Source: Kangiella sp. HZ709 (GTDB taxonomy: Bacteria > Pseudomonadota > Gammaproteobacteria > Enterobacterales > Kangiellaceae). Taken from it: DNA of 64,000 nt. Position numbers and translations under genes: made by a program. This document shows, one piece after another, positions 1-64,000 of the stretch (positions are counted from its first letter, which is position 1; every line of letters starts with the position of its first letter). The notes under the pieces were generated by a model, which was not told the origin of the DNA, did no database searches, and saw nothing but the letters and a program-made list of their open reading frames with translations. The stretch spans positions 186,001-250,000 of the forward strand of contig NZ_WKJC01000001.1 of NCBI RefSeq assembly GCF_009674675.1. The letters are read 5' to 3'.

Positions 1-136
1 TGTTGTAAGGCGGAATTTAAGGCAATATTTTGGAAGTTAGACTTTGGCATGAGTTATCTCATAAGAGCGGGTGCTGCATTATGACTCTATTTGTCTTAAA
101 TATACAGACACCATTGATGATTAAGTTATCAGGCAA

Positions 137-163
137 CAAAAAAGGGCGGTGAAACCGCCCTTA
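137..163 (-). terminator. Rho-independent terminator of trxB
   Basis: A 9-bp perfect stem (AAGGGCGGT / ACCGCCCTT) with a 3-base loop is followed on the minus strand by a run of T. It lies 20 bases beyond the trxB stop, so it ends that transcript. In bases 1-136 I see no supportable gene. Confidence 0.85.
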
Positions 164-183
164 ACACATTAACTCAGAGAGAA

Positions 184-1146
<963 letters not shown>

Positions 1147-1271
1147 CTAGAACTGAATTATTTTGATGGAGTGATTGTATGGGCTTGGGCACTAAAAATA
1201 AACCCAAGCATAGGGATTAATTGTGACTATAGTAAATATCAATGACTTTAATAGTCATCTCGAGGGCCAAT

Positions 1272-1697
1272 TTAACAAGCCGACTGTTGTTCTTTAACGT
1301 ATTCGGCAGACTCTTTAATTACCTGTCTTAAGATATCTTCATCAACATCTTCTAATTTATTGATGTATAAGCAAGCTACGCTTGTTTTACATTTACCAAT
1401 TTTATCCAACAATTCTGGACGTTTCTTAAAGCCATCCATAATGTATAGAGTTAAATTCTGCTTTCTTGGTGAAAAGCCGGTATAAAACCACTCGCCAGAA
1501 CGACCAGACTTGTAGTTATAGGTAAATTGTCCAAAGCCAATAATGGAGTCGCCCCACATAACGGGTTTCTCGCCGGTGATCTCAGTCATCATTTCGAGCA
1601 TGATGAAACTATCTTCGCGACGCTTTTTGTGTTCAACAGCATTTAAAAAAGCTTTAACATCGCCATTATTGGGTTGGGTTTTATTTGCTGTAGCCAT
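1272..1697 (-). CDS. DUF1801 (YdhG-like) domain protein
   Basis: This 141-aa soluble protein has the DUF1801 pattern. A conserved MWGDSIIGFG segment near residue 50 precedes a Y-K-S-G-R-x-G-E-W-F block, and a TLYIMDGF strand and a KTSVACLYI strand follow. No signal peptide or membrane segment is visible. The molecular role of the family is unknown; members have the small alpha/beta fold seen in YdhG-type proteins. It is transcribed away from the cold-shock gene and appears monocistronic. The start at ATG 1697 is preceded by a GGAGA-type ribosome site (reading aggagaat on the minus strand). Confidence 0.8.
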   Translation of the reverse strand: MATANKTQPNNGDVKAFLNAVEHKKRREDSFIMLEMMTEITGEKPVMWGDSIIGFGQFTYNYKSGRSGEWFYTGFSPRKQNLTLYIMDGFKKRPELLDKIGKCKTSVACLYINKLEDVDEDILRQVIKESAEYVKEQQSAC

Positions 1698-2032
1698 TAG
1701 ATTCTCCTATCCATAAGTCATATATGAATTAGCTTTCTTACTATAAGTTAGCAAGAGTGACTAAAATTGTCTAACCAGTTGAATATTAGAGCATTATTAC
1801 TTTACTTTTAGACAGAATACTGTATCGTTCTACTTGCTGGTTAATGTAACAGCTATAAAAGATTTTAATGTTCGACGGTACTACCCCAAGCAAGTCTGTT
1901 TTAGCAATAAACTGATTTACTAGAGTTTAGTAGCACAAGCTTAAATATCGTAATAGTAGTGTCATTAGTGTTCAGTACAATATGCCGACTTTGGCAACAG
2001 ATTTAAATAAGCATTATGCTTGGAGATATATT
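1698..2032. other. Divergent intergenic region with long cold-shock leader
   Basis: These 335 AT-rich bases separate the divergent DUF1801 and cold-shock genes and must hold both promoters. I could not assign a convincing -35/-10 pair on either strand. Cold-shock genes of this family usually carry a long structured 5' leader, and the lack of any gene here is consistent with one. No strong inverted repeat is visible. Confidence 0.4.
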
Positions 2033-2239
2033 ATGGCAGCAATCACTGGTACCGTTAAATGGTTTAACGATTCAAAAGGTTTTGGTTTCATCGAACAAGA
2101 AGGCGGCGAAGACGTATTTGTACACTTCCGCGCTATTCAAGGCGACGGCTTCAAAAGCTTAAACGAAGGCGAAAAAGTGTCTTTCGAAATCGAGCAAGGC
2201 CCTAAAGGCGCTCAAGCTGCAAACGTTACTAAGCTATAA
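2033..2239 (+). CDS. CspA-family cold-shock protein
   Basis: This 68-aa single-domain OB-fold protein binds single-stranded RNA and DNA. Both nucleic-acid binding motifs are present: RNP1 reads KGFGFI and RNP2 reads VFVHF. The start at 2033 ([10 protein letters not shown]) is chosen over an upstream ATG at 1982. A GGAG ribosome site lies 7 bases before it, and family members begin here; the upstream extension is just leader read in frame. A strong terminator follows 25 bases after the stop. It acts as an RNA chaperone, but whether it is cold-induced cannot be told from sequence. Confidence 0.95.
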
Positions 2240-2264
2240 TTTGATAGTTTAATAAAGTTTCAAG

Positions 2265-2291
2265 AAAAGCCGCTCATTGAGCGGCTTTTTT
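2265..2291 (+). terminator. Rho-independent terminator of the cold-shock gene
   Basis: AAAAGCCGCTC and GAGCGGCTTTT pair around a 3-base loop and run into T6. It works in principle on both strands because the upstream arm begins with A4. Confidence 0.9.
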
Positions 2292-2640
2292 GTAATTATA
2301 ATAGTTGATTACACTTTGCCTCATTTGAAATAATTGTGGCTCTTCTTTACAAGCAAGGTCAAAGTTTTCAATCAACCTATTGAATATGCTATCTAGGTCT
2401 TCTTCAAAATCGCATTTGAAATTGAGGTCACTTTTGCTATCTAAATGCTTCAAATGATTTCTGGTATTTACTAAAAGCTTTTTCTTTTAATTTATTATCT
2501 TTATAGCCAAGCTTCAATTAAATTTTATGCATAAAACTAGAATCCCTTTGCAGGTAGTTTTGTAACCATTATATTCACGATATTTGCCTAAAATTTCCTG
2601 GCTGCTCCAGCTAGATGAAAAGCCGCATATGCATTTCTCA
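2274..2640 (-). pseudogene. Possible decayed ORF, three frames
   Basis: The gap between the cold-shock gene and ald contains minus-strand segments that look protein-like but are split over frames. A stop-free stretch (2274-2486) has no ATG; it reads as an acidic segment such as FEEDLDSIFNRLIENFD and ends in a stop inside the cold-shock terminator. Just upstream a second frame reads LKLGYKDNKLKEKAFSKYQK. Further upstream a third frame reads LGKYREYNGYKTTCKGIL. A short ATG-started piece (MRNAYAAFHLAGAARKF) begins near 2634. Frameshifts between these would explain the pattern. I do not recognise the family. Chance open frames in AT-rich DNA are the alternative. Confidence 0.3.
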
Positions 2641-2654
2641 TATATCTATACTAA

Positions 2655-2684
2655 CAAAAAAACGCCACATTGAGTGGCGTTTTT
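2655..2684 (-). terminator. Rho-independent terminator of ald
   Basis: AACGCCAC and GTGGCGTT form an 8-bp stem with a 5-base loop, followed on the minus strand by a run of T. It lies 22 bases past the ald stop. Confidence 0.9.
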
Positions 2685-2705
2685 AATGTATAGCATAACT
2701 ACAAC

Positions 2706-3824
2706 TTAAAGCCCTAAAGCTTCCTTAGGATCTACGAAATCAAATCCTAAGTTTTGCGCAACGGATTGTTCAGTGACTTTACCGCGGTAAACGTTTAAGC
2801 CATTGAGTAAATGCTCATCGTCAGCTAAGGCTTTTTTATAGCCTTTGTTGGCTAAGTTAATGATAAATGGCAAAGTTGCATTGTTCAGTGCAAAAGTTGA
2901 AGTTCTTGGAACTGCGCCAGGCATATTAGCAACACAGTAATGAACTACATCATCAACCATAAAAGTTGGTTCAGCATGAGTAGTAGCATGTGAAGTTTCA
3001 AAACAACCACCTTGGTCGATTGCAACATCCACTAATACCGCGCCAGGCTTCATATTTTTAACCATTTCGGCAGTCACTAATTTTGGCGCTGCAGCACCAG
3101 GAATTAATACGCCGCCAATGACTAAGTCAGCAGAAGTGACATGGCGCTCTAAAGAATCATGACTTGAGTAAATAGTTTCTACTTGAGTGCCAAACTCAGC
3201 ATCGATACGACGAAGCACGTCTACATTGCGATCCAGTACGATAACTCTAGCGCCCATACCTACCGCCATCTTAATAGCGTTAGTTCCGACTACACCACCA
3301 CCAATTACCGTTACTTTCGCCGGAGCTACGCCAGGAACACCACCTAATAACATACCTCGGCCACCAGATGATTTTTCAAGACATTCAGCGCCTGCTTGGA
3401 TCGACATGCGACCAGCCACTTCTGACATTGGTGCTAGCAAAGGTAACCCGCCAGTGCGACTGGTAACGGTTTCATAAGCAATACAAACTGCGCCAGATTT
3501 CACTAGATCTTCAGTTTGCGGCATATCTGGAGCTAAGTGTAAGTAGGTAAATAAGATCTGACCTTCACGAAGGCGAGCACGTTCTTCAGCTAATGGCTCT
3601 TTTACTTTGACGATCATATCGGCTTGAGCAAAAACCTCATCAGCAGAGTTTACAACGGTTGCGCCAACAGTTTCATAGTCAGCATCTGTAAAACCTATAC
3701 CACTACCAGCATTGTGTTGCACAATCACTTGATGGCCGTGAGCAATTAACTCGCGAACACTACCAGGAACCATACCGACACGGTATTCATGATTTTTTAT
3801 TTCTTTGGGTACGCCTATTAACAT
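2706..3824 (-). CDS. ald: Alanine dehydrogenase
   Basis: This 372-aa NAD-dependent enzyme interconverts L-alanine and pyruvate plus ammonia. The N terminus (MLIGVPKEIKNHEYRVG) is diagnostic. The substrate-site Lys is in VKVKEP, the catalytic His is in TYLHLAPD, and the Rossmann glycine motif GGGVVGTNA begins around residue 175. Length equals the usual 370-375 aa. It lies divergent from an lrp gene; Lrp-type regulators commonly control alanine dehydrogenase, so direct control from the 179-base shared region is plausible but inferred. Its likely job is catabolic use of alanine as carbon and nitrogen source. Confidence 0.96.
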   Translation of the reverse strand: MLIGVPKEIKNHEYRVGMVPGSVRELIAHGHQVIVQHNAGSGIGFTDADYETVGATVVNSADEVFAQADMIVKVKEPLAEERARLREGQILFTYLHLAPDMPQTEDLVKSGAVCIAYETVTSRTGGLPLLAPMSEVAGRMSIQAGAECLEKSSGGRGMLLGGVPGVAPAKVTVIGGGVVGTNAIKMAVGMGARVIVLDRNVDVLRRIDAEFGTQVETIYSSHDSLERHVTSADLVIGGVLIPGAAAPKLVTAEMVKNMKPGAVLVDVAIDQGGCFETSHATTHAEPTFMVDDVVHYCVANMPGAVPRTSTFALNNATLPFIINLANKGYKKALADDEHLLNGLNVYRGKVTEQSVAQNLGFDFVDPKEALGL

Positions 3825-4003
3825 GGTCCAGATCTCCTACTTAAAGTTTGAACATAGCGGTAATTATAGAAATATCTCTTAAGATAATCGCGCTATTATA
3901 GTGTGCTTTAATTAGTTTTATTTGCTAAATACGGTTTAAATGCAGTGTAAATGACTGTATATTGAAAATAATCAGATGTATAAACTTTTTGCGATGGCGG
4001 CTC

Positions 4004-4492
4004 ATGAAAACACAAAATGCCAGTAAACAAATACTTGATCGGATAGATTTACGAATTTTGAATGAATTGCAGATTAATGGTCGTATTTCCAATGTAGAAT
4101 TAGCGAAAAAAGTTGGATTAAGTGCCACGCCTTGCTTGGAGCGAGTCAAACGCTTAGAAAGCAATGGGTTTATTGAGGGCTATTCAGCTCGCCTGAACCC
4201 AATGAAACTTTCTGCTTCATTGCTGGTATTTGTGGAAATACGTCTTTCTAGGACCTCTCCTGATGTGTTTGAAGATTTTAAATCAGCAGTGACAGATTTG
4301 TCGATGATTTTAGAGTGCCATTTGGTATCAGGTGATTTTGACTACTTACTGAAAGCTCGCGTGGCAGATATGAAAGCCTATAGAAAGCTTCTGGGTGAAA
4401 CCTTATTAACCTTGCCAGGGGTTAGCGCTTCTCGCTCTTATATGGTGATGGAAGAGGTCAAAGAGAGTTTTAATTTACCGATAACTATCTAA
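4004..4492 (+). CDS. lrp: Leucine-responsive regulatory protein
   Basis: This 162-aa Lrp/AsnC-family regulator has an N-terminal winged helix-turn-helix (about residues 12-60; GRISNVELAKKVGLSATPCL is the recognition region). A C-terminal RAM ligand-binding domain (ECHLVSGDFDYLLKAR) follows. It aligns nearly end to end with E. coli Lrp, including the HLVSGDFDYLLK block, so it is the global Lrp and not a minor paralogue. I choose ATG 4004; a TTG-initiated extension from 3962 adds a basic tail with no counterpart in the family. It lies divergent from ald and upstream of ftsK, the common gammaproteobacterial order. Confidence 0.93.
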   Translation: MKTQNASKQILDRIDLRILNELQINGRISNVELAKKVGLSATPCLERVKRLESNGFIEGYSARLNPMKLSASLLVFVEIRLSRTSPDVFEDFKSAVTDLSMILECHLVSGDFDYLLKARVADMKAYRKLLGETLLTLPGVSASRSYMVMEEVKESFNLPITI

Positions 4493-4562
4493 GGGCTGCA
4501 ATTAGTTTTTATATTCTGGATTATAACGAGTAGAATGACCTAAAAATAAAGGTATTATATTA

Positions 4563-6902
4563 GTGACACAAGCAACCAAAAAAGCAAAACAAGAACAAGA
4601 CTCTAAGGCATTACTAAGAAAGCGTTTGAGTGAAGGCGGTATGATATTACTGGTCACTCTAGCGGTGTTCTTTTTACTAGCGTTGATTTCTTATAACTAT
4701 AATGATCCAGCGGCATTTACCAATGGTAATGGACAGAAAGTACAGAATTTAGCAGGCAAATCAGGTGCATGGTTTTCAGATTTCTTTTTGCATCTATTTG
4801 GCTATTTAGCTTACTTGGTTCCTTTGATTATTGGCTATGTGGGTTACTTAGTTTATAGCGGACGTAAAATAGAAAACTCGCACCCTAAAAGTTTTTGGTT
4901 AGTTAAAGCTGCAGGTCTTTTTATGGCAATTTTAGCTGGAGCAGGTTTATCCAGTTTGCATTTTTTCGATCCTGCACTACAACCAAGTTACTCATCTGGT
5001 GGCATCCTTGGTGAGTTTCTAATTTCCGGAATTTTAGAAGGGTTAGGTTTGTATGGAACAACTTTAATTCTGTTGGCGATATTTTTATCGGGTTTAACCT
5101 TATTTACCGGTATTTCTTGGCTTAAATTAATGGACCGTACGGGGCAGTTTACCATTCAAGGATGGAATAAATTTAAAGCTTGGTTAGCAGCATTTAAAGA
5201 GCAAAGAGCAGAGAAAAAAGAAGTTAAGCAAGTAGTTGTTAAACGACAAGAAGCTCTCGTTCTAGAAAAAGCTAAAACTGAAGCGCGTAAGCCAGTTAAA
5301 ATTGAACCAAAACTTGCACCTTTAACACCTAGTAAAAAAGTTCAAAAAGCTCAAGCTAAGAAGCAACAAAAGCCGCTTAATCTTGGGAAGGAATTTGATG
5401 GCCCAGTAACGCCTATGCCGGAAGTGGAATTACTGGATGCGCCTGAACCGCCAAAGTATTCTGTTTCGGCCGAGTCGTTAGAGGCTATGTCACGGTTATT
5501 AGAGTTAAAGCTGAAAGATTTTGGTGTGGATGTACAAGTTATGGAGGTGCATCCCGGGCCAGTAATTACACGTTTTGAAATTGATTTGGCGCCCGGTGTT
5601 AAAGTCAGCAAAATTACTAATCTGGCACAAGATCTTGCCCGCTCTTTATCGACAATGTCTGTACGAGTGGTTGAAGTCATTCCAGGTAAAACCTACGTAG
5701 GCATCGAAATTCCAAACGAAAATCGTGAGATCGTTCGGTTAAGAGAAGTGATTGCCTCGGAAGCGTTTGATAAGTCAAAAGCACCACTATCAATGGCTTT
5801 GGGTAAAGACATTGCGGGTAACCCAGTGGTGGTGAATATGGCGAAAATGCCGCACTTGATGGTAGCGGGTACCACTGGTTCAGGTAAATCGGTTGGTGTG
5901 AATGCCATGATTATCAGTATGCTGTATAAAGCAACGCCTGAAGATTTACGCTTGATTATGATCGATCCAAAAATGCTCGAGCTGAGTGTTTATGAAGGGA
6001 TCCCGCATTTGTTATGTGAAGTGGTTACCGACATGAAAGATGCTGCCAATGCTTTACGTTGGTCAGTGGGAGAAATGGAGCGTCGCTACCGATTGATGTC
6101 TGCCATGGGTGTAAGAAATTTAGCCGGTTTTAATAAAAAGGTTTTAGATGCCATCGAAAAGGGTGAGCCAATTTCAGATCCTTTGTGGCAACCCACTGAC
6201 GGTTTAGAAGAAGAGCCGCCAACTTTAGAAAAACTACCTTCAATAGTGGTGGTCATTGACGAGCTCGCCGACATGATGATGATTGTGGGTAAGAAAGTTG
6301 AAGAGTTAATTGCGCGTATTGCACAAAAAGCTCGTGCCGCGGGTATTCACTTGATCCTGGCAACCCAAAGACCTTCAGTGGATGTTATTACAGGTTTAAT
6401 TAAAGCGAATATTCCATCCCGAATGGCCTTCCAAGTGTCTTCAAAAATTGATTCTCGAACCATTCTTGATCAAACGGGTGCTGAACAATTATTAGGTATG
6501 GGTGATATGTTGTACTTGCCTGGTGGAACTAGTATCCCAACTCGTGTGCATGGTGCTTTTGTCGATGATGATGAAGTTCATCGCGTGGTCGAAGATTGGA
6601 AACGACGCGGAGAGCCAGATTACTTAGAAGCTATTATTCAAGGAACTAGCGAGGTTCCAGTTCCGGGAATGCCTGGAATGGCAGGAGAAGAGGACAGCGA
6701 ACAAGATGAACTCTTTGATCAAGCTGTTGCCTTAGTTACTGAGTCAAGACGCGCCTCAATTTCAGGTATCCAGCGTCGTCTGAAAATCGGTTATAACCGT
6801 GCAGCGAGAATGGTGGAAGCGATGGAAGCGGCGGGCATTGTGAGTGAGATGGGATCTAACGGAACGAGGGAGGTTCTGGCACCTCCACCTATTAAGGACT
6901 AG
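4563..6902 (+). CDS. ftsK: DNA translocase FtsK
   Basis: This 779-aa septal DNA pump segregates chromosome termini and activates XerCD at dif. The N-terminal domain has four predicted membrane helices (about residues 25-195). A short basic/Q-rich linker (about 200-290) follows; it is much shorter than in E. coli FtsK (1329 aa), as in many other bacteria. The motor domain carries Walker [11 protein letters not shown] and Walker [11 protein letters not shown]. The C-terminal gamma winged helix ([20 protein letters not shown]) reads KOPS sites. The start codon is GTG. The gene sits between lrp and lolA, the standard order. Confidence 0.97.
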
Positions 6903-6971
6903 TTCAGTTAAATAACGGTATAAAATAGATAAGAATAGTAATAGCCGATGGTATTTGGTTAAGGTTGTGAA

Positions 6972-7667
6972 ATGACAAAAAGTTTTTTTAAGGTTCTATT
7001 AATAGGTTTAAGTTTTGTATCGGCGAGTTTGTTTGCTGATGCGGCGAATGATTTAAAGCAGAAGTTGTTGAAGCTTGAATCTATGCAGGCTAATTTTTCA
7101 CAGATTGTGATTGATGAGTTGGGTTCTGAGTTGGATCGATCGTCAGGCAGTTTTCAAATTCAACGACCAAAGAAGTTTAAATGGTTGGTATCTGAGCCCT
7201 ATGAGCAAGAGATAATTTCTGATGGGGTTAACCTTTGGCAATTTGATAAAGATATCGAGCAAGTAAATGTTTCTAATTTGGACGAGTCCTTTGAAAGCTC
7301 TCCAGCGGCTTTATTAAGTAATGCCGATGATACTTTAGTCAACGATTACATCATTACTCGGGTGCAAGACGAAACTCAAAGCAGTGAAAAGCTGAGCCTA
7401 TTATTTCACTTACGCCCTAAGTCTGAAGAGGCCTTGTTTGAGTCAATGTTGATGGAGTTTAAGGGCGACGACTTTGTTGCTTTTCAGGTAAAAGACAACC
7501 TTGGTCAAGCGACCATAGTTGAGTTCAGTGAACAGCAATACAATCAAGGTTTTGATGAATCTGTGTTTAACTTTTCTCTACCAAAGGGAATAGACTTTAT
7601 TGATTCGAGAAATCAACAAACTGAGCTGACGAGACCGCCAATGCCGGTTGATAGAACTGAGCAATAA
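6972..7667 (+). CDS. lolA: Outer-membrane lipoprotein carrier protein LolA
   Basis: This 231-aa periplasmic chaperone accepts lipoproteins from LolCDE and delivers them to LolB at the outer membrane. A signal peptide (basic MTKSFFK, hydrophobic core, cleavage after about SLFA) precedes the mature protein. Typical LolA features include the SMQANFSQ segment, a PKKFKW strand and LWQFDKDIEQV. A ribosome site AAGG lies 7 bases before ATG 6972. The gene is downstream of ftsK and 20 bases upstream of rarA, as in most gammaproteobacteria. Confidence 0.95.
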   Translation: MTKSFFKVLLIGLSFVSASLFADAANDLKQKLLKLESMQANFSQIVIDELGSELDRSSGSFQIQRPKKFKWLVSEPYEQEIISDGVNLWQFDKDIEQVNVSNLDESFESSPAALLSNADDTLVNDYIITRVQDETQSSEKLSLLFHLRPKSEEALFESMLMEFKGDDFVAFQVKDNLGQATIVEFSEQQYNQGFDESVFNFSLPKGIDFIDSRNQQTELTRPPMPVDRTEQ

Positions 7668-7687
7668 CAGTTTTCGATTCTAATCAA

Positions 7688-9027
7688 ATGAGCCAGCAAT
7701 CAAACCTTTTTAAGCAATCTAATATTCACATTCCGTTGGCCGATCGAATGCGACCAACATCATTAGAAGGTTATGTTGGACAGGAGCATTTGCTGGCGGA
7801 AGGTAAACCTCTACGTCAGGCGATTGATTCCCAAAGACCTTTTTCATTAATTTTCTGGGGGCCTCCAGGAACGGGTAAAACAACCTTAGCTCGCTTGATT
7901 GCGCATAACTCTAATGCACACTTTATTACTATATCTGCTGTATTAGCTGGGGTTAAGGATATTCGTGCGGCAGTAGAAGAAGCCAAGCAATATCAATCTC
8001 AAGGCAAACAAACGATTTTATTTGTGGATGAAGTACATCGATTTAATAAAGCCCAGCAAGATGCTTTTTTACCTTATGTAGAAGATGGCACTGTCACTTT
8101 TATTGGTGCTACCACTGAAAACCCATCGTTTGAGTTAAACAATGCTTTGCTTTCAAGGGCTCGTGTTTTTGTTTTGAAAAATTTATCTACTACTGCGCTT
8201 TCTGAGTTAATTGACCATGCCCTAAACGATAAAGACAAGGGTTTAGGCGAATTCGATTTGAAAATGGAGAATAACTGTAAAGATATTCTTATTGAAGCTG
8301 CCGATGGAGATGGTCGAAGATTATTAAATTTCCTTGAAATTGCCAGTGAAATGGCCATGGCTAGAGATAAGTCTGAAGACGATTTTTGGGTTATAGATAA
8401 AAGGGTTTTAGAAGAAACATTAACTCAATCTTTGCGCCGTTTTGATAAAGGCGGAGAGCACTTTTATGATCAAATCTCTGCATTGCATAAATCAGTTCGT
8501 GGCTCTAATCCTGATGCGGCTTTGTATTGGTTTTGTCGTATGCTTGATGGTGGCGTGGATCCGCTATACGTTGCCCGCCGTGTGGTGAGAATGGCTAGTG
8601 AAGATATTGGCAATGCCGATCCGCGGGGTTTAAACATTGCCTTAAATGCATGGGATGTTCAAGAACGATTAGGAAGTCCAGAAGGTGAGCTAGCCATCGC
8701 TCAAGCTTTGACTTATCTTGCTTGTGCTGCAAAAAGTAATGCAGTCTATACCAGCTATAAAGCCGCCATGACAGATGTGAAGTCCGATCCAACCTATGAA
8801 GTTCCGATGCATATTCGTAATGCACCAACGAAGCTGATGAAAGATTTAGATTATGGCAGTGGTTACCGCTATGATCACGAAGAGCCCGAGGCTCATTCAG
8901 CTGGGCAAACTTACTTTCCAGAAGAGAAAGGTGAAACTGAATATTATCAGCCTGTCGATCGAGGTTTGGAAAAGAAAATTGCAGACAAGCTGGCATGGAT
9001 CAGACAAAGAAATCAGGAGCGCCAATA

Positions 9028-9028
<1 letters not shown>
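7688..9028 (+). CDS. rarA: Replication-associated recombination ATPase RarA (MgsA)
   Basis: This 446-aa AAA+ ATPase of the clamp-loader/RuvB-like group acts at stalled replication forks. Walker A is GPPGTGKTT near residue 58, Walker B is [10 protein letters not shown], and sensor 1 is in [15 protein letters not shown]. The C-terminal region ([22 protein letters not shown]) forms the RarA tetramerisation and helical domain. Length matches E. coli RarA (447 aa). Its stop codon overlaps the start of crcB (TAATG), indicating translational coupling. Confidence 0.96.
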
Positions 9029-10723
<1,695 letters not shown>

Positions 10724-10824
10724 TAATGTTAAACTTTTATTAAAGTGTAATTAATTGTAACTAACCACTAGCACCCATTGTCGTTAAGTAGTAACTTACT
10801 GAAAAATTAATTGAGGACATCAAA

Positions 10825-11088
10825 ATGTTAAAAAAACTACTTCTTATAAGTGCTATTTCACTATCAATTACAGCCTGTGCGACTAGCTCTAATAAGCAAG
10901 CGTCTTTAAAAAGTGATGCTACAAAAGTGGCTGCTGTAGAGAAAGATTCTAAAGTTATCTGTCGTACTGTGAAAAAAGTTGGATCTAATTTCCCTAAAAA
11001 AGTTTGTTATACACGTGATGACATATTGAAGACTCAAGAAAATTTCAGAAATATTACTAATAAAACTGGAAGAACAAACGAACAATAA
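10825..11088 (+). CDS. Small predicted lipoprotein
   Basis: This 87-aa protein has a lipoprotein signal (MLKKLLLISAISLSITAC) with the lipidated Cys at residue 18. The mature part is short and basic and carries the motif ICRTVKKVGSNFPKKVCY, in which two cysteines flank a basic stretch. That motif recurs, as far as I remember, in small uncharacterised gammaproteobacterial proteins. A ribosome site (TTGAGGAC) lies 8 bases before the ATG. The function is unknown. It is expressed alone, with a terminator at its stop codon. Confidence 0.75.
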   Translation: MLKKLLLISAISLSITACATSSNKQASLKSDATKVAAVEKDSKVICRTVKKVGSNFPKKVCYTRDDILKTQENFRNITNKTGRTNEQ

Positions 11089-11112
11089 AAAAGCGGCTTA
11101 GCCGCTTTTTTT
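11086..11112 (+). terminator. Bidirectional terminator between convergent genes
   Basis: AAAAAAGCGGC TTA GCCGCTTTTTTT forms a perfect stem with A and T runs on both sides. It begins at the lipoprotein stop codon and ends at the stop of the convergent DUF1338 gene, so it can serve both. Confidence 0.9.
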
Positions 11113-11908
11113 ACGCCGCTACGTTAGTTGATTCAAAAATCTTATCAGCGCTTGCGGCCACAAAACCTTGGTAAAGCTCGCCATTTTGCATCGCAAAGCG
11201 TTCGGCAAATTCATAAAAGCATGAACGAATAGGGTAGTTACCATCTTCAAATGCCCAGTCCACAATGCTAGCCATGGTAGAACTTTGCTTTAAGCAAACC
11301 TCTTCAGAGCCTTTAATTTCAGAGCCGCTAGTATTTAGTTCAAAGCCTGCTTCTTTTACAAATTGGTTAACCGACTCGATTGAATTCAATGTTTCTAGAT
11401 GGTTAATAGATACGGTGAAGTGATTCGCTCTTAATCCAAAAGCGGCTAACCATGCGGCATACTCACTTTCTTCTAGCAATCGCTCATAAGCTTCACGACT
11501 GATCTTTCCCCAATGACGTTCTGGCAACTGTAGGCCATTGTTCTTAATTTTCCAGTTTGCTTGAGCAATTAAGCCCCGGCAAAACATTTGCAGTTCAGCT
11601 GAAAACTCTTCTAATAACAACTCACTGACAAAGATCTTGGGAGCATTTTTGTCAGTTTTATGCGCAAAATGCTTTGCGTATAGTTTCTTTTCTTTGAAGT
11701 GGTATTCGCCAGCTTCTGCATAACCATGCTTTGCTAAGTATTCGCCAATATGCTTTAAGCTAATTAAGCCATCATTAAAGGTTCTTAATGCGATATGATC
11801 ATTAACAATAGGTTTGCTGGATAAGTTACTGAATTTGTTATGAATAGTTAAAGCATCCGGAGTGATTGCAACATAATCATTCCATAAGTTTTCGAAAAGA
11901 GTCGTCAT
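11111..11908 (-). CDS. DUF1338 family protein (HglS/YdcJ-related)
   Basis: This 265-aa soluble protein belongs to DUF1338. An early NDHIALRTF block supplies a likely metal-binding His. A second block, NHFTVSINHL, has two more His, and a late Y-E-F-A-E-R segment is present. The larger DUF1338 enzyme HglS is an Fe(II)-dependent 2-oxoadipate dioxygenase/decarboxylase of lysine catabolism (about 460 aa). This protein is the short form, and its substrate is not known to me. It stands alone between convergent and codirectional neighbours. An HglS-like dioxygenase activity is inference from fold and metal-ligand pattern. Confidence 0.75.
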   Translation of the reverse strand: MTTLFENLWNDYVAITPDALTIHNKFSNLSSKPIVNDHIALRTFNDGLISLKHIGEYLAKHGYAEAGEYHFKEKKLYAKHFAHKTDKNAPKIFVSELLLEEFSAELQMFCRGLIAQANWKIKNNGLQLPERHWGKISREAYERLLEESEYAAWLAAFGLRANHFTVSINHLETLNSIESVNQFVKEAGFELNTSGSEIKGSEEVCLKQSSTMASIVDWAFEDGNYPIRSCFYEFAERFAMQNGELYQGFVAASADKIFESTNVAA

Positions 11909-12005
11909 GATATCTGCCTAAGTAGCACTTAACTGGTAAGAGGACAAACCAATTATCTCAAAGGTTTGTCCTAATATCTACAAAATTTGGCGGACCGGCT
12001 AAAAT

Positions 12006-12788
12006 TTAAAGATCTTTTACAAGCTGCATAAACTGCTTAAAGACGTGTGGGTTGGCGGCCATAATACTTTTGGATTTAGCGGTAAAAGGGTTGCCTTTAA
12101 CATCACCAACCAAACCGCCAGCTTCTTTAACGATCAATACGCCTGCGGCAGTGTCCCATTCAGACAGACCAAACTCCCAAAAGCCATTTACTCGACCGCA
12201 GGCAAGATAAGCCAAATCTAAAGCCGCAGAGCCTGCACGACGCATATCGCTGCATTCTGGCAATAGTCTGCCAAAATACTCAAGATAAGTATCGACACTA
12301 TCTTTAGCGCGGAATGGGAAGCCTGTCGCTAGAATAGACTTATCTAGTTTTTTTTCTGCTGCAACACGAATGCGGGATTGGTTTAACTGAGCGCCAGAGC
12401 CATTGGCGGCACTAAACATTTCATCGCGCATAGGATCGAAAATAACGGCGGCTACAGTTTTGCCTTTTTGTTTTACCGCAATAGATATCGAAAAGTGAGG
12501 ATTACCATCGATAAAGTTACGAGTACCGTCAAGTGGGTCAATGATCCAAACGGTATCCTTGTCCGCACCTTCTTTTAGGCCAGATTCTTCGCCAAGAATG
12601 GAGTGATCAGGGTAGGCTGCTTTGATAGTATCAATGATTAAATATTCAGACTGCTGGTCTACATTCGTTACATAATCGTTTAGATCTTTTTTACGCGAGA
12701 TCACTCGATCGCGGTCGTTAAACGCTTTAACAATAAAATCGCCGGCAAGATTAGCCGCGCGGATCGCAATAGTACGGTACGCATTCAT
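12006..12788 (-). CDS. suhB: Inositol-1-monophosphatase SuhB
   Basis: This 260-aa Mg-dependent phosphatase belongs to the inositol monophosphatase family. Metal-site motifs are GEESG (about residue 68) and WIIDPLDGTRNF (about 83), and the C-terminal signature WDTAAGVLIVKEAGG is present. In E. coli SuhB also joins the ribosomal antitermination complex through NusA; that role is family knowledge, not visible here. I start at ATG 12788 (MNAYRTIAIRAANLAG), the position used by homologues; a TTG four codons upstream is less likely. It lies divergent from trmJ, the usual gammaproteobacterial arrangement. Confidence 0.95.
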   Translation of the reverse strand: MNAYRTIAIRAANLAGDFIVKAFNDRDRVISRKKDLNDYVTNVDQQSEYLIIDTIKAAYPDHSILGEESGLKEGADKDTVWIIDPLDGTRNFIDGNPHFSISIAVKQKGKTVAAVIFDPMRDEMFSAANGSGAQLNQSRIRVAAEKKLDKSILATGFPFRAKDSVDTYLEYFGRLLPECSDMRRAGSAALDLAYLACGRVNGFWEFGLSEWDTAAGVLIVKEAGGLVGDVKGNPFTAKSKSIMAANPHVFKQFMQLVKDL

Positions 12789-13018
12789 ATTAATCACCAA
12801 TTATCAAAGAACAAGACGCCAGCAAACAAGCTAATCGTCGAATGCGCGCATTCTATCAAAAACTTCCTATAAGTTAAAAGTCTTTATTCTGCCTTTCTCC
12901 TCCTGCAACAAGTCACTAATCAACCCCTTAAATCTGTCATTAGCTTTAGTGCTAGGGTTATTAGTTAAGCTTTGATATGATCAGCATAACTTATTGATTC
13001 AGTTACTTAATCACGCAA

Positions 13019-13762
13019 ATGCTCGATCAAATTAAAATTATCTTATGCTTCACTAGCCATCCTGGAAACATTGGCGCGGCCGCGCGAGCTATGAAAACAA
13101 TGGGTTTAAGTCAATTAGTTTTGGTGAGCCCGAAAGATTTTCCATCTGAAGAAGCTTCTGCGCGATCTTCTGGTGCGCTGGATATTTTAGACAATGCAAT
13201 AGTGGTAGATTCGGTCGAAGAGGCGATTAAAGACTGTAAACTAGTGATAGGAACCAGTTCACGAAGTAGAGCGCTGCCTTGGCCTCTGGTTGAGCCGCGT
13301 GAAATGGTGCAAATCATTAACGAAAAACCGCAAGCAAGACCTGTTGCTATTTTGTTTGGTCGAGAAAGCGTAGGTTTATTAAATGAAGAGTTACAGCTTT
13401 GTAACTATCACGTTAATATTCCAGCTAATCCTGAGTATATGTCCTTAAATTTAGCTTCTGCGGTTCAAATTATAAGCTACGAGTTACGACTCCAATTTTT
13501 AAATGAAAGCCCTTTAAAAGAAGAAGCGTTTGAGCAAAAAGATTCAGAAACAACTGCAACATCTGAGCAAGTGGAAGGTCTTTATCAACATATAGAACAA
13601 ACGATGATGACTACTGATTTTTTTGATCCGGAAAATCCAAAACTGCTTTCTGCTAGAATGCGCAGGCTTTTTGCCAAAAGCCAATTAAATCAAGGCGAAG
13701 TGAATATACTTCGAGGGTTTTTGGCTTCAATAGAAAAATACATTAAACGCAAAACGTCTTGA
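13019..13762 (+). CDS. trmJ: tRNA Cm32/Um32 methyltransferase TrmJ
   Basis: This 247-aa SPOUT-class enzyme 2'-O-methylates position 32 of the tRNA anticodon loop using SAM. The N-terminal trefoil-knot domain shows the family blocks SHPGNIGAAARAMKTMGL, GTSSRSR, LFGRESVGL and the knot-forming MSLNLASAVQI. A helical C-terminal tail completes the 246-aa length of E. coli TrmJ. The order suhB (divergent)-trmJ-cysE is conserved. No good ribosome site precedes ATG 13019, so initiation may be weak. Confidence 0.95.
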   Translation: MLDQIKIILCFTSHPGNIGAAARAMKTMGLSQLVLVSPKDFPSEEASARSSGALDILDNAIVVDSVEEAIKDCKLVIGTSSRSRALPWPLVEPREMVQIINEKPQARPVAILFGRESVGLLNEELQLCNYHVNIPANPEYMSLNLASAVQIISYELRLQFLNESPLKEEAFEQKDSETTATSEQVEGLYQHIEQTMMTTDFFDPENPKLLSARMRRLFAKSQLNQGEVNILRGFLASIEKYIKRKTS

Positions 13763-13814
13763 TGTGACTTTCGCTATTTAGAGAGTCGCAATTAAAGAAT
13801 GGAACCATAACTGA

Positions 13815-14552
13815 ATGTTTGAACGAATTAAAGAAGATATCAAAAGTGTTTATCATCGTGATCCGTCGGCGAGAAATAACTTTGAAGTGCTAACACTTTA
13901 TCCTGGCTTGCATGCTATCTGGTGGTACCGCCTGACTAATAAGTTATGGCGTAAAAATTGGAAATGGCTTGCTCGCGCCATTATGACTTTTGCTCGCTTT
14001 TTAACGGGCATCGAAATTCACCCGGGAGCTACTATTGGTCGCCGCTTCTTTATCGATCATGGCTTAGGTGTTGTGATTGGAGAAACCGCGGAAATTGGCG
14101 ATGATTGCATGCTATACCATGGTGTAACTCTCGGCGGTACCAGTCTAGCTAAAGGCAAACGCCATCCAACTTTGAAAAACAATGTGGTGGTTGGTGCTGG
14201 AGCAAAAATTCTAGGCCCCGTTATTTTAAATGATAATGCCAAGGTGGGCGGCAATGCGGTGGTCGTTAAAGATGTCGCTGAAAATGCTACCGTCATTGGT
14301 ATCCCTGCTCGCGAAGCTTCTGAAACTGATCCTAAGGGCAAGCATAATTTCCAAGCTTTTGGTGTTACATCTGATCAAATTGATCCATTAGTGGTTGCTC
14401 TACAAAACATGTTTGAACACTCCAATGCTTTAGAGCATGAGTTAAAAGGTCTTAAAGACCAATTAAAAGAAAAGGGCATAGAAACTAAAGATATCGATAT
14501 ACCAGAGCTGGATTGTTCAGGTGTGTTGAATGGAGAGTCAGAAAAAAGTTAA
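13815..14552 (+). CDS. cysE: Serine O-acetyltransferase
   Basis: This 245-aa enzyme acetylates L-serine with acetyl-CoA, the first step of cysteine synthesis. A short helical N terminus ([20 protein letters not shown]) is followed by a left-handed beta-helix of hexapeptide repeats ([27 protein letters not shown] and onwards). The active-site DH pair is in FIDHGLGV and the HGVTLGG loop. The C-terminal tail ends in [13 protein letters not shown] and lacks the terminal Ile typical of CysK-binding CysE proteins. In some bacteria cysE lies just before iscR; here about 5 kb of unrelated genes intervene. Confidence 0.93.
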
Positions 14553-14675
14553 GACTAGTGGAGTGACTCTATAGTAATTTCTGCGTGTTAAATCCATTGT
14601 TACAAACTAGCCCTAATTCTTTACAAGCTTGTTTTGTATGATGTATCTATGCATCAGAGAAGGGATAAATATTTA

Positions 14676-16151
14676 ATGAAAAATTCAGCCACCAAAATCT
14701 TTTTAATATTCCTTTGTATAGTATTTCCAATCCATATCGTATCAGCTAAAACAGCTTCATCATCAGCAGATCAATTGGAAGTGGAGTTCAAGACAAATGA
14801 AGTTCATGGGCTTTATAATTTCGTTCAAGGTATCGCAGGTGGTCCGGGCGGCACTTCTCCAACTTTGACAGAATTGTTTGAAGGCAGTGAATACAACAAC
14901 GATAAAAATCAAGCACTGATTGAACGTTATAGAAAGATCAATATTTCTTATGATTATGCGTTTTCAGAAGATGTGGCTCATAGACACAACAAGCGTCAAG
15001 TGACACAGCTTTTAGTGATGGCCTCTACCCAAGCATCGAATATTGATGACTTCACGCAACGTATCATGGGCTTGTTAACTAATTCTGATTTAATGGTATT
15101 AGTCGAGACTTTGAATGCTTTTAGGCCTATTTATAAAGAGTTAATTTGGGACAAGTCCCAGCCTCAACTTAAAAGAAATATTCAAATTCTAACTGAGCGC
15201 GCTAAAGAGGTAGACTTTGCAGGACGTTTCGCTAAGGCTTCCAAATTTTATAAAGCCAATTGGAAAGCTGAGATCCCATTTAAGGTTTATCTAGCACCGA
15301 TACCACAAAAGGGTGGTTTTACCACAGCCACCCCTCAGGGCAATATCATTTCTTATATTATTAGTGATTTTGATGATGCTGATGGAGTATTAGCGGTCGT
15401 GTTCCATGAATTGGCGCACCTGTTATACTCTAGTCAATCCATCGAGCTTCAAGCACAACTTGAAAAAAGTTTTTTAGAACACGACTCTTACCATAAAGCA
15501 CATTCTTACCAACTCTTGAATGAAGCTTTGGCGACGGCTATAGGTAATGGTTGGTTCTACAAAGAAACCAATGGGAGCTTAGATGCAAAAGATTGGTACC
15601 ACTCTAAATATATCAATCAACAGGCAAAAGCTATTTATCCCTTAGTAGAACAGTATCTTTTATCAGAAAAATCAATAGATGCTGATTTCGTTGACGACTA
15701 TATCGATCAATATGCCAAGAATTTTCCTAAAGGTTACTTACAGCCAGAAAGTTTTTTAGCCAACGTTTCCTTCTTAGCAGATAAAGATTTTCACGAACAC
15801 AATAAGTTGTTTCAGTTGTTTTTTGAGCACCAGCGAACTGTCAGAAGTTTAAATGTCCAAACCCCTTTCTTTAATGAAGAGGCCATGAGTAAGTTTAATG
15901 GCGCTATTAATGCCAAAATGATTCTTATCACTGACAAGCATAAAGAAAATTTTACTAAGTTCATCGAGTACTACCCAGGGTTAGAAAAAGCTAAGCTCCC
16001 TGATGGTGAGTTTGTTTTGCATAGTTTAATTCCAGATGGCACCATGTTATTGATAGTGAGTATTAATAGCTTGGACTCTTTTGGCAAAGCTATGAAAGCA
16101 CTTACCGATAAAGAAGTGTTGGATGAATATATTCGGATTATTGAACTTTAG
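14676..16151 (+). CDS. Exported HExxH metalloprotease-like protein
   Basis: This 491-aa protein starts with a signal peptide (MKNSATKIFLIFLCIVFPIH, cleavage after about VSA). A zinc-site motif HELAH lies at residues 244-248, and an NEALA segment 38 residues later puts a Glu (E283) where gluzincins hold their third zinc ligand. No family could be named with confidence. The start at 14676 fits the signal peptide; in-frame codons upstream (14634 TTG, 14649 ATG) would bury it behind a charged leader. It is the first gene of the accessory stretch between cysE and iscR. A peptidase role in the periplasm or outside the cell is inference from the zinc motif. Confidence 0.65.
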   Translation: MKNSATKIFLIFLCIVFPIHIVSAKTASSSADQLEVEFKTNEVHGLYNFVQGIAGGPGGTSPTLTELFEGSEYNNDKNQALIERYRKINISYDYAFSEDVAHRHNKRQVTQLLVMASTQASNIDDFTQRIMGLLTNSDLMVLVETLNAFRPIYKELIWDKSQPQLKRNIQILTERAKEVDFAGRFAKASKFYKANWKAEIPFKVYLAPIPQKGGFTTATPQGNIISYIISDFDDADGVLAVVFHELAHLLYSSQSIELQAQLEKSFLEHDSYHKAHSYQLLNEALATAIGNGWFYKETNGSLDAKDWYHSKYINQQAKAIYPLVEQYLLSEKSIDADFVDDYIDQYAKNFPKGYLQPESFLANVSFLADKDFHEHNKLFQLFFEHQRTVRSLNVQTPFFNEEAMSKFNGAINAKMILITDKHKENFTKFIEYYPGLEKAKLPDGEFVLHSLIPDGTMLLIVSINSLDSFGKAMKALTDKEVLDEYIRIIEL

Positions 16152-16267
16152 CATGGGCTTTCTTAACTGGTTACCTGTAACCTGTTTTTAACCTAGGGTT
16201 AATCAAGCTGTCATATTGCATCATTACTATAAATTTACTTTAATAAATTCTTGTTAAGAGGAATAAC

Positions 16268-17533
16268 ATGAAATCTGTAAATTTATTCGCAATAGGACTT
16301 GGTATTTTAATTTCTGCAAATACAGCGTCGGCCTCCATTGCGATAGTGTCTAATGGAAATGATAATGGTGCGGGTTCATTAAGAGCGGCTTTAGAAAGTG
16401 GTGCCAATGTCATTCGTATTAATCCCAAAGTGCAAATGATCAACCTTACTCAGCCTTTGAGTTATGAGAACCCGTATAAACTACACATTGTTGGTAAGGG
16501 TCAAACGATCAATGCCATGGCGTTAGAGCCTAACGCTGATATTTTAAGTATCAACGGAGCAGGGGATTTATTGATTTCAAATCTGAAATTTATCGGTAGT
16601 TACGATACTGTTAATCAAAACCCTGCGCTTCCAGTCAGCGGCAAGGGCATTGAAATCAATGTTCCTGCGAATGCTACTGGCTCTGTTAATGTCGAGTTTA
16701 AGAATATATTTTTAACCAAAGTTGGACATCATGGTATCCATATTTCTGATTGCAGTTTTGGTGATGATTGTGGCGGTGGTAGCGGTGGCGGCGGCAATGG
16801 CTCTGCTGCTTCTGTAAAAGTGAAGATCATTAATAGTGAAATTAATAATGTTGGTTTCGGTCGCGCGGATGCTGATGGCGTTAGAGTCGATGAACGCGGT
16901 TTAGGTAATATCTATTTCACCGCAAAAGATTCTACTTTTACCAATGTTGGCGCGGACGGTGTGGAACTAGATGAAGGTAACCAAGGCGATGTCATTAGTA
17001 ATGTCAGCGGCAGTTTGTTTATTCGAAATGGTGAATATTGCAACCTAGTTGAGAATTTTGCAGGCGGTCCTTGCGATGATGATGGTGACCGAGATGTCGA
17101 TGATGGTTTTGATATTGATGAAGCGGGTGATGGTAATTTAATTAGTCGCGTGACCAATAGCCAAGTCAATAACAACTTCGACGAAGGTTTGGATTTCGAC
17201 GAAGAAGATAATGGCAACTTAAAATCTATCGTCGTTGATACGGTTGGGTTTGGAAATCAGGACGAAGCTTTCAAAATGTCTGAAGAAGGTAATGGCCATT
17301 TGAATGTAAGGCTCAAGAAAATATCTACTTTCGACAATAATGGCTCTAAAGAGGGCATCGAATTGGAAGAGGCCGATGCGGGCAACGTCGATGTCCAAGT
17401 TAGCAAAAGCTTAATGATTGGTGGCGACGATGAGTTACTAAAAATTGAGCAAGAAGATGCAGGTAAAGGAAAAGTCAAAATCAGTAACTCCACTTTAGGC
17501 GGATTAGACTTGAAGAATATTGAGCAAAAATAA
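16268..17533 (+). CDS. Secreted acidic beta-helix repeat protein
   Basis: This 421-aa protein has a signal peptide (cleavage near NTASA). A parallel beta-helix N-terminal cap follows (NGNDNGAGSLRAAL, as in CSLREA/pectate-lyase-like proteins). From about residue 195 to the end it is built of 26-28-residue coils. Each reads roughly DG/DE-x-hydrophobic-x-hydrophobic-D/E-E-x-x-x-G-N-hydrophobic-x-x-x-hydrophobic. I count about seven, one interrupted by a Cys-flanked DDDGDRDVDD insert resembling a calcium loop. A glycine-rich GGGSGGGGNG patch sits near residue 175. It is strikingly acidic. A calcium- or surface-binding extracellular protein is plausible but unproven. AGAGGAATAAC before ATG 16268 is the ribosome site. 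Confidence 0.7.
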   Translation: MKSVNLFAIGLGILISANTASASIAIVSNGNDNGAGSLRAALESGANVIRINPKVQMINLTQPLSYENPYKLHIVGKGQTINAMALEPNADILSINGAGDLLISNLKFIGSYDTVNQNPALPVSGKGIEINVPANATGSVNVEFKNIFLTKVGHHGIHISDCSFGDDCGGGSGGGGNGSAASVKVKIINSEINNVGFGRADADGVRVDERGLGNIYFTAKDSTFTNVGADGVELDEGNQGDVISNVSGSLFIRNGEYCNLVENFAGGPCDDDGDRDVDDGFDIDEAGDGNLISRVTNSQVNNNFDEGLDFDEEDNGNLKSIVVDTVGFGNQDEAFKMSEEGNGHLNVRLKKISTFDNNGSKEGIELEEADAGNVDVQVSKSLMIGGDDELLKIEQEDAGKGKVKISNSTLGGLDLKNIEQK

Positions 17534-17566
17534 TTTAGCGCCTTTATAAAATATGTTTTATATTCA

Positions 17567-17595
17567 CTAGCCTTAGTTTTACTAAGGCTAGTTTT
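17567..17595 (+). terminator. Terminator after the beta-helix gene
   Basis: CTAGCCTTAG and CTAAGGCTAG form a perfect 10-bp stem with a 5-base loop, followed by TTTT-A-TTTA. It begins 34 bases after the stop codon. Confidence 0.85.
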
Positions 17596-17773
17596 ATTTA
17601 TAATATCTTCTCTAAGATTATCGTTCGAATATGCTATTCCCCAGAGCTTAGCTAATTTTTACAGTAACTATTACAAATTTCTGCCAAAGAATCACCTTGT
17701 TACAAAAGCTAACTAAATTTTAGCTCTTATATGAGTACAATAACTCCAACCCTGATTAATAAAAAATCTAAAC

Positions 17774-18895
17774 ATGCACTTTATATTTAAATTCCTTATT
17801 GGTTTTGTTGTTGTTGCCTTGGTAATAGTTATTATTGGACTTGTTATTTTAAAGTATGTAACACCTGATAAATTAAAGTTGCCAAAAGGTGCAACCAGGG
17901 ATGAAAAAGTTGCAATGCTAGATGAATGGTTAAACAATCTTCACTCAACCAATCAATTCAATGGCTCTGTTTTAATAGCTAGAGATGGAGATATAATTCT
18001 TAATAAATCATACGGGTATGCAGATTTAGCAAAGAAACAGCCCCTCAGTCAACAATCATCTTTTAACTTAGCTTCATTATCCAAGCCTTTTACAGCACTA
18101 GGGGTATTGATGTTAGTTGAAGAAGGTAAGCTTACATTAGATGAGTCAGTGGTTACCTATTTGCCATCGATAAATTATCCCCAAATAACCATAAGGCATT
18201 TACTCAATCATAATTCTGGTTTACCTGATTATATGGAGCTTGCCAGTCAACACTGGGAAGATAAAAATGTAGTTTTTAAGAGCTCAGATTTATTGGATTT
18301 ATATAGTCAACATCAGCCTGAGCTACTTTTTAAACCTGGTGATAAGCACAAATATAGCAATACCGGTTACGTGGTTTTAGCGGCCTTAATTGAAGAGGTT
18401 TCAGGAATGTCATTTGAAGATTATATGGATAAAAAGGTATTTATCCCCGTAGGTATGAATGATACTTCGGTGTTTAATTTGTTGTCGGACGAAAACAAAC
18501 TCGAAAACAGAGTATGGGGAACTGATGGTGAAGAGCTAAACGATCTTATGTATTTAGATGGGGTGGCTGGCGATGGTGGGATTTATTCTACTACCCATGA
18601 TTTATTAAAATGGACTATAGCTTTAGATAGCGAAAAGCTTATTTCTAAAGAGTTACTAGAAGAGGCTTATTCTCCAGGAAAGCTTAATTCTGGTAAAAGT
18701 ACCGATTACGGATTTGGCTGGATTGTAGAAGATAAAAATGTCTATTGGCACAATGGGGGTTGGGTAGGCTTTTCTAGTCTATTGAGAAAAGATTTAAACA
18801 CTGATTCCACGGTGATATTTTTAGACAGCGGCTCAAATTCACTGTCATCATTATACATTGAAGGAACTCTTGTAAAATTTATAAAAAAATTCTAA
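17774..18895 (+). CDS. Beta-lactamase-fold serine hydrolase (class C/esterase type)
   Basis: This 373-aa protein has one N-terminal membrane helix (residues 3-27) anchoring a periplasmic beta-lactamase/D-Ala-D-Ala peptidase fold. The nucleophile motif SxxK is S101-L-S-K104, the second motif YSN is 194-196, and the third is HNGG near residue 328 in place of KTG. That HxG form is common in esterases and D-aminopeptidases of this superfamily, so antibiotic hydrolysis is not implied. The substrate is unknown. The gene lies alone between a terminator and a convergent VF530 gene. Confidence 0.82.
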   Translation: MHFIFKFLIGFVVVALVIVIIGLVILKYVTPDKLKLPKGATRDEKVAMLDEWLNNLHSTNQFNGSVLIARDGDIILNKSYGYADLAKKQPLSQQSSFNLASLSKPFTALGVLMLVEEGKLTLDESVVTYLPSINYPQITIRHLLNHNSGLPDYMELASQHWEDKNVVFKSSDLLDLYSQHQPELLFKPGDKHKYSNTGYVVLAALIEEVSGMSFEDYMDKKVFIPVGMNDTSVFNLLSDENKLENRVWGTDGEELNDLMYLDGVAGDGGIYSTTHDLLKWTIALDSEKLISKELLEEAYSPGKLNSGKSTDYGFGWIVEDKNVYWHNGGWVGFSSLLRKDLNTDSTVIFLDSGSNSLSSLYIEGTLVKFIKKF

Positions 18896-18927
18896 CAGTG
18901 ATTAATTTATGCACAGTTATATGATCT

Positions 18928-19398
18928 TTAGTTTTTGTGTTGATACTTGGCCCAAGGGTTGTTTTTTTGCCCTGAGCTATTTTTTATCTGGCTTAGAGTT
19001 TTCTTCTTAATGGCGGGGCTTTTGTCAAATTCAGCAGCTTTTTGAGCGTTTTGTTCGCGAAAGAGTTCGGCGTCTTCTAGCGTTAATTCTATTGGTTCGC
19101 CGGGTATTTGATCATCTGGAATGATGCGATCTCTTGGAGGTACTTGCTGTTGCTTGTATGAAGGACTTGGTAAATTTTTATATTGATATAAATAAAACCC
19201 TTCGACCTTTTCACGAGCCCACTCTGTCTTTTTTAGGAAGTTAACGCTAGAAGGGATGCTTGGATTCGACTTAAAACAATTAAGATTTAAATAGGCGTGA
19301 AGTATCTCATAGCCGTAATGCTCAACAATTTCGGTGATTAACTGCTTAAGACCGACGCCATTGAGAGGGTTGCTTTTATAATTAAGTTCGTTATCCAA
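18928..19398 (-). CDS. VF530 (DUF2132) domain DNA-binding-like protein
   Basis: This 156-aa protein begins with the VF530 domain: NPLNGVGLKQLITEIVEHYG, then NCFKSNPSIPSSVNFL and KTEWAREKVE. The domain covers about residues 8-72 and is a small helical fold proposed to bind DNA. The remainder is charged, proline-rich and probably disordered. The start is a TTG (19398) with a poor ribosome site; no ATG precedes the domain, so TTG is the best available choice. The function is unknown. It is convergent with the serine hydrolase and divergent from iscR. Confidence 0.78.
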   Translation of the reverse strand: MDNELNYKSNPLNGVGLKQLITEIVEHYGYEILHAYLNLNCFKSNPSIPSSVNFLKKTEWAREKVEGFYLYQYKNLPSPSYKQQQVPPRDRIIPDDQIPGEPIELTLEDAELFREQNAQKAAEFDKSPAIKKKTLSQIKNSSGQKNNPWAKYQHKN

Positions 19399-19607
19399 AG
19401 AAATAGCCTGATTTGTAGTTTTAGAATGATATTTGCGGATATTGTATCAAAGTAAAGACCGAGAGTATCTATAAAGCTTTTTGTAGAGTGGGAAGTGATC
19501 TTACTAAATATTATCGAGCTATTGTAAATCGTTTTTATCAATTCTAATTTCAGCCTCACTCAGTAGGGCCGCACGTAATTAAAGGTTAGAAAACAATCCA
19601 CTCTATA

Positions 19608-19632
19608 AATCTTGACTAAATTAGTCGGAATT
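19608..19632 (+). promoter_or_regulatory. IscR type-1 operator
   Basis: The 25 bases AATCTTGACTAAATTAGTCG followed by GAATT fit the published E. coli type-1 IscR consensus (ATASYYGACTRWWWYAGTCRRSTAT, from memory) at nearly every position of the GACT-N5-AGTC core. It overlaps the -35 box and spacer of the isc promoter, the geometry used by [2Fe-2S]-IscR to repress its own operon. Homeostatic feedback on Fe-S supply is therefore very likely. Confidence 0.8.
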
Positions 19633-19640
19633 GAGATAAT
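19612..19640 (+). promoter_or_regulatory. sigma70 promoter of the isc operon
   Basis: TTGACT and GATAAT are separated by exactly 17 bases. The predicted transcription start is near 19647, about 50 bases before iscR. The IscR site lies on top of the -35 box. In the rest of the 297-base gap 19399-19695 I see no gene. Confidence 0.85.
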
Positions 19641-19695
19641 TTGTCTATTGAAACGCCCCTTAATTTAGTTTTTGTAACCTGAAAGACATCTAATC

Positions 19696-20175
19696 ATGAA
19701 ATTAAGTACAAAAGGCCGTTATGCGGTGACAGCGATGCTTGATTTGGCACTTCATTCTGGAAGTGGGCCTATTAGTTTGTCTGAGATTTCGGGACGCCAA
19801 GATATTTCCTTATCTTACTTAGAACAGCTGTTTTCTAAGTTGCGCAAAGCGAATTTAGTCGATAGTATTCGCGGCCCTGGTGGCGGTTATGAGCTGCAAC
19901 GTCCGTCCAATAGAATTACTATTGTTGATGTGGTTTTGGCAGTCGATGAGCCGATTGATGCGACTCGTTGTAAAGGTAAGGGCGGTTGTCAGGATGGTGA
20001 GCATTGTTTGTCTCATCAGTTATGGGCGGAATTATCCGACCAAATTTATCAGTTTTTAAGTGGCATTAGTCTTGAACAAGTCGTTGAGCGCCGTTTCGTA
20101 AAGAAAGTCGCGGGAAGACAAGATGCTGCGAACGAGATGAAAATTAGCGAAGAAGAGTTGATTTTCTTAAGTTGA
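19696..20175 (+). CDS. iscR: Fe-S cluster assembly regulator IscR
   Basis: This 159-aa Rrf2-family repressor senses Fe-S cluster status. The N-terminal winged helix ([20 protein letters not shown]) binds DNA. Cluster ligands C92, C98 and C104 sit in [14 protein letters not shown], with H107 in SHQLW as the probable fourth ligand, exactly the E. coli spacing. It is first in the iscRSUA-hscBA-fdx operon and has an operator for itself upstream. Confidence 0.97.
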
Positions 20176-20205
20176 ATTTATTCTATTTAAAGTGAAGAGA
20201 AGAAA

Positions 20206-21420
20206 ATGAAGTTACCCATCTATTTTGATTATGCTGCTACTACGCCAATTGATCCGCGAGTTGTAGAGAAGATGGTTCAGTTTATGGGCGTCGAAGGGAT
20301 TTATGGTAATCCTGCATCGCGTTCGCATAAATTCGGTTGGGCGGCAGAAGAAGCTGTGGATGATGCGCGTGCGCATGTTGCCGATCTTATTAATGCTGAT
20401 CCACGTGAAATCGTTTGGACTTCGGGCGCAACTGAATCAAACAATTTGGCGATTAAAGGCGTAGCTCATTTCTATCACAAGAAAGGTAAGCACATCATTA
20501 CCGTAAAAACTGAACATAAGGCGGTTTTAGATACGGCCCGTCAGCTTGAGCGTGAAGGTTATGAAGTTACCTATATGGATGTGCAAGAAGATGGTTTGTT
20601 GGATTTAGCAGCTTTGGAAGCTGCTATGCGTGAGGATACAGTTTTAGTGAGTGTGATGCATGTAAACAATGAAACTGGCGTTGTTCAAGATATAGATGCG
20701 ATAGGCGAAATGTGTCGCTCTCGCAAAATCATGTTTCATGTAGATGCTGCACAATCGGCGGGTAAGCTGCCAATTGATATTACTAAGACCAAAGTCGATT
20801 TATTATCTATGTCTGGTCATAAAATGTATGGGCCAAAAGGCATTGGTACTTTATATGTTCGTCGTAAGCCACGCGTTCGCCTAGAAGCGCAAATGCATGG
20901 TGGCGGTCATGAGCGTGGTATGCGTTCCGGTACTCTAGCGACCCACCAAATTGTTGGCATGGGTGAAGCTGCTCGTATCGCTAAGTTGGATATGGAAAAA
21001 GATAATGCGCGTATTATTAAATTACGCGAGCGTTTATGGAATGGCGTGAAAGATATGGAAGAAGTCTATCTTAATGGCCATGAAACTCAGCGCGTAGCGG
21101 GTATTATCAACATCAGCTTTAACTTTGTTGAAGGTGAGTCCCTTATCATGGCATTGAAGGATTTAGCGGTTTCTTCTGGCTCGGCTTGTACTTCAGCCAG
21201 TTTGGAACCATCTTATGTATTAAGAGCATTAGGTCGAGACGATGAATTAGCGCACAGCTCGATTCGTTTCACCATTGGCCGTTTCACTACTGAAGAAGAA
21301 GTGGATTACGCCCTAACACAAATTAACGACGGCATCGGCCGTTTACGTGAGTTGTCTCCGCTTTGGGATATGTACAAAGACGGAATCGACTTGTCACAAG
21401 TTGAGTGGACAGCTCATTAA
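20206..21420 (+). CDS. iscS: Cysteine desulfurase IscS
   Basis: This 404-aa PLP enzyme takes sulfur from L-cysteine as a persulfide and gives it to IscU, tRNA thiolation enzymes and others. The PLP Lys lies in [12 protein letters not shown], the mobile-loop active Cys in [13 protein letters not shown]. The length is identical to E. coli IscS. It is transcribed 30 bases after iscR, with an AGTGAAGAGAAG ribosome site. Confidence 0.97.
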
Positions 21421-21451
21421 TCAGTTCTTGTAAAAGAACAGGAGAAATATT

Positions 21452-21835
21452 ATGGCTTATAGCGAAAAAGTAATTGACCATTATGAAAACCCACGCAACG
21501 TTGGTTCTTTCGATAAGGAAGAAGAGGGCGTTGGTACTGGTATGGTTGGCGCGCCTGCTTGTGGCGACGTGATGAAGTTGCAAATTAAAGTAAGCGAAGA
21601 TGGCATTATCCAAGATGCAAAATTTAAAACTTACGGTTGTGGTTCTGCGATTGCCTCCAGCTCATTGATTACTGAATGGGTAAAAGGTAAAAGTGTCGAT
21701 GAAGCGCAAGCAATTAAAAATACCGACATTGCTGAGGAGCTTGCATTACCACCAGTGAAAATTCATTGCTCAGTGTTAGCGGAAGATGCGATTAAAGCTG
21801 CTGTTTCAGATTATAAAGAAAAGAACGTTAAGTAA
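21452..21835 (+). CDS. iscU: Fe-S cluster scaffold IscU
   Basis: This 127-aa scaffold builds [2Fe-2S] clusters. Three cluster cysteines are present (GAPACGDVM, YGCGSAIA, KIHCSVLAE), with the conserved Asp next to the first. The LPPVKIHCS segment is the HscA recognition site (LPPVK). It is next to iscS and iscA in the operon. Confidence 0.97.
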   Translation: MAYSEKVIDHYENPRNVGSFDKEEEGVGTGMVGAPACGDVMKLQIKVSEDGIIQDAKFKTYGCGSAIASSSLITEWVKGKSVDEAQAIKNTDIAEELALPPVKIHCSVLAEDAIKAAVSDYKEKNVK

Positions 21836-21859
21836 TCGAAATCGAATAAAGAGTAACTT

Positions 21860-22183
21860 ATGGCAATTACTTTATCAGAAGCCGCCGCAGAGCGGGTAAA
21901 AAGCTTTTTGGCTAGTCGTGGCAAAGGTTTAGGCTTGCGTTTAGGTGTGACCACAACTGGCTGCTCGGGATTGGCTTATGTACTTGAGTTTGTTGATGAG
22001 CTAACAGAAGGCGATAAAGTTTATGAAGATAAAGGCATAAAAATTATCGTTGATGCCAAAAGCCAAGTGTATTTAGATGGTACTCATTTGGAGTTTAAGA
22101 AAGAAGGCTTGAATGAGGGTTTTGAATTCACCAATCCTAACGTGAAAGGTGAGTGCGGTTGCGGCGAGAGTTTTACAGTTTAG
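21860..22183 (+). CDS. iscA: A-type Fe-S carrier IscA
   Basis: This 107-aa carrier has the three A-type cysteines: one in [10 protein letters not shown] and the pair in GECGCGESF near the C terminus. It receives clusters from IscU or iron and hands them to apoproteins. It is the fourth gene of the isc operon, 24 bases after iscU. Confidence 0.96.
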
Positions 22184-22264
22184 CTGCTAAAATTTGCGAT
22201 TGCGCGGCAGAATTTTTTTTAGCTAAATAGATTGTGCGCTTGATAAATAATTTAAGAGGCTGAT

Positions 22265-22798
22265 TTGAAGAATCCATTTGAACTATTCGGCCTTGAGCCG
22301 AATTTTTTATTAGATGAACAGGAACTTTCGCAGAAGCTGCGCAATATGCTGCAGTCTGTGCACCCTGATCGTTTTGCTTCAGGAAGCGATCAAGAACAAC
22401 TAGCAGCAATGCAAAAAACCACTCAAATTAATGATGCTTATGGCGTTTTAAAAAGTCCCGTGCGTCGTGCTCAAGCCTTACTTCAATTAAAAGCTGGACT
22501 TGATGGATCTAAGGAAGTAACGGTCAAAGATCCTGTTTTCTTGATGCAGCAATTAGAGTTGAGAGAAGAGTTAGAAACTCTAAGCGCAAAGAAGGATATG
22601 GGCGGTTTAATGGATTTTGCTGAAACGATTGAGTCGATGGAAGATGCGCAAATAGCTTCTATTAATGAGTTGTTTCAACAGGAAGGTGAGAATCAATTGC
22701 TTGAATCTGATAAAATTCTCACTGAAATATATAAGCTACAATTTTTGCGTAAGACTTTAATGGATATTGAAGCGGCAGAAGAAAAAATACTCGGCTAA
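22265..22798 (+). CDS. hscB: Co-chaperone HscB
   Basis: This 177-aa J-type co-chaperone delivers IscU to HscA. The J domain (residues 1-75) has the HPD tripeptide in SVHPDRFASGS. The C-terminal three-helix bundle (FLMQQLELREELE) binds IscU. The start is TTG 22265, supported by a GAGG ribosome site 5 bases before it and by the family N terminus (NPFELFGL). No ATG is available in that region. Confidence 0.95.
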   Translation: MKNPFELFGLEPNFLLDEQELSQKLRNMLQSVHPDRFASGSDQEQLAAMQKTTQINDAYGVLKSPVRRAQALLQLKAGLDGSKEVTVKDPVFLMQQLELREELETLSAKKDMGGLMDFAETIESMEDAQIASINELFQQEGENQLLESDKILTEIYKLQFLRKTLMDIEAAEEKILG

Positions 22799-22819
22799 TG
22801 AAAGGCTATAACCAATAAG

Positions 22820-24694
22820 ATGGCTTTATTACAAATCGCAGAACCAGGTCAATCAACTAAACCGCATGAGCATCGCTATGCGGCTGGCATCGATCTGGGT
22901 ACCACAAATTCATTAATCGCGACGGTTCGTAGTGGCGTCGCCGAAACATTACCTGATTTAGAAGGCAATCACTTATTACCTTCGATTGTGCATTATGCAA
23001 AAGATGGAACTGTTTCAGTTGGTCACTCAGCAAAAATATTCCAATGCAGTGATTCAGAAAATACCATTAGCTCGGTGAAGCGATTAATGGGTCGGGGTTT
23101 AGCTGATGTTCAAGCGATAAAAGCATTCACCGCTAATCAGTTGACCGCATCTGGTATTGGCGAAAAAGGAATGCCAGCGATTCAAGTTTTTGATCAAATA
23201 AAAAACCCGATAGAAATCTCGGGAGAAATTTTAAAAGTGCTAGCCCAGCGCGCAGAGAGTGCACTAGGCTTGCAAAAAGATGAGCAGTTAGGCGGCGTTG
23301 TGATAACCGTTCCAGCTTACTTTGACGATGCCCAGCGTCAAGCCACTAAAGATGCGGCCCAACTTGCTGGCCTAAATGTTTTGAGGTTAATCAATGAGCC
23401 AACTGCAGCAGCGGTTGCTTATGGTTTAGATACTGGTAATGAGGGTATTCATGCTATCTATGATTTGGGTGGCGGTACCTTTGATATATCAATTCTACGT
23501 TTAGAAAAAGGCGTCTATGAAGTACTGTCAACCGGCGGTGATTCAGCATTAGGCGGCGACGATTTTGACCGCGCTATTGCAACTCACTTAGTGGAACTTG
23601 CCGAAGTAGATTCAGATGATCGTCAAGCTTACCAAATGGCGATGCTTAAGGCTCGTGAGGTCAAAGAAGCTTTGACAGATCATGAGTCTATTGATGTCCA
23701 TTTTATGAATTGGAATGGTCAAATTGCTCGTGAGCTAATTAATGAGCTTATGACTCCAATTATTGATAAAACTCTATTGGCTTGTCGTCGAACCATTAAA
23801 GATGCCGGTTTAAAGCCAGCTGATATTAAAGAAATTGTGATGGTTGGTGGTTCTACTCGTGTGCCATTGGTACAAGAAAAAGTTGGCCAATATTTTAAAC
23901 AAGAACCAATGACCTCGATAGATCCTGATAAGGTAGTGGCAATTGGCGCAGCAATTCAAGCTGATATTTTGATTGGAAATAAATCTAATGATCAGTTGCT
24001 GTTGTTGGATGTGTTACCCCTGTCCTTAGGTGTAGAAACTATGGGAGGTTTGGTTGAGAAAATTATTCCTCGTAATACACCAATTCCAATTGCTAGAGCA
24101 CAAGAATTTACCACTTTTAAAGATGGCCAAACAGCGATGGCAATCCATGTAGTGCAGGGTGAGCGTGAGTTAGTTGATGATTGTCGTTCGCTTGCTAGGT
24201 TCGAGTTGCGTGGAATTCCGCCAATGGTTGCTGGAGCGGCTCGAATAAAAGTTACTTACCAAGTGGATGCCGATGGTTTGTTAAATGTTTTTGCAGAAGA
24301 AACCACTTCTGGCGTTCAAGCTGAAATTCAAGTGAAGCCTTCTTACGGTTTAACCGATAGCCAAGTTACAGAAATGCTTAAAAGCTCTATCGAAAAAGCA
24401 AAAGAAGATATGCAGCTGCGTATGTTACGCGAAGAACAAGTAGAAGCTTCGCGAGTTATAGAAGCAGTTAGAGCGGCGCTTGATGATAATGGCAAATTGC
24501 TGTTATCACAAGATGAGTATGAAGCAATAGAATCTTCAGTTATACAGCTTGAAATTATCGCTCAGGGCACCGATATAGAGGCTATTAAAGAAGCGATCAA
24601 GATAGTTGATACCAATAGCAAAGAATTTGCATCTAAACGTATGGATGCCAGTATTGCTAAAGCCTTAGTGGGCAGCGAAATCGACGACATTTAG
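22820..24694 (+). CDS. hscA: Hsp70-type chaperone HscA
   Basis: This 624-aa Fe-S-specific Hsp70 uses ATP to release clusters from IscU. The nucleotide domain starts [13 protein letters not shown], contains [17 protein letters not shown] and [14 protein letters not shown], and has [10 protein letters not shown]. The substrate domain begins at [18 protein letters not shown]. Length is close to E. coli HscA (616 aa). It sits between hscB and fdx. Confidence 0.97.
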
Positions 24695-24732
24695 CAATAG
24701 ATAATTTAGAAAGAAAAGGTTTAGAGAAACAT

Positions 24733-25071
24733 ATGCCAAAGATCGTATTTTTACCCAATGAAGACTTATGTCCTGAAGGTGCTGTAGTTGAAGCGGAAGA
24801 AGGGCAAACGGTTTTAGAAGCCGCTAAAGCTAACAATATTGATATTGAACATGCTTGCGAGATGTCTTGTGCCTGTACTACTTGTCATGTGGTCATTCGA
24901 GAAGGATTTGATTCATTAGAAGAAAGCGATGAGTTAGAAGATGATATGCTAGATAAAGCATGGGGTTTAGAGCCCGAGTCACGCTTAAGTTGTCAGGCCC
25001 TTGTGACTAAAGAAGATTTAGTTGTCGAGATCCCTAAATACACTTTAAATCATGCAAAAGAGAATCATTAA
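24733..25071 (+). CDS. fdx: Isc-type [2Fe-2S] ferredoxin
   Basis: This 112-aa adrenodoxin-like ferredoxin supplies electrons to cluster assembly. Ligand cysteines are in HACEMSCACTTCHVV and, near residue 86, in RLSCQAL. It ends the operon. The iscX gene that commonly follows fdx is absent here; a tRNA gene follows instead. Confidence 0.96.
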   Translation: MPKIVFLPNEDLCPEGAVVEAEEGQTVLEAAKANNIDIEHACEMSCACTTCHVVIREGFDSLEESDELEDDMLDKAWGLEPESRLSCQALVTKEDLVVEIPKYTLNHAKENH

Positions 25072-25133
25072 GAGTTAAATTGATATTCGTTATAAATTGG
25101 ATTTAAAAAGCGTAAGATATTATTAATTTAGGC

Positions 25134-25163
25134 TTGTTTTTTTCGCCAAAAACAGTATTATAC
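25134..25163 (+). promoter_or_regulatory. Promoter of first tRNA-Lys gene
   Basis: TTGTTT (25134-25139) is followed after 16-18 bases by the overlapping -10 candidates TATTAT/TTATAC and then a GC-rich ACGCC stretch. The same layout stands before the second tRNA-Lys, supporting both. A GC-rich discriminator is typical of stringently controlled stable-RNA promoters. Confidence 0.65.
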
Positions 25164-25171
25164 ACGCCTCA

Positions 25172-25188
25172 ACGAGAGTGACTCTCGT
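25172..25188 (+). repeat. Inverted repeat in tRNA-Lys leader
   Basis: ACGAGAGT G ACTCTCGT is a perfect 8-bp-arm inverted repeat with a 1-base centre. It lies between the promoter and the mature tRNA, so it would be in the precursor transcript or bound by a protein. Its purpose is unknown. Confidence 0.6.
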
Positions 25189-25225
25189 AAGCAGATAAGC
25201 TTTAAAAATCACGTTGAAAAACAAT

Positions 25226-25301
25226 GGGTTGCTAGCTCAGTCGGTAGAGCATCTGACTTTTAATCAGGTGGTCACAGGTTCGATTCCTGTGCAACCCACC
25301 A
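25226..25301 (+). tRNA. tRNA-Lys (UUU)
   Basis: This 76-base cloverleaf has acceptor stem GGGTTGC/GCAACCC, an anticodon loop CTTTTAA with anticodon TTT, T loop TTCGATT and an encoded CCA end. It is identical in all 76 bases to the copy at 26370. Confidence 0.98.
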
Positions 25302-25320
25302 TATTCTTCTCGTAAGAGCT

Positions 25321-25351
25321 AAAAAGCCGCATCATTTGATGCGGCTTTTTT
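25321..25351 (+). terminator. Terminator after first tRNA-Lys
   Basis: AAAAAGCCGCATCA pairs with TGATGCGGCTTTTT and runs into T. It lies between the tRNA and the convergent pirin gene and can serve both. Confidence 0.9.
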
Positions 25352-25360
25352 ATGTTTTAT

Positions 25361-26224
25361 TCATTGGATTTGTCCGAATGCTCCGTCTCGAAAGTCTCTT
25401 AGAGCTTGCTCTATTTCTTCCCTCGAGTTCATCACAAAAGGCCCGTATCCTACAATGGGCTCATTGATTGGTTCACCGCTTAATATTAATAGCTTAGTGT
25501 TTTTATTCGCTTTTAAGTCTATATAGTCACCATCATTACTGAGTATCGCCATTTGATGCTCGCTAACGGTTTTATTGCTATTAATCTCGACCTTTCCTTG
25601 GAGTACAACCACTGCAGCATTCCAGGTGGCATTTAAATCTACGCGAACTGATGCTTCATCGGTATAGATTAGGTCCATAACCTGAAGTGGTGTGAAGGTC
25701 GATGCTGGTCCAGTGTTATCCAAATATTGTCCTGCGATAAGTCTTAATTCAGCTGAGTCATTACCCAAAGATAGGGTTGGGATAGAGCTAGCCTTAATAT
25801 CCTGATATTTTGGCTCCGCCATTTTATCTTTAGCTGACAAATTAACCCAGAGCTGAACCATCTCCATCTGACCACCTGTTTTCGCGAATCTACTGGAGTG
25901 AAACTCTTGGTGCATAATACCTCTTCCTGCGGTCATCCATTGCACATCACCGGCTTTAATAACGCCGCCAGCGCCAGTGGAGTCTTGATGTTCAACTTCA
26001 CCCGCATAAACTAAAGTGATCGTTTCTATACCGCGATGCGGATGTTCACCCACACCGAGTTTTCTCGTTGTAGCTGGAAACTGTTCAGGAGACGCATGAT
26101 CTAGTAATAGAAAAGGGCTTAAGGATTTTCCATGGGAATTATAAGAAAATAAAGAGCTCACATGAAAACCATCGCCGACCCAGTGTTTTGGCGGGGCTAA
26201 CTGAATGCTGACAACATCTTTCAT
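25361..26224 (-). CDS. Pirin family protein
   Basis: This 287-aa bicupin protein belongs to the pirin family. The N-terminal cupin has the metal-ligand blocks GVGEHPHRGIETITLVYAG and QWMTAGRGIMHQEFH, giving the usual His-His-His-Glu site. The C-terminal cupin (ALQVMDLIYTDE-like region) is less conserved. Some pirins have quercetinase activity and others regulate; which applies here is unknown. The gene is flanked by two identical tRNA-Lys units. Confidence 0.88.
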   Translation of the reverse strand: MKDVVSIQLAPPKHWVGDGFHVSSLFSYNSHGKSLSPFLLLDHASPEQFPATTRKLGVGEHPHRGIETITLVYAGEVEHQDSTGAGGVIKAGDVQWMTAGRGIMHQEFHSSRFAKTGGQMEMVQLWVNLSAKDKMAEPKYQDIKASSIPTLSLGNDSAELRLIAGQYLDNTGPASTFTPLQVMDLIYTDEASVRVDLNATWNAAVVVLQGKVEINSNKTVSEHQMAILSNDGDYIDLKANKNTKLLILSGEPINEPIVGYGPFVMNSREEIEQALRDFRDGAFGQIQ

Positions 26225-26308
26225 AAAGGTGTTTCCATAAGTTATATAGTTTCTATTTTGCGACTAAAGGTGTTAAATTCAAGTGAGCAAAATAACCATT
26301 AAAATCAC

Positions 26309-26338
26309 TTGTTTTTTATTTTTTTACAGGTATTATAC
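26309..26338 (+). promoter_or_regulatory. Promoter of second tRNA-Lys gene
   Basis: TTGTTT (26309-26314) and TATTAT (26331-26336) are 16 bases apart, followed by ACGCGCC. The pattern ACAGGTATTATACGCGCC parallels ACAGTATTATACACGCC upstream of the first copy. Confidence 0.65.
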
Positions 26339-26342
26339 GCGC

Positions 26343-26367
26343 CGTTGAATCATTCAGTTTTTCAACG
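26343..26367 (+). repeat. Inverted repeat in second tRNA-Lys leader
   Basis: CGTTGAA and TTCAACG form 7-bp arms around an 11-base loop, ending three bases before the mature tRNA. The sequence differs from the hairpin in the first copy although the position is comparable. Confidence 0.55.
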
Positions 26368-26369
26368 AT

Positions 26370-26445
26370 GGGTTGCTAGCTCAGTCGGTAGAGCATCTGA
26401 CTTTTAATCAGGTGGTCACAGGTTCGATTCCTGTGCAACCCACCA
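26370..26445 (+). tRNA. tRNA-Lys (UUU), second copy
   Basis: This 76-base tRNA has anticodon TTT and an encoded CCA. It is base-for-base identical to the gene at 25226. The two are in the same orientation about 1.07 kb apart and enclose the pirin gene. Confidence 0.98.
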
Positions 26446-26467
26446 TTATTCTTCTCTTAAAGAGAGT

Positions 26468-26500
26468 AAAAAGCCGCTATATTTCTATAGCGGCTTTTTT
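26468..26500 (+). terminator. Terminator after second tRNA-Lys
   Basis: AAAAAGCCGCTATA pairs with TATAGCGGCTTTTT around TTTC and continues into T. It has the same layout as the terminator of the first copy. Confidence 0.9.
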
Positions 26501-26558
26501 TATTGTGCGTATAAAATTAAAAAGGGCGCTTAATGCACCCTTAAATACTAATCGCTGA

Positions 26559-28742
26559 TTATTTAAGTTGATCTGCAAGGTATGTATATACCAATGCATT
26601 TAGGCTAGCAGCTTGCTTGTTGTTGGATGCGCCGCCGTGACCACCTTCTGTGTTTTCATAATACAAAACATCGTGCCCTTGTGATTGCATCAAGGCAACC
26701 ATTTTCCTTGCATGACCTGGATGAACACGATCATCACGAGTTGAAGTCGTGAAGAAAATTTTAGGATAATCCGTGTCTTTATCAACGTTGTGATAAGGCG
26801 AGTAAGTCTTAATATATTCCCATTCGTCTTCGTTATCTGGATTGCCGTATTCGCCCATCCAGCTAGCGCCCGCTAACAATTGATTAAAGCGCTTCATATC
26901 AAGCAAAGGTACTTGGCATACAACTGCATTGAATAGATCAGGTCGCATAGTAGCAACCGTACCTACTAACAAACCACCATTTGAACCGCCACGAATACCT
27001 AAGTGTTTTGGTGAAGTGATTTTGCTGGCTACTAAGTCTTCACCAACGGTTATAAAATCAGTAAAAGCAATATGACGATTTTTCTTTAAGGCCGCTTGAT
27101 GCCATCTTGGACCATATTCGCCGCCACCTCGAATATTGGCAACAGCATATACACCACCTTGTTCTAACCAATCAATACCAACGGTAGATGAATAAGAAGG
27201 GCGCAAGGATATTTCAAAGCCGCCATAGCCATATAGTAACGTAGGGTTCTTACCATTAAACTCTATGTCTTTTCTCATGATTAAGAAGTAAGGTATTTTG
27301 GTACCATCTTTCGCCGCGGCAAATTTTTGCTCAACTTTATAAGGAGTAGCATCAAAAAAAGCGGGCAAGCTTTTTAGTACTGATGCTTTGTTAGTTTGGC
27401 TGTCGAAATAATACAGGCTGCTAGGAGTTAGGTGGTTGTTATAATTCACAAAGAAATTATTGTGTTGATCACTAACGCCTGTCACCGAAATAGAGCCTAG
27501 TGCCGGCATATCAATCATTTCGCGAGACCAGTTACCACCTTTATACTGATAACGGTATAGCTCACTAGCGACGTCTTTTAATGTATTGACCAATATATAA
27601 TCTTTAGTAGTAGATACCCCTGATAATGAAGTGTTTGCATCAGGAACTATTACTTCTGTGAAATTGGTTTTTCCATCAATATAATCTTTGATATCAATCG
27701 ATAATAACGCTGCCTGTGGATAGGTTTTGCCACCAACGGTCCAGTCAGACTTTAATTCCAAAAGTAACTGTCCATTAGTAATTCCACTCAATGAACTGTC
27801 TTTAGGTCGATTGAACTTTTTTAATCCAGAGTCAGTAACGAAAAACACATCTGAAGTATAAAAAGTTAAGCCCTGATAAATCATTTTATAAGACTTATCT
27901 TTATCGTGAGTTACAAAAGCAGCTACCCACACATTAGATTTTTCACCTTCAAAAATAGTTTTGGCCTTTGCAAGCGGTTCACCACGCTTCCATTCTTTAA
28001 CAATTCTGGAATAACCTGAGTCAGTCATACTACCTTCGCCAAAGTCTGTGCCAACATAGAGCGTATCCATATCGATCCAGCTTATATTCGATTTGGCTTC
28101 AGGTAATGAAAAACCATCTTTAACAAAAGATTTACTGGGGATATCAAATTCACGTACTACAGTAGCATCAGCACCGCCGCGTGATAAGTTTAATAAACAG
28201 CGTTTATATTCTGGATATAAACAGTTAGAACCTTTATAGACCCAGTTTTCACCTTCAGTTTCTGCTAATTTATCTAAGTCTAAAACGGTTTCCCACTTAG
28301 GATTGTCTTTCTTATATTCGGCTAAGGTTGTACGGCGCCATAAACCTTTTTGGTTATTAGCATCACGCCAAAAATTATAAAAATAATCACCCATTTGACT
28401 AACATAAGGAATACGTTCGTCGGAGTCATAAACTGCTAAATTTTTCTCGTACAAGTCATTATAAAGGGGTTTGGATTTTAAATAGCCTAATGACTTTTTA
28501 TTATTCTCTTCTACCCAAGCAAGCGCTTTTTCTCCTTCAACTTCTTCTAACCAGATGAAAGGATCTTGCTCATTAGAAACATTATCTTTAACAAGTTCTG
28601 ATGTTTTTGGTTTTGCATCTTGCTTAGCTTCCTGAACAACTTTAACTTCAGGTTTTGCGGGAGCTTGTGATTGTTCTGCATTATCACAACCAGCTAAAGC
28701 CAGTGTTATAGCAGAAACTAACGAAAGGAGTTTTAGATTCAT
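26559..28742 (-). CDS. S9A prolyl oligopeptidase lipoprotein
   Basis: This 727-aa serine peptidase cleaves after proline in oligopeptides. A lipoprotein signal ends in LALAGC, so it is probably anchored in the periplasm or outer membrane, unlike cytosolic POPs. A seven-bladed propeller precedes the alpha/beta-hydrolase domain. Catalytic Ser is in RGGSNGGLLVG, Asp in TSTRDDRVHPGHA, and His in TEGGHGGASNN. The start at ATG 28742 is chosen because the signal peptide begins there; an ATG four codons upstream is also possible. A secreted peptide-scavenging role fits the two M1 aminopeptidases in the window. Confidence 0.92.
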   Translation of the reverse strand: MNLKLLSLVSAITLALAGCDNAEQSQAPAKPEVKVVQEAKQDAKPKTSELVKDNVSNEQDPFIWLEEVEGEKALAWVEENNKKSLGYLKSKPLYNDLYEKNLAVYDSDERIPYVSQMGDYFYNFWRDANNQKGLWRRTTLAEYKKDNPKWETVLDLDKLAETEGENWVYKGSNCLYPEYKRCLLNLSRGGADATVVREFDIPSKSFVKDGFSLPEAKSNISWIDMDTLYVGTDFGEGSMTDSGYSRIVKEWKRGEPLAKAKTIFEGEKSNVWVAAFVTHDKDKSYKMIYQGLTFYTSDVFFVTDSGLKKFNRPKDSSLSGITNGQLLLELKSDWTVGGKTYPQAALLSIDIKDYIDGKTNFTEVIVPDANTSLSGVSTTKDYILVNTLKDVASELYRYQYKGGNWSREMIDMPALGSISVTGVSDQHNNFFVNYNNHLTPSSLYYFDSQTNKASVLKSLPAFFDATPYKVEQKFAAAKDGTKIPYFLIMRKDIEFNGKNPTLLYGYGGFEISLRPSYSSTVGIDWLEQGGVYAVANIRGGGEYGPRWHQAALKKNRHIAFTDFITVGEDLVASKITSPKHLGIRGGSNGGLLVGTVATMRPDLFNAVVCQVPLLDMKRFNQLLAGASWMGEYGNPDNEDEWEYIKTYSPYHNVDKDTDYPKIFFTTSTRDDRVHPGHARKMVALMQSQGHDVLYYENTEGGHGGASNNKQAASLNALVYTYLADQLK

Positions 28743-28822
28743 AATTATACCCATTAGTAGAAAAACCTATTGAGAATATCAAAGCTAGAAACAATGCACT
28801 AGAGAACAATTGTTTCAAAACA

Positions 28823-28859
28823 TAAAAAAAGCGCAATCTGTTACCAGTTGCGCTTTTTT
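28823..28859 (-). terminator. Terminator of the 2-oxoacid dehydrogenase operon
   Basis: AAAAGCGCAA and TTGCGCTTTT pair, with a small inner CTG/CAG extension, and a T run follows on the minus strand. It lies 16 bases after the E2 stop codon. Confidence 0.85.
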
Positions 28860-28874
28860 GCTAAGTTTTAAGGC

Positions 28875-30596
28875 TTAGTGAGCTTTCTGCAAATCTTCTA
28901 AAACAGCAGCTAGGAATCTTGCTGCTTCACCGCCAGTACAGGCGCGGTGATCAAAAGTTAATGAAAGCGGAAGCATTTTTGCATTTTGAATACCATTTTC
29001 AGTTAACTTAAGTTCTTTCCGGAAGCGACCAGTGCCCATAATGGCCACTTGCGGCGGAGAAACGACTGGCGTGCCATATCGGCCTGCAATAGAACCGAAA
29101 TTTGATAGGGTGATGGTAGCATCTTGTTGATCTTCTTGCTTCAGAGTTTTACTTTCGATCTTTTGACGTAAATCTTGTACACGAGCTCTCACTCCAGCCA
29201 TTCCCATTTCGTCAGCTTTGTGGACTACTGGGACATATAAGCCCGCTTCAGAATCAACAGCGATCCCAACGTTCACAGAAGCGTGCATGGTACGCTCGTA
29301 TTTTTCGCCATCAAACCAAGCGTTTAGAGCCGGTACTTGTTTAGCTGCAACCACCAAAGCTCGTACATAGCGCGCTAGTGAATCAGTGCCTTTAGGCCAT
29401 GCCGTAATATCGACGTCTTCTACTAGAGTTGTCGGTACGATAGTTGCGTGAGCATGTGACATACCCATTGCCATAGCTCGGCGTACACCGCGAACAGTTT
29501 CAGTTTCTCCATTAACTAGCGTAGAGTAACCTTTAGCTAGAGGCGAATTTAAGTCAGCTTGCGATAAAACAGGCTGGCTTGACACTGATGAAGCAACAGA
29601 AGAACTGCTTTGTGATGCAAGTGTCACATCATCACGGGTAATGGAGCCTTTGCGGCCTGATGCTGAACATGCTCCTAAATCCACACCTAATTTTCGTGCT
29701 AAAGCGCGAACGGCAGGTGATGCTTTGTATGCTAAAGGATTGCTGGTGTCTGTGCCGACAACTGGAGCAACCGTTGCAGAAACGGCCTTAGCAGATCCAT
29801 TTTTAGCGGCGGTTTTAACATCTTTTTGAGTTATAGCGCCATTAGTACCAGTACCTTTAACTGAAGCCAAATCTACTTTTAGTTTGCGTGCTAAAGCTTT
29901 AACAACTGCGCTAGAGGTTTCAGCGACTACTGTATTACCAACTTCAACTGCGCCAACAACCGTGCCACTGTCTTCACGACCGGCATCAGCTTTTTCTTCT
30001 TTCGCTGGAGCTGATGTTACAGCGCCAACGGTGCCACCAAACTCAACGAGAGGAGCTCCAACGTCAATGACATCGCCAGCTTGGCCGTGTAATTTACTCA
30101 CAATACCAGCAACAGGAGAAGGAACTTCAACGACAGCTTTAGCCGTTTCCATTTCAACCATTGGTTGGTCGACAGCAACCGTATCGCCTTCGTTAACCAA
30201 CCAGCGAACGACCTCAGCATCAGGCAAACCTTCGCCTAAATCAGGTAATTTAAATACTTCTGAATCACCTGAGACAGCATTGTCAGCCACAGTAGGTGTT
30301 GCTGGGGTGGCTGGCTCATGTTTAACTTCATCTTTAGGCTCATCTACAGGAATTTCTTCTCCTACTTCGCCAAAAGATACTAAAACAGCTCCTACATCGA
30401 TGACATCACCAGGTTGGCCGTGTAATTTTGCAATGCGGCCTGCGTATGGAGAAGGGACCTCAACTACGGCTTTGGCAGTTTCCATCTCAACCATTGGCTG
30501 ATCAACAGCAACTTCATCACCTTCGTTCACTAACCAGCGGACTACTTCCGCATCTGGTAAGCCTTCACCTAAGTCGGGTAAATTAAACTGTCTCAT
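28875..30596 (-). CDS. 2-oxoacid dehydrogenase E2 (dihydrolipoyl acyltransferase)
   Basis: This 573-aa E2 core subunit transfers acyl groups from E1 to CoA. It has two almost identical lipoyl domains (about 1-78 and 115-192), each with the lipoylated Lys in METAKAVVEV (K42 in the first). Two peripheral-subunit-binding domains follow (about 222-260, VVKALARKLKVDL; about 289-326, AVRALARKLGVDL), where most E2 proteins have one. The catalytic domain ends in TFDHRACTGGEAARFL; the His-Arg is kept but the usual DHRxxDG Asp is Thr. Its ATG overlaps the E1beta stop (ATGA). The substrate could be pyruvate or branched-chain 2-oxoacids; no E3 gene is adjacent. Confidence 0.92.
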   Translation of the reverse strand: MRQFNLPDLGEGLPDAEVVRWLVNEGDEVAVDQPMVEMETAKAVVEVPSPYAGRIAKLHGQPGDVIDVGAVLVSFGEVGEEIPVDEPKDEVKHEPATPATPTVADNAVSGDSEVFKLPDLGEGLPDAEVVRWLVNEGDTVAVDQPMVEMETAKAVVEVPSPVAGIVSKLHGQAGDVIDVGAPLVEFGGTVGAVTSAPAKEEKADAGREDSGTVVGAVEVGNTVVAETSSAVVKALARKLKVDLASVKGTGTNGAITQKDVKTAAKNGSAKAVSATVAPVVGTDTSNPLAYKASPAVRALARKLGVDLGACSASGRKGSITRDDVTLASQSSSSVASSVSSQPVLSQADLNSPLAKGYSTLVNGETETVRGVRRAMAMGMSHAHATIVPTTLVEDVDITAWPKGTDSLARYVRALVVAAKQVPALNAWFDGEKYERTMHASVNVGIAVDSEAGLYVPVVHKADEMGMAGVRARVQDLRQKIESKTLKQEDQQDATITLSNFGSIAGRYGTPVVSPPQVAIMGTGRFRKELKLTENGIQNAKMLPLSLTFDHRACTGGEAARFLAAVLEDLQKAH

Positions 30597-31573
30597 TTGT
30601 ACTCCATGATTTTACGCGCTTCATCTAAGATGCGATCAACCGTTGGCATATATTGCTTTTCAAGTTTGTAATAAGGCATCACCGTATCATAACCTGAAAC
30701 ACGACCAATCGGAGCCAATAAACTCATAATGGCATGCTCTGCAATTTCAGCAGCGATTTCTGAACCCACTGCGCCGGACTTGGGCGCTTCTTGCACGATA
30801 CAAACGCGCCCAGTTTTGCGAGCTGATTCTAAAATGGTATCCATATCAATTGGACTAACTGTAGCAACATCAATGACTTCGGCATCAATACCTTCAGCTG
30901 CTAGTTTTTCTGCTGCGATGTTGGTTTCATGCATCATAGCGCCCCAAGATATTAATGTGATGTCTGAACCTTCGCGGTCAACAAAACATGCTTCCAATGG
31001 GTACTCTTCACCATTATCTTCAACTTCGTGCTTAACAATTCGATAAACACGTTTTGGTTCTAAGAATATTACCGGATCTGGATCACGAATGGCAGCTAAC
31101 ATAAGACCATAAGCGCGACTTGGATTCGAAGGGATAACCACTTTCAGACCAGGAATATGCGCAAATAAAGCTTCTGTCGATTCTGAGTGGTGCTCAGGTG
31201 CATGGATACCGCCACCAAATGGTGCTCGAATTACCATAGGCATGGTCAAACGGCCACGGGTACGGTGACGCATACGAGCAGCTTGCCCGAAAATTTGATC
31301 CACAGCGGGAAAAATAAAGCCCATAAATTGCATCTCTGCAACTGGCTTTAAGCCTTGCGCCGCCATACCGACTGCTAGACCTGCAATCATCGATTCTGCT
31401 AGTGGGGAGTCGATAACTCGATCTTCACCATATTTTTTTTGTAAGCCATCGGTTGCACGGAAAACACCGCCATTTTTACCAACGTCTTCACCGAATAAAA
31501 CCACATCTTGGTCGTGTTCTAATTCGTAAGCAAGAGCAGCATTAACTGCTTCAATTAAAGTAATTGCAGCCAT
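30593..31573 (-). CDS. 2-oxoacid dehydrogenase E1 beta subunit
   Basis: This 326-aa subunit completes the thiamine diphosphate site of the heterotetrameric E1. Typical blocks are ALAYELEHDQDVVLFGEDVG, the ThDP-activating Glu region SPLAESMIAGLAVGMA, and RAPFGGGIHAPEHHSES. The gene is coupled to both neighbours: TAATG with E1alpha upstream and ATGA with E2 downstream. It is the same kind in pyruvate and branched-chain complexes, so substrate cannot be fixed from this subunit. Confidence 0.94.
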   Translation of the reverse strand: MAAITLIEAVNAALAYELEHDQDVVLFGEDVGKNGGVFRATDGLQKKYGEDRVIDSPLAESMIAGLAVGMAAQGLKPVAEMQFMGFIFPAVDQIFGQAARMRHRTRGRLTMPMVIRAPFGGGIHAPEHHSESTEALFAHIPGLKVVIPSNPSRAYGLMLAAIRDPDPVIFLEPKRVYRIVKHEVEDNGEEYPLEACFVDREGSDITLISWGAMMHETNIAAEKLAAEGIDAEVIDVATVSPIDMDTILESARKTGRVCIVQEAPKSGAVGSEIAAEIAEHAIMSLLAPIGRVSGYDTVMPYYKLEKQYMPTVDRILDEARKIMEYK

Positions 31574-32658
31574 TATTTTGCTCCTTTTGTTTGAAGCGCA
31601 AGCGCTGCTTCTCGTTGCGGTTTAGTCATCTCTGGGAGCTCTGCATATAAGTGATCGAACATCAATTCAGCACCAGGTTTTGGATGAGCTTCATATTCTT
31701 TAACTGCGGAATCAACTTCGGCTGCAATCTCAGCTTTCATGGAGTCTTCGTCAACTTCAGTCCAAGCGTTGTTAGCTTCAAGATATTTGCGCAAACGAAC
31801 CATAGGCTCATTTTTCCAAGCTTCTTCTTTTACCGTAGGGTCATCATAACGAGACGCATCATCCGCTGTGGTGTGATCACACAAGCGATAAGTAATTGCT
31901 TCTATTAAAGTAGGGCCGCCGCCATTTCGCGCTTTTTCAAAAGCGTATTCGGCCATTTGCTTAACAGCAATAATGTCGTTGCCATCGACTTGAACACCTT
32001 CGATACCCGCTGCAATAGCTTTTTGGGCGTAAGTTTCACAAGCAGTTTGAATTTCAGTAGGTACTGAGATAGCCCATTGGTTATTGTTAACCATAAAGAC
32101 GCAACCTAGATTCCAAATTCCAGCCACATTGATGCCTTCGTAGAAATCACCTTCAGAGGTACCGCCTTCACCAATCTCAGTTGCCGCAGCACGCTTTTCA
32201 CCGCGCATTTGCATCGCTTTAGCGACACCGGCGCAATGAATGATTTGATTCGCGATTGGAACACAGATGGGGAAATCTTCTTTTGCCACTGCGTAGTCAG
32301 AGCCATCTTCGTTACCACCCCAGTAAAGCAAGATTTCTTTCATGCTAACGCCATGTTTTAACAAGGCCCCTGTAGAGCGGTAATAGGGGACTAAGACATC
32401 TTTTTCAGTCATGGCATCGCCATAACCAATACCGATAGCTTCTTGACCTAATGAAGCTGGGAAGGTGCCCATTTTACCGGTACGCTGAAGAGCGTAAGCT
32501 TTTGCATCGAATGCGCGTAACAAAGCCATGTCACGATAAAGTGAGCGCATCTTATCCATATCTTTAGCAAAAGCTGGTAATTCTTGAGTTGCTTTACCAT
32601 CAGCATCTAGGTACTGATGATACTTAATCTCGAAAGAAGCAGTGGTTCTAGTCGTCAA
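31573..32658 (-). CDS. 2-oxoacid dehydrogenase E1 alpha subunit
   Basis: This 361-aa subunit binds ThDP diphosphate through the GDG-type motif, here GEGGTSEGDFYEGINVAG with VNNNQWAIS. The phosphorylation-loop-like region is ITYRLCDHTTADDASRYDD. By eye it resembles Gram-positive-type pyruvate dehydrogenase E1alpha (the GTSxGDFYEGIN and VQVDG blocks) more than human BCKDH E1alpha. The palindrome upstream resembles operators of branched-chain catabolism, so both substrates remain open. It is first in the operon E1alpha-E1beta-E2, which lacks a linked E3. Confidence 0.93.
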   Translation of the reverse strand: MTTRTTASFEIKYHQYLDADGKATQELPAFAKDMDKMRSLYRDMALLRAFDAKAYALQRTGKMGTFPASLGQEAIGIGYGDAMTEKDVLVPYYRSTGALLKHGVSMKEILLYWGGNEDGSDYAVAKEDFPICVPIANQIIHCAGVAKAMQMRGEKRAAATEIGEGGTSEGDFYEGINVAGIWNLGCVFMVNNNQWAISVPTEIQTACETYAQKAIAAGIEGVQVDGNDIIAVKQMAEYAFEKARNGGGPTLIEAITYRLCDHTTADDASRYDDPTVKEEAWKNEPMVRLRKYLEANNAWTEVDEDSMKAEIAAEVDSAVKEYEAHPKPGAELMFDHLYAELPEMTKPQREAALALQTKGAK

Positions 32659-33015
32659 GGCTAGATCTCCTTTAATTAAGAAGGGGGATTTATGCTTTTC
32701 AGCTATTTTTCAGTAACTTAGGTACTGAATTTAAACTAACCCCTAAATTTAAATAGATTCAATTTCGGGCGCGATTCTACGCAATTTCAGCCCATTTGTA
32801 TAGTGGCATTTACGTTAACGTAAAGCTGTTTAAGTAAAGTTAATCTCTATCGCTTATCACATTAATAAATTTAATGATTATTCAGCAAATATAATTTCTC
32901 CGTCGCCTTAAAATAAGTGTTGATAGTCGAATTTTAGGGCTTTATCTACTTTTGCAAGTAATAGAAGTTTGAGTTGCTAATATTATAAATACATATTTAT
33001 TAGGATGATGATTTT
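32659..33015. other. Divergent intergenic region, E1alpha / exported methyltransferase
   Basis: These 357 AT-rich bases contain the predicted E1alpha promoter with its 16-bp palindrome (separate entry) and, to the right, the unassigned promoter of the methyltransferase gene. I see no gene, tRNA or long repeat. Confidence 0.5.
32797..32824 (-). promoter_or_regulatory. Putative E1alpha promoter with overlapping palindromic operator
   Basis: On the minus strand TTTACG (-35) and TATACA (-10) are 16 bases apart. The perfect palindrome TTTACGTTAACGTAAA at 32809-32824 covers the -35 box and half the spacer. From memory, this resembles motifs of the MerR-family branched-chain regulator LiuR in gammaproteobacteria; that identification is unverified. 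The position implies direct transcriptional control of the E1-E2 operon. Confidence 0.55.
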
Positions 33016-33819
33016 ATGAAATTTCTTTTAATAATAGCCGCGGTGTTGATGTTCAAGCCAGTTGACGTTTTGAGCAAAGTGATAGTAACTGAATTAACAC
33101 TTACTGAGATTTTGGATTCAAAGGAAAGATATCCCAAAGATAAAGTTAGAGATTTAGATCGTAAGCCAGCAAAAGTTCTAAAGTTTTCTGGTGTATCAAT
33201 AGGTCATAATATCCTCGATATTTATTCGGGAGGAGGCTGGTATAGTGAGTTATTTTCAAAAGCAGTAGGTAAAAATGGCAATGTCTTTGCTCATAATGAT
33301 GAATTAACATGGAGGTTTGGCGGTAACGAAATGAAAAAACGCACTAGCAATAACCGCTTAGAAAATATAATAAGAATCGATCAAGTGCCTATAGCTGATA
33401 TTAACTTGCCTGCAAAATCCATTGATATAGCCTTCATGGCCATTAATTATCATGATCTATTTTTTACAAGTAGGATAAAAAATGGCGAAAAAGAACTCAT
33501 GAGAAACGAGGTGGTTGATTATCAAAAAGCTTTTACGAATGTTAAGCGTTTATTAAAGGACAACGGAGTTTTAATTGTAACTGACCACATTGCTCAGAAA
33601 GGCTCGGGTTATCAGGCTGCTAACGAACTTCATCGAATAGATCCTAATATTGTTATTCATCAACTCAATCAAGTAGGTTTTCAATTAGTAGAAGAGGCAT
33701 TTTACTTACGCAATCCAAAAGATGAGCTTAATTTGCTGGTTTTTGATGAGAAAATAAGAGGAAAGACCAGTCGCTTTATATATAAATTTGCCAAACCCTC
33801 TAATAGACATGGCATTTAA
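33016..33819 (+). CDS. Exported predicted SAM-dependent methyltransferase (COG4798-like)
   Basis: This 267-aa protein has an N-terminal hydrophobic segment like a signal peptide (MKFLLIIAAVLMFKPVDVLS). A class I methyltransferase domain follows, with the SAM-binding strand and loop NILDIYSGGGWYSELF and the second acidic strand VFAHND. RDLDRKPAKVLKFSGV just before is typical of the COG4798 group. A periplasmic SAM enzyme is puzzling because SAM is cytoplasmic, so the domain may bind another ligand or the N terminus may be an anchor. TAGGATGATG gives a ribosome site. The function is unknown. Confidence 0.7.
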   Translation: MKFLLIIAAVLMFKPVDVLSKVIVTELTLTEILDSKERYPKDKVRDLDRKPAKVLKFSGVSIGHNILDIYSGGGWYSELFSKAVGKNGNVFAHNDELTWRFGGNEMKKRTSNNRLENIIRIDQVPIADINLPAKSIDIAFMAINYHDLFFTSRIKNGEKELMRNEVVDYQKAFTNVKRLLKDNGVLIVTDHIAQKGSGYQAANELHRIDPNIVIHQLNQVGFQLVEEAFYLRNPKDELNLLVFDEKIRGKTSRFIYKFAKPSNRHGI

Positions 33820-33951
33820 ATAAAGCTAAGTTTCTGTAAACTTTAGGCAATTTAAATTATAGAACTAACTAGAACCGTTAAACTTCACCACGCAGTTTCT
33901 TTAGAGTAGTATAAGCGTAAATTAATAAAAACTTAAAAGATATGATAAGCG

Positions 33952-34446
33952 ATGAAAGTATCCAATAAATCGTTCCAAGATCAAATGCCAAACAATCATT
34001 GTTTTGGTTGTGGCACCTTAAATAACAATGGGTTGGGAATCAAAAGCTATTGGCAAAACGGAAAAGAGGGTGAGGAATCAGTATGCGAGTTCGTACCTCA
34101 AGCACATCACAATGCTGGTCCTGAACATGTCCTTAATGGCGGTATAATCTCTACAATCATAGATTGTCACTGTGTTTGCACCGCTTTTGCTAAAGCTTAT
34201 GAGATGGATGAAAGGCCTATAGGAGATACTGACAATGGAGAATTCTTATGGTTTGCAACTGGGACTTTAGAGATCAGGTTTAACCGTCCAGTACCCATAG
34301 ATACTCCAGTTGTCCTAAAAGCCAAAGTAGTTCAAGCAAAACCTAAGAAAATTACTTTAGAATGTACCCTTGAATCTAATGGTGAAATTTGTAACGAAGC
34401 AAAACTTATTGCTGTTAAAGTGCCAAAAAGCTTTTTAGAAAAGTAA
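33952..34446 (+). CDS. PaaI-type hotdog thioesterase family protein
   Basis: This 164-aa single hotdog-fold protein has the N-terminal NNHCFGCG motif seen in a subgroup of PaaI/4HBT proteins. The helix HVLNGGIISTIIDCHCVC is where the family keeps its catalytic acidic residue, and a central strand LEIRFNRPVPIDTPV follows. Acyl-CoA thioesterase activity is the likely role; the substrate is unknown. It lies between two exported proteins of unknown role, not in a clear operon. Confidence 0.78.
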   Translation: MKVSNKSFQDQMPNNHCFGCGTLNNNGLGIKSYWQNGKEGEESVCEFVPQAHHNAGPEHVLNGGIISTIIDCHCVCTAFAKAYEMDERPIGDTDNGEFLWFATGTLEIRFNRPVPIDTPVVLKAKVVQAKPKKITLECTLESNGEICNEAKLIAVKVPKSFLEK

Positions 34447-34468
34447 CCAATTACTAATAAATACAACT

Positions 34469-34921
34469 ATGAATAAAACAATAACCTTTTTGATGCTTAC
34501 ACTGAGCTTGGTATTGTCCGCCCAATCCCTAGTGGCAAAGCCCGCTAAAAATATCATTGATGACAAAGTCATAGTGCCTATCGGCGAAAAATCGATTTTA
34601 AGCATATCTCAGCGTAGTATAAAAGCTATGCCTGAAAGTAAAAATCGGGTAAAAATCTCACTGGGCGACATCACTGCTGGACAGGTTATGACCAGCATAT
34701 ATTCCGTGCAAAAAGATAGTGATGGCATATCAAAACACAATACACTAATGCATCAGACATCACTGAGAAGAGGTGACAAGCGCGTTATTGAGTTTCAAGG
34801 TAATCATTATCAAATCCATCTAAAGGATTTACATAACGCTCTACTGGGTAATGACAAAGCGATATTTGTTGTACAAAAGGTGGTTATAAAGCCTGCTAGT
34901 AAAAAGAGTGATCGCGCCTAA
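34469..34921 (+). CDS. Exported protein of unknown function
   Basis: This 150-aa protein has a clear signal peptide (MNKTITFLMLTLSLVLSAQS, cleavage after about LVA). The mature part, about 125 residues, is basic, rich in beta-type residues and free of cysteine. I recognise no domain. It starts 22 bases after the thioesterase stop, close enough for cotranscription. Confidence 0.6.
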   Translation: MNKTITFLMLTLSLVLSAQSLVAKPAKNIIDDKVIVPIGEKSILSISQRSIKAMPESKNRVKISLGDITAGQVMTSIYSVQKDSDGISKHNTLMHQTSLRRGDKRVIEFQGNHYQIHLKDLHNALLGNDKAIFVVQKVVIKPASKKSDRA

Positions 34922-35066
34922 TTCTCGGTTAAAAAGTAGACAGCCCTCGTGTTGCATTATATGAATGTGGGTGAATGACTTATAGTCATGCATATTACAG
35001 TGGCTTCGCGAATGATTGACTGTATAATGTTTTAAGTTTTGCATTATTCACCAAATAGGTAAGTCA

Positions 35067-36389
35067 ATGACTCTTGAAGAGTTAAAAATAAAATGGCAAG
35101 AAGCCTCTTTAGCCAACCAAAATGAAGATTATGTAAGAGCTACGGACATATGTAGAAACATCGTTGCTCATCATAGTAAATTTCCCCAAGCTTGGTATTT
35201 GCTGGCTGCAATTAGTGTTAAATTCAAACAAAATGTTGTTGCGACAGAGTATCTGGAAACCGTTACTCCATTGATAGGCAAGAACTATGATCTTCAACTT
35301 GAAGTTGCTAGGTTATGGTATCTAGTAGAGAATTATACAAATGCCAAAAAGCTCTACACAACTCTTCCTAATGGCGACTCGTCTCCGACTGTATTAAGTG
35401 AGTTAGGTAAATGTTTGTGGAAGTTAGGTGATTATGCCATTTCCATACAAGTCTTAGAGCAAGCAAATGCTCTAGGTGAACAGTTGTCAATTTACTCTAT
35501 TCCTTTGATAAAAGCCTATTTAAGTTTTGGCGATAAAGAGCTTGCTAAAAAAGTTTGTGCCGAGGCTTTAGAAAAGCATCAAGATGATAAAGAACTGTTC
35601 TTATACTACCTACTTATTTTGTGGGATAGGGGGATGCATACACAAGTTTTAGAAAAACTTCCCAATGATCCCGAGCAAAACTCTCATGAAATGAATTTCT
35701 TTTGCGGCTTTGTTTGCTTAGTAAATAGTCAAGATTTACGTTCAGAAGAATTTTTTCACCCTACATTGCAAGATGCGAATTTCAGAGCAAAAGTACGGTC
35801 GCTGAAGGAAGTCTATAGCCGAGTTGGCAATAAAGATAGCTTCTTTTTAACATTTAATGCTGATGTTTTTAAACTTGCGGCTGGCCAATGTAGTGATGGT
35901 GATATTTATGAGTTCGGTACTTATCGCGGCAGAAGCACCATTATATTGTCTCAACTTTTTCCTGAGAAAAAAATATATTCATTTGATAGTTTTGAAGGAC
36001 TTCCGGAACAGTGGACTCCATCTGAAGGTCCAGGTTCTTATTCTACTAAAGGAGAGATGCCTTTAGTTAGTTTATCCAATGTTAAATATGTTAAAGGTTG
36101 GTATAAAGATACTTTACCTGAGTTTTTCTCTACACAAAGAACTATGGCTTCTCTTATACATATTGATTGCGATTTATATAGTTCAACGATTCAAGCTCTT
36201 GAGGAATTAAAGCCAGTTATTCAAAAAGGGACCTTAATAATTTTCGATGACTTTTATGGTTATGATGGTTATGAAAAGCATGAATATAAAGCTTTTTACG
36301 AGTTTGTTGATAAATACAATGTTAAATCTGAAATGATTGGTTTTGCAATAACTGGCCGAGAAGTATTATTTAGAATTACAGAAATTTGA
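35067..36389 (+). CDS. TPR protein fused to TylF-type methyltransferase
   Basis: This 440-aa protein joins two parts. Residues 1 to about 240 are helical TPR-like repeats (AWYLLAAISVKFKQN, LSELGKCLWKLGDYAISIQVLEQA). Residues about 265-440 are a class I methyltransferase of the TylF/macrocin O-methyltransferase group, with DIYEFGTYRGRSTIIL as SAM loop, SFDSFEGLPEQW and IHIDCDLYSSTIQAL. TylF-like proteins methylate sugar hydroxyls in antibiotics and polysaccharides. A glycan target is possible, but no glycosyltransferase is adjacent. The gene has no signal peptide. Confidence 0.8.
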   Translation: MTLEELKIKWQEASLANQNEDYVRATDICRNIVAHHSKFPQAWYLLAAISVKFKQNVVATEYLETVTPLIGKNYDLQLEVARLWYLVENYTNAKKLYTTLPNGDSSPTVLSELGKCLWKLGDYAISIQVLEQANALGEQLSIYSIPLIKAYLSFGDKELAKKVCAEALEKHQDDKELFLYYLLILWDRGMHTQVLEKLPNDPEQNSHEMNFFCGFVCLVNSQDLRSEEFFHPTLQDANFRAKVRSLKEVYSRVGNKDSFFLTFNADVFKLAAGQCSDGDIYEFGTYRGRSTIILSQLFPEKKIYSFDSFEGLPEQWTPSEGPGSYSTKGEMPLVSLSNVKYVKGWYKDTLPEFFSTQRTMASLIHIDCDLYSSTIQALEELKPVIQKGTLIIFDDFYGYDGYEKHEYKAFYEFVDKYNVKSEMIGFAITGREVLFRITEI

Positions 36390-36401
36390 TTCTCTTTAGT
36401 T

Positions 36402-39041
36402 ATGAGTGAATTAGTTAAATATCGAAAAGACTACCAAGTTTCTAATTTTTTAATTACTGACGTACGTTTAATCGTTCAACTCTTTGACGGGTATGCATTA
36501 GTTAAGTCGAATTTAGGGCTAGCCAAAAACCCAAACCTATCAACCGTCGGCGCATTTGATACCACTCTTAAGCTCGATGGTGTTGATTTAGAGTTAGTTT
36601 CAATAGAGCTTGATGGCCAAAAATTAGTTTCAGAAAGATATCATCAAACGAATGAACATTTGTTTGTCTACGATTGTCCAGAAAGTTTTCAATTAACTAC
36701 TCAAGTTAAGATTTATCCAGAAAAAAATACTTCGCTAGAAGGGTTATATCAATCGAGTGATAAATATTGTACTCAATGTGAAGCAGAAGGGTTTCGCAAG
36801 ATCACTTTTTATCTTGATAGACCTGATGTTATGGCTTCATTTGAGGTGCGGATTGAAGCCGATAAAAATCAATACCCGTACTTACTTTCTAATGGTAACA
36901 ATGTCGATAGCGGTGATCTAGATATAGAAAGGCATTATGCTGTTTGGCGTGACCCTCATAAAAAGCCAAGTTATTTATTTGCTTTGTGTGCTGGTAAATA
37001 CGACTTGCTTGAAAGTGAGTTTATTACTCAGTCAGGACGTAAAGTCTTACTGCAAATTTTTGTGGACGAAGGCAAATTAGAACAATGCCATCATGCTATG
37101 GAGTCTCTTAAGAAGTCTATGCGCTGGGATGAGCAAGTTTTCGGCTTAGAGTATGATCTTGATATTTACATGATTGTGGCCGTTGGCGACTTCAACATGG
37201 GGGCTATGGAAAATAAGGGGTTAAATGTATTTAACACAAAGTACGTTTTGGCTTCTCAGGCCACAGCGACTGATCAAGATTTTGAAGATGTCGAGGCCGT
37301 TATCGCGCATGAGTACTTCCACAACTGGACTGGTAATCGAGTGACTTGTAGGGATTGGTTCCAGCTAAGCTTGAAAGAAGGATTAACGGTTTTTCGCGAC
37401 CAACAATTCACTGCCGATCAAACGGATGCTGCAGTAAAAAGAATTGAAGATGTTAAAGTTATTCGTGCTCATCAATTTGCTGAAGATGCTGGGCCAATGG
37501 CTCATCCTATCCGCCCAGATTCCTATATTGAGATGAATAATTTTTATACAGTGACTGTCTATAATAAGGGCGCTGAAGTGATCAGGATGTATCATACTTT
37601 ACTGGGAGCTGATGGCTTTAGAAAGGGCATGGATGTTTATTTCAAGCGCCATGATGGCCAGGCTGTTACTTGCGAAGATTTTGTTTTGGCGATGGAGGAT
37701 GCCAATGACTATTCGTTCAAGCAATTTAGAAACTGGTATTCACAAGCTGGCACACCAATGGTTAAAGCCAATTCTGTTTACGATGCTGTTAAAAAAGAGT
37801 TTACTCTAAATTTATCTCAGACCACCCAAGCAACACCAGGTCAGGAACATAAAACACCTTTTCATATTCCTATCAAAATGGGATTACTTAGCGAGGAAGG
37901 TGTTGATATGGCTTTGCAACTTATTACAGAAGAGCATTTGCAAGATGATATTTTGCATTTCACTAAAAAAGAACAAAGTTTCACTTTCAAGAATGTTATT
38001 AGTAAGCCGATAGTATCATTACTTCGCAACTTTTCAGCTCCGATAAAGCTTGAGTACGATTATTCCAATAAAGAATTAAGCTTCTTGCTTGCTAATGATC
38101 GCGATGCATTTAATCGCTGGGAAGCAGGACAAAGGTTATACACTAATGTTATTTGGCAGCTCTATGATGACTCCGTTAGTGGTAGTGAGTTAAAGCTACC
38201 TGAAACTCTAATCTCTGTGGTTCGTAAAGTCCTAAATAATGATGACCTAGAGCACCGTTTTAAAGCTTTGGCATTAACTATACCGGATGTTAAAACCTTA
38301 ATTGAAAGCAGAGATTCTTTGCAATTCGATCACCTGCTGCAAGCGCATGATTATCTATCCAAACAGATGGCTATAAACTTAGAACATGACTGGTATCAGC
38401 ACTACCTTCAATCTGCTCCAGGTAAGGATTTTAGCCAAACTAAGGAGTCAGTTGGTCAAAGGGCTTTGAAGGCTAAGTGTTTAGATTATCTATTGAAACT
38501 GCAAAAGAAAGAGTATTTTGACTTAGCTACAAAACAGTTATCTGAAGCGAATAATATGACCGATGCTATCAGTGCCTTTAAGCTATTGATGCATTCTAGC
38601 TACGTTAAAAAAGATTTGATAGCTGAAAGTTTTTATCAACGGTGGAAAAGCGAGGACCTGGTGATTGATAAATGGTTAACAGTTCTTGCAACAGATCCCA
38701 GCGATGCTTGTATTTCAATGGTGAAAGGCTTGCAAACTCATGAAGCATTTGAAATAACTAATCCGAATAAAGTTAGGGCACTCATTGGTGGCTTTTCAAA
38801 TGCCAACATGCGTCAATTTCATCGACCGGATGGTTTAGGTTATCAGTTTTTAACGCAGCAAATTATAAGTTTGTATGCCGTAAATCCACAGATTGCCGCT
38901 AGACTTACCGGCGCTTTCAACCGGTGGAAGAAATTTGATGAGGAAAGGCAAAAGTTGATGAAGCAGCAATTAGAAGCAATATTGTCTCAACCTAAACTCT
39001 CTAAAGATGTTTACGAAATTGCTAGTAAAGCATTAAAATAA
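36402..39041 (+). CDS. pepN: Aminopeptidase N
   Basis: This 879-aa M1 zinc aminopeptidase trims N-terminal residues from peptides in the cytoplasm. The exopeptidase motif GAMEN is in FNMGAMENKGLNVF. The zinc site HEYFHNW with the distal Glu in LSLKEGLTVFRD follows. The C-terminal helical domain covers about residues 440-879. Length equals E. coli PepN (870 aa). It starts 12 bases after the TPR-methyltransferase stop with a poor ribosome site. Confidence 0.97.
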   Translation: MSELVKYRKDYQVSNFLITDVRLIVQLFDGYALVKSNLGLAKNPNLSTVGAFDTTLKLDGVDLELVSIELDGQKLVSERYHQTNEHLFVYDCPESFQLTTQVKIYPEKNTSLEGLYQSSDKYCTQCEAEGFRKITFYLDRPDVMASFEVRIEADKNQYPYLLSNGNNVDSGDLDIERHYAVWRDPHKKPSYLFALCAGKYDLLESEFITQSGRKVLLQIFVDEGKLEQCHHAMESLKKSMRWDEQVFGLEYDLDIYMIVAVGDFNMGAMENKGLNVFNTKYVLASQATATDQDFEDVEAVIAHEYFHNWTGNRVTCRDWFQLSLKEGLTVFRDQQFTADQTDAAVKRIEDVKVIRAHQFAEDAGPMAHPIRPDSYIEMNNFYTVTVYNKGAEVIRMYHTLLGADGFRKGMDVYFKRHDGQAVTCEDFVLAMEDANDYSFKQFRNWYSQAGTPMVKANSVYDAVKKEFTLNLSQTTQATPGQEHKTPFHIPIKMGLLSEEGVDMALQLITEEHLQDDILHFTKKEQSFTFKNVISKPIVSLLRNFSAPIKLEYDYSNKELSFLLANDRDAFNRWEAGQRLYTNVIWQLYDDSVSGSELKLPETLISVVRKVLNNDDLEHRFKALALTIPDVKTLIESRDSLQFDHLLQAHDYLSKQMAINLEHDWYQHYLQSAPGKDFSQTKESVGQRALKAKCLDYLLKLQKKEYFDLATKQLSEANNMTDAISAFKLLMHSSYVKKDLIAESFYQRWKSEDLVIDKWLTVLATDPSDACISMVKGLQTHEAFEITNPNKVRALIGGFSNANMRQFHRPDGLGYQFLTQQIISLYAVNPQIAARLTGAFNRWKKFDEERQKLMKQQLEAILSQPKLSKDVYEIASKALK

Positions 39042-39066
39042 CCAAAATTTAAACGAAGGTAACTGA

Positions 39067-39432
39067 ATGGCCATTGTTAATTGCAGAGTATGCAACAAAA
39101 GAATTTCTAGTCGCGCAGAATCATGTAGTCATTGTGGAGCTTTGTTTTCTGACGAAGGTGAAATTACCAACTTAGAAACTACTCAAATGATTCAAAAGAT
39201 GCGTAAAAGATCACGTATTCAAACGTTATCCTTTTTAGCCATTATCGTTTTTTTAATTGGCGCGCTACTGTGGTTGTTTCGAGTAGATATCACTTTCTAT
39301 CTAAATCAACAGTTTGGTCTTGGTTACACTTCTGATAATCAAATCATGGAAGTCGCTAAATATACTCTTGCATTAGGCTTTGTGGGTTACATTGCTGCAA
39401 GAATTATGATTTATATCAACAAAAAGAAATAG
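39067..39432 (+). CDS. Small zinc-ribbon membrane protein
   Basis: This 121-aa protein has an N-terminal zinc ribbon (C7-x2-C10 and C20-x2-C23 in CRVCNKRISSRAESCSHCG). Two membrane helices follow (about 52-70 and 95-114), with a basic cytoplasmic tail. The family is uncharacterised as far as I know. It lies 25 bases after pepN with a GAAGG ribosome site, so the two may be cotranscribed. Confidence 0.72.
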   Translation: MAIVNCRVCNKRISSRAESCSHCGALFSDEGEITNLETTQMIQKMRKRSRIQTLSFLAIIVFLIGALLWLFRVDITFYLNQQFGLGYTSDNQIMEVAKYTLALGFVGYIAARIMIYINKKK

Positions 39433-39481
39433 TTATTAACGTATATTAAATTAGAACTTTAATCATAAGGTATCCTTATAA

Positions 39482-40501
39482 GTGAAAAAATATAACTTAG
39501 CCATCGTTGGATCTACTGGCGCTGTAGGCGTCACTATTAGAGAGATCCTTGAGCAAAGACAATTTCCAGTTAATGAGTTGCACCTTTTAGCGAGTGAACG
39601 ATCTGCAGGAGAGCGCGTAAGCTTTAATGGCAAAAATATCCTCGTTAAAGACTTAGCAGAGTTTGATTTTTCAAATGTAGATATAGCTTTGTTTTCTGCT
39701 GGTGGCCAAGTATCTAAGCTATATGCTCCAAAAGCAGCTGCCGCAGGTGCTGTAGTCATCGATAACACCTCTGAATTTCGTTATGAAGATGATATTCCAT
39801 TAGTAGTCTCTGAGGTAAATCCGGAAAGAGTTGCTGAACATACTAATAGAGGCATCATTGCCAATCCAAATTGCTCAACGATGCAGTTAATGGTGGCACT
39901 AAAACCTATTCAAGACGCCGTTGGGATCGAACATATCAATATTGCGACCTATCAAGCGGTTTCTGGCTCAGGGCAGAAGGCAGTAGAAGAATTGGCACAA
40001 CAAACTGCGCAACTGCTTAATGCGCGGGAAGTTACATCTAAAGTATATGATAAGCAGATTGCTTTTAATGTTTTGCCAAATATCGATGTTTTGCTAGAAA
40101 ATGGCTATACCAAAGAAGAAATGAAAATGGTCTGGGAAACCCATAAAATCCTCGATGACTCATCTATTGGTGTTAGCCCAACTGCTGTACGAGTTCCAGT
40201 CTTTTACGGGCACTCCGAAGCAGTACATTTAAAAACTCGTTCGGATATAACGGTAGCCGAAGTTAGAGAACTTTTAAATAAGGCAGAAGGTGTGGAGCTG
40301 GTAGATGACATGCAAGAGCTAGATTATGCGACTCCAGTAACTCATGCTAGTGGTAAAGATGGGGTTTTTGTAAGTCGGGTAAGAAAAGATGTAGGTATGG
40401 AGCGAGGTATCGCCTTTTGGGTGGTATCCGATAATGTTCGCAAAGGCGCGGCTTTGAATAGCGTGCAAATTGCCGAAATACTTGTAAAAGATTACCTATA
40501 A
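39482..40501 (+). CDS. asd: Aspartate-semialdehyde dehydrogenase
   Basis: This 339-aa NADPH enzyme makes aspartate semialdehyde for lysine, threonine, methionine and diaminopimelate. The N-terminal NADP motif is GSTGAVGVTIREIL. The active Cys is in ANPNCSTMQL, and the catalytic His lies in RVPVFYGHSEAVHL. The start codon is GTG. It is the first gene of the asd-fimV-truA gammaproteobacterial block. Confidence 0.96.
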   Translation: MKKYNLAIVGSTGAVGVTIREILEQRQFPVNELHLLASERSAGERVSFNGKNILVKDLAEFDFSNVDIALFSAGGQVSKLYAPKAAAAGAVVIDNTSEFRYEDDIPLVVSEVNPERVAEHTNRGIIANPNCSTMQLMVALKPIQDAVGIEHINIATYQAVSGSGQKAVEELAQQTAQLLNAREVTSKVYDKQIAFNVLPNIDVLLENGYTKEEMKMVWETHKILDDSSIGVSPTAVRVPVFYGHSEAVHLKTRSDITVAEVRELLNKAEGVELVDDMQELDYATPVTHASGKDGVFVSRVRKDVGMERGIAFWVVSDNVRKGAALNSVQIAEILVKDYL

Positions 40502-40590
40502 CCGCACAATAAACCGTAATTATTTTTTAGACTTATCTGCAAGCTATAGAAAATACAATATGTTCATGGAAGAGTAATTAGGAATTTATT

Positions 40591-42774
40591 ATGAAGCATC
40601 AAAAAAAGTTAATAAAAATCGCCATAAGCTCTATTCTGGGGAGCGCTTTAATTTCGCCTTTGGCTTGGAGCTTGGGATTAGGTGAAATTGAATCAAAAAC
40701 TCAGCTTAATCAGCCTTTAACAGCAAAGATTAAACTTTTGTCTGCCAATGAGTTCACTAATGACGATATGAGCGCGAGAATTGCTTCATTTGAGGCTTAC
40801 AATAAGTTTGGTGTTAATCGAGAAGCTATCCACAGCCAATTAAGTTTTGAAATTCAAACTAACGCTGATGGCTCTAAATACATTCAAGTTTCAACATCGA
40901 GACCAATCAAAGAGCCGTTTTTAAATTTCTTAGTAGAGTTTAGTTGGCCTCAAGGAAGATTGTTCCGTGAATATACCGTATTACTCGATCCACCTGCAAT
41001 TTCTAATAATAAGGCGCAAGTTATAGCTACGCCTGTTACTAGACCTGCTGCTAATTCAGAGACTCTAACATCAGCCGATCCAATTAAGCGAAATACTGGT
41101 GTCACACAGCAAGATTCATCATCAGAAACTGTAGCAACAACACCAGCGCCAGTACCGCAAAAGTCTAAAAGAACGCCTGGGAAAACTACTCCTAGAGTTA
41201 AGTTTTCTGAAGATGGTTTGCGTGTTAATCGTGGAGATACTTTATGGAGTATCGCGACCCGAGTCAGGCCGGAAGGTGCTTCAGTTAGTCAAACCTTAGC
41301 GGCGCTTTATCGCAATAACCCAAATGCCTTTATCAATAATGATATTGATAGGTTAAGAGCTGGTGTTTCATTGCAGGTACCACCTTCGAGTCAGGTGCAG
41401 GCAATTGAATCATCCATTAGCTATAAGGATTTAAAAAATAAGAACTCGAATGATGCACCTTTGGATGTACGAAAAACGATCACTGAAACAGCAATTGCTA
41501 ATAATGAGTCAACAGCTGGTAGGTTAACTATTAGCAGTGTGACAGAATCGGATTTGACGGATACCTCTGGTGCTAATGTTGAAGAAGGAGCTACTGGTGA
41601 TAATAGTCAGGGTACTGAGCAGGAATTAATAAAAACCGTAGAATCCTTGCGATTAGAAAATGAACAATTGAAGCAGCAGCTTGAATCTGTCGCCTCTGAT
41701 AATGAGCAAGGTTTGGCTCTAGAAGATGAGACCCTATCAGTGATTGCTGGCTCTGCTCAGGCCGTGGATGATGAAGATGAAGCATTACAATCATTGGCAG
41801 CTAAGACTGAAGAAGCGATCAAAGCAGTACAAGCTCAAAACGATGAAAACTCTACCATTCCAGATAGTGCAGTTGTAAATACCGGCAGTAAGCCTATCGA
41901 AACTAGCTCTAATAAACCGGCCGCGATTGCTGGCAAATCTTTTTGGCAGCAAGAGGGTTTTTGGAAATGGCCTTTGATTATAATTGCAGCTTTACTGTCT
42001 TTATTGGGCTTAGGTTTTTTCTTGAAAAAACGCCAAAGCGAATTGGATACTGAGTTATTCGTTGAAGAAAGCAATATTGGAAGTAAACTAAAACGGACTC
42101 AACCTTCGTTTAAACCTTCTGAAAAGTCTGGTCTTGAGGTAGATACAGATCCGTTAGATGAAGCTGATATTCTAATTGCTCGTGGCGAATTGCAAGAGGT
42201 TGAAACTTTGCTGTTGTCAGTATTAGAAACTGATTCTGATAATCATGCAGTTAGAGTTAAATTGATGGAAGTTTATGCTTCTAATGATGATAAGGATGGA
42301 TTGAAAGAGCAGTACCAGCAGCTTGGTAGCTCTTTTGATCATGACTCAGGTTTAGGCTTAAAAGTTGCCAGCTTAATGCAATTAACTGCAGAGCAAGTAG
42401 CGCCAATTACAGATGTAGAAGTGGCTGAAGGTCTATTCGTTACAGAAGATGAAGTATTTGCCTCGGATAGCTCAGATAATTCAAATAGCTCGGATGAACA
42501 TTATTCAGATGAAAGTGACTCAGTTGCCTCAGAGATAGATTTCTCCGATGAAATGGACGATATTCTTGACAAAAGAATAGAAGAAGCTGTTGCGACTGGC
42601 GATGACGTTGAGTTTGATTTATCCGACGAAGAAGCTGAAACTAAGCTTGAACTGGCTAAAGCTTATATTTCGATGGGTGATGAAGAGTCAGCTTCTGAAA
42701 TTTTAAAAGAAGTGGAAGCGGGCGCTAGTCCACAACAAAGAGATGTAGCTTTAGACCTTATGAAAAGTTTATAA
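40591..42774 (+). CDS. fimV: FimV-like polar hub protein
   Basis: This 727-aa inner-membrane protein organises the cell pole and type IV pilus/twitching functions in relatives. A signal peptide (cleavage near PLAWS) precedes the FimV N-terminal domain (LGEIESKTQLNQPLTAKI). A LysM peptidoglycan-binding domain (NRGDTLWSIATRVRPEG, about 208-260) follows. A coiled coil (about 345-367) and a membrane helix (about 453-473) come next. The highly acidic cytoplasmic domain has TPR-like repeats, ending in the FimV C-terminal motif (TKLELAKAYISMGDEESA). Confidence 0.93.
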   Translation: MKHQKKLIKIAISSILGSALISPLAWSLGLGEIESKTQLNQPLTAKIKLLSANEFTNDDMSARIASFEAYNKFGVNREAIHSQLSFEIQTNADGSKYIQVSTSRPIKEPFLNFLVEFSWPQGRLFREYTVLLDPPAISNNKAQVIATPVTRPAANSETLTSADPIKRNTGVTQQDSSSETVATTPAPVPQKSKRTPGKTTPRVKFSEDGLRVNRGDTLWSIATRVRPEGASVSQTLAALYRNNPNAFINNDIDRLRAGVSLQVPPSSQVQAIESSISYKDLKNKNSNDAPLDVRKTITETAIANNESTAGRLTISSVTESDLTDTSGANVEEGATGDNSQGTEQELIKTVESLRLENEQLKQQLESVASDNEQGLALEDETLSVIAGSAQAVDDEDEALQSLAAKTEEAIKAVQAQNDENSTIPDSAVVNTGSKPIETSSNKPAAIAGKSFWQQEGFWKWPLIIIAALLSLLGLGFFLKKRQSELDTELFVEESNIGSKLKRTQPSFKPSEKSGLEVDTDPLDEADILIARGELQEVETLLLSVLETDSDNHAVRVKLMEVYASNDDKDGLKEQYQQLGSSFDHDSGLGLKVASLMQLTAEQVAPITDVEVAEGLFVTEDEVFASDSSDNSNSSDEHYSDESDSVASEIDFSDEMDDILDKRIEEAVATGDDVEFDLSDEEAETKLELAKAYISMGDEESASEILKEVEAGASPQQRDVALDLMKSL

Positions 42775-42785
42775 GCTTAATAAGT

Positions 42786-42815
42786 AAAAGCACCGGCAAA
42801 TGCCGGTGCTTTTTT
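42786..42815 (+). terminator. Terminator of fimV
   Basis: AAAAGCACCGGCA and TGCCGGTGCTTTT form a strong GC stem followed by T. It lies 12 bases after the fimV stop and only 19 bases before truA, so truA must depend on readthrough or a local promoter. Confidence 0.9.
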
Positions 42816-42833
42816 ATATGACAAAGTATACCC

Positions 42834-43640
42834 ATGAATAACATTGCTTTAGGAATTGAATATTTAGGTAGTCGCTATTGTGGTTGGCAACGGCAAAAGC
42901 ACTCTAATTCAGTTCAACAAGAACTAGAGAAAGTGCTTTCTGAAATTGCAGATGAACTGGTTCAAGTCCATTGCGCCGGGCGCACTGATACCGGTGTTCA
43001 TGCTACAGGTCAAGTTGTAAATTTTAAGTCTGCAAAAGAACGTCCAGATAAAGCGTGGATATTAGGTGCCAATACACAGCTGCCTGATGATATCGCTGTC
43101 CGCTGGGTGCAGTCGGTTCCTGAAAACTTTCATGCAAGATTTAGTGCAATCGCTCGGCGCTACCGTTACATTATCGTTAACTCTAAAGCAAAACCGGCTA
43201 TTTTAAATTCAGGCTTAACTTGGATCAGACAATCATTGGATCTTGATGCCATGAATGCTGCTTGCGAAACCTTTATTGGCGAGCAAAACTTCTCTTCATT
43301 TCAAGCGGCTTCTTGTCAGTCGCGAACTGCTATGCGCAATATTCATCATCTTTATGTTAAGCCAGCGGGCAATTATTTGGTTATAGATATTCAAGCAAAT
43401 GCTTTTTTGCATCATATGGTAAGGAATATTGCTGGTACCTTGATAGAGATAGGTAAGGGCGTAAAAGACCCTGGTTGGACTAGTGAGTTAATAAGTTTGA
43501 AAGATAGAACTCAAGCTGCTGCAACGGCAAGCCCCAATGGGCTTTATTTAGTGGATGTTGCTTACCCTGAGGAATTTAAAATTCCTCGAGTGAACCTAGG
43601 CCCATTATTTTTAGAAAACCAGTCTGGTTTTACCAGCTAG
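42834..43640 (+). CDS. truA: tRNA pseudouridine(38-40) synthase TruA
   Basis: This 268-aa enzyme isomerises uridines 38-40 of the anticodon arm. The catalytic Asp is in CAGRTDTGVHATGQV, and later blocks RRYRYII and FLHHMVRNIAGTL are conserved. Length and order match the family. In many gammaproteobacteria trpF lies between truA and accD; it is missing here. Confidence 0.96.
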   Translation: MNNIALGIEYLGSRYCGWQRQKHSNSVQQELEKVLSEIADELVQVHCAGRTDTGVHATGQVVNFKSAKERPDKAWILGANTQLPDDIAVRWVQSVPENFHARFSAIARRYRYIIVNSKAKPAILNSGLTWIRQSLDLDAMNAACETFIGEQNFSSFQAASCQSRTAMRNIHHLYVKPAGNYLVIDIQANAFLHHMVRNIAGTLIEIGKGVKDPGWTSELISLKDRTQAAATASPNGLYLVDVAYPEEFKIPRVNLGPLFLENQSGFTS

Positions 43641-43717
43641 ATTGCGATATTTTTTAGCTATACCCATCAGCTAGAATCCTGTTAAAATAGTCGTAATTAA
43701 ATAAATTTAGTATTCCT

Positions 43718-44584
43718 ATGAGCTGGTTAGAAAGATTATTACCTAAAAGAAACCCAGAAGGCGAACGTAAAAAATCCATACCGGAAGGTGTTTGGAGTAA
43801 ATGCACTAGTTGCGAAGCCGTTTTGTATTATGCGGAATTAACACGAAACCAAGGTGTTTGCCCTAAATGTGATCATCACATGCGTATGAATGCTCGTGAG
43901 CGATTAGAGTTGTTTTTAGATGCAGAAGGGCGTATCGAAATTGCTCCAAATATGAAACCGGTGGATCTTTTAAAGTTTCGTGATTCAAAAAAATATAAAG
44001 ATAGAATCAGTAGTGCGCAAAAATCTACTGATGAAAATGATGCACTAGTAGCTTACCGTGGCACTTTGCATGGTGTGCCCATGGTTGCCTGCGCATTTAA
44101 CTTTAAATTTATGGGTGGCTCTATGGGGTCGGTAGTGGGCGAGAAGTTCGTTCGCGCTGTTGAGCAAGCTATCAAAACCCGTTCAGTATTAGTCTGTTTT
44201 AGTGCTAGCGGCGGTGCTCGAATGCAAGAGGCTTTGGTGTCATTAATGCAGATGGCTAAAACCAGTGCTGCGCTTGCAAAGTTAACCGATAATGGATTGC
44301 CTTTTATTTCTATTTTAACTGATCCAACGATGGGTGGTGTAACTGCTAGTTTGGCAATGTTGGGCGATATTCACATTGCAGAACCTAATGCTTTAATTGG
44401 TTTTGCTGGTCAGCGAGTTATTGAGCAGACTATCCGGGAAACTTTACCTGAAGGTTTTCGTTTAAGTGAGTTTTGGTTAGAACATGGTGCGGTAGATATG
44501 ATTGTAGATCGCAGGAATATGCGAGACAAAGTTGCAAAAATCTCGGCGAAGTTACTAAATTTACCCGAGCCTGTGATTGCTTAA
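43718..44584 (+). CDS. accD: Acetyl-CoA carboxylase carboxyltransferase subunit beta
   Basis: This 288-aa subunit pairs with AccA to carboxylate acetyl-CoA to malonyl-CoA for fatty acid synthesis. The N-terminal zinc ribbon has CTSCEAV and CPKCDHH. The crotonase-like core shows [21 protein letters not shown] and [16 protein letters not shown]. It is followed 12 bases later by folC, the usual pair. Confidence 0.97.
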
Positions 44585-44596
44585 TTTCATTTTAAC

Positions 44597-45895
44597 TTGA
44601 TCTCAAATTTGATCCGATTTGAAACTTTATCTCAATGGTTGCGATGGCTAGAAGCTAGCCATCCACAATCTGATATTGAGCTGGGCCTATCTCGCGTTAC
44701 ACAAGTTGCAGCTAAGTTAAACTTACTCTCACCAGTAGTACCTGTGGTTACCGTTGCTGGCACGAATGGCAAAGGTTCGGTTATTGCCACTTTAGAATCC
44801 CTTGCTCATACTCACCAGTTATCCATTGGTTCATATACATCTCCCCATTTAATTCAATTTAATGAGCGAATTAAAGTTAATGGTGAACCAGTTTCGGATG
44901 AGTTTCTTATAGAAGCGTTTAGCGAAATTGCTAATAATAAAGGTGAAACTCAATTAACTTATTTTGAATTTACTACTTTAGTAGGGCTTTATTGTTTCAG
45001 TCAGGAAGCTTTAGATTTTATTGCTTTAGAAGTTGGCTTAGGCGGTAGACTTGATGCTGTTAATATTGTTGATGCGGATGTTAGTGTGATTACTTCAATT
45101 GGGCTAGATCATACTGATTGGCTCGGCGATAGTCTGGAAGCGATTGCTTACGAAAAAGCTGGGGTTGGTCGCTCCGGTAGACCCATGGTCATTGCTGATG
45201 GCGATTTGTTGCCTCTTTTGGCTCAATCGTTTGAGGAAATCAAACCAAAAACGATTATAGAAAATATTGACTATTACGTTCAGGAAAAGGACCAGGAATG
45301 GTCATATTCTTCAACAGTACTGGAAGTAAACGATATTCCCAAGTCTTCGCTTTATATGGCTAATAAAGCTGCCGCTTTAACAGCGTTTGCAGACTTGTTT
45401 CCAACAAAGTTGGATGCGAATTTAATAAAGCTTGCTCTTGAAAATGTGAGCTTACTTGGAAGGTTTTCTTCACTAAGTGAAAGCCCTAGGATAGTTTTGG
45501 ATGTCGCACATAATCCTGATTCTGCGGCTCTGCTCAATAAAAGTATTGAGCAGCTAGTTAGAAATAATGGAAACAACAAGTCTGATGTTTGTTCAGCTAA
45601 GGTTTGGGCAATTTGTGGTATGTTGCAAGACAAAGATATTGTTTCCAGTTTGGACCAATTAACCAATATCGGAAATTGGTTGTGTATTGATTTGGTTCCT
45701 CCTCGCGGGGCTAAAGCTCAGCAGTTGGCAGAGGCATTGAAAATGATGGGTACAAAGAAGCAAGTTTTAACGTTCAATACAATCGAGAAAGCCTTTGAGT
45801 ATTATAAGAAGGAGGCTGCGTTGGATGACCCATTAATTGTATTTGGTTCTTTTTTAACGGTAGGACAAATGTTAGAGTATTGGCAGTCACAATAG
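44597..45895 (+). CDS. folC: Dihydrofolate synthase / folylpolyglutamate synthase
   Basis: This 432-aa Mur-ligase-fold enzyme adds glutamate to dihydropteroate and to folates. The ATP P-loop is VAGTNGKGSVIATLE, and the family blocks SYTSPHLIQFNERIKVNG and FEFTTLVGLY follow. The start is a TTG (44597, or TTG 44609); no ATG lies before the conserved region. It sits between accD and dedD as expected. Confidence 0.95.
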   Translation: MISNLIRFETLSQWLRWLEASHPQSDIELGLSRVTQVAAKLNLLSPVVPVVTVAGTNGKGSVIATLESLAHTHQLSIGSYTSPHLIQFNERIKVNGEPVSDEFLIEAFSEIANNKGETQLTYFEFTTLVGLYCFSQEALDFIALEVGLGGRLDAVNIVDADVSVITSIGLDHTDWLGDSLEAIAYEKAGVGRSGRPMVIADGDLLPLLAQSFEEIKPKTIIENIDYYVQEKDQEWSYSSTVLEVNDIPKSSLYMANKAAALTAFADLFPTKLDANLIKLALENVSLLGRFSSLSESPRIVLDVAHNPDSAALLNKSIEQLVRNNGNNKSDVCSAKVWAICGMLQDKDIVSSLDQLTNIGNWLCIDLVPPRGAKAQQLAEALKMMGTKKQVLTFNTIEKAFEYYKKEAALDDPLIVFGSFLTVGQMLEYWQSQ

Positions 45896-45922
45896 CGAAG
45901 ATTATTATCGGTGGAATAGCAG

Positions 45923-46738
45923 TTGGAAGAAAAATTAAAATATCGATTGGTTGGAGCGGCAGTAATACTGGCGCTTATGGCTTTTTTCTTACCGCTAATT
46001 TTAGATAGCAAAAAATATAAGTCTGAGATTGTTTCGCAAATACCTCCAATTCCAACAGCCCAAGGCAAATCTTCTCAGTCTATTAAAAACTCTAATGCAG
46101 ATGCAGGTGTACTTGTCATTGACTTGGATGGCAAGTCAAATCCAGATTCAGAAAAATCTTCAGAATCTAAAGTTAATCAAAAGTCTGAGCAAGGGTCAAA
46201 AGCACAGCTTAATTCTGACGTTGGTAATAAGAACCTTGCTAAAGTGGAAGATAATACTGCTGAAACAAAAAAAGATAACCAAATAACGGCATCCAACTCA
46301 GTATCTGCAGAAAAAACAGATGTTCAGACTGTAATTGTCCAACCCCCAAAGGTGAAGACTGAGACTAAATCATCACTAACAGAACCTAAAGCTGCAGAGA
46401 ACGCCGCAAAACCTGACTCTAAGAGCTCGCTAGTACCAAAAGATAATGGAAAAAGTAAAGCAAAACTTGAAGCTGTGACTTCTGACAGCCCTGATTTTAA
46501 AGAAACGGCTTATGTGATTCAGATAGGAAGTTTCTCCAACAAAGACAATGCGACTAAATTAGTCATTGATTTGCGTAAAAATGATTATCGCGCATACCAA
46601 AGAGTGTCTAAAGATTTTGCTAGGGTTTTTGTGGGACCGTATCCGGATAAAGATATCGCGGATTCGCGCAGCCAAGCATTAGCTGGAATCGTTGGCAGTA
46701 GTGTTAAAGTTATCGAGTTTGATCCAATTAAACATTAA
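45923..46738 (+). CDS. dedD: SPOR-domain protein DedD
   Basis: This 271-aa bitopic membrane protein carries one N-terminal helix (LVGAAVILALMAFFLPLIL). A long low-complexity Ser/Lys/Glu linker (about 40-190) and a C-terminal SPOR domain (YVIQIGSFSNKDNATKLV onwards) follow. SPOR domains bind denuded septal peptidoglycan and help division. The start codon is TTG. The position between folC and cvpA identifies it as DedD rather than FtsN. Confidence 0.9.
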   Translation: MEEKLKYRLVGAAVILALMAFFLPLILDSKKYKSEIVSQIPPIPTAQGKSSQSIKNSNADAGVLVIDLDGKSNPDSEKSSESKVNQKSEQGSKAQLNSDVGNKNLAKVEDNTAETKKDNQITASNSVSAEKTDVQTVIVQPPKVKTETKSSLTEPKAAENAAKPDSKSSLVPKDNGKSKAKLEAVTSDSPDFKETAYVIQIGSFSNKDNATKLVIDLRKNDYRAYQRVSKDFARVFVGPYPDKDIADSRSQALAGIVGSSVKVIEFDPIKH

Positions 46739-46798
46739 TGTTTTCCCAGAGCATGAGCTCTGTTAAAATAACCGCAATTCTCACAAAGCATAAACACT

Positions 46799-47401
46799 AT
46801 GATCTGGGTTGACTGGGCTATATTAGCCATTATTTCTTTATCTGCTTTGATTAGCGTTATGCGAGGTTTCGTTCGAGAAGCCTTATCTCTCGCTGGCTGG
46901 ATAGCAGCATTTCTATTAGCGAAAGCTTTTTACGAGCCAGTTGCTGAACTACTGATTGACCATATTGATACGAATAGCATTCGCTTGGGCGTAGCTTGGG
47001 TTGGCATATTTGTAATCGTTCTGTTTATAGCTGGCGTGGCAAATTATCTTATCGGTAAGATGATAGATAAGGCCGGTTTAAGTGGAACAGACAGATTTTT
47101 AGGTATGGGCTTTGGCGCTTTAAGAGGTGTTTTGATAGTCGCATTAATCGTACTTGGCTTGAAACAATTCACTCCAGTTCCTAAAGACGAATGGTGGGGA
47201 AAATCTGCAATGATCCCGCATATGGAGTTAGTGGCAGAATGGTTCTATGACAAATTGGGCGATGTGGTCGACGTTCCTGAGCTAAAACCAGAAGAAACCA
47301 AACAAGAAGCAGTGAAAGCGACACTTGAGAAACAAATTCAAGATGCAGTTATCAATGAAATTACAGAAAAAGCCTCTGACAAAGATGGCTCCGATCAGTA
47401 A
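46799..47401 (+). CDS. cvpA: CvpA family membrane protein
   Basis: This 200-aa inner-membrane protein has four predicted helices (about residues 3-22, 30-46, 62-84 and 102-122) and the signature MRGFVREALSLAGWI. Homologues are needed for colicin V export and for bile or envelope stress resistance; the mechanism is unclear. An acidic tail ends the protein. It precedes purF by 14 bases, the conserved pair. Confidence 0.93.
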   Translation: MIWVDWAILAIISLSALISVMRGFVREALSLAGWIAAFLLAKAFYEPVAELLIDHIDTNSIRLGVAWVGIFVIVLFIAGVANYLIGKMIDKAGLSGTDRFLGMGFGALRGVLIVALIVLGLKQFTPVPKDEWWGKSAMIPHMELVAEWFYDKLGDVVDVPELKPEETKQEAVKATLEKQIQDAVINEITEKASDKDGSDQ

Positions 47402-47414
47402 AGGTTAAAGTAAT

Positions 47415-48926
47415 ATGTGCGGAATAGTGGGTATCGTCGGAAAATCTCCGGTTAATCAAAGTATTTATGATGCGTTGACTGTATTACAGCACCGAGGGCA
47501 AGATGCTGCTGGTATTGTTACCAGTGATAACGGTCGTTTGTACTTAAGAAAAGATAATGGTTTGGTCCGCGATGTCTTTCATACTCGCCATATGCGTCGG
47601 CTGACCGGTAATACAGGTATTGGTCATGTTAGATATCCAACCGCGGGAAGCTCAACTAGTGCAGAAGCTCAACCACTTTATGTTAATTCGCCATACGGCA
47701 TTACATTGGCTCATAATGGCAACTTAACTAATGATGATGAATTAAAGAAAGAGCTATACTCTACCGATAGACGCCATTTAAATACTAACTCTGATTCAGA
47801 AGTTTTATTAAATGTTTTAGCGCATGAGTTACAGGTTAAAGATAAAAATCAATTATCTTCCGATGATATCTTTGATGCAGTTTCAAAAGTTTTTCAACGT
47901 TGTAAAGGTGCTTATGCAGCTGTAGCGCTGATTAGTGGTCATGGTTTGGTTTGCTTCAGGGACCCTAATGGAATCAGGCCAGCAGTTTTTGGTAAAAGGG
48001 TCACAGATGCAGGTACCGAATATATGGTTTCTTCAGAGTCTGTGGCACTTGATGCGCTAGATTTTGAACTGATTGATGATATTGGAGCTGGTGAAGCTAT
48101 TTTTATTACTGAAGACGGAGATTTGCATCGTAAGCAATGTGTTGCAGATAGCCATTTAACTCCTTGTATTTTTGAACATGTTTATTTAGCCCGTCCGGAT
48201 TCGTTAATTGATAATGTTTCTGTCTATAAAGCGCGTTTAAGAATGGGGGAACAACTTGCCCATAAAATTATAAAAGACTGGCCAGATCATGATATTGATG
48301 TAGTGATTCCTATTCCTGATACATCGTTAACTTCAGCAGTGCAGTTGGCCCATGAATTAGGAGTGAAAATGCGTCATGGTTTTATTAAGAATCGTTATAT
48401 TGGGCGCACTTTTATTATGCCAGGCCAGCAGCTACGCAAGAAAAGTGTTCGTCAAAAACTAAACGCTATTGATTTAGAATTTAAAGATAAAAATGTACTT
48501 TTGGTAGATGACTCAATTGTTAGAGGAACTACATCTGGACAGATTATTGAAATGGCAAGAGAAGCAGGTGCTAATAAAGTATATTTTGCTTCTGCTGCCC
48601 CTCCAGTTCGTTACCCAAATGTTTATGGTATTGACATGCCGTCAGTGCATGAGTTAATAGCTCATAGTCGTTCGGAAGATGAAGTAGGTGAGTTAATAGG
48701 TGCAGATAAAATTTTCTATCAAGATATTGACGATATGGTAGAAGCGGTTCGTGAAGGTAATCCAGATATCCAAGAGTTTGATTTATCGGTGTTTACTGGC
48801 GACTATATCACCGGTGGTATTGATGAGGATTATTTAAAACGCCTCGAAGATTTGAGAAACGATAGCGCCAAGAAAAAGAACGACATCGAGGATGTCGCTA
48901 TGGTTATGGATTTACATAATCAATAA
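47415..48926 (+). CDS. purF: Amidophosphoribosyltransferase
   Basis: This 503-aa enzyme starts purine synthesis by replacing the pyrophosphate of PRPP with ammonia from glutamine. After Met removal Cys2 becomes the N-terminal nucleophile ([10 protein letters not shown]). The glutaminase domain covers about 1-235 (HNGNLTN). The PRPP-binding loop is [15 protein letters not shown] in the C-terminal domain. Length equals E. coli PurF (505 aa). Confidence 0.97.
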
Positions 48927-48939
48927 TAAGAGCTGATTT

Positions 48940-49503
48940 ATGCGTTATATTATGCGAACTTTACTTGCTTTATTAGGCTGGAAAATTAAAGGCGAGTTTC
49001 CAGGCGACAAAAAACTGGTAGTAATCTTTGCCCCGCACACTTCCAATTGGGATTTTGTGTTAATGCTAATGGTGCGCTTTTGTTATAAGATGAAACCTGC
49101 TTTTTTGGGTAAGCATACTTTATTTAAGGCACCAACAGGTTGGTTCTTTAGGATGCTAGGCGGCATTCCAGTGGAGCGCTCTTCATCGCATAATATCGTA
49201 GATCAGGTTGTTAAGGTTTTAAAGCAAAGAGAAGAAGTTACTTTGGCTTTGGCTCCAGAAGGTACCAGAAGTAAAACAAGTAAATGGAAAAGTGGTTTTT
49301 ATTACATTGCACTGAAGGCAAAAGTGCCGTTGCTGATGGCGTATTTGGACTCAGAAACTAAGACCATTGGCTTTGGTGATAAGATAGAACTTAGTGGTAA
49401 CACACAAATTGATTTGCAAAAAATTAAAGATTTCTATAAAGACAAACGAGGCATCAAGCCTGAATTAGAGAGTGAAATAGCATTTGAGGTTAAGGATAAC
49501 TAA
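48940..49503 (+). CDS. 1-acyl-glycerol-3-phosphate acyltransferase-like protein
   Basis: This 187-aa PlsC-superfamily protein has the HX4D motif in FAPHTSNWDFVLML, the glycerophosphate-binding APEGTRSKTSKWKSG block, and a KVPLLMAY strand. It belongs to a short soluble-looking subgroup common near purF in marine gammaproteobacteria, as far as I recall. Its acyl acceptor is unknown. Its end overlaps the start of the downstream sensor by 20 bases if that TTG start is right. Confidence 0.82.
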   Translation: MRYIMRTLLALLGWKIKGEFPGDKKLVVIFAPHTSNWDFVLMLMVRFCYKMKPAFLGKHTLFKAPTGWFFRMLGGIPVERSSSHNIVDQVVKVLKQREEVTLALAPEGTRSKTSKWKSGFYYIALKAKVPLLMAYLDSETKTIGFGDKIELSGNTQIDLQKIKDFYKDKRGIKPELESEIAFEVKDN

Positions 49504-52500
49504 TCATCATTTCCAACAGTCTATACAAACAATAAAGCAATTAGTTTTAATCTTTGCTTTTGCCTTAATCTTTTTATCTTCAAGCCCCGGATTTTCAAAA
49601 AACTTACCGTCACAAAACGTTAAATTTGAGCGTATAACCACAGCAGATGGTCTCAGCCATAGTAGTGTCAGTGATATTATCCAAGATGATTTGGGCTTTA
49701 TGTGGTTTGCAACTCAATATGGCCTAAATCGATTTGATGGTAAAAAATTTGATTACTTTTATGATGATGGTAGCAATAATTCTTTAAGTTCTAATCATAT
49801 TAATAGGCTCTACAAGGACAATAGTGACTTAATATGGGTTCATACTGCTTACGGTTTAGATACAGTTAATCAGAAAACTTTAAGAGTTGATAATTGGTCA
49901 TATAGCATTATGGAAGAGCTAGTTAAGCAAGGAGTCGTTGATAATAAAACAAAGGGAAATATATCCGACTTTCTAGTCCAAGATCATTTTGTTTATCTTT
50001 TAATAAATTTTAAGTTAGTGATAAAAGTAAATATAATTAACAAAAGCATTGCTTTTATTGATTTTGATGAAAGAAACTCTAAAGAATTTAGCAATTTGCT
50101 AGCTGTTAATAACAATTACTTGATTCTGGGGAGCTATAGCTGTTTTTCTTTTGTAAGCTTAGATAGTCTATCAATTGAAAAAGAACACTGCCTTGAAGAG
50201 AAACTGTTCTTATCCAGGTCAAGTGGAGCTTTAGTTAAGAGTAACGTACTTTATTTAACCACGGATGAAGGGTACTTGACACTTGACCTAAACTCGCTAG
50301 CTTCTGAACTTTTTAAAGTAAAGGATAGTAAATCAGGTAAGCATATAGCAGTTACTAAGTTAGAAGAAATATCTCATGGTTACTGGCTTGCAACATCATT
50401 AGGTTTAAAGTTTTTTGATAAAAGTACGAGAATAATTACACAAGAATACTATCATGATTCGTTAGATGACTTTTCTATTTCTAATAATGATATTTTAAGC
50501 TTGTATCTCTCTAGAGAAGGTGCTCTATGGATTGCTACAGGGTTTGGGATCAGCGTTTTGAAACCAAAGCAGTCTTTTTCGCACTTATTAAGAAAAAATG
50601 AAATAGAAATTTTCAAGCACTCTAATTTATCAACAAATATAGCAGAAGACTCAATGGGTAACTTATGGATAGGCACATTAAGCTCAGGACTTTATAAATA
50701 TAGTCATAATCGAGCTGTATTAGAGAACTTTACTAAATTAGATTCAAAACAAGATACGACTTTTCCAGAGTTTATAAGTAAGATCCTAGAAGATAATGAA
50801 AAAAATTTGTGGATATTATCTGATAGCGGCTTATCTTTTAAAACGCTTTTAGGAAGTAGCTTTAGAACTATCAATGTTTTAAAAGTAAATGATAAAAGGT
50901 ATTCTACTTCAAATTTTTTGGATCTTATTAAAGATAGATATAACAATTTATGGGCGGGAAGCTCTGAAGGTTTGTTTAAATTAACTCCCCCTTTATTAGA
51001 TGAAGCTTCTAGAAAAAGCTTCGGCAAAAATACGGTTGTTAATTACGAAGACCAACTTCCTCCAAATTTTTTGAGCGGGGATTACGGTATATATGTTTTA
51101 TTTGAAGATCTACAAGGTTATATTTGGGCGGGTGGTTCGAATGGTCTTATTAGACTAGATCCGAGTAGCTTATTGGTTGATCATTATGTTCATGAAGAAA
51201 GTAACTCAAGTAGTTTATCTGGTTCAGATATTAATACTATTTATGAGGACAGTAATGGAGTTTTATGGATTGGAACAACTAAAGGGCTTAATAGAGTTTA
51301 TTATGATAATAATGGGAAAATTCGTTTTAAAAGAATAGGAGTAAAGGACGGATTCGCTACTAATTATATTAGCGCTATTCAGGAAGATTCTGAAGGTTAC
51401 TTGTGGATATCAACTATAAAAGGTATCACTCGCTACCACCCAGGGAAAAGCAATAAAGTTGTTAATTATTATCGTGAACAAGGACTTCAAGATAATGAAT
51501 TTTTTGCAAAATCGAGCTACAAAGATAAAAGTGGCAATCTATACTTTGGCGGTGTAAACGGTATAACAGTGTTTAATCCCAAGGATATGGCAGTAACTTC
51601 AAATGTTCAGCCTATCAGCTTTTCAGGAATCACTCAGGGTAGGGAGAAATTATTGTTTGATACAGCTGGAGAAGTTAAGCTGATAAATAATGAGCCAGTC
51701 AGAATAAGAATTTCTAATTTCGACTATTTAAATAACCGAAAATTACTTCTACGTTATAGATTATCAGGATCTTCGAATTGGATAACAGTTGAGCAAGCTG
51801 ACATCATTTTAAATAGAGTGGATGAAAAGACAAGTCTAAAAGTTCAGCAGCTTTCACCATCTGGTGTTTGGATAGAACCAGGAATCGATTTAATTATCAA
51901 ACCTAAACTAAGTTTATTGAGCTATCACATACTATGGCCAATTATCTTGGGTCTTATGCTAGTAGGCTTAGTTGTTTGGATGTATTGGTTATATAGCAGT
52001 TTAAACAGACAGGGTAACGAAAAGAATTTGCTGTTAAAAAGAGAGAAGGCTAAGCAATCTCTACTCATGGAAGAAAAGCTGTCTTTGCTGCATCAAGTTG
52101 AAGATTTACATTATTCTTTATCAGAGCAACGTTATCAAGTCGATAAAATGGAAAGTGAAATTACACAAAGTAAAGTTAAAGATGAATTAACTGGTTTGTT
52201 TAGTCGAGGTTATATTTTAAAAAATATTCAAAGTGAAATTAGCAATATTGATTTGACTTGGGCTGATAATAATGAAAAAGGTATTTATCTAGGGTTCTTC
52301 TGTTTAGAGGTTGATAATTTTAATTCGTTACGTGAACAATATGGACATATTGCGGCTAACCAGGTTTTAGTTCAGGTTGCTGAGTCAATTATAAATATTT
52401 GCTATGGAAGCGACATTATTGCCCGATGGCAGGGAGCTTCTATGCTAATTTTAAGCAGGGGTATTTCTAAGCGTGAACAGATGGTTTTGGCTGAACGAAT

Positions 52501-52834
52501 TCGTAATATTATTGCTTCAAGGAAGTTTGATCTCGCCAATGGTACAACTATAGATATTACTATTAGTTTAGGTTTTGGACGTTACCCATTCGTGAAAACT
52601 AAAAATAATGAACAAGGTATCAATTGGTCAAAACTGATATTTTTAGCTGAAACTGCATTAGCAAGTGCGCAGAAGAACAGTTTGAATGCGTGGATTGGTA
52701 TCTATTCAAATCAATTTACGGATTTAGATGCAGTTGATAATGATTTGCTTAATAAGCTGCCCGAATTGATTAACAGCGGGCAGCTTGATTATGTTTCTTC
52801 AATTCCTAAATCTATAAAAGTCGAGTGGAATTAG
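49484..52834 (+). CDS. Propeller-type membrane sensor with degenerate GGDEF domain
   Basis: This 1116-aa protein has a signal or membrane segment (about residues 19-38) and roughly eleven two-component-regulator propeller repeats. Each carries an LWIGT/GL-type core, and together they form two periplasmic propellers (about 50-690). A Y_Y_Y-like domain (about 700-805), a membrane helix (816-838) and a coiled coil (about 845-895) come next. The C-terminal GGDEF-type domain starts DELTGLFSRGYI, but residues 981-987 read RWQGASM where active enzymes have RYGGDEF, and the upstream metal Asp is replaced by Glu. It is therefore unlikely to make c-di-GMP. The start is TTG 49484, overlapping the acyltransferase; no better start is visible. 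Confidence 0.85.
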   Translation: MRLRITNHHFQQSIQTIKQLVLIFAFALIFLSSSPGFSKNLPSQNVKFERITTADGLSHSSVSDIIQDDLGFMWFATQYGLNRFDGKKFDYFYDDGSNNSLSSNHINRLYKDNSDLIWVHTAYGLDTVNQKTLRVDNWSYSIMEELVKQGVVDNKTKGNISDFLVQDHFVYLLINFKLVIKVNIINKSIAFIDFDERNSKEFSNLLAVNNNYLILGSYSCFSFVSLDSLSIEKEHCLEEKLFLSRSSGALVKSNVLYLTTDEGYLTLDLNSLASELFKVKDSKSGKHIAVTKLEEISHGYWLATSLGLKFFDKSTRIITQEYYHDSLDDFSISNNDILSLYLSREGALWIATGFGISVLKPKQSFSHLLRKNEIEIFKHSNLSTNIAEDSMGNLWIGTLSSGLYKYSHNRAVLENFTKLDSKQDTTFPEFISKILEDNEKNLWILSDSGLSFKTLLGSSFRTINVLKVNDKRYSTSNFLDLIKDRYNNLWAGSSEGLFKLTPPLLDEASRKSFGKNTVVNYEDQLPPNFLSGDYGIYVLFEDLQGYIWAGGSNGLIRLDPSSLLVDHYVHEESNSSSLSGSDINTIYEDSNGVLWIGTTKGLNRVYYDNNGKIRFKRIGVKDGFATNYISAIQEDSEGYLWISTIKGITRYHPGKSNKVVNYYREQGLQDNEFFAKSSYKDKSGNLYFGGVNGITVFNPKDMAVTSNVQPISFSGITQGREKLLFDTAGEVKLINNEPVRIRISNFDYLNNRKLLLRYRLSGSSNWITVEQADIILNRVDEKTSLKVQQLSPSGVWIEPGIDLIIKPKLSLLSYHILWPIILGLMLVGLVVWMYWLYSSLNRQGNEKNLLLKREKAKQSLLMEEKLSLLHQVEDLHYSLSEQRYQVDKMESEITQSKVKDELTGLFSRGYILKNIQSEISNIDLTWADNNEKGIYLGFFCLEVDNFNSLREQYGHIAANQVLVQVAESIINICYGSDIIARWQGASMLILSRGISKREQMVLAERIRNIIASRKFDLANGTTIDITISLGFGRYPFVKTKNNEQGINWSKLIFLAETALASAQKNSLNAWIGIYSNQFTDLDAVDNDLLNKLPELINSGQLDYVSSIPKSIKVEWN

Positions 52835-52838
52835 TAGA

Positions 52839-53468
52839 TCATTTACTTTCTATTTTTTTTATAACACGAATGGATTTATTACCTTCTAGTTTTAAATCAA
52901 CATTTTTACCAGGCTTATGCAGTTCATCACTGCTGATAAACATTGTTCTTGTATTTCCTTCATCAGGAAATACAACGTCAGCCGTCACATTATAAGAGGC
53001 AAGGGTAGCTTTGAGTGCTTCTTTTACTTCTGCAGTTAAATTACCACCGAGAATCATGATCTTATTATCAAATGAATGTGTTGCTGATATATCATCAAAT
53101 AGCATTACCTCATCGCCGTGTACGAAATTAAAATCAGCCCCTATATCACCAGTAAAGTTAAATAATTTGATATCTTTGCCGTCAATATTAACTGTGGTGC
53201 TACCATTTTGATCTTTGTTGGCGGTTATAGTTTTGCCAGATTCAGTGACTATGGTGCGAGTTTCACCTTTAGCTAAGTTGGCTAAAACAAATTTTTCTTT
53301 TGCGCCATCTACAATAAGTTCCACCATTGCATCTTTGTTGTTCTCTTGATCAATGTGTACTTCTATAGTTTGAACTTCTTCTTCAGCGCTAACTTTAGTG
53401 CTTATAAATACGGTGCTGAATATAAATACTACAGTGAGTACAAGTGATGTTATATCTCTAATGTTCAT
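52839..53468 (-). CDS. Exported protein of unknown family under sigma54 control
   Basis: This 209-aa protein has a signal peptide (NIRDITSLVLTVVFIFSTVF, cleavage after about KVSA). The mature part is acidic and beta-rich, has no cysteine, and looks like two similar halves of short strands (TIEVHIDQENNKD; TTVNIDGKDIKLF). I do not recognise the family. A GG-N10-GC sigma54 promoter sits 52 bases upstream, and the ribosome site is AAGAGGAAAACAT. The adjacent NtrC-type activator is the obvious regulator. A periplasmic stress-response or metal-binding protein is possible by analogy to ZraP, but there is no sequence resemblance that I can see. Confidence 0.72.
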   Translation of the reverse strand: MNIRDITSLVLTVVFIFSTVFISTKVSAEEEVQTIEVHIDQENNKDAMVELIVDGAKEKFVLANLAKGETRTIVTESGKTITANKDQNGSTTVNIDGKDIKLFNFTGDIGADFNFVHGDEVMLFDDISATHSFDNKIMILGGNLTAEVKEALKATLASYNVTADVVFPDEGNTRTMFISSDELHKPGKNVDLKLEGNKSIRVIKKIESK

Positions 53469-53519
53469 TATGTTTTCCTCTTAATGAAATGCGTAAATTA
53501 ATCTTACGTATTAATATAA

Positions 53520-53534
53520 GCAAAAAGCATGCCA
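53520..53534 (-). promoter_or_regulatory. sigma54 promoter of the exported protein gene
   Basis: On the minus strand TGGCATGCTTTTTGC has GG and GC separated by exactly 10 bases, matching the -24/-12 consensus TGGCAC-N5-TTGC in 10 of its 10 fixed positions except one (T for C). It lies 52 bases before the start codon. A CAGCTTT direct repeat (CAGCTTTATAACAGCTTT on the plus strand) adjoins it upstream and may be part of an enhancer site. Confidence 0.82.
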
Positions 53535-53601
53535 GCTTTATAACAGCTTTGAATTAAGATTGGGTTAGAATAATATAAAAAATATTCCTTATTTGAGGAT
53601 G

Positions 53602-54954
53602 TTAGCCGGAGATAAGGAATTTTTCTAGACGATACAAAAAAGTTTTGTAGCTTAAACCAAGTAAATCAGCTGCTTTACGCTTGTTACCATTTGCATATTC
53701 TAGGGCTTGTTTGTAAAAGGCATGTTCCATCTGTTTCCAATTAATACCTGACTGTGGAAGAGTTAAAACTTTAGTTTCGTGCGACAATTCTAAAAAACTA
53801 AGATCTGATTTATTAATGTTTCCATCATCTGAAAGCAGCATTAACCGTTCGATAGTATGTGAAAGTTCGCGGATATTACCAGGCCAACTATATCCTTCGA
53901 AAGTTTCCAGTAATCGTTGATTAATCTTTAACGGAGGTACTTGATGCCTGGATGCATGTTTGTGATTAAAGAAAGTAATTAAAGCAGGCAAATCACTAGT
54001 ACGCTCTCTTAAAGGAGGCATCGAAATAGGGATTACGTTTAATCGATACAATAAATCTTCCCTAAATAGATTTTGGCTAACTAAACCTTTCAGAGATTTA
54101 TGGGTAGCAGAAATAATCCTAACATTGATTGGAAGAGGGGTTTGCGAGCCGACACGAGTCAGCGTTGAGTCCTGTAAAACTCGCAATAACTTTGTCTGAA
54201 TAGAGAGAGTTAACTCGGCAACCTCATCCAAGAATAATGTGCCACCATCTGCGGCTTCGAAACATCCTATTTTAGTTTTAACTGCGCCTGTATAAGCACC
54301 TTTTTCAGCGCCAAATAATTCAGCCTCTGCTAAACCTTCAGGTATAGCTCCACAATTTATTACTATAAAAGATTTTTTGCAGCGAGGCGATAATTTATGC
54401 AGAGCACGGGCCGCTAACTCTTTACCAGTACCACTTTCTCCACTGATGTGTATGGTGGCATCGGTAGGTGCTAATTTTTGCAGTTGGTGAAATATTTTTT
54501 GCATTGGTTTAGAGTTGCCAATCATATCGACTAGTTGGCTGCGTTGTTGTAATTCCTGATTCAAGGAGCTATTTTCTTTTGTTAACGAAATCTTTTCACC
54601 AGCTCTTTCTACACAAAAAATCAGTTGATCTCGACTATAAGGCTTAGTTAAATAATCACTGGCACCATTTTTTACCGCTTCAACCGCATGTTGAATTGAG
54701 CCATAGGCTGTTGCCAGAACAAAGTAGGTATTAGGATTAATTTTCTGGACTTCTTCTAATAACCAAAGGCCATCCTTACCAGTTAATCGCCAATCAGATA
54801 TGACGATATCAAAACTTTCAACCTGTAATAATTCTAGGGCCGCTTCGGCAGTTTCTAAATAGCTAGCGATATACCCTTGATCAGATAATATTTCCTGGAT
54901 GAGTTTGCCTTGAGAAACTTCATCTTCTACTATTAATATGTTTGCTTTAGTCAT
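53602..54954 (-). CDS. NtrC-family sigma54-dependent response regulator
   Basis: This 450-aa activator has a receiver domain (phospho-acceptor D54 in ISDWRL, K104). A sigma54-activating AAA+ domain follows, with Walker A GESGTGKE at 172-179, the sigma54 loop GAYTGA at 219-224 (Tyr for the usual Phe, common in the family) and Walker B TLFLDEVAEL. A Fis-type helix-turn-helix ends the protein (NGNKRKAADLLGLSYKTFLYRL). Its ATG directly follows the kinase stop codon. It probably activates both GG-N10-GC promoters in this cluster. The signal is unknown. Confidence 0.95.
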   Translation of the reverse strand: MTKANILIVEDEVSQGKLIQEILSDQGYIASYLETAEAALELLQVESFDIVISDWRLTGKDGLWLLEEVQKINPNTYFVLATAYGSIQHAVEAVKNGASDYLTKPYSRDQLIFCVERAGEKISLTKENSSLNQELQQRSQLVDMIGNSKPMQKIFHQLQKLAPTDATIHISGESGTGKELAARALHKLSPRCKKSFIVINCGAIPEGLAEAELFGAEKGAYTGAVKTKIGCFEAADGGTLFLDEVAELTLSIQTKLLRVLQDSTLTRVGSQTPLPINVRIISATHKSLKGLVSQNLFREDLLYRLNVIPISMPPLRERTSDLPALITFFNHKHASRHQVPPLKINQRLLETFEGYSWPGNIRELSHTIERLMLLSDDGNINKSDLSFLELSHETKVLTLPQSGINWKQMEHAFYKQALEYANGNKRKAADLLGLSYKTFLYRLEKFLISG

Positions 54955-56250
54955 CTATCTTATCTCTGAGCTTATCTGTAGAGCTATTTTTGTGCCATGA
55001 GGCTTGTTATCTTCTAGTAGGATATCACCACCATAACGGTGTTTTATTAATCTTCTTGCGATAAAAAGCCCCATTCCAGAACCGTAGGTTTTATCTGTGT
55101 TATAAGGTTTAAACATAGATCTCCTAATTGAATCTGAAATGCCTTTGCCGGTATCTGTGACTAATATTGAAATCATACCATCATGTTTCTTGGTTTCTAA
55201 AGAGAGTCTTATATTTGGCTTTGCCATGTCATCGTATGACTCTAAAGCATTTTGAATCAAAATCTGTAAAATCATCACCAATTCTGTTTCGACGCAATAA
55301 ACATTAAAGTCTTCTTCATACACTACCTTCAGTTGTTCTTTGGAGTAAATGGATACGGCGTTGTTAACGATATGTCGAATCGATACGTATTGTTTTTCTA
55401 TACCTTGCTCCATGATTAATGTGAAGGACTTTAGCCATTGCTCGATACGATTAACTTGGTCTTTTGCAGTAGAAGATAAATGACTAGAGGTTAGCTCAGG
55501 GTGATTAATTTCAAGTTGTTCTAAACTTAATTGAAGAGTATTTAGAGGGTTACGTAAGTTGTGAGCAAGCCCTCTAGAAATGCTGCCAAGTTCTTTGAAA
55601 TGTTCAAGTTCTTGATTGTTCAATTGTTGTTTTTGATATTCCACCAGGTCTTTAGACATTTTATTAAATTGCTCTATGGTATCGGCAACGTCTTGACCAT
55701 ATTTAAATTTAGAAATTTTGACTTGAGTCCCAAGTTCGCCGGCACTAATTTTCTTAGCCGCTTGATTGAGTGCCAATAAGGGCTTGGTAATGCTATAAGT
55801 TAAAAAGCCGACTATCACAATCGCAAAAGCAAAAAGTAAAAATGTTATCCAAAGATTTTGTTGACGCAGATCAGCAATGGTGTCTTGAACTTCTAATCTC
55901 GGAATCGGAATCTTATACTCTGTGTTTTTATTGCGTAGTTTGATCGCTTGATCTTTGGTATCGTCGGCAAGAGTGATTTGAATATTGGTGTGACTCGGGA
56001 TCTGTATAAACTCTCTTGTAATTTGTCCATCACTATCAATCGAATAAACTTGGGATTTAAATAAAAGATTTTGATTTCGAATTAAAACACCGGCCGTATC
56101 TTTAGATACTTTAAAAGCAGCTTCACCAAGTCGCTCAGATAATTTGTCATTATATTGATAATAAAGAAAACCCTGAAGCGCTAATAAAATAGCCAGTAGC
56201 GAAATAAATAGAGTTAGTAGTTTAGTTCTTATGCTCATTTGATTGATCAC
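54955..56250 (-). CDS. Membrane sensor histidine kinase
   Basis: This 431-aa kinase has two membrane helices (about 11-30 and 133-153) bounding a 100-residue periplasmic sensor. HAMP (about 152-205) and HisKA with phospho-acceptor H230 (GLAHNLRNPLN) follow, then an ATPase domain with N334 (LIQNALES), DTGKGI at 366-371 and GSGMGL. The asparagine after the His (HN rather than HE) resembles NtrB- and ZraS-like kinases. The start is GTG 56250 with AGGA 7 bases upstream; ATG 56238 is the alternative. It forms an operon with the response regulator and has its own sigma54 promoter. Confidence 0.93.
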   Translation of the reverse strand: MINQMSIRTKLLTLFISLLAILLALQGFLYYQYNDKLSERLGEAAFKVSKDTAGVLIRNQNLLFKSQVYSIDSDGQITREFIQIPSHTNIQITLADDTKDQAIKLRNKNTEYKIPIPRLEVQDTIADLRQQNLWITFLLFAFAIVIVGFLTYSITKPLLALNQAAKKISAGELGTQVKISKFKYGQDVADTIEQFNKMSKDLVEYQKQQLNNQELEHFKELGSISRGLAHNLRNPLNTLQLSLEQLEINHPELTSSHLSSTAKDQVNRIEQWLKSFTLIMEQGIEKQYVSIRHIVNNAVSIYSKEQLKVVYEEDFNVYCVETELVMILQILIQNALESYDDMAKPNIRLSLETKKHDGMISILVTDTGKGISDSIRRSMFKPYNTDKTYGSGMGLFIARRLIKHRYGGDILLEDNKPHGTKIALQISSEIR

Positions 56251-56290
56251 ATTTTAGTCCTGTTTAATGTAGGATAATATGATTAATTAA

Positions 56291-56318
56291 GCAAGAAGTG
56301 TGCCAAGTGAATGGCACA
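56291..56318 (-). promoter_or_regulatory. sigma54 promoter of the kinase operon with overlapping palindrome
   Basis: On the minus strand TGGCACACTTCTTGC (56291-56305) matches the sigma54 consensus: TGGCAC, then TTGC with GG and GC 10 bases apart. It lies about 41 bases before the GTG start. The -24 box is the right arm of a perfect inverted repeat, TGTGCCA-N6-TGGCACA (56299-56318). That repeat could be an operator that competes with RNA polymerase. Self-activation of the operon by its response regulator is the likely circuit. Confidence 0.85.
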
Positions 56319-56328
56319 AGTTTTAGAT

Positions 56329-57081
56329 TTAATGGTAATGATAAATCAAGATTAATAATAAAATCGCGGCAACAGCCCCAAGGCTAAAATAACCCATGTG
56401 TTTTATAACGATACCGTGTGAATGAGAATGGTCAGGATCATCTTCTATTGCACTAGCATGATCATGATGGTGGCCTTCATCATCAATATGCGGCCTATGG
56501 ATGATGACGTGCAAAAGAGTGCCAGCAACAATGGCTTGAAAGTAGAGAGTCCAAGTCTGATCGCTATTGATCCAATCTTCACCAATCATTGCGGTTGCCA
56601 TATAAAACCCAACCACAGTAGAGGCTATCAATAGAGCAAAAACTAAGTAACTTTTGGATTTACCCCAAATAGGTTCTACCAGCCACCAAATACTTAAACC
56701 TACGATCAGGCGATGTATTATCACTGCATAAGAAAGCATTTGAGTATTTTGTTGCTGGACAACGGCCATGCCATCTAGGGCTGAATGTAATATCAATCCA
56801 AAGATACCTAAAAGTAGCGCAAACTTATGGGCTTTATCGGCTGCCTTACGAAAGCTTACTTCAACTAAACCGGGTCCAAAAAAACCTAATGCCACAGTAG
56901 GTATTAACATTAAACCCATTTTTTGCCAGAGCGAAGGCAATAACTCTGTTAGTAAAATACCGCCGACTGAGATTAATACGAATGAGAAAAGGAAATTATC
57001 AAGACGTCTACTGTGAGGGAATAAAGATAAAATTAGTGGTCCAATTAAGATGGAGATAATACTGAGAATTAAGTAAGTCAC
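56329..57081 (-). CDS. ZIP-like membrane protein with His-rich loop
   Basis: This 250-aa protein has about eight hydrophobic segments. LHSALDGMAVV resembles the metal-site HNxxDG/PEG motif of ZIP transporters, and a second membrane His lies in YAVIIHRLIVGLS, where ZIPs have HExPE. The last loop is histidine-rich (HIDDEGHHHDHASA, then DHSHSHG), typical of metal-binding loops. Divalent metal transport is inference; the motifs diverge from canonical ZIPs. The start is GTG 57081, overlapping the upstream oxidase stop (TAGTG), so the two genes are coupled. It is not in the kinase transcript, which starts downstream. Confidence 0.65.
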   Translation of the reverse strand: MTYLILSIISILIGPLILSLFPHSRRLDNFLFSFVLISVGGILLTELLPSLWQKMGLMLIPTVALGFFGPGLVEVSFRKAADKAHKFALLLGIFGLILHSALDGMAVVQQQNTQMLSYAVIIHRLIVGLSIWWLVEPIWGKSKSYLVFALLIASTVVGFYMATAMIGEDWINSDQTWTLYFQAIVAGTLLHVIIHRPHIDDEGHHHDHASAIEDDPDHSHSHGIVIKHMGYFSLGAVAAILLLILIYHYH

Positions 57082-58463
57082 TAAATCAGTTTTCCTGGAT
57101 TCATGATGTTGTTAGGATCGAAAACTTTTTTGACTGCTTTCATCAATTGAATTTCTGCATCCGTACGGCTGTAATTAAGATAAGGTTTTTTTAACAAGCC
57201 TACGCCGTGCTCAGCAGAAATGGTCCCTTTCATTTCCTGCAAACGCTGAAATATTTTAGGACTAACTTTGTCACACTGAGATTTGAAATCATCAACCGAT
57301 AAAGCTTCAGGCTTTAAAATATTCAAATGCAAGTTACCATCGCCAATATGTCCAAACCATACTACCTCAAACTCAGGATATTCAGACTTCACGATAACAT
57401 CGACTTCTTCTAAAAACTTAGATATTTTCTCAGGGGTGACCGCTATATCATTTTTATAAGGCTTATAGTGAGAAATACTTTCTGAAATGTACTCGCGATA
57501 TTTCCATAAATCTTGCGCTTGTTGTTCACTTTGACTGATGGCTCCATCTAAGAGTAGGCCCTGCTCCATGCAAGTTTCAAATACCGCAAAGGCTTTATCA
57601 AGTTCAGTTTCAGACGAGGCATCTAGCTCTAGTAAGCAATAAAAGGGCGCTTCAGTTTTCAGAGGAGCTGCCATTTTATGGATATCCATGACTTTGCTCA
57701 GCGCCACATCTGAAAAGAATTCATAAGCAGTCAAATCAATTTGCTGCTGAAAGGCCTCTAGGATAGGCATTAAACTATTTAAATCAGGTATTGCTAGTAA
57801 TAATACAGTAAGGTTTTGAGGTTTCCTACATAAGCCAATAGTGGTTTCTGTTATTATCCCAAGAGTTCCTTCGCTGCCGATAAATAAGTGCCTAAAATCG
57901 TAACCTGTAGCGTTCTTTACGAGTCCTTGGTTTAATTCAAGAATTTCACCAGAACCGGTGACCACTGTTAGGCCTAATACCCAATCTCGAGTCATACCGT
58001 ATTTAATCACTTTTATGCCGCCAGCGTTGGTTGCGATATTACCGCCTATTTGACTAGAGCCAGTAGAAGCGAAATCTACGGGGTAATAAAGACTATTATC
58101 ATCTGCGAACTGCTGTATTTGTTCAGTAATCACACCAGCTTGACAATGCAGGCGCTTAGCTGCTGCATTAAAGTCTAAAATGTTATTCATTTTGTCTAAC
58201 GCAACCACCAACTCGCCATTACTTGCAACTGCGCCGCCGCTTAAACCTGTGCGACCGCCAGAAGGGACTATGGCTACCTGATTTTGGGCACACCATCGAA
58301 CTACTGCCTGAACCTGTTCGGTGGTTTTTGGAAAGGCAATGGCGATTGGGGCTACTGTATAAAAGTTAGTCCAATCTTTGCCATAATGTTGCAAAGAATC
58401 ACCATCAGTAAGCAAGCAGTCAGAATCTAATAGTGTTTGTAATGAAGTTAAGTCTAGCGACAT
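57081..58463 (-). CDS. FAD-linked D-2-hydroxyacid dehydrogenase (GlcD/D2HGDH type)
   Basis: This 460-aa flavoprotein has an FAD_binding_4 domain (VPSGGRTGLSGGAVA, SSQIGGNIATNAGG, FIGSEGTLGIITE). A FAD-oxidase_C domain ends in SAEHGVGLLKKPYL, with the metal-ligand pattern WFGHIGDGNLHLNI. The family oxidises D-lactate, D-2-hydroxyglutarate or glycolate and passes electrons to quinone or an acceptor. Which one this uses cannot be decided. It is coupled to the ZIP-like gene, an unusual partner, and is divergent from the small response regulator. Confidence 0.88.
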   Translation of the reverse strand: MSLDLTSLQTLLDSDCLLTDGDSLQHYGKDWTNFYTVAPIAIAFPKTTEQVQAVVRWCAQNQVAIVPSGGRTGLSGGAVASNGELVVALDKMNNILDFNAAAKRLHCQAGVITEQIQQFADDNSLYYPVDFASTGSSQIGGNIATNAGGIKVIKYGMTRDWVLGLTVVTGSGEILELNQGLVKNATGYDFRHLFIGSEGTLGIITETTIGLCRKPQNLTVLLLAIPDLNSLMPILEAFQQQIDLTAYEFFSDVALSKVMDIHKMAAPLKTEAPFYCLLELDASSETELDKAFAVFETCMEQGLLLDGAISQSEQQAQDLWKYREYISESISHYKPYKNDIAVTPEKISKFLEEVDVIVKSEYPEFEVVWFGHIGDGNLHLNILKPEALSVDDFKSQCDKVSPKIFQRLQEMKGTISAEHGVGLLKKPYLNYSRTDAEIQLMKAVKKVFDPNNIMNPGKLI

Positions 58464-58643
58464 AATAGTTCGCGGGGTTGCCTCTTGAAATTCTGATGTT
58501 ATTTTGCCAGAGCTAGAGCATATTTTAAATTAAATTGTGAATTAATATACAATTAACAATCTTTCACATGGGTTTGTTAGACACTTATTTTTCCAAAGCT
58601 TATACTGCTGCATATATGATAAAACAATAATTTTGGAGCCTTG

Positions 58644-59183
58644 ATGGGACTTTTTACTAAAGTAAAGTCACTATTAAATAAATCCTCATCTGAAGAAGCA
58701 AAGTTAGATAAGCAGTTTGCGAATAAGTTTCAGACAGAAGAATCATCAAAAACTTCCGAGCGTCGAGCAAAGCAGCGTGTAAATGCAGTTCCTGGTTCAA
58801 AGATTCTAATCATTGATGATTCTAAAACCATTTGCTCGATGCTAAAGAAGATGATGCTGCAAAACGATTACAAAGCCTTCACAGCTCTTTCGGCGGAAGA
58901 AGGCTTAGAAGCAGCATTTAAAGTGGTGCCAGATTTGATTTTTTTAGATATCGTACTTCCAGAAATGGATGGGTTTGCAGCTCTTAGGAAATTACGTCGA
59001 GATCCTAGAACTAAAGACATTCCCATTATGATGATGAGTGGTAACCATCAAGCTACAGAAATTTTTTATGCCTCAAGAATTGGCGCTGATGACTTTTTGA
59101 AAAAGCCTTTTTCGCGTTATGAACTGTTTTTCCGCATAGAGAAAATGTTAAATGCAGATCTGAAGCTAGTGAGAAAAAATTAG
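58644..59183 (+). CDS. Single-domain response regulator with N-terminal extension
   Basis: This 179-aa protein has a 50-residue charged N-terminal stretch, then a receiver domain (KILIIDDSKT; phospho-Asp in FLDIVLPEMDG; Thr/Ser switch in MMMSG; Lys in LKKPFS). No output domain follows, as in CheY/PilG/PilH-type regulators that act by protein contact. ATG 58644 has a GGAG ribosome site; a TTG one codon earlier is not needed. No kinase is adjacent that clearly pairs with it. Confidence 0.88.
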   Translation: MGLFTKVKSLLNKSSSEEAKLDKQFANKFQTEESSKTSERRAKQRVNAVPGSKILIIDDSKTICSMLKKMMLQNDYKAFTALSAEEGLEAAFKVVPDLIFLDIVLPEMDGFAALRKLRRDPRTKDIPIMMMSGNHQATEIFYASRIGADDFLKKPFSRYELFFRIEKMLNADLKLVRKN

Positions 59184-59217
59184 TACCTAACTTAAAGCTG
59201 GCACTTTATCCTATTAC

Positions 59218-59250
59218 AAAAAAGCCCTAGCAAATGCTAGGGCTTTTTTA
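59218..59250 (+). terminator. Terminator after the response regulator
   Basis: AAAAAAGCCCTAGCA and TGCTAGGGCTTTTTT form a perfect stem with a T run. It separates the gene from the convergent tRNA-Val and, being symmetric, can stop both. Confidence 0.92.
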
Positions 59251-59274
59251 TTGGCCTCTATTAAGGCCAGAATC

Positions 59275-59350
59275 TGGTGGGTGGTACTGGGCTCGAACCA
59301 GTGACCCTCGCCTTGTAAGGGCGATGCTCTCCCAACTGAGCTAACCACCC
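59275..59350 (-). tRNA. tRNA-Val (UAC)
   Basis: This 76-base cloverleaf is read on the minus strand: acceptor GGGTGGT/ACCACCC, anticodon loop CTTACAA with anticodon TAC, T arm ACTGG-TTCGAGC-CCAGT, and an encoded CCA. Confidence 0.97.
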
Positions 59351-59376
59351 AGAATCTTACTCTGTAAAGCTTACGC

Positions 59377-59388
59377 TTCTCTAGAGAA
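59377..59388 (-). repeat. Palindrome in tRNA-Val leader
   Basis: TTCTCTAGAGAA is a perfect 12-bp palindrome between the promoter and the mature tRNA-Val. Leader inverted repeats are also present before both tRNA-Lys genes. Confidence 0.5.
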
Positions 59389-59396
59389 CGGCGCGC

Positions 59397-59425
59397 ATTT
59401 TAAGGTGGCATTTACTTATGGTCAA
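59397..59425 (-). promoter_or_regulatory. Promoter of tRNA-Val
   Basis: On the minus strand TTGACC and TAAAAT are 17 bases apart. The discriminator that follows is GCGCGCC, typical of stringent stable-RNA promoters. Confidence 0.82.
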
Positions 59426-59526
59426 GTATTTATTGGAATTATTTTTGCGATAAGTTGAGATAGTACTTTAGTAATAAAAATCCCCTTGTTAAAATGACAC
59501 CAATTTACTCAATCAAGTTCAATATT

Positions 59527-60945
59527 ATGTCTGTTAAAACACGGTTTGCGCCAAGCCCAACTGGTTATTTGCATGTTGGCGGTGCTCGCACCGCACTTTA
59601 TTGCTATTTACATGCTAAGAAAACGTCTGGCGATTTTGTCCTAAGAATTGAAGATACGGACCGCGAACGCTCAACTGATGAGTCAGTTCAAGCCATTTTA
59701 GACGGAATGGAGTGGTTAGGTTTATCCCATGATGAGGGTCCCTATTATCAGACCAAGCGTTTTGATCGCTACGCAGTTGTTAAAGAACATCTACTAGCTG
59801 AGGGAAAGGCGTATCCGTGTTTTTGTTCAAAAGAGCGTTTAGATGCTTTACGTGAAGAGCAAATGCAGAATAAGCAAAATATTGGTTACGATGGTCATTG
59901 TCGAAACTTAACTGTACAAGAGCAAGATTTGTCTCAGCCACACGTCATTCGCTTTAAAAATCCTTTGGATGGAGTGGTTACCTTTGACGATTTAATTAAA
60001 GGCGAAATCTCAGTCAGTAATGCGGAACTTGATGATTTGATTATTGCCCGTACTGATGGCACTCCAACCTATAATTTTACCGTAGTGGTTGATGATTTAG
60101 ATATGAAAATCACTCATGTAATTCGTGGCGATGACCACGTGAATAATACGCCACGTCAAATTAATATGATTGAAGCTATTGGTGGACAAAGACCACTATT
60201 CGCTCATGTGCCAATGATTTTAGGTGATGATGGCAAGCGTTTATCTAAACGCCATGGTGCAGTGAGCGTCATGCAATACCGAGATGATGGTTATTTACCA
60301 CAAGCTTTGCTTAATTACTTAGTTCGGTTGGGTTGGTCGCATGGCGATCAAGAAATTTTCTCATTAGAAGACATGGTTCATTTATTTGCGTTAGAAGATG
60401 TGAATAGAGCTCCTTCAGCCTTCAATACCGAAAAATTAAATTGGCTGAATCAGCAGTATATGAAGTCTTTACCAGCGACCGAAGTGGTTAACCATTTAGA
60501 GTGGCACTTGGAGCAACAAAAAATAAATACCGACGGCGGTGTAGCTGTTGAATTATTAATACCTGAAATGGCTGAGCGAGTTAAAACTTTGAAAGAACTT
60601 GCTTCAGCAATTCGTTATTTTTACGAGGATTACCAAGAGTTTGACCCAAATGCAGCTAAAAAGCATTTACGTCCTGTCGCTAGACAGCCGTTAGAATTAG
60701 CCAAAGAAAAGCTAGTTGAAGCAGCTGATTGGTCAGCAGAAACCCTGCATCAAATCGTCAGTGATACGGCTAGTGAACTAGAACTTGGCATGGGTAAAGT
60801 CGGGATGCCATTACGTGTAGCCATCACAGGAGCAGGTATGTCGCCTGACTTAGGTATCACCCTTGAGTGGATTGGCAAAGAGGCAGTATTAAGAAGAATT
60901 GATAAAGCCTTAGACTTTATTACTAAGCGTGAAGCGAGCTCTTAA
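59527..60945 (+). CDS. gltX: Glutamyl-tRNA synthetase
   Basis: This 472-aa class I synthetase charges tRNA-Glu. The HIGH-type motif is in [18 protein letters not shown] and the KMSKS-type motif is [10 protein letters not shown]. Zinc-like cysteines CFC occur in [13 protein letters not shown] 59527 ([11 protein letters not shown]) is the family start; the ATG at 59494 adds 11 unrelated residues. A terminator follows. Confidence 0.96.
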
Positions 60946-60971
60946 TTTAGTTCTTATTTTAGTATGAATAT

Positions 60972-61001
60972 AAAAAAAGCCTGCATTAGCAGGCTTTTTT
61001 A
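60972..61001 (+). terminator. Terminator between gltX and the convergent lipoprotein gene
   Basis: AAAAAAAGCCTGC and GCAGGCTTTTTT pair around ATTA, with A and T runs on both sides. It serves gltX and probably the minus-strand lipoprotein gene. Confidence 0.9.
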
Positions 61002-61021
61002 TTGTTCTCGAAATGTTTTTG

Positions 61022-61657
61022 TTATTGTGCTTGAATACTTTTGATGCCTTTAACAACATCTTGAGCAGCTTCCCTAGTCAGGCCGTTTACACCTGCAGTG
61101 ATATTGTACTTCATGCCACCAGCTTGAAATTCTGACACAATTACTGAGTCCCATTTAGATAATGGGAACACTTGGTAACACCTAGTTCGAGTTTTACACG
61201 TGTATTGAACATACTCGCCAGTTTTATGTTGATCAGTAATAGGGTTGTAGACTTTCTTACGATCTAAAGCCGATGACCAATAGAGTAATGTTTTTGAGTC
61301 GATTTCTTTACGATTTTTGCTGCTAGAGAATTTGCTTCTTGCAGATTGGAAGCCTGTAATGACCATATGGACATCATTTTGTTTGACCGTATAACGAACA
61401 TAGCCTTTAGGCATAAAACCTGATTTTAGAGACCAGTTGCTTGGGAGAGTCATATAGTTGTTACTACCGACATTAATACTTTTATAAGTTTTAACAGGCT
61501 TAGGTGGCGGTGCTGGTTTTGCTTTTTCAACGGGAGCTACAGGAGTGGTCTTACAAGCGGCAAGCACCAGTAAAGAAGAGGAAAGTAGCAAACCAAGCAT
61601 TGATACTTTTTTAGAACTTTTACCGAAATTTTGCATAAAGGATTTCTCTGTTGTCAT
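61022..61657 (-). CDS. Predicted lipoprotein of unknown function
   Basis: This 211-aa protein has a lipobox (LLVLAAC) preceded by a long basic N region (MTTEKSFMQNFGKSSKKVS). A Pro/Lys/Ala spacer (PAPPPKPVKTYKS) and a compact beta-rich domain with a Cys pair (YTCKTRTRCYQV) follow. ATG at residue 8 (FMQNFGK) may be the true start. I recognise no family. It lies alone between gltX and the S51-like gene. Confidence 0.68.
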   Translation of the reverse strand: MTTEKSFMQNFGKSSKKVSMLGLLLSSSLLVLAACKTTPVAPVEKAKPAPPPKPVKTYKSINVGSNNYMTLPSNWSLKSGFMPKGYVRYTVKQNDVHMVITGFQSARSKFSSSKNRKEIDSKTLLYWSSALDRKKVYNPITDQHKTGEYVQYTCKTRTRCYQVFPLSKWDSVIVSEFQAGGMKYNITAGVNGLTREAAQDVVKGIKSIQAQ

Positions 61658-61740
61658 TTATTACACCTTAATGTATTACTTGAATTAACTGCTATATTTT
61701 GTCTATGTGCTAATTAATATTAGATAGTTAAACATAGGTT

Positions 61741-62562
61741 TTAAGCCCAGTGTTCATCATAACTATGATTTTCGCAAGTGAAACGAGCCCCTTGCGCTAA
61801 TATATGCATTTGTAGTCCAAAAAGAGAGATTGGGTCGCCGCTTCCTGCTGAACCCATCGACGAATATTGTAGATTACTTGGGTCTATTAATGTTGCGGCA
61901 CCTGTCCCAAAAACCACTAATTCATCCTTTGGACTGATGAAAAGTGCGGTGCCATCGTCAATTCCTATACCCAAAGTAAAGGGGTTGTATGATAAAGCGG
62001 TTAATAATCGACCTAAGCGTCCTTGTTGCTCAAAGTGGTAATCCACCATAAAACGGTTAGTTAACCCAATTCCTGGGGCCATAGTCACGCCATTTTGAGT
62101 AGGGGTTGTACCATCTTGCCCGCCAGCAATCATATGCTCACTTAAAATGGTGGCTCCGCCAAAAGTTCCTACAACATGTACCCCATCAGCGTTTAACTTT
62201 CTAATTTGTTTGGCAATAAGAGTACCTCCAATCAAAGTAGAGATTTGCAATGGTCTCTCTCCAGCGATAATTAAAATATCGGCGGCTTGCATTTTATCCA
62301 AGTTATCAGAGTTTTGTGCATCTTGACGATTTTGAATATTGATAACTGAGCATTCCACAAAGCCATTATCTGTAAGAACGGGAGCTATTTGATGTTCTAA
62401 CTCTTGTTCAGAAATATTTAGAATCGAAGCTTTAGCTTGGGCGCTAAGGCATAAACCTCTGAGTTGCTCGCAAACCTCAGGGCTTATCCAGTTTTCACAG
62501 CCCCCAATTGGGACAATATAACCACGTTCAAATTCTCCACTACCTTTTGAGGGCATTATCAA
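61741..62562 (-). CDS. Cyanophycinase/S51-family protein lacking the catalytic serine
   Basis: This 273-aa protein matches cyanophycinase block by block: an N-terminal GYIVPIGG, AGERPLQISTLIGGTLIA, a nucleophile-loop region, VDYHFEQQGRLGRLL with the active His (H176), and GIGIDDGTALFI. The nucleophile motif, normally GTSAGA, reads GTFGGA (132-137), so the serine is Phe134. The active-site acid (usually Glu in IDE) is Asp in IDDG. Unless another residue substitutes, it cannot be a peptidase and may be a binding protein. It is 3 bases downstream of the TMEM175-like gene. No cyanophycin synthetase is in the window. Confidence 0.8.
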   Translation of the reverse strand: MIMPSKGSGEFERGYIVPIGGCENWISPEVCEQLRGLCLSAQAKASILNISEQELEHQIAPVLTDNGFVECSVINIQNRQDAQNSDNLDKMQAADILIIAGERPLQISTLIGGTLIAKQIRKLNADGVHVVGTFGGATILSEHMIAGGQDGTTPTQNGVTMAPGIGLTNRFMVDYHFEQQGRLGRLLTALSYNPFTLGIGIDDGTALFISPKDELVVFGTGAATLIDPSNLQYSSMGSAGSGDPISLFGLQMHILAQGARFTCENHSYDEHWA

Positions 62563-62565
62563 TTC

Positions 62566-63312
62566 CTATAAATGTGTTTTGTAATTAGGGTTCAAAGCGA
62601 TTTTGAGCTTTTCTCTTTTATTATTATATAAGCCCATGCTAACGCCAAGAGTACCATATAACATACCGCTAAAAGGACTTATTTCGTTCGGTAAAACTAG
62701 AGTGAGAAGTAATGTTAATGCGCTAGTAAAACTCATTATAACCCAAGAGGTTTTATGGGTTTGAGTTTCGAATAACTCAAATTCATTGAGCATTAAGCTG
62801 ATTCTTTTACTTAAAGCGTGTTGGTATAACCAAAGCATAATCAAGCACATGCTTAAAAAAGCTATATGGAATACAGTAAAGAAGATTTTAATATCTTCAG
62901 GTGTGAATGGCATAGGAGAGGGGAAGTAGCCATTAGATGCCCAATGTAAAAAACCGGCAAAACTAATTTTTAGCGGTACCACAAAAGTCATCACCGAAAA
63001 TACTAATAAGCAACTTATCAGTATAGTTTTAATATCTTCTAGGCCATATCGCTGACTCCATACTCGGTGGGCATACCAAAAAAATACCAGTTGACTAAAG
63101 CTAATGGCAAAAGCTGGTATGTCTTTTAAAAGTAGGGTGAACTCTGCAAAAGTATTAGGGAGACCGTCATTAGAAAAAACTAGCAGGGTAATAGCGAACG
63201 CAAATGCAGCGTCTGTAAAAACTTCTACCCTAGACATATTTTCGCCACGGATCCTAAAGCCATCCCGAACAGGAAAGAGATTTAAACTTTCCTCGTAACT
63301 ATATGATTTCAT
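62566..63312 (-). CDS. TMEM175 (DUF1211) family potassium channel-like protein
   Basis: This 248-aa protein has six predicted helices. The N-terminal signature RVEVFTDAAFAFAITLLVFS corresponds to the TMEM175 pore-lining RxxxFSDGVFAIAITLLV motif. In prokaryotes these proteins form tetrameric K+-permeable channels. It has a longer N terminus and C terminus than the usual 200-aa bacterial member. It is cotranscribed with the S51-like gene (3-base gap). Confidence 0.83.
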   Translation of the reverse strand: MKSYSYEESLNLFPVRDGFRIRGENMSRVEVFTDAAFAFAITLLVFSNDGLPNTFAEFTLLLKDIPAFAISFSQLVFFWYAHRVWSQRYGLEDIKTILISCLLVFSVMTFVVPLKISFAGFLHWASNGYFPSPMPFTPEDIKIFFTVFHIAFLSMCLIMLWLYQHALSKRISLMLNEFELFETQTHKTSWVIMSFTSALTLLLTLVLPNEISPFSGMLYGTLGVSMGLYNNKREKLKIALNPNYKTHL

Positions 63313-63445
63313 TAGTATACCTCAGGATTTATTCTGTCATCTCAGTATCTTTTTGGCAAGTACATATAAGTGTTTAGCATCTTTAGTTGTGTTTAAAAAT
63401 ATGCTCTAATATAGCGCTATTTTATTGGGTGGGTACGAATTAGAA

Positions 63446-64000
63446 ATGAACAAAAGATTACCAACAATGCTTGTTTCAGCGGTGCTAGCGATGAGTTTAA
63501 TCGCGTGCCAACAGTCTGAAAACTCACAAACGACCAAGACTGATGCGAAGAACGCTTCAGAAAAATCTCAACAGGCAATGAAAAAGGAAATGCCTAAGGT
63601 AGAAGCTGAAGATTTATCCTATCTTATTGATGAACATTCATATGCCAATAAAGATGAGGTTTTATTAACGCATCTAGATTTAGATCTTGAAGTGCTGTTT
63701 GATAAGAAGCAATTAAAAGGGCATGTGGATTTAAGTTTTGAGCGTTTGCAATCAAATGCTCAACAATTGATCCTTGATACGCGTGATCTAACTATCGATA
63801 GAGTGACTTCTATTGATAGTGATGGCAATGAAACTGATACTCAATTCGTGTTAGCGGATAAGGATGCTGTGTTGGGTTCAAAGTTAACGGTTGAACTAAA
63901 AGATGGCGAAGAGAAGGTTCGTATCTATTACAACTCTAACCCGCAAGCTTCAGGTCTACAATGGTTAACGCCTGAGCAAACAGCTGGTAAAAAAGAGCCG
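63446..64000 (+). CDS. M1 family aminopeptidase lipoprotein, N-terminal part
   Basis: The first 185 codons of a gene run off the right edge. The product starts with a lipoprotein signal (VLAMSLIACQQ, lipid Cys near 21). An N-terminal M1 beta-domain follows, with the LTA4-hydrolase-type segment GLQWLTPEQTAGKKEP at the end. HExxH and GxMEN lie beyond the window. This is a second, envelope-anchored M1 peptidase besides cytoplasmic PepN. The ribosome site before ATG 63446 is weak. Confidence 0.85.
   Translation, partial: MNKRLPTMLVSAVLAMSLIACQQSENSQTTKTDAKNASEKSQQAMKKEMPKVEAEDLSYLIDEHSYANKDEVLLTHLDLDLEVLFDKKQLKGHVDLSFERLQSNAQQLILDTRDLTIDRVTSIDSDGNETDTQFVLADKDAVLGSKLTVELKDGEEKVRIYYNSNPQASGLQWLTPEQTAGKKEP

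Follow-up and report, generated by a model that had tools for sequence, protein, structure and literature searches.

Right-handed parallel beta-helix proteins of the pectin-lyase-like fold are built from coils of about 22-30 residues, each laid out as PB1-T1-PB2-T2-PB3-T3, and the usual lyase site is less acidic than a face with fixed acids in four consecutive coils. The active site of beta-helix lyases is reported to lie on PB1 (PMC6879350), and the activity of RbmB, a polysaccharide lyase of Vibrio cholerae, in the presence of calcium is reported to be roughly double that seen after treatment with EDTA or EGTA (PMC11637428). In the pectate lyases PL3 and PL9 the acids of the Ca2+ site are followed along the sequence by a catalytic lysine, Asp63/Glu83/Asp84 by Lys107 and Asp209/Asp233/Asp237 by Lys273 (PMC10992409). 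The alginate lyase PsAly has a cleft formed by PB1, T1 and T3, which is lined by conserved charged residues and holds cations (PMC6796002), and the mannuronan C-5 epimerases have DPHD as their catalytic motif (PMC4444821).

Analysis of the window, by which we mean the whole stretch of 64,000 nucleotides of Kangiella sp. HZ709 that was analysed, revealed on the forward strand an ORF with an ATG start at 16268-17533 (stop codon included; ORF listing of the window) that codes for 421 aa and that the family searches and the structure model identify as a probable acidic right-handed beta-helix protein. The protein is apparently exported, having a signal-peptide-like N-terminus: a putative signal peptide, read from a hydrophobic segment at residues 1-22 (16268-16333), shows a basic start, a hydrophobic core and ASA before the cut. 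The N-cap (NDNGAGSLRAAL) and the first, less acidic coils follow at residues 23-154 (16334-16729), as delimited from the structure model and weak N-cap similarities. Residues 191-421 (231 residues) contain 51 D+E vs 20 K+R, and the pI of the mature protein is about 4.3. Directly 3' of the gene lies a terminator-like hairpin of 12 pairs (17566-17592) with a T-rich tail (the whole at 17566-17602, forward strand), one of 2 sites detected in a hairpin scan of 16100-17800, where shuffled sequences gave a mean of 0.8 (sd 0.8).

Judged from sequence similarity, the protein belongs to an unnamed family for which neither Pfam nor NCBIfam has a matching model. The scan of genome contigs detected only a sister copy, 95% identical to the window protein, on a contig of an uncultured Kangiella sp., and relatives beyond it surfaced only in a two-row profile search of the class sample. 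The gene was found in 2 of the 20 genomes of the genus sample and in the same 2 among the 295 of the order sample, in 6/369 genomes of the class sample (E<=1e-8) and in 4/299 of the phylum sample (E<=1e-6), the last two counts including the window's own genome. The further samples gave 3/120 for family f236, 9/54 for the order of G498, 1/2 for the order of G517 and 19/390 for the order of G855, all of the latter within f236. Counting each genome once across these overlapping samples, the family occurs in 36 genomes, thinly distributed across the class of the window and within a single family (f236) of a second class. An alignable row was obtained from 35 of them, G1068 (L041) being excluded with a gene cut by the contig end; locus L003 was omitted, its contig being identical to that of L002. 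The identity to the window protein was 30-42% in the first alignment of 19 rows, the sister copy aside, and 33-42% in 16 further rows. Nine candidates from the two-row search (G369, G398, G435, G495, G558, G559, G570, G622 and G644; E 8.8e-4 to 0.043) were rejected, none reaching E<=1e-8 with the 19-row profile.

The window protein had no tblastn match at E<=0.1 in plasmids or phages, two relatives had none in plasmids either, and no match in viral contigs was obtained with a single sequence or a 7-row profile. It matched 0 Pfam families, and the only hit of the PDB sequence search was a designed repeat protein (E 0.26). The Pfam Beta_helix model PF13229 was detected in 2/19 rows at E<=0.01, the scores seen (20.2 and 16.5 bits) lying below the cut-off of 25.9, while NCBIfam matched 0/19 rows and no lyase, hydrolase or epimerase model of Pfam or NCBIfam matched any of the 19 rows scanned against each. 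The N-cap alone showed weak similarity to VexL (family profile, E 0.097), and of four proteins searched against PHROG one, a relative, matched a PHROG named pectate lyase (E 8.5e-6), this within residues 24-113 of the N-cap alone, and another one named hydrolase (E 0.0043) in region 32-101. No description of this family was recognised in the open-licence literature on Kangiella beta-helices, acidic or calcium-binding beta-helices and acidic grooves. The initial annotation had recognised no characterised homologue, and this still holds for Pfam, NCBIfam and the PDB, where no family with a different function was matched by sequence.

The AlphaFold2 model of the window protein is a beta-helix composed mostly of beta-strands (pLDDT 62.6, pTM 0.71), so that the solenoid proposed from the sequence was returned by structure prediction, at a modest confidence given an alignment of only the window protein and its near-identical sister copy. 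The two loops that bear Cys residues (164-178 and 258-277) are among the regions with pLDDT below 50. A shorter construct (residues 125-421) scored lower (pLDDT 56.3) and gave the same kind of matches, with RbmB at Z 19.7. Foldseek returned four matches at E<=0.001, namely two chains of the GH136 lacto-N-biosidase, PsAly (PDB 6kfn; rank 2, E 5.5e-4, 14% identity over the alignment) and RbmB. Among the VIA-align matches listed, RbmB (PDB 9ozl, 9ozd) scored Z 28.3 (rmsd 3.3), the fold being common over most of the chain (312 aligned residues) at 11% identity in the structural alignment, with no sequence-level match in the PDB searches. The others listed included the adhesin PfbA (PDB 3zpp, 4mr0; Z 27.9, 15% identity), the epimerases AlgE6 (Z 27.4) and AlgG (up to 25.6), the polygalacturonase PGLR (Z 27.1), the NosD complexes 7o17_A and 7osf_A (Z 24.5) and tailspikes, and many of the top PDB matches listed were glycan-active beta-helices; the identity among the best 50 was 8-16%. 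With Z up to 28.3 over 312 residues at a pLDDT of only 62.6, and with a coil period of 27 that falls in the range of the pectin-lyase-like fold, a right-handed parallel beta-helix of this fold is clearly predicted for the 421-aa protein.

This fold does not by itself indicate function, since the scores of an adhesin, of tailspikes and of NosD come close to those of the glycan-active enzymes. Membership in the AlgG/AlgE epimerases, which share the fold in AlgG and in the A-module of AlgE, was rejected: the strand GFDIDE of the window protein resembles the AlgG/AlgE catalytic strand bearing DPHD, and DPH[DE] is absent in 35/35 rows. The two NosD complexes might also be read as pointing to a NosD-like role of the beta-helix in handling metal in the periplasm; neither NosD nor any other metal-handling family was matched in Pfam or NCBIfam, however, and 0/20 flanking ORFs scanned match a NosD-type transport family, and we regard such a role as highly improbable.

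Self-similarity analysis of residues 191-421 gave a top lag of 27 (z 7.8), a strength reached by 0/500 shuffles at any lag of 10-79. Seven acidic-pattern coils start at residues 203, 230, 279, 306, 333, 362 and 389, which agrees in number with the about seven acidic coils first annotated in this ORF. The length of 26-28 residues given to them then applies to most coils, the spacings being 27, 49, 27, 27, 29 and 27; one coil is of 29, and the spacing of 49 between coils 2 and 3 is made of one 27-residue coil and a 22-residue insert. The acidic pattern previously written DE-x-G-N does recur and is better written as D-G-x-charged-x-[DE]-E-x3-G, from which coils 4 to 7 deviate in places. Within coils 1-5, variable hydrophobic residues occupy +2 and +4, a fixed charged residue +3, Asp (coils 1-4) or mostly Ser (coil 5) +5, mostly Glu +6 and Gly +10. 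The order within a coil is a strand, a T1-like turn (DExxxG), a strand, a short turn (NS or GS), a short strand and an N-G turn; set against the repeat layout of beta-helices, this pattern fits PB1-T1-PB2-T2-PB3-T3 and would place the acidic strand on PB1. By beta-strand alternation the residues at +3 and +5 should point outward.

Alignment of the family revealed that the +3 column carries one residue per successive coil in the order H158-R206-E233-D282-D309-K336. R206, E233, D282, D309 and K336 were identical in 35/35 rows and H158 in 34/35; the sole row with Y at 158 is L007, which was retained although its N-terminus is unconvincing and its end divergent. In the +5 column D208, D235 and D311 were found in 35/35 rows and D284 in 34/35. 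The conserved residues are carried by the coil of H158 and D161 (D161 in 35/35), which continues into C162-x5-C168 and a Gly-rich loop (residues 155-178; 16730-16801), by acidic coil 1 with R206 and D208 (residues 203-229; 16874-16954), coil 2 with E233, D235 and E236 (residues 230-256; 16955-17035), coil 3 with D282 and D284 (residues 279-305; 17102-17182), coil 4 with D309, D311 and E312 (residues 306-332; 17183-17263) and coil 5 with K336 and E339 (residues 333-361; 17264-17350). The hydrophobic letters between the fixed charged residues vary more, and the same columns are variable among relatives in the coil preceding H158 and in coils 6 and 7, which form with the C-terminal end, as read from the sequence, residues 362-421 (17351-17530). 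The later 16 rows, gathered after the pattern had been seen on the first 19, kept H158, R206, E233, D282, D309 and K336 in 16/16; this is a partial check because these rows were fetched with the 19-row profile and all come from the single family f236.

Over 12 positions of coils 1-5, coils matched their own orthologues at 75% vs 45% among coils within one protein, and therefore each coil has its own identity, unlike the members of a ladder of interchangeable calcium turns. The annotated stacking of carboxylates along one face of the helix is accordingly retained in part: acids do recur at the same register of successive coils, and the stacking is likely real, but the ladder is not uniform and interchangeable, its fixed residues being coil-specific and two of them basic. 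For the same reason the charged row looks, from the alignment, like a defined site on PB1, which suits the fixed residues better than a generic calcium- or surface-binding ladder. The protein could still be a non-catalytic solenoid stabilised by Ca2+, in which Ca2+ held between coils by the stacked acids would add rigidity to a spacer or adhesin, secreted or periplasmic. Such a role is consistent with the acids at +5 (coils 1-4) and +6 and the Gly at +10 that recur in coils 1-5, with the very acidic composition and with the presence of PfbA among the best structural matches, while coil-specific fixed residues, and basic R206 and K336 among them, are not expected of interchangeable structural sites, and no sorting tail and no surface or wall anchor was noticed on reading the 421-aa protein, which in this respect differs from PfbA. 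We consider a purely structural Ca2+ role possible, if unlikely. An RTX beta-roll was rejected, given the period of 27, the absence of GGxGxD in the window protein and the absence of the longer nonapeptide motif (GGxGxDxUx) in 35/35 rows.

The net charge of about -33 at pH 7.5 and the fixed outward acids might alternatively suit a metal-free acidic groove that holds a positive polymer or peptide, for instance a deacetylated amino-sugar polysaccharide. The two basic residues R206 and K336, fixed in the very same row, argue against a cationic ligand, as does a gene context that lends it no support, and this alternative appears improbable to us.

The insert between coils 2 and 3 (residues 257-278; 17036-17101), most of it within a region of pLDDT below 50, contains Y257, C258, C269 and a variable DDDGDRDVD stretch. 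The Cys-flanked DDDGDRDVDD of the initial annotation exists as a Cys pair and as a stretch, but C258 and C269 enclose NLVENFAGGP, and DDDGDRDVDD comes after the second Cys and is not conserved. In the sister Kangiella one of its residues is changed (D274 to Q), and among the remaining relatives the letters differ and the insert is either missing or longer. The conserved part comprises the last residues only, D276 and D279 in 35/35 rows and D278 in 34/35; Y257 was likewise found in 35/35. Since the stretch varies among relatives, DDDGDRDVDD was dropped as a family-wide calcium site, whether of the EF-hand or of the thrombospondin-3-like pattern. The 16 later rows were aligned at a fixed alignment length with insert letters dropped, and column 269 there reads D, the second Cys of the insert lying elsewhere in these relatives. 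Of the other Cys pair, C162 was present in 17/19 and C168 in 16/19 of the first rows, and both were present in 16/16 later rows.

Taking these comparisons together, we tentatively favour a metal-assisted (probably Ca2+) protein that binds or cleaves polysaccharide, to which we would give somewhat less than an even chance. We infer that the PB1 face may form one highly charged site over about six coils, made of H158, R206 with D208, E233 with D235, D282 with D284, D309 with D311, and K336. The paired carboxylates of the neighbouring coils 2 to 4 would hold at least one divalent cation, probably Ca2+. Together with the basic residues R206 and K336 on either side, this metal would grip the acidic groups that an extracellular polysaccharide carries, and it may contribute to cleavage, as in Ca2+-dependent lyases. 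The order of acids followed by Lys or Arg in the beta-helical pectate lyases PL3, PL9 and PL1 (PMC10992409) appears to be resembled by D282-D309-K336, which are 27 residues apart in the window protein and fixed in this order in 35/35 rows. Pectate lyases differ, however, in that the window family matches none of their Pfam or NCBIfam models and has fixed acids spanning four consecutive coils (1-4), and this face, more acidic than the usual lyase site, counts against a lyase-type reading. The lack of a match to lyase, hydrolase or epimerase models and of a polysaccharide gene cluster at the loci examined below likewise counts against the reading that we favour.

Five Kangiella strains are reported to have no predicted carbohydrate transporters, a poor carbohydrate metabolism and a richness in proteases, and to live on proteins; for one of the five a capsule gene cluster is predicted (PMC6000758). 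This makes a polysaccharide enzyme for nutrition less likely in this host and leaves as candidates glycans of the matrix or surface, or calcium binding by itself; under the polysaccharide reading, a glycan of the surface or matrix is a likelier target in Kangiella than food. A bolder form of this proposal, in our opinion rather doubtful, is a new beta-helix carbohydrate-active family whose six-coil H-R-E-D-D-K row and paired carboxylates hold at least two Ca2+ and edit an acidic exopolysaccharide, including in bacteria whose food is not polysaccharide. The unnamed family is now defined by a sharp signature, one presumably outward residue per coil that is fixed across distant bacteria, and what was a hypothetical acidic repeat protein becomes a set of point mutants with a glycan and metal screen. 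If it proves to be an enzyme, a new carbohydrate-active family would be gained; if it only binds calcium, it would provide a clean model for carboxylate stacking on a beta-helix.

No constant gene partner and no polysaccharide gene cluster was seen among 20 ORFs in 10 loci or in an all-against-all comparison of the ORFs of 35 loci. At least three of the 20 ORFs (L046:3749-4606, L046:6221-8938 and L047:3386-4873) are antisense to likelier genes, so the scans of these neighbours say little. The Pfam names in the 10 loci include a chaperonin, an AMP-binding enzyme, a xanthine/uracil-type permease, an Lhr-type helicase, a kinase-PEGA-FGE fusion, GDPD, peptidase M24 and several DUFs. In a second look at neighbours, covering 32 loci outside Kangiella, the adjoining gene in different f236 genomes was what we take to be GroEL, ribosomal protein S2, glycine hydroxymethyltransferase or peptide-transport genes, and no gene was constant here either. 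The groups of the 35-locus comparison, which contains many overlapping or antisense ORFs, were confined, where looked at, to related genomes. The serine acetyltransferase gene cysE was near the gene in 5/35 loci across both classes: it lies one gene upstream of the beta-helix gene in both Kangiella loci (window 13815-14552) and directly upstream on the same strand in the f236 genomes G928, G1087 and G1254 (L046, L079 and L082), whose products are 37-39% identical to the window's. The proximity of cysE may be due to chance or reflect a link. An SDR-like dehydrogenase ORF group (G1008, G662, G817 and G840) also joins both classes. At the locus of G517, a protein kinase-PEGA-FGE-sulfatase fusion (L024:4413-7190) is encoded directly upstream of the relative's gene.

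The gene upstream of the beta-helix gene (window 14634-16151, forward strand) codes for an exported-looking protein of 505 aa without a Pfam or NCBIfam match above cut-off, whose HELAH we take to be an HExxH zinc-protease-like motif. It was found in 4/20 genus genomes; in G014 one stop is reported within the alignment. Downstream, at 17774-18895 (forward strand), a serine beta-lactamase-family protein is encoded (PF00144, E 4.8e-64).

Comparison of the two Kangiella copies of the beta-helix gene gave dN 0.022, dS 0.162 and dN/dS 0.133, which indicates purifying selection on the protein. In the family tree the Kangiella pair stands on a long, fully supported branch, and several forks among the other rows are left open. 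In genome G013, 139 bases separate the matched stretches of the 505-aa and VF530 genes, and neither the beta-helix nor the beta-lactamase-like gene lies there. This arrangement and the absence of the gene from 18 of the 20 genus genomes, 2 of the 20 being less than 90% complete, make a gain in the lineage of the two Kangiella species likelier than a loss in the others. The beta-lactamase-family protein is 69% identical in the sister genome vs 95% for the beta-helix protein, with a dS of 2.3, near saturation; its gene either evolves much more rapidly than those beside it or has undergone replacement. At 0.32-0.35 (window vs L002), the dS of trmJ, cysE and the 505-aa gene is about twice that of the beta-helix gene, whose low value could result from recombination, from strong codon use or from a shared origin at a later date.

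Follow-up and report, generated by a model that had tools for sequence, protein, structure and literature searches.

The 64,000-nucleotide stretch of Kangiella sp. HZ709 DNA that we analyzed (the window) encodes a cyanophycinase paralogue, psCphB, that lacks the catalytic nucleophile of its family and is probably a pseudo-cyanophycinase, that is, a former enzyme that has been kept for a non-catalytic role. Cyanophycinase degrades cyanophycin, a storage polymer, to beta-Asp-Arg. Judged from its sequence, psCphB descends from the active CphB family, has no access to the acyl-serine mechanism, and is under selection in cells that do not synthesize cyanophycin. It is highly improbable on these grounds that psCphB is an S51 serine hydrolase. 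A specific binding or regulatory role is plausible, and we propose it more tentatively.

The open reading frame of psCphB occupies positions 61741-62562 of the minus strand and is uninterrupted, as a first-pass annotation of this DNA had stated. The start codon is probably ATG 62556 rather than TTG 62562, since all of the Kangiella orthologues open with the signature MPSxGSG, which begins at ATG 62556 in the window, and an AGGA stands ahead of this ATG. The protein matches the TIGR02069 cyanophycinase model at 172.9 bits, which is above the curated cut-off of 126.6, and it also matches Pfam Peptidase_S51 (PF03575) and the cyanophycinase structures 7uqv, 7uqw, and 3en0 (E 1e-31 to 5e-30). TIGR02069 was the sole model reported in the profile search, and the PepE model (NF003642) was not matched. 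An AlphaFold model of psCphB built from five input sequences has a mean pLDDT of 39 and is unusable for pocket geometry. A search of viral contigs found no relatives. The features of the gene and its neighbors are collected in the table.

Table. Positions in the window of psCphB, its altered active-site blocks, and the adjoining genes. Residue names with CphB numbers refer to the canonical enzyme.
Feature	Positions	Strand	Remarks
Nucleophile-less cyanophycinase paralogue psCphB	61741..62556	-	271 aa from ATG 62556
Residues 49-52, NISE	62407..62418	-	Replaces PTAS, invariant in 34/34 canonical relatives; Kangiella consensus NISE-like
Residues 101-104, GERP	62251..62262	-	Replaces GGNQ; Kangiella consensus G[EQ][RK]P; CphB Gln101 -> Pro (window 104)
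Nucleophile elbow GTFGG, residues 132-136	62155..62169	-	Phe134 (62161-62163) replaces catalytic Ser132
DYHFEQQGRLGR, residues 174-185	62008..62043	-	Asp172, His174, Arg180, and Arg183 kept; Gln173 -> Tyr, Arg178 -> Gln
GIGIDD block	61954..61971	-	Position of triad acid Glu201; Asp in window, Glu in 7/18 orthologues
C-terminal tail DEHWA	61744..61758	-	Nearly invariant in Kangiella; absent from canonical relatives
TMEM175/PF06736 membrane protein	62566..63312	-	Directly upstream; ends 9 bases before psCphB ATG
Lipoprotein, no known Pfam family, LAAC lipobox	61022..61657	-	Directly downstream of psCphB

Residue-by-residue alignment against the solved structures places Phe134 of psCphB on the serine of GTSAG, which is Ser132 of Synechocystis CphB. 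In the columns in which the window has GTFGG, the 7uqw chain has GTAAG. The replacement of GTSAG by GTFGG that the first-pass annotation had pointed out is thus borne out, and it extends well beyond the window, with Phe or Tyr at this position in 19 of 19 Kangiella orthologues. Sequencing error or chance as the source of Phe134 is ruled out by the occurrence of Phe or Tyr in 19 genomes. Also ruled out is another Ser, Cys, or Thr of the elbow as the nucleophile: position 133 varies among T, L, and S, and positions 135-136 are G[A/G]. In the Kangiella consensus, GTSAG has become G[TLS][FY]G[GA] and DQHF has become DYHF.

The pairwise dN/dS of psCphB among Kangiella orthologues ranges from 0.006 to 0.10 with a median of 0.039, compared with 0.027 for gltX and 0.035 for GlcD. 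The constraint on psCphB is like that on neighboring housekeeping genes, and this resemblance excludes decay. Together with the genus-wide loss of the nucleophile, it supports the earlier proposal of a selected pseudoenzyme rather than a decaying one. When site 134 was masked for tree building, the resulting topology required at least five exchanges between Phe and Tyr, and no other residue occupies the site; the proteins of loci L010 and L011 differ from each other solely in having Phe or Tyr there. This pattern points to a requirement for an aromatic residue at position 134. Since Phe suffices, the hydroxyl group of tyrosine would not be essential. Cyanophycin synthetase (cphA1, TIGR02068) over the cut-off was found in no Kangiella genome, and this, along with the loss of the nucleophile and of pocket residues, is what one would expect if psCphB were a slowly decaying relic of a lost cyanophycin metabolism. 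However, the low dN/dS, a frame that is open in all orthologues, the conserved synteny, and the restriction of position 134 to aromatic residues largely refute a relic, and we give that explanation almost no credence.

The first-pass annotation had described all of the other family blocks as well preserved. This holds for His174 of CphB (His176 in the window) and for the GID[D/E] block, but PTAS, GGNQ, DQHF, and Arg178 are altered, and the description fails as a whole because three further active-site blocks have been rebuilt. Among the 77 positions at which 34 canonical GTSAG relatives are near-invariant (92% or more), 25 are changed in the Kangiella consensus, and many of the 25 fall within active-site blocks. 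PMC3235067, citing Law et al. 2009, lists Gln101, Asp172, Gln173, Arg178, Arg180, and Arg183 as critical for activity or for the pocket, beside the catalytic Ser132. From this set of six, psCphB keeps Asp172, Arg180, and Arg183 and has lost Gln101, Gln173, and Arg178, in addition to the nucleophile. The Gln173-to-Tyr and Arg178-to-Gln/Pro changes are present in the 18 full-length Kangiella copies (the remaining orthologue, L028, is clipped by a contig end). Gln101 is replaced by Pro in 19 of 19 Kangiella orthologues, in the copy of a sister genus, and in all 25 sequences read from a second lineage described below. His176 is found in 18 of 18 full-length Kangiella copies, with Asp or Glu at position 203 (CphB Glu201); Asp is able to serve in an S51 triad, as in MccG (PMC9239234).

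The residues that remain in psCphB could be those of a residual hydrolase that acts on aspartyl peptides by way of a His176-activated water or an alternative nucleophile, given that His176, the acid at 203, Arg180, and Arg183 are all still in place. The genome also contains an Asparaginase_2 (IaaA-type) gene, about 526 kb from psCphB and with no iaaA/iadA scavenging cluster, whose product could process beta-Asp-Arg. We regard residual hydrolysis as very improbable nonetheless: Ser132 has been replaced by Phe or Tyr and the three pocket residues are gone, no IadA over the cut-off was found in the window's genome, and an intact PepE with GWSAGS is already encoded elsewhere in that genome.

After the conserved GG of strand 1, residue 22 (62497-62499) is Cys in 17 of 18 Kangiella copies and Ser in one; canonical enzymes have Ala or Gly there. 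It is possible that Cys22 is a new reactive residue. The DEHWA tail might function as a peptide for recognition or self-insertion.

We built a tree of 56 proteins comprising the nucleophile-less copies of Kangiella, of a sister-genus MAG (G020), and of a second family (f206), plus canonical CphBs. The Kangiella and G020 nucleophile-less copies form a clade with support of 99/99 that is nested among canonical GTSAG cyanophycinases. To the question raised in the first-pass annotation of whether Phe defines a clade, the answer is that Phe or Tyr (19 of 19) marks a genus-wide clade with this same support. G020 carries both kinds of protein: contig C244 encodes a canonical copy with GTSAG and DQHF, and contig C106 encodes one with GTVGG and DHNF. 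The C106 copy is flanked by gltX and by TMEM175/M1 peptidase, which is the same locus as in the window; it has lost His174 (DHNF) and is without Glu102 and Cys22.

The second group of nucleophile-less copies was found by a class-wide search plus a search of the order around genome G763. With an N-terminal piece as the probe, such copies were found in 33 of 148 genomes, in five genera of one gammaproteobacterial family (f206). The triad is wholly lost in all 25 of the sequences read (loci L084, L101-L104, and L128-L147), with Ser132 replaced by Gly or Ala, His174 by Gly (DQGG), and Glu201 by Ala, Pro, Gly, or Val. All 25 keep Arg180 and Arg183 alongside the Pro in place of Gln101. No shared neighbor gene was recognized among the high-GC f206 loci, around which ORFs were called by codon-position GC. 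In the 56-protein tree, the f206 copies group with canonical enzymes of family f217 (support 100/99). A single origin of all nucleophile-less copies is disfavored (AU p 0.026), which is moderate evidence because of long branches and because the tree had been seen before the group was named. We consider it likely, although not certain, that the Kangiella and f206 losses of the nucleophile were independent.

These additional copies bear on whether psCphB might still be an enzyme, one that uses its remodeled site (for example Glu102, Tyr175, His176, Asp/Glu203, and Cys22) for a new chemistry other than acyl-serine hydrolysis. Strong purifying selection would be consistent with such an enzyme, as would the conservation in Kangiella of His176, the acid at 203, Tyr175, and Glu/Gln102 and the newly gained Cys22 (Ser in one species). 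However, the sister-genus copy has neither Glu102 nor Cys22, and His174 is lost both there and in f206, which would confine any conserved catalytic set to Kangiella. We judge a new chemistry to be unlikely.

Comparison placed the window in Kangiella, with named relatives from the genus at 81-98%. Orthologues of psCphB are present in 19 of 20 Kangiella genomes and missing only from a MAG that is 55% complete. Our searches returned one full-length CphB-like copy per Kangiella genome and no other. Cyanophycin synthetase passes the TIGR02068 cut-off in 6 of 99 genomes, and all six have a GTSAG/DQHF cphB. Among five f206 genomes checked, three have cphA1 and a second CphB, in a cphA-cphB cluster elsewhere, and cphA1 was not detected in the other two (G763 and G866). 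An intact CphB is thus encoded alongside the dead paralogue in G020 and in three f206 genomes, which would fit an origin of psCphB as a dead regulatory subunit pairing with active CphB, with Kangiella retaining a secondary use. Pairing of this kind has some precedent in that CphB is a homodimer whose activity is modulated by the partner protein ArgD in Synechocystis (PMC12661447). Yet in all Kangiella, and likewise in G763 and G866, the dead copy persists in the absence of any detected cphA1, and Kangiella has no partner subunit now, as only the one full-length CphB-like copy per genome was returned. An origin as a regulatory subunit seems quite unlikely to us. ArgD itself is an unlikely partner of psCphB and we do not propose it, because the motif with which cyanobacterial CphB binds ArgD is reported to be lacking in other bacteria (PMC12661447).

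The order of genes at the Kangiella locus is M1 peptidase, an optional TMEM175 gene, psCphB, the lipoprotein gene, and then a convergent gltX, and this synteny is kept. A TMEM175 gene adjoins psCphB in five genomes, namely that of the window, G008, G011, G017, and the sister-genus G020. Within Kangiella it is found only in G000, G008, G011, and G017, always beside psCphB, and its absence from 16 of 20 genomes rules it out as an obligate partner; it is instead an ancestral neighbor of psCphB. A second TMEM175 copy is present elsewhere in G000 and G011. The downstream lipoprotein, which has a conserved CYQVFPLS core, occupies the same position in nearly all Kangiella loci and was not detected at the psCphB locus of G017 or of the sister genus. 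The lack of a conserved partner gene, with TMEM175 patchy and the lipoprotein missing from the sister-genus locus, counts against a pseudo-cyanophycinase with a retained non-catalytic role.

We nevertheless favor the pseudo-cyanophycinase explanation, under which CphB would have been duplicated and one copy, before Kangiella and its sister genus split, would have lost the catalytic Ser and a large part of the pocket that binds cyanophycin. This dead copy would then have been retained for a non-catalytic task unlinked from cyanophycin. The S51 fold would be retained, probably along with the dimeric state, and the aromatic side chain at 134 would occupy the place of the acyl-enzyme. The half-pocket formed by Asp172, His174, Arg180, and Arg183 may bind a partner protein or else a small ligand of anionic or aspartyl type, and psCphB would then be a sensor, scaffold, or regulator in the cytoplasm rather than a peptidase. 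The retention of His174 and of an acid at Glu201 is more than a pure binding role would strictly need, and it counts against such a role. Our best guess is that what matters is the set shared by the two lineages (Asp172, Arg180, Arg183, and Pro at 101), although these residues may be structural. A broader and more speculative idea, which we consider possible, is that cyanophycinases have repeatedly given rise, through loss of the nucleophile, to a widespread non-catalytic sensor or carrier of aspartyl/arginyl-type ligands, or to a partner regulator. This would have happened at least two times within Gammaproteobacteria, each time with a Gln101-to-Pro change and retention of an Asp/Arg/Arg half-pocket, and the resulting protein would operate in cells without cyanophycin synthesis.

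The NCBIfam equivalog TIGR02069 names nucleophile-less proteins "cyanophycinase" and is in this respect a source of misannotation. It is matched above its cut-off by the proteins at 61741-62556 of the window, at 2572-3405 of L066, and at 7370-8182 of L122, and because of this naming, cyanophycin degradation is inferred from genomes whose protein has no access to the known mechanism. Similarity-based surveys of cyanophycin metabolism can count such proteins as well. Among open-licence PMC papers, we found none that mentions Kangiella with cyanophycin or cyanophycinase, none that joins pseudoenzymes with cyanophycin, and no description of such a nucleophile-less protein, although one may exist elsewhere. 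The two lineages, with intact paralogues for comparison, offer a natural experiment on a serine peptidase that has no nucleophile and is still strongly conserved.

Among known systems, psCphB is most readily compared with CphB itself (MEROPS S51; TIGR02069; PDB 3EN0, 7UQV, 7UQW). It scores above the cut-off of the CphB model and keeps His174, Asp172, Arg180, Arg183, and GID[D/E]; it differs from CphB in Ser132 to Phe/Tyr, Gln101 to Pro, Gln173 to Tyr, Arg178 to Gln/Pro, an altered PTAS loop, and the lack of cphA1. The dipeptidase PepE (S51, NF003642) shares Pfam PF03575 with psCphB, which is without a match to the PepE model. S51 clade II resembles psCphB in that proteins of the family have been reported that lack peptidase activity and have no established function, but it is a different clade from CphB, which belongs to clade IV (PMC9239234); psCphB is CphB-derived by sequence. 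Finally, the f206 lineage is like psCphB in the loss of Ser132, the Gln101-to-Pro change, the retention of Arg180 and Arg183, and the ability to occur without cphA1, whereas it differs in having lost His174 and Glu201 as well and in grouping with other canonical CphBs.
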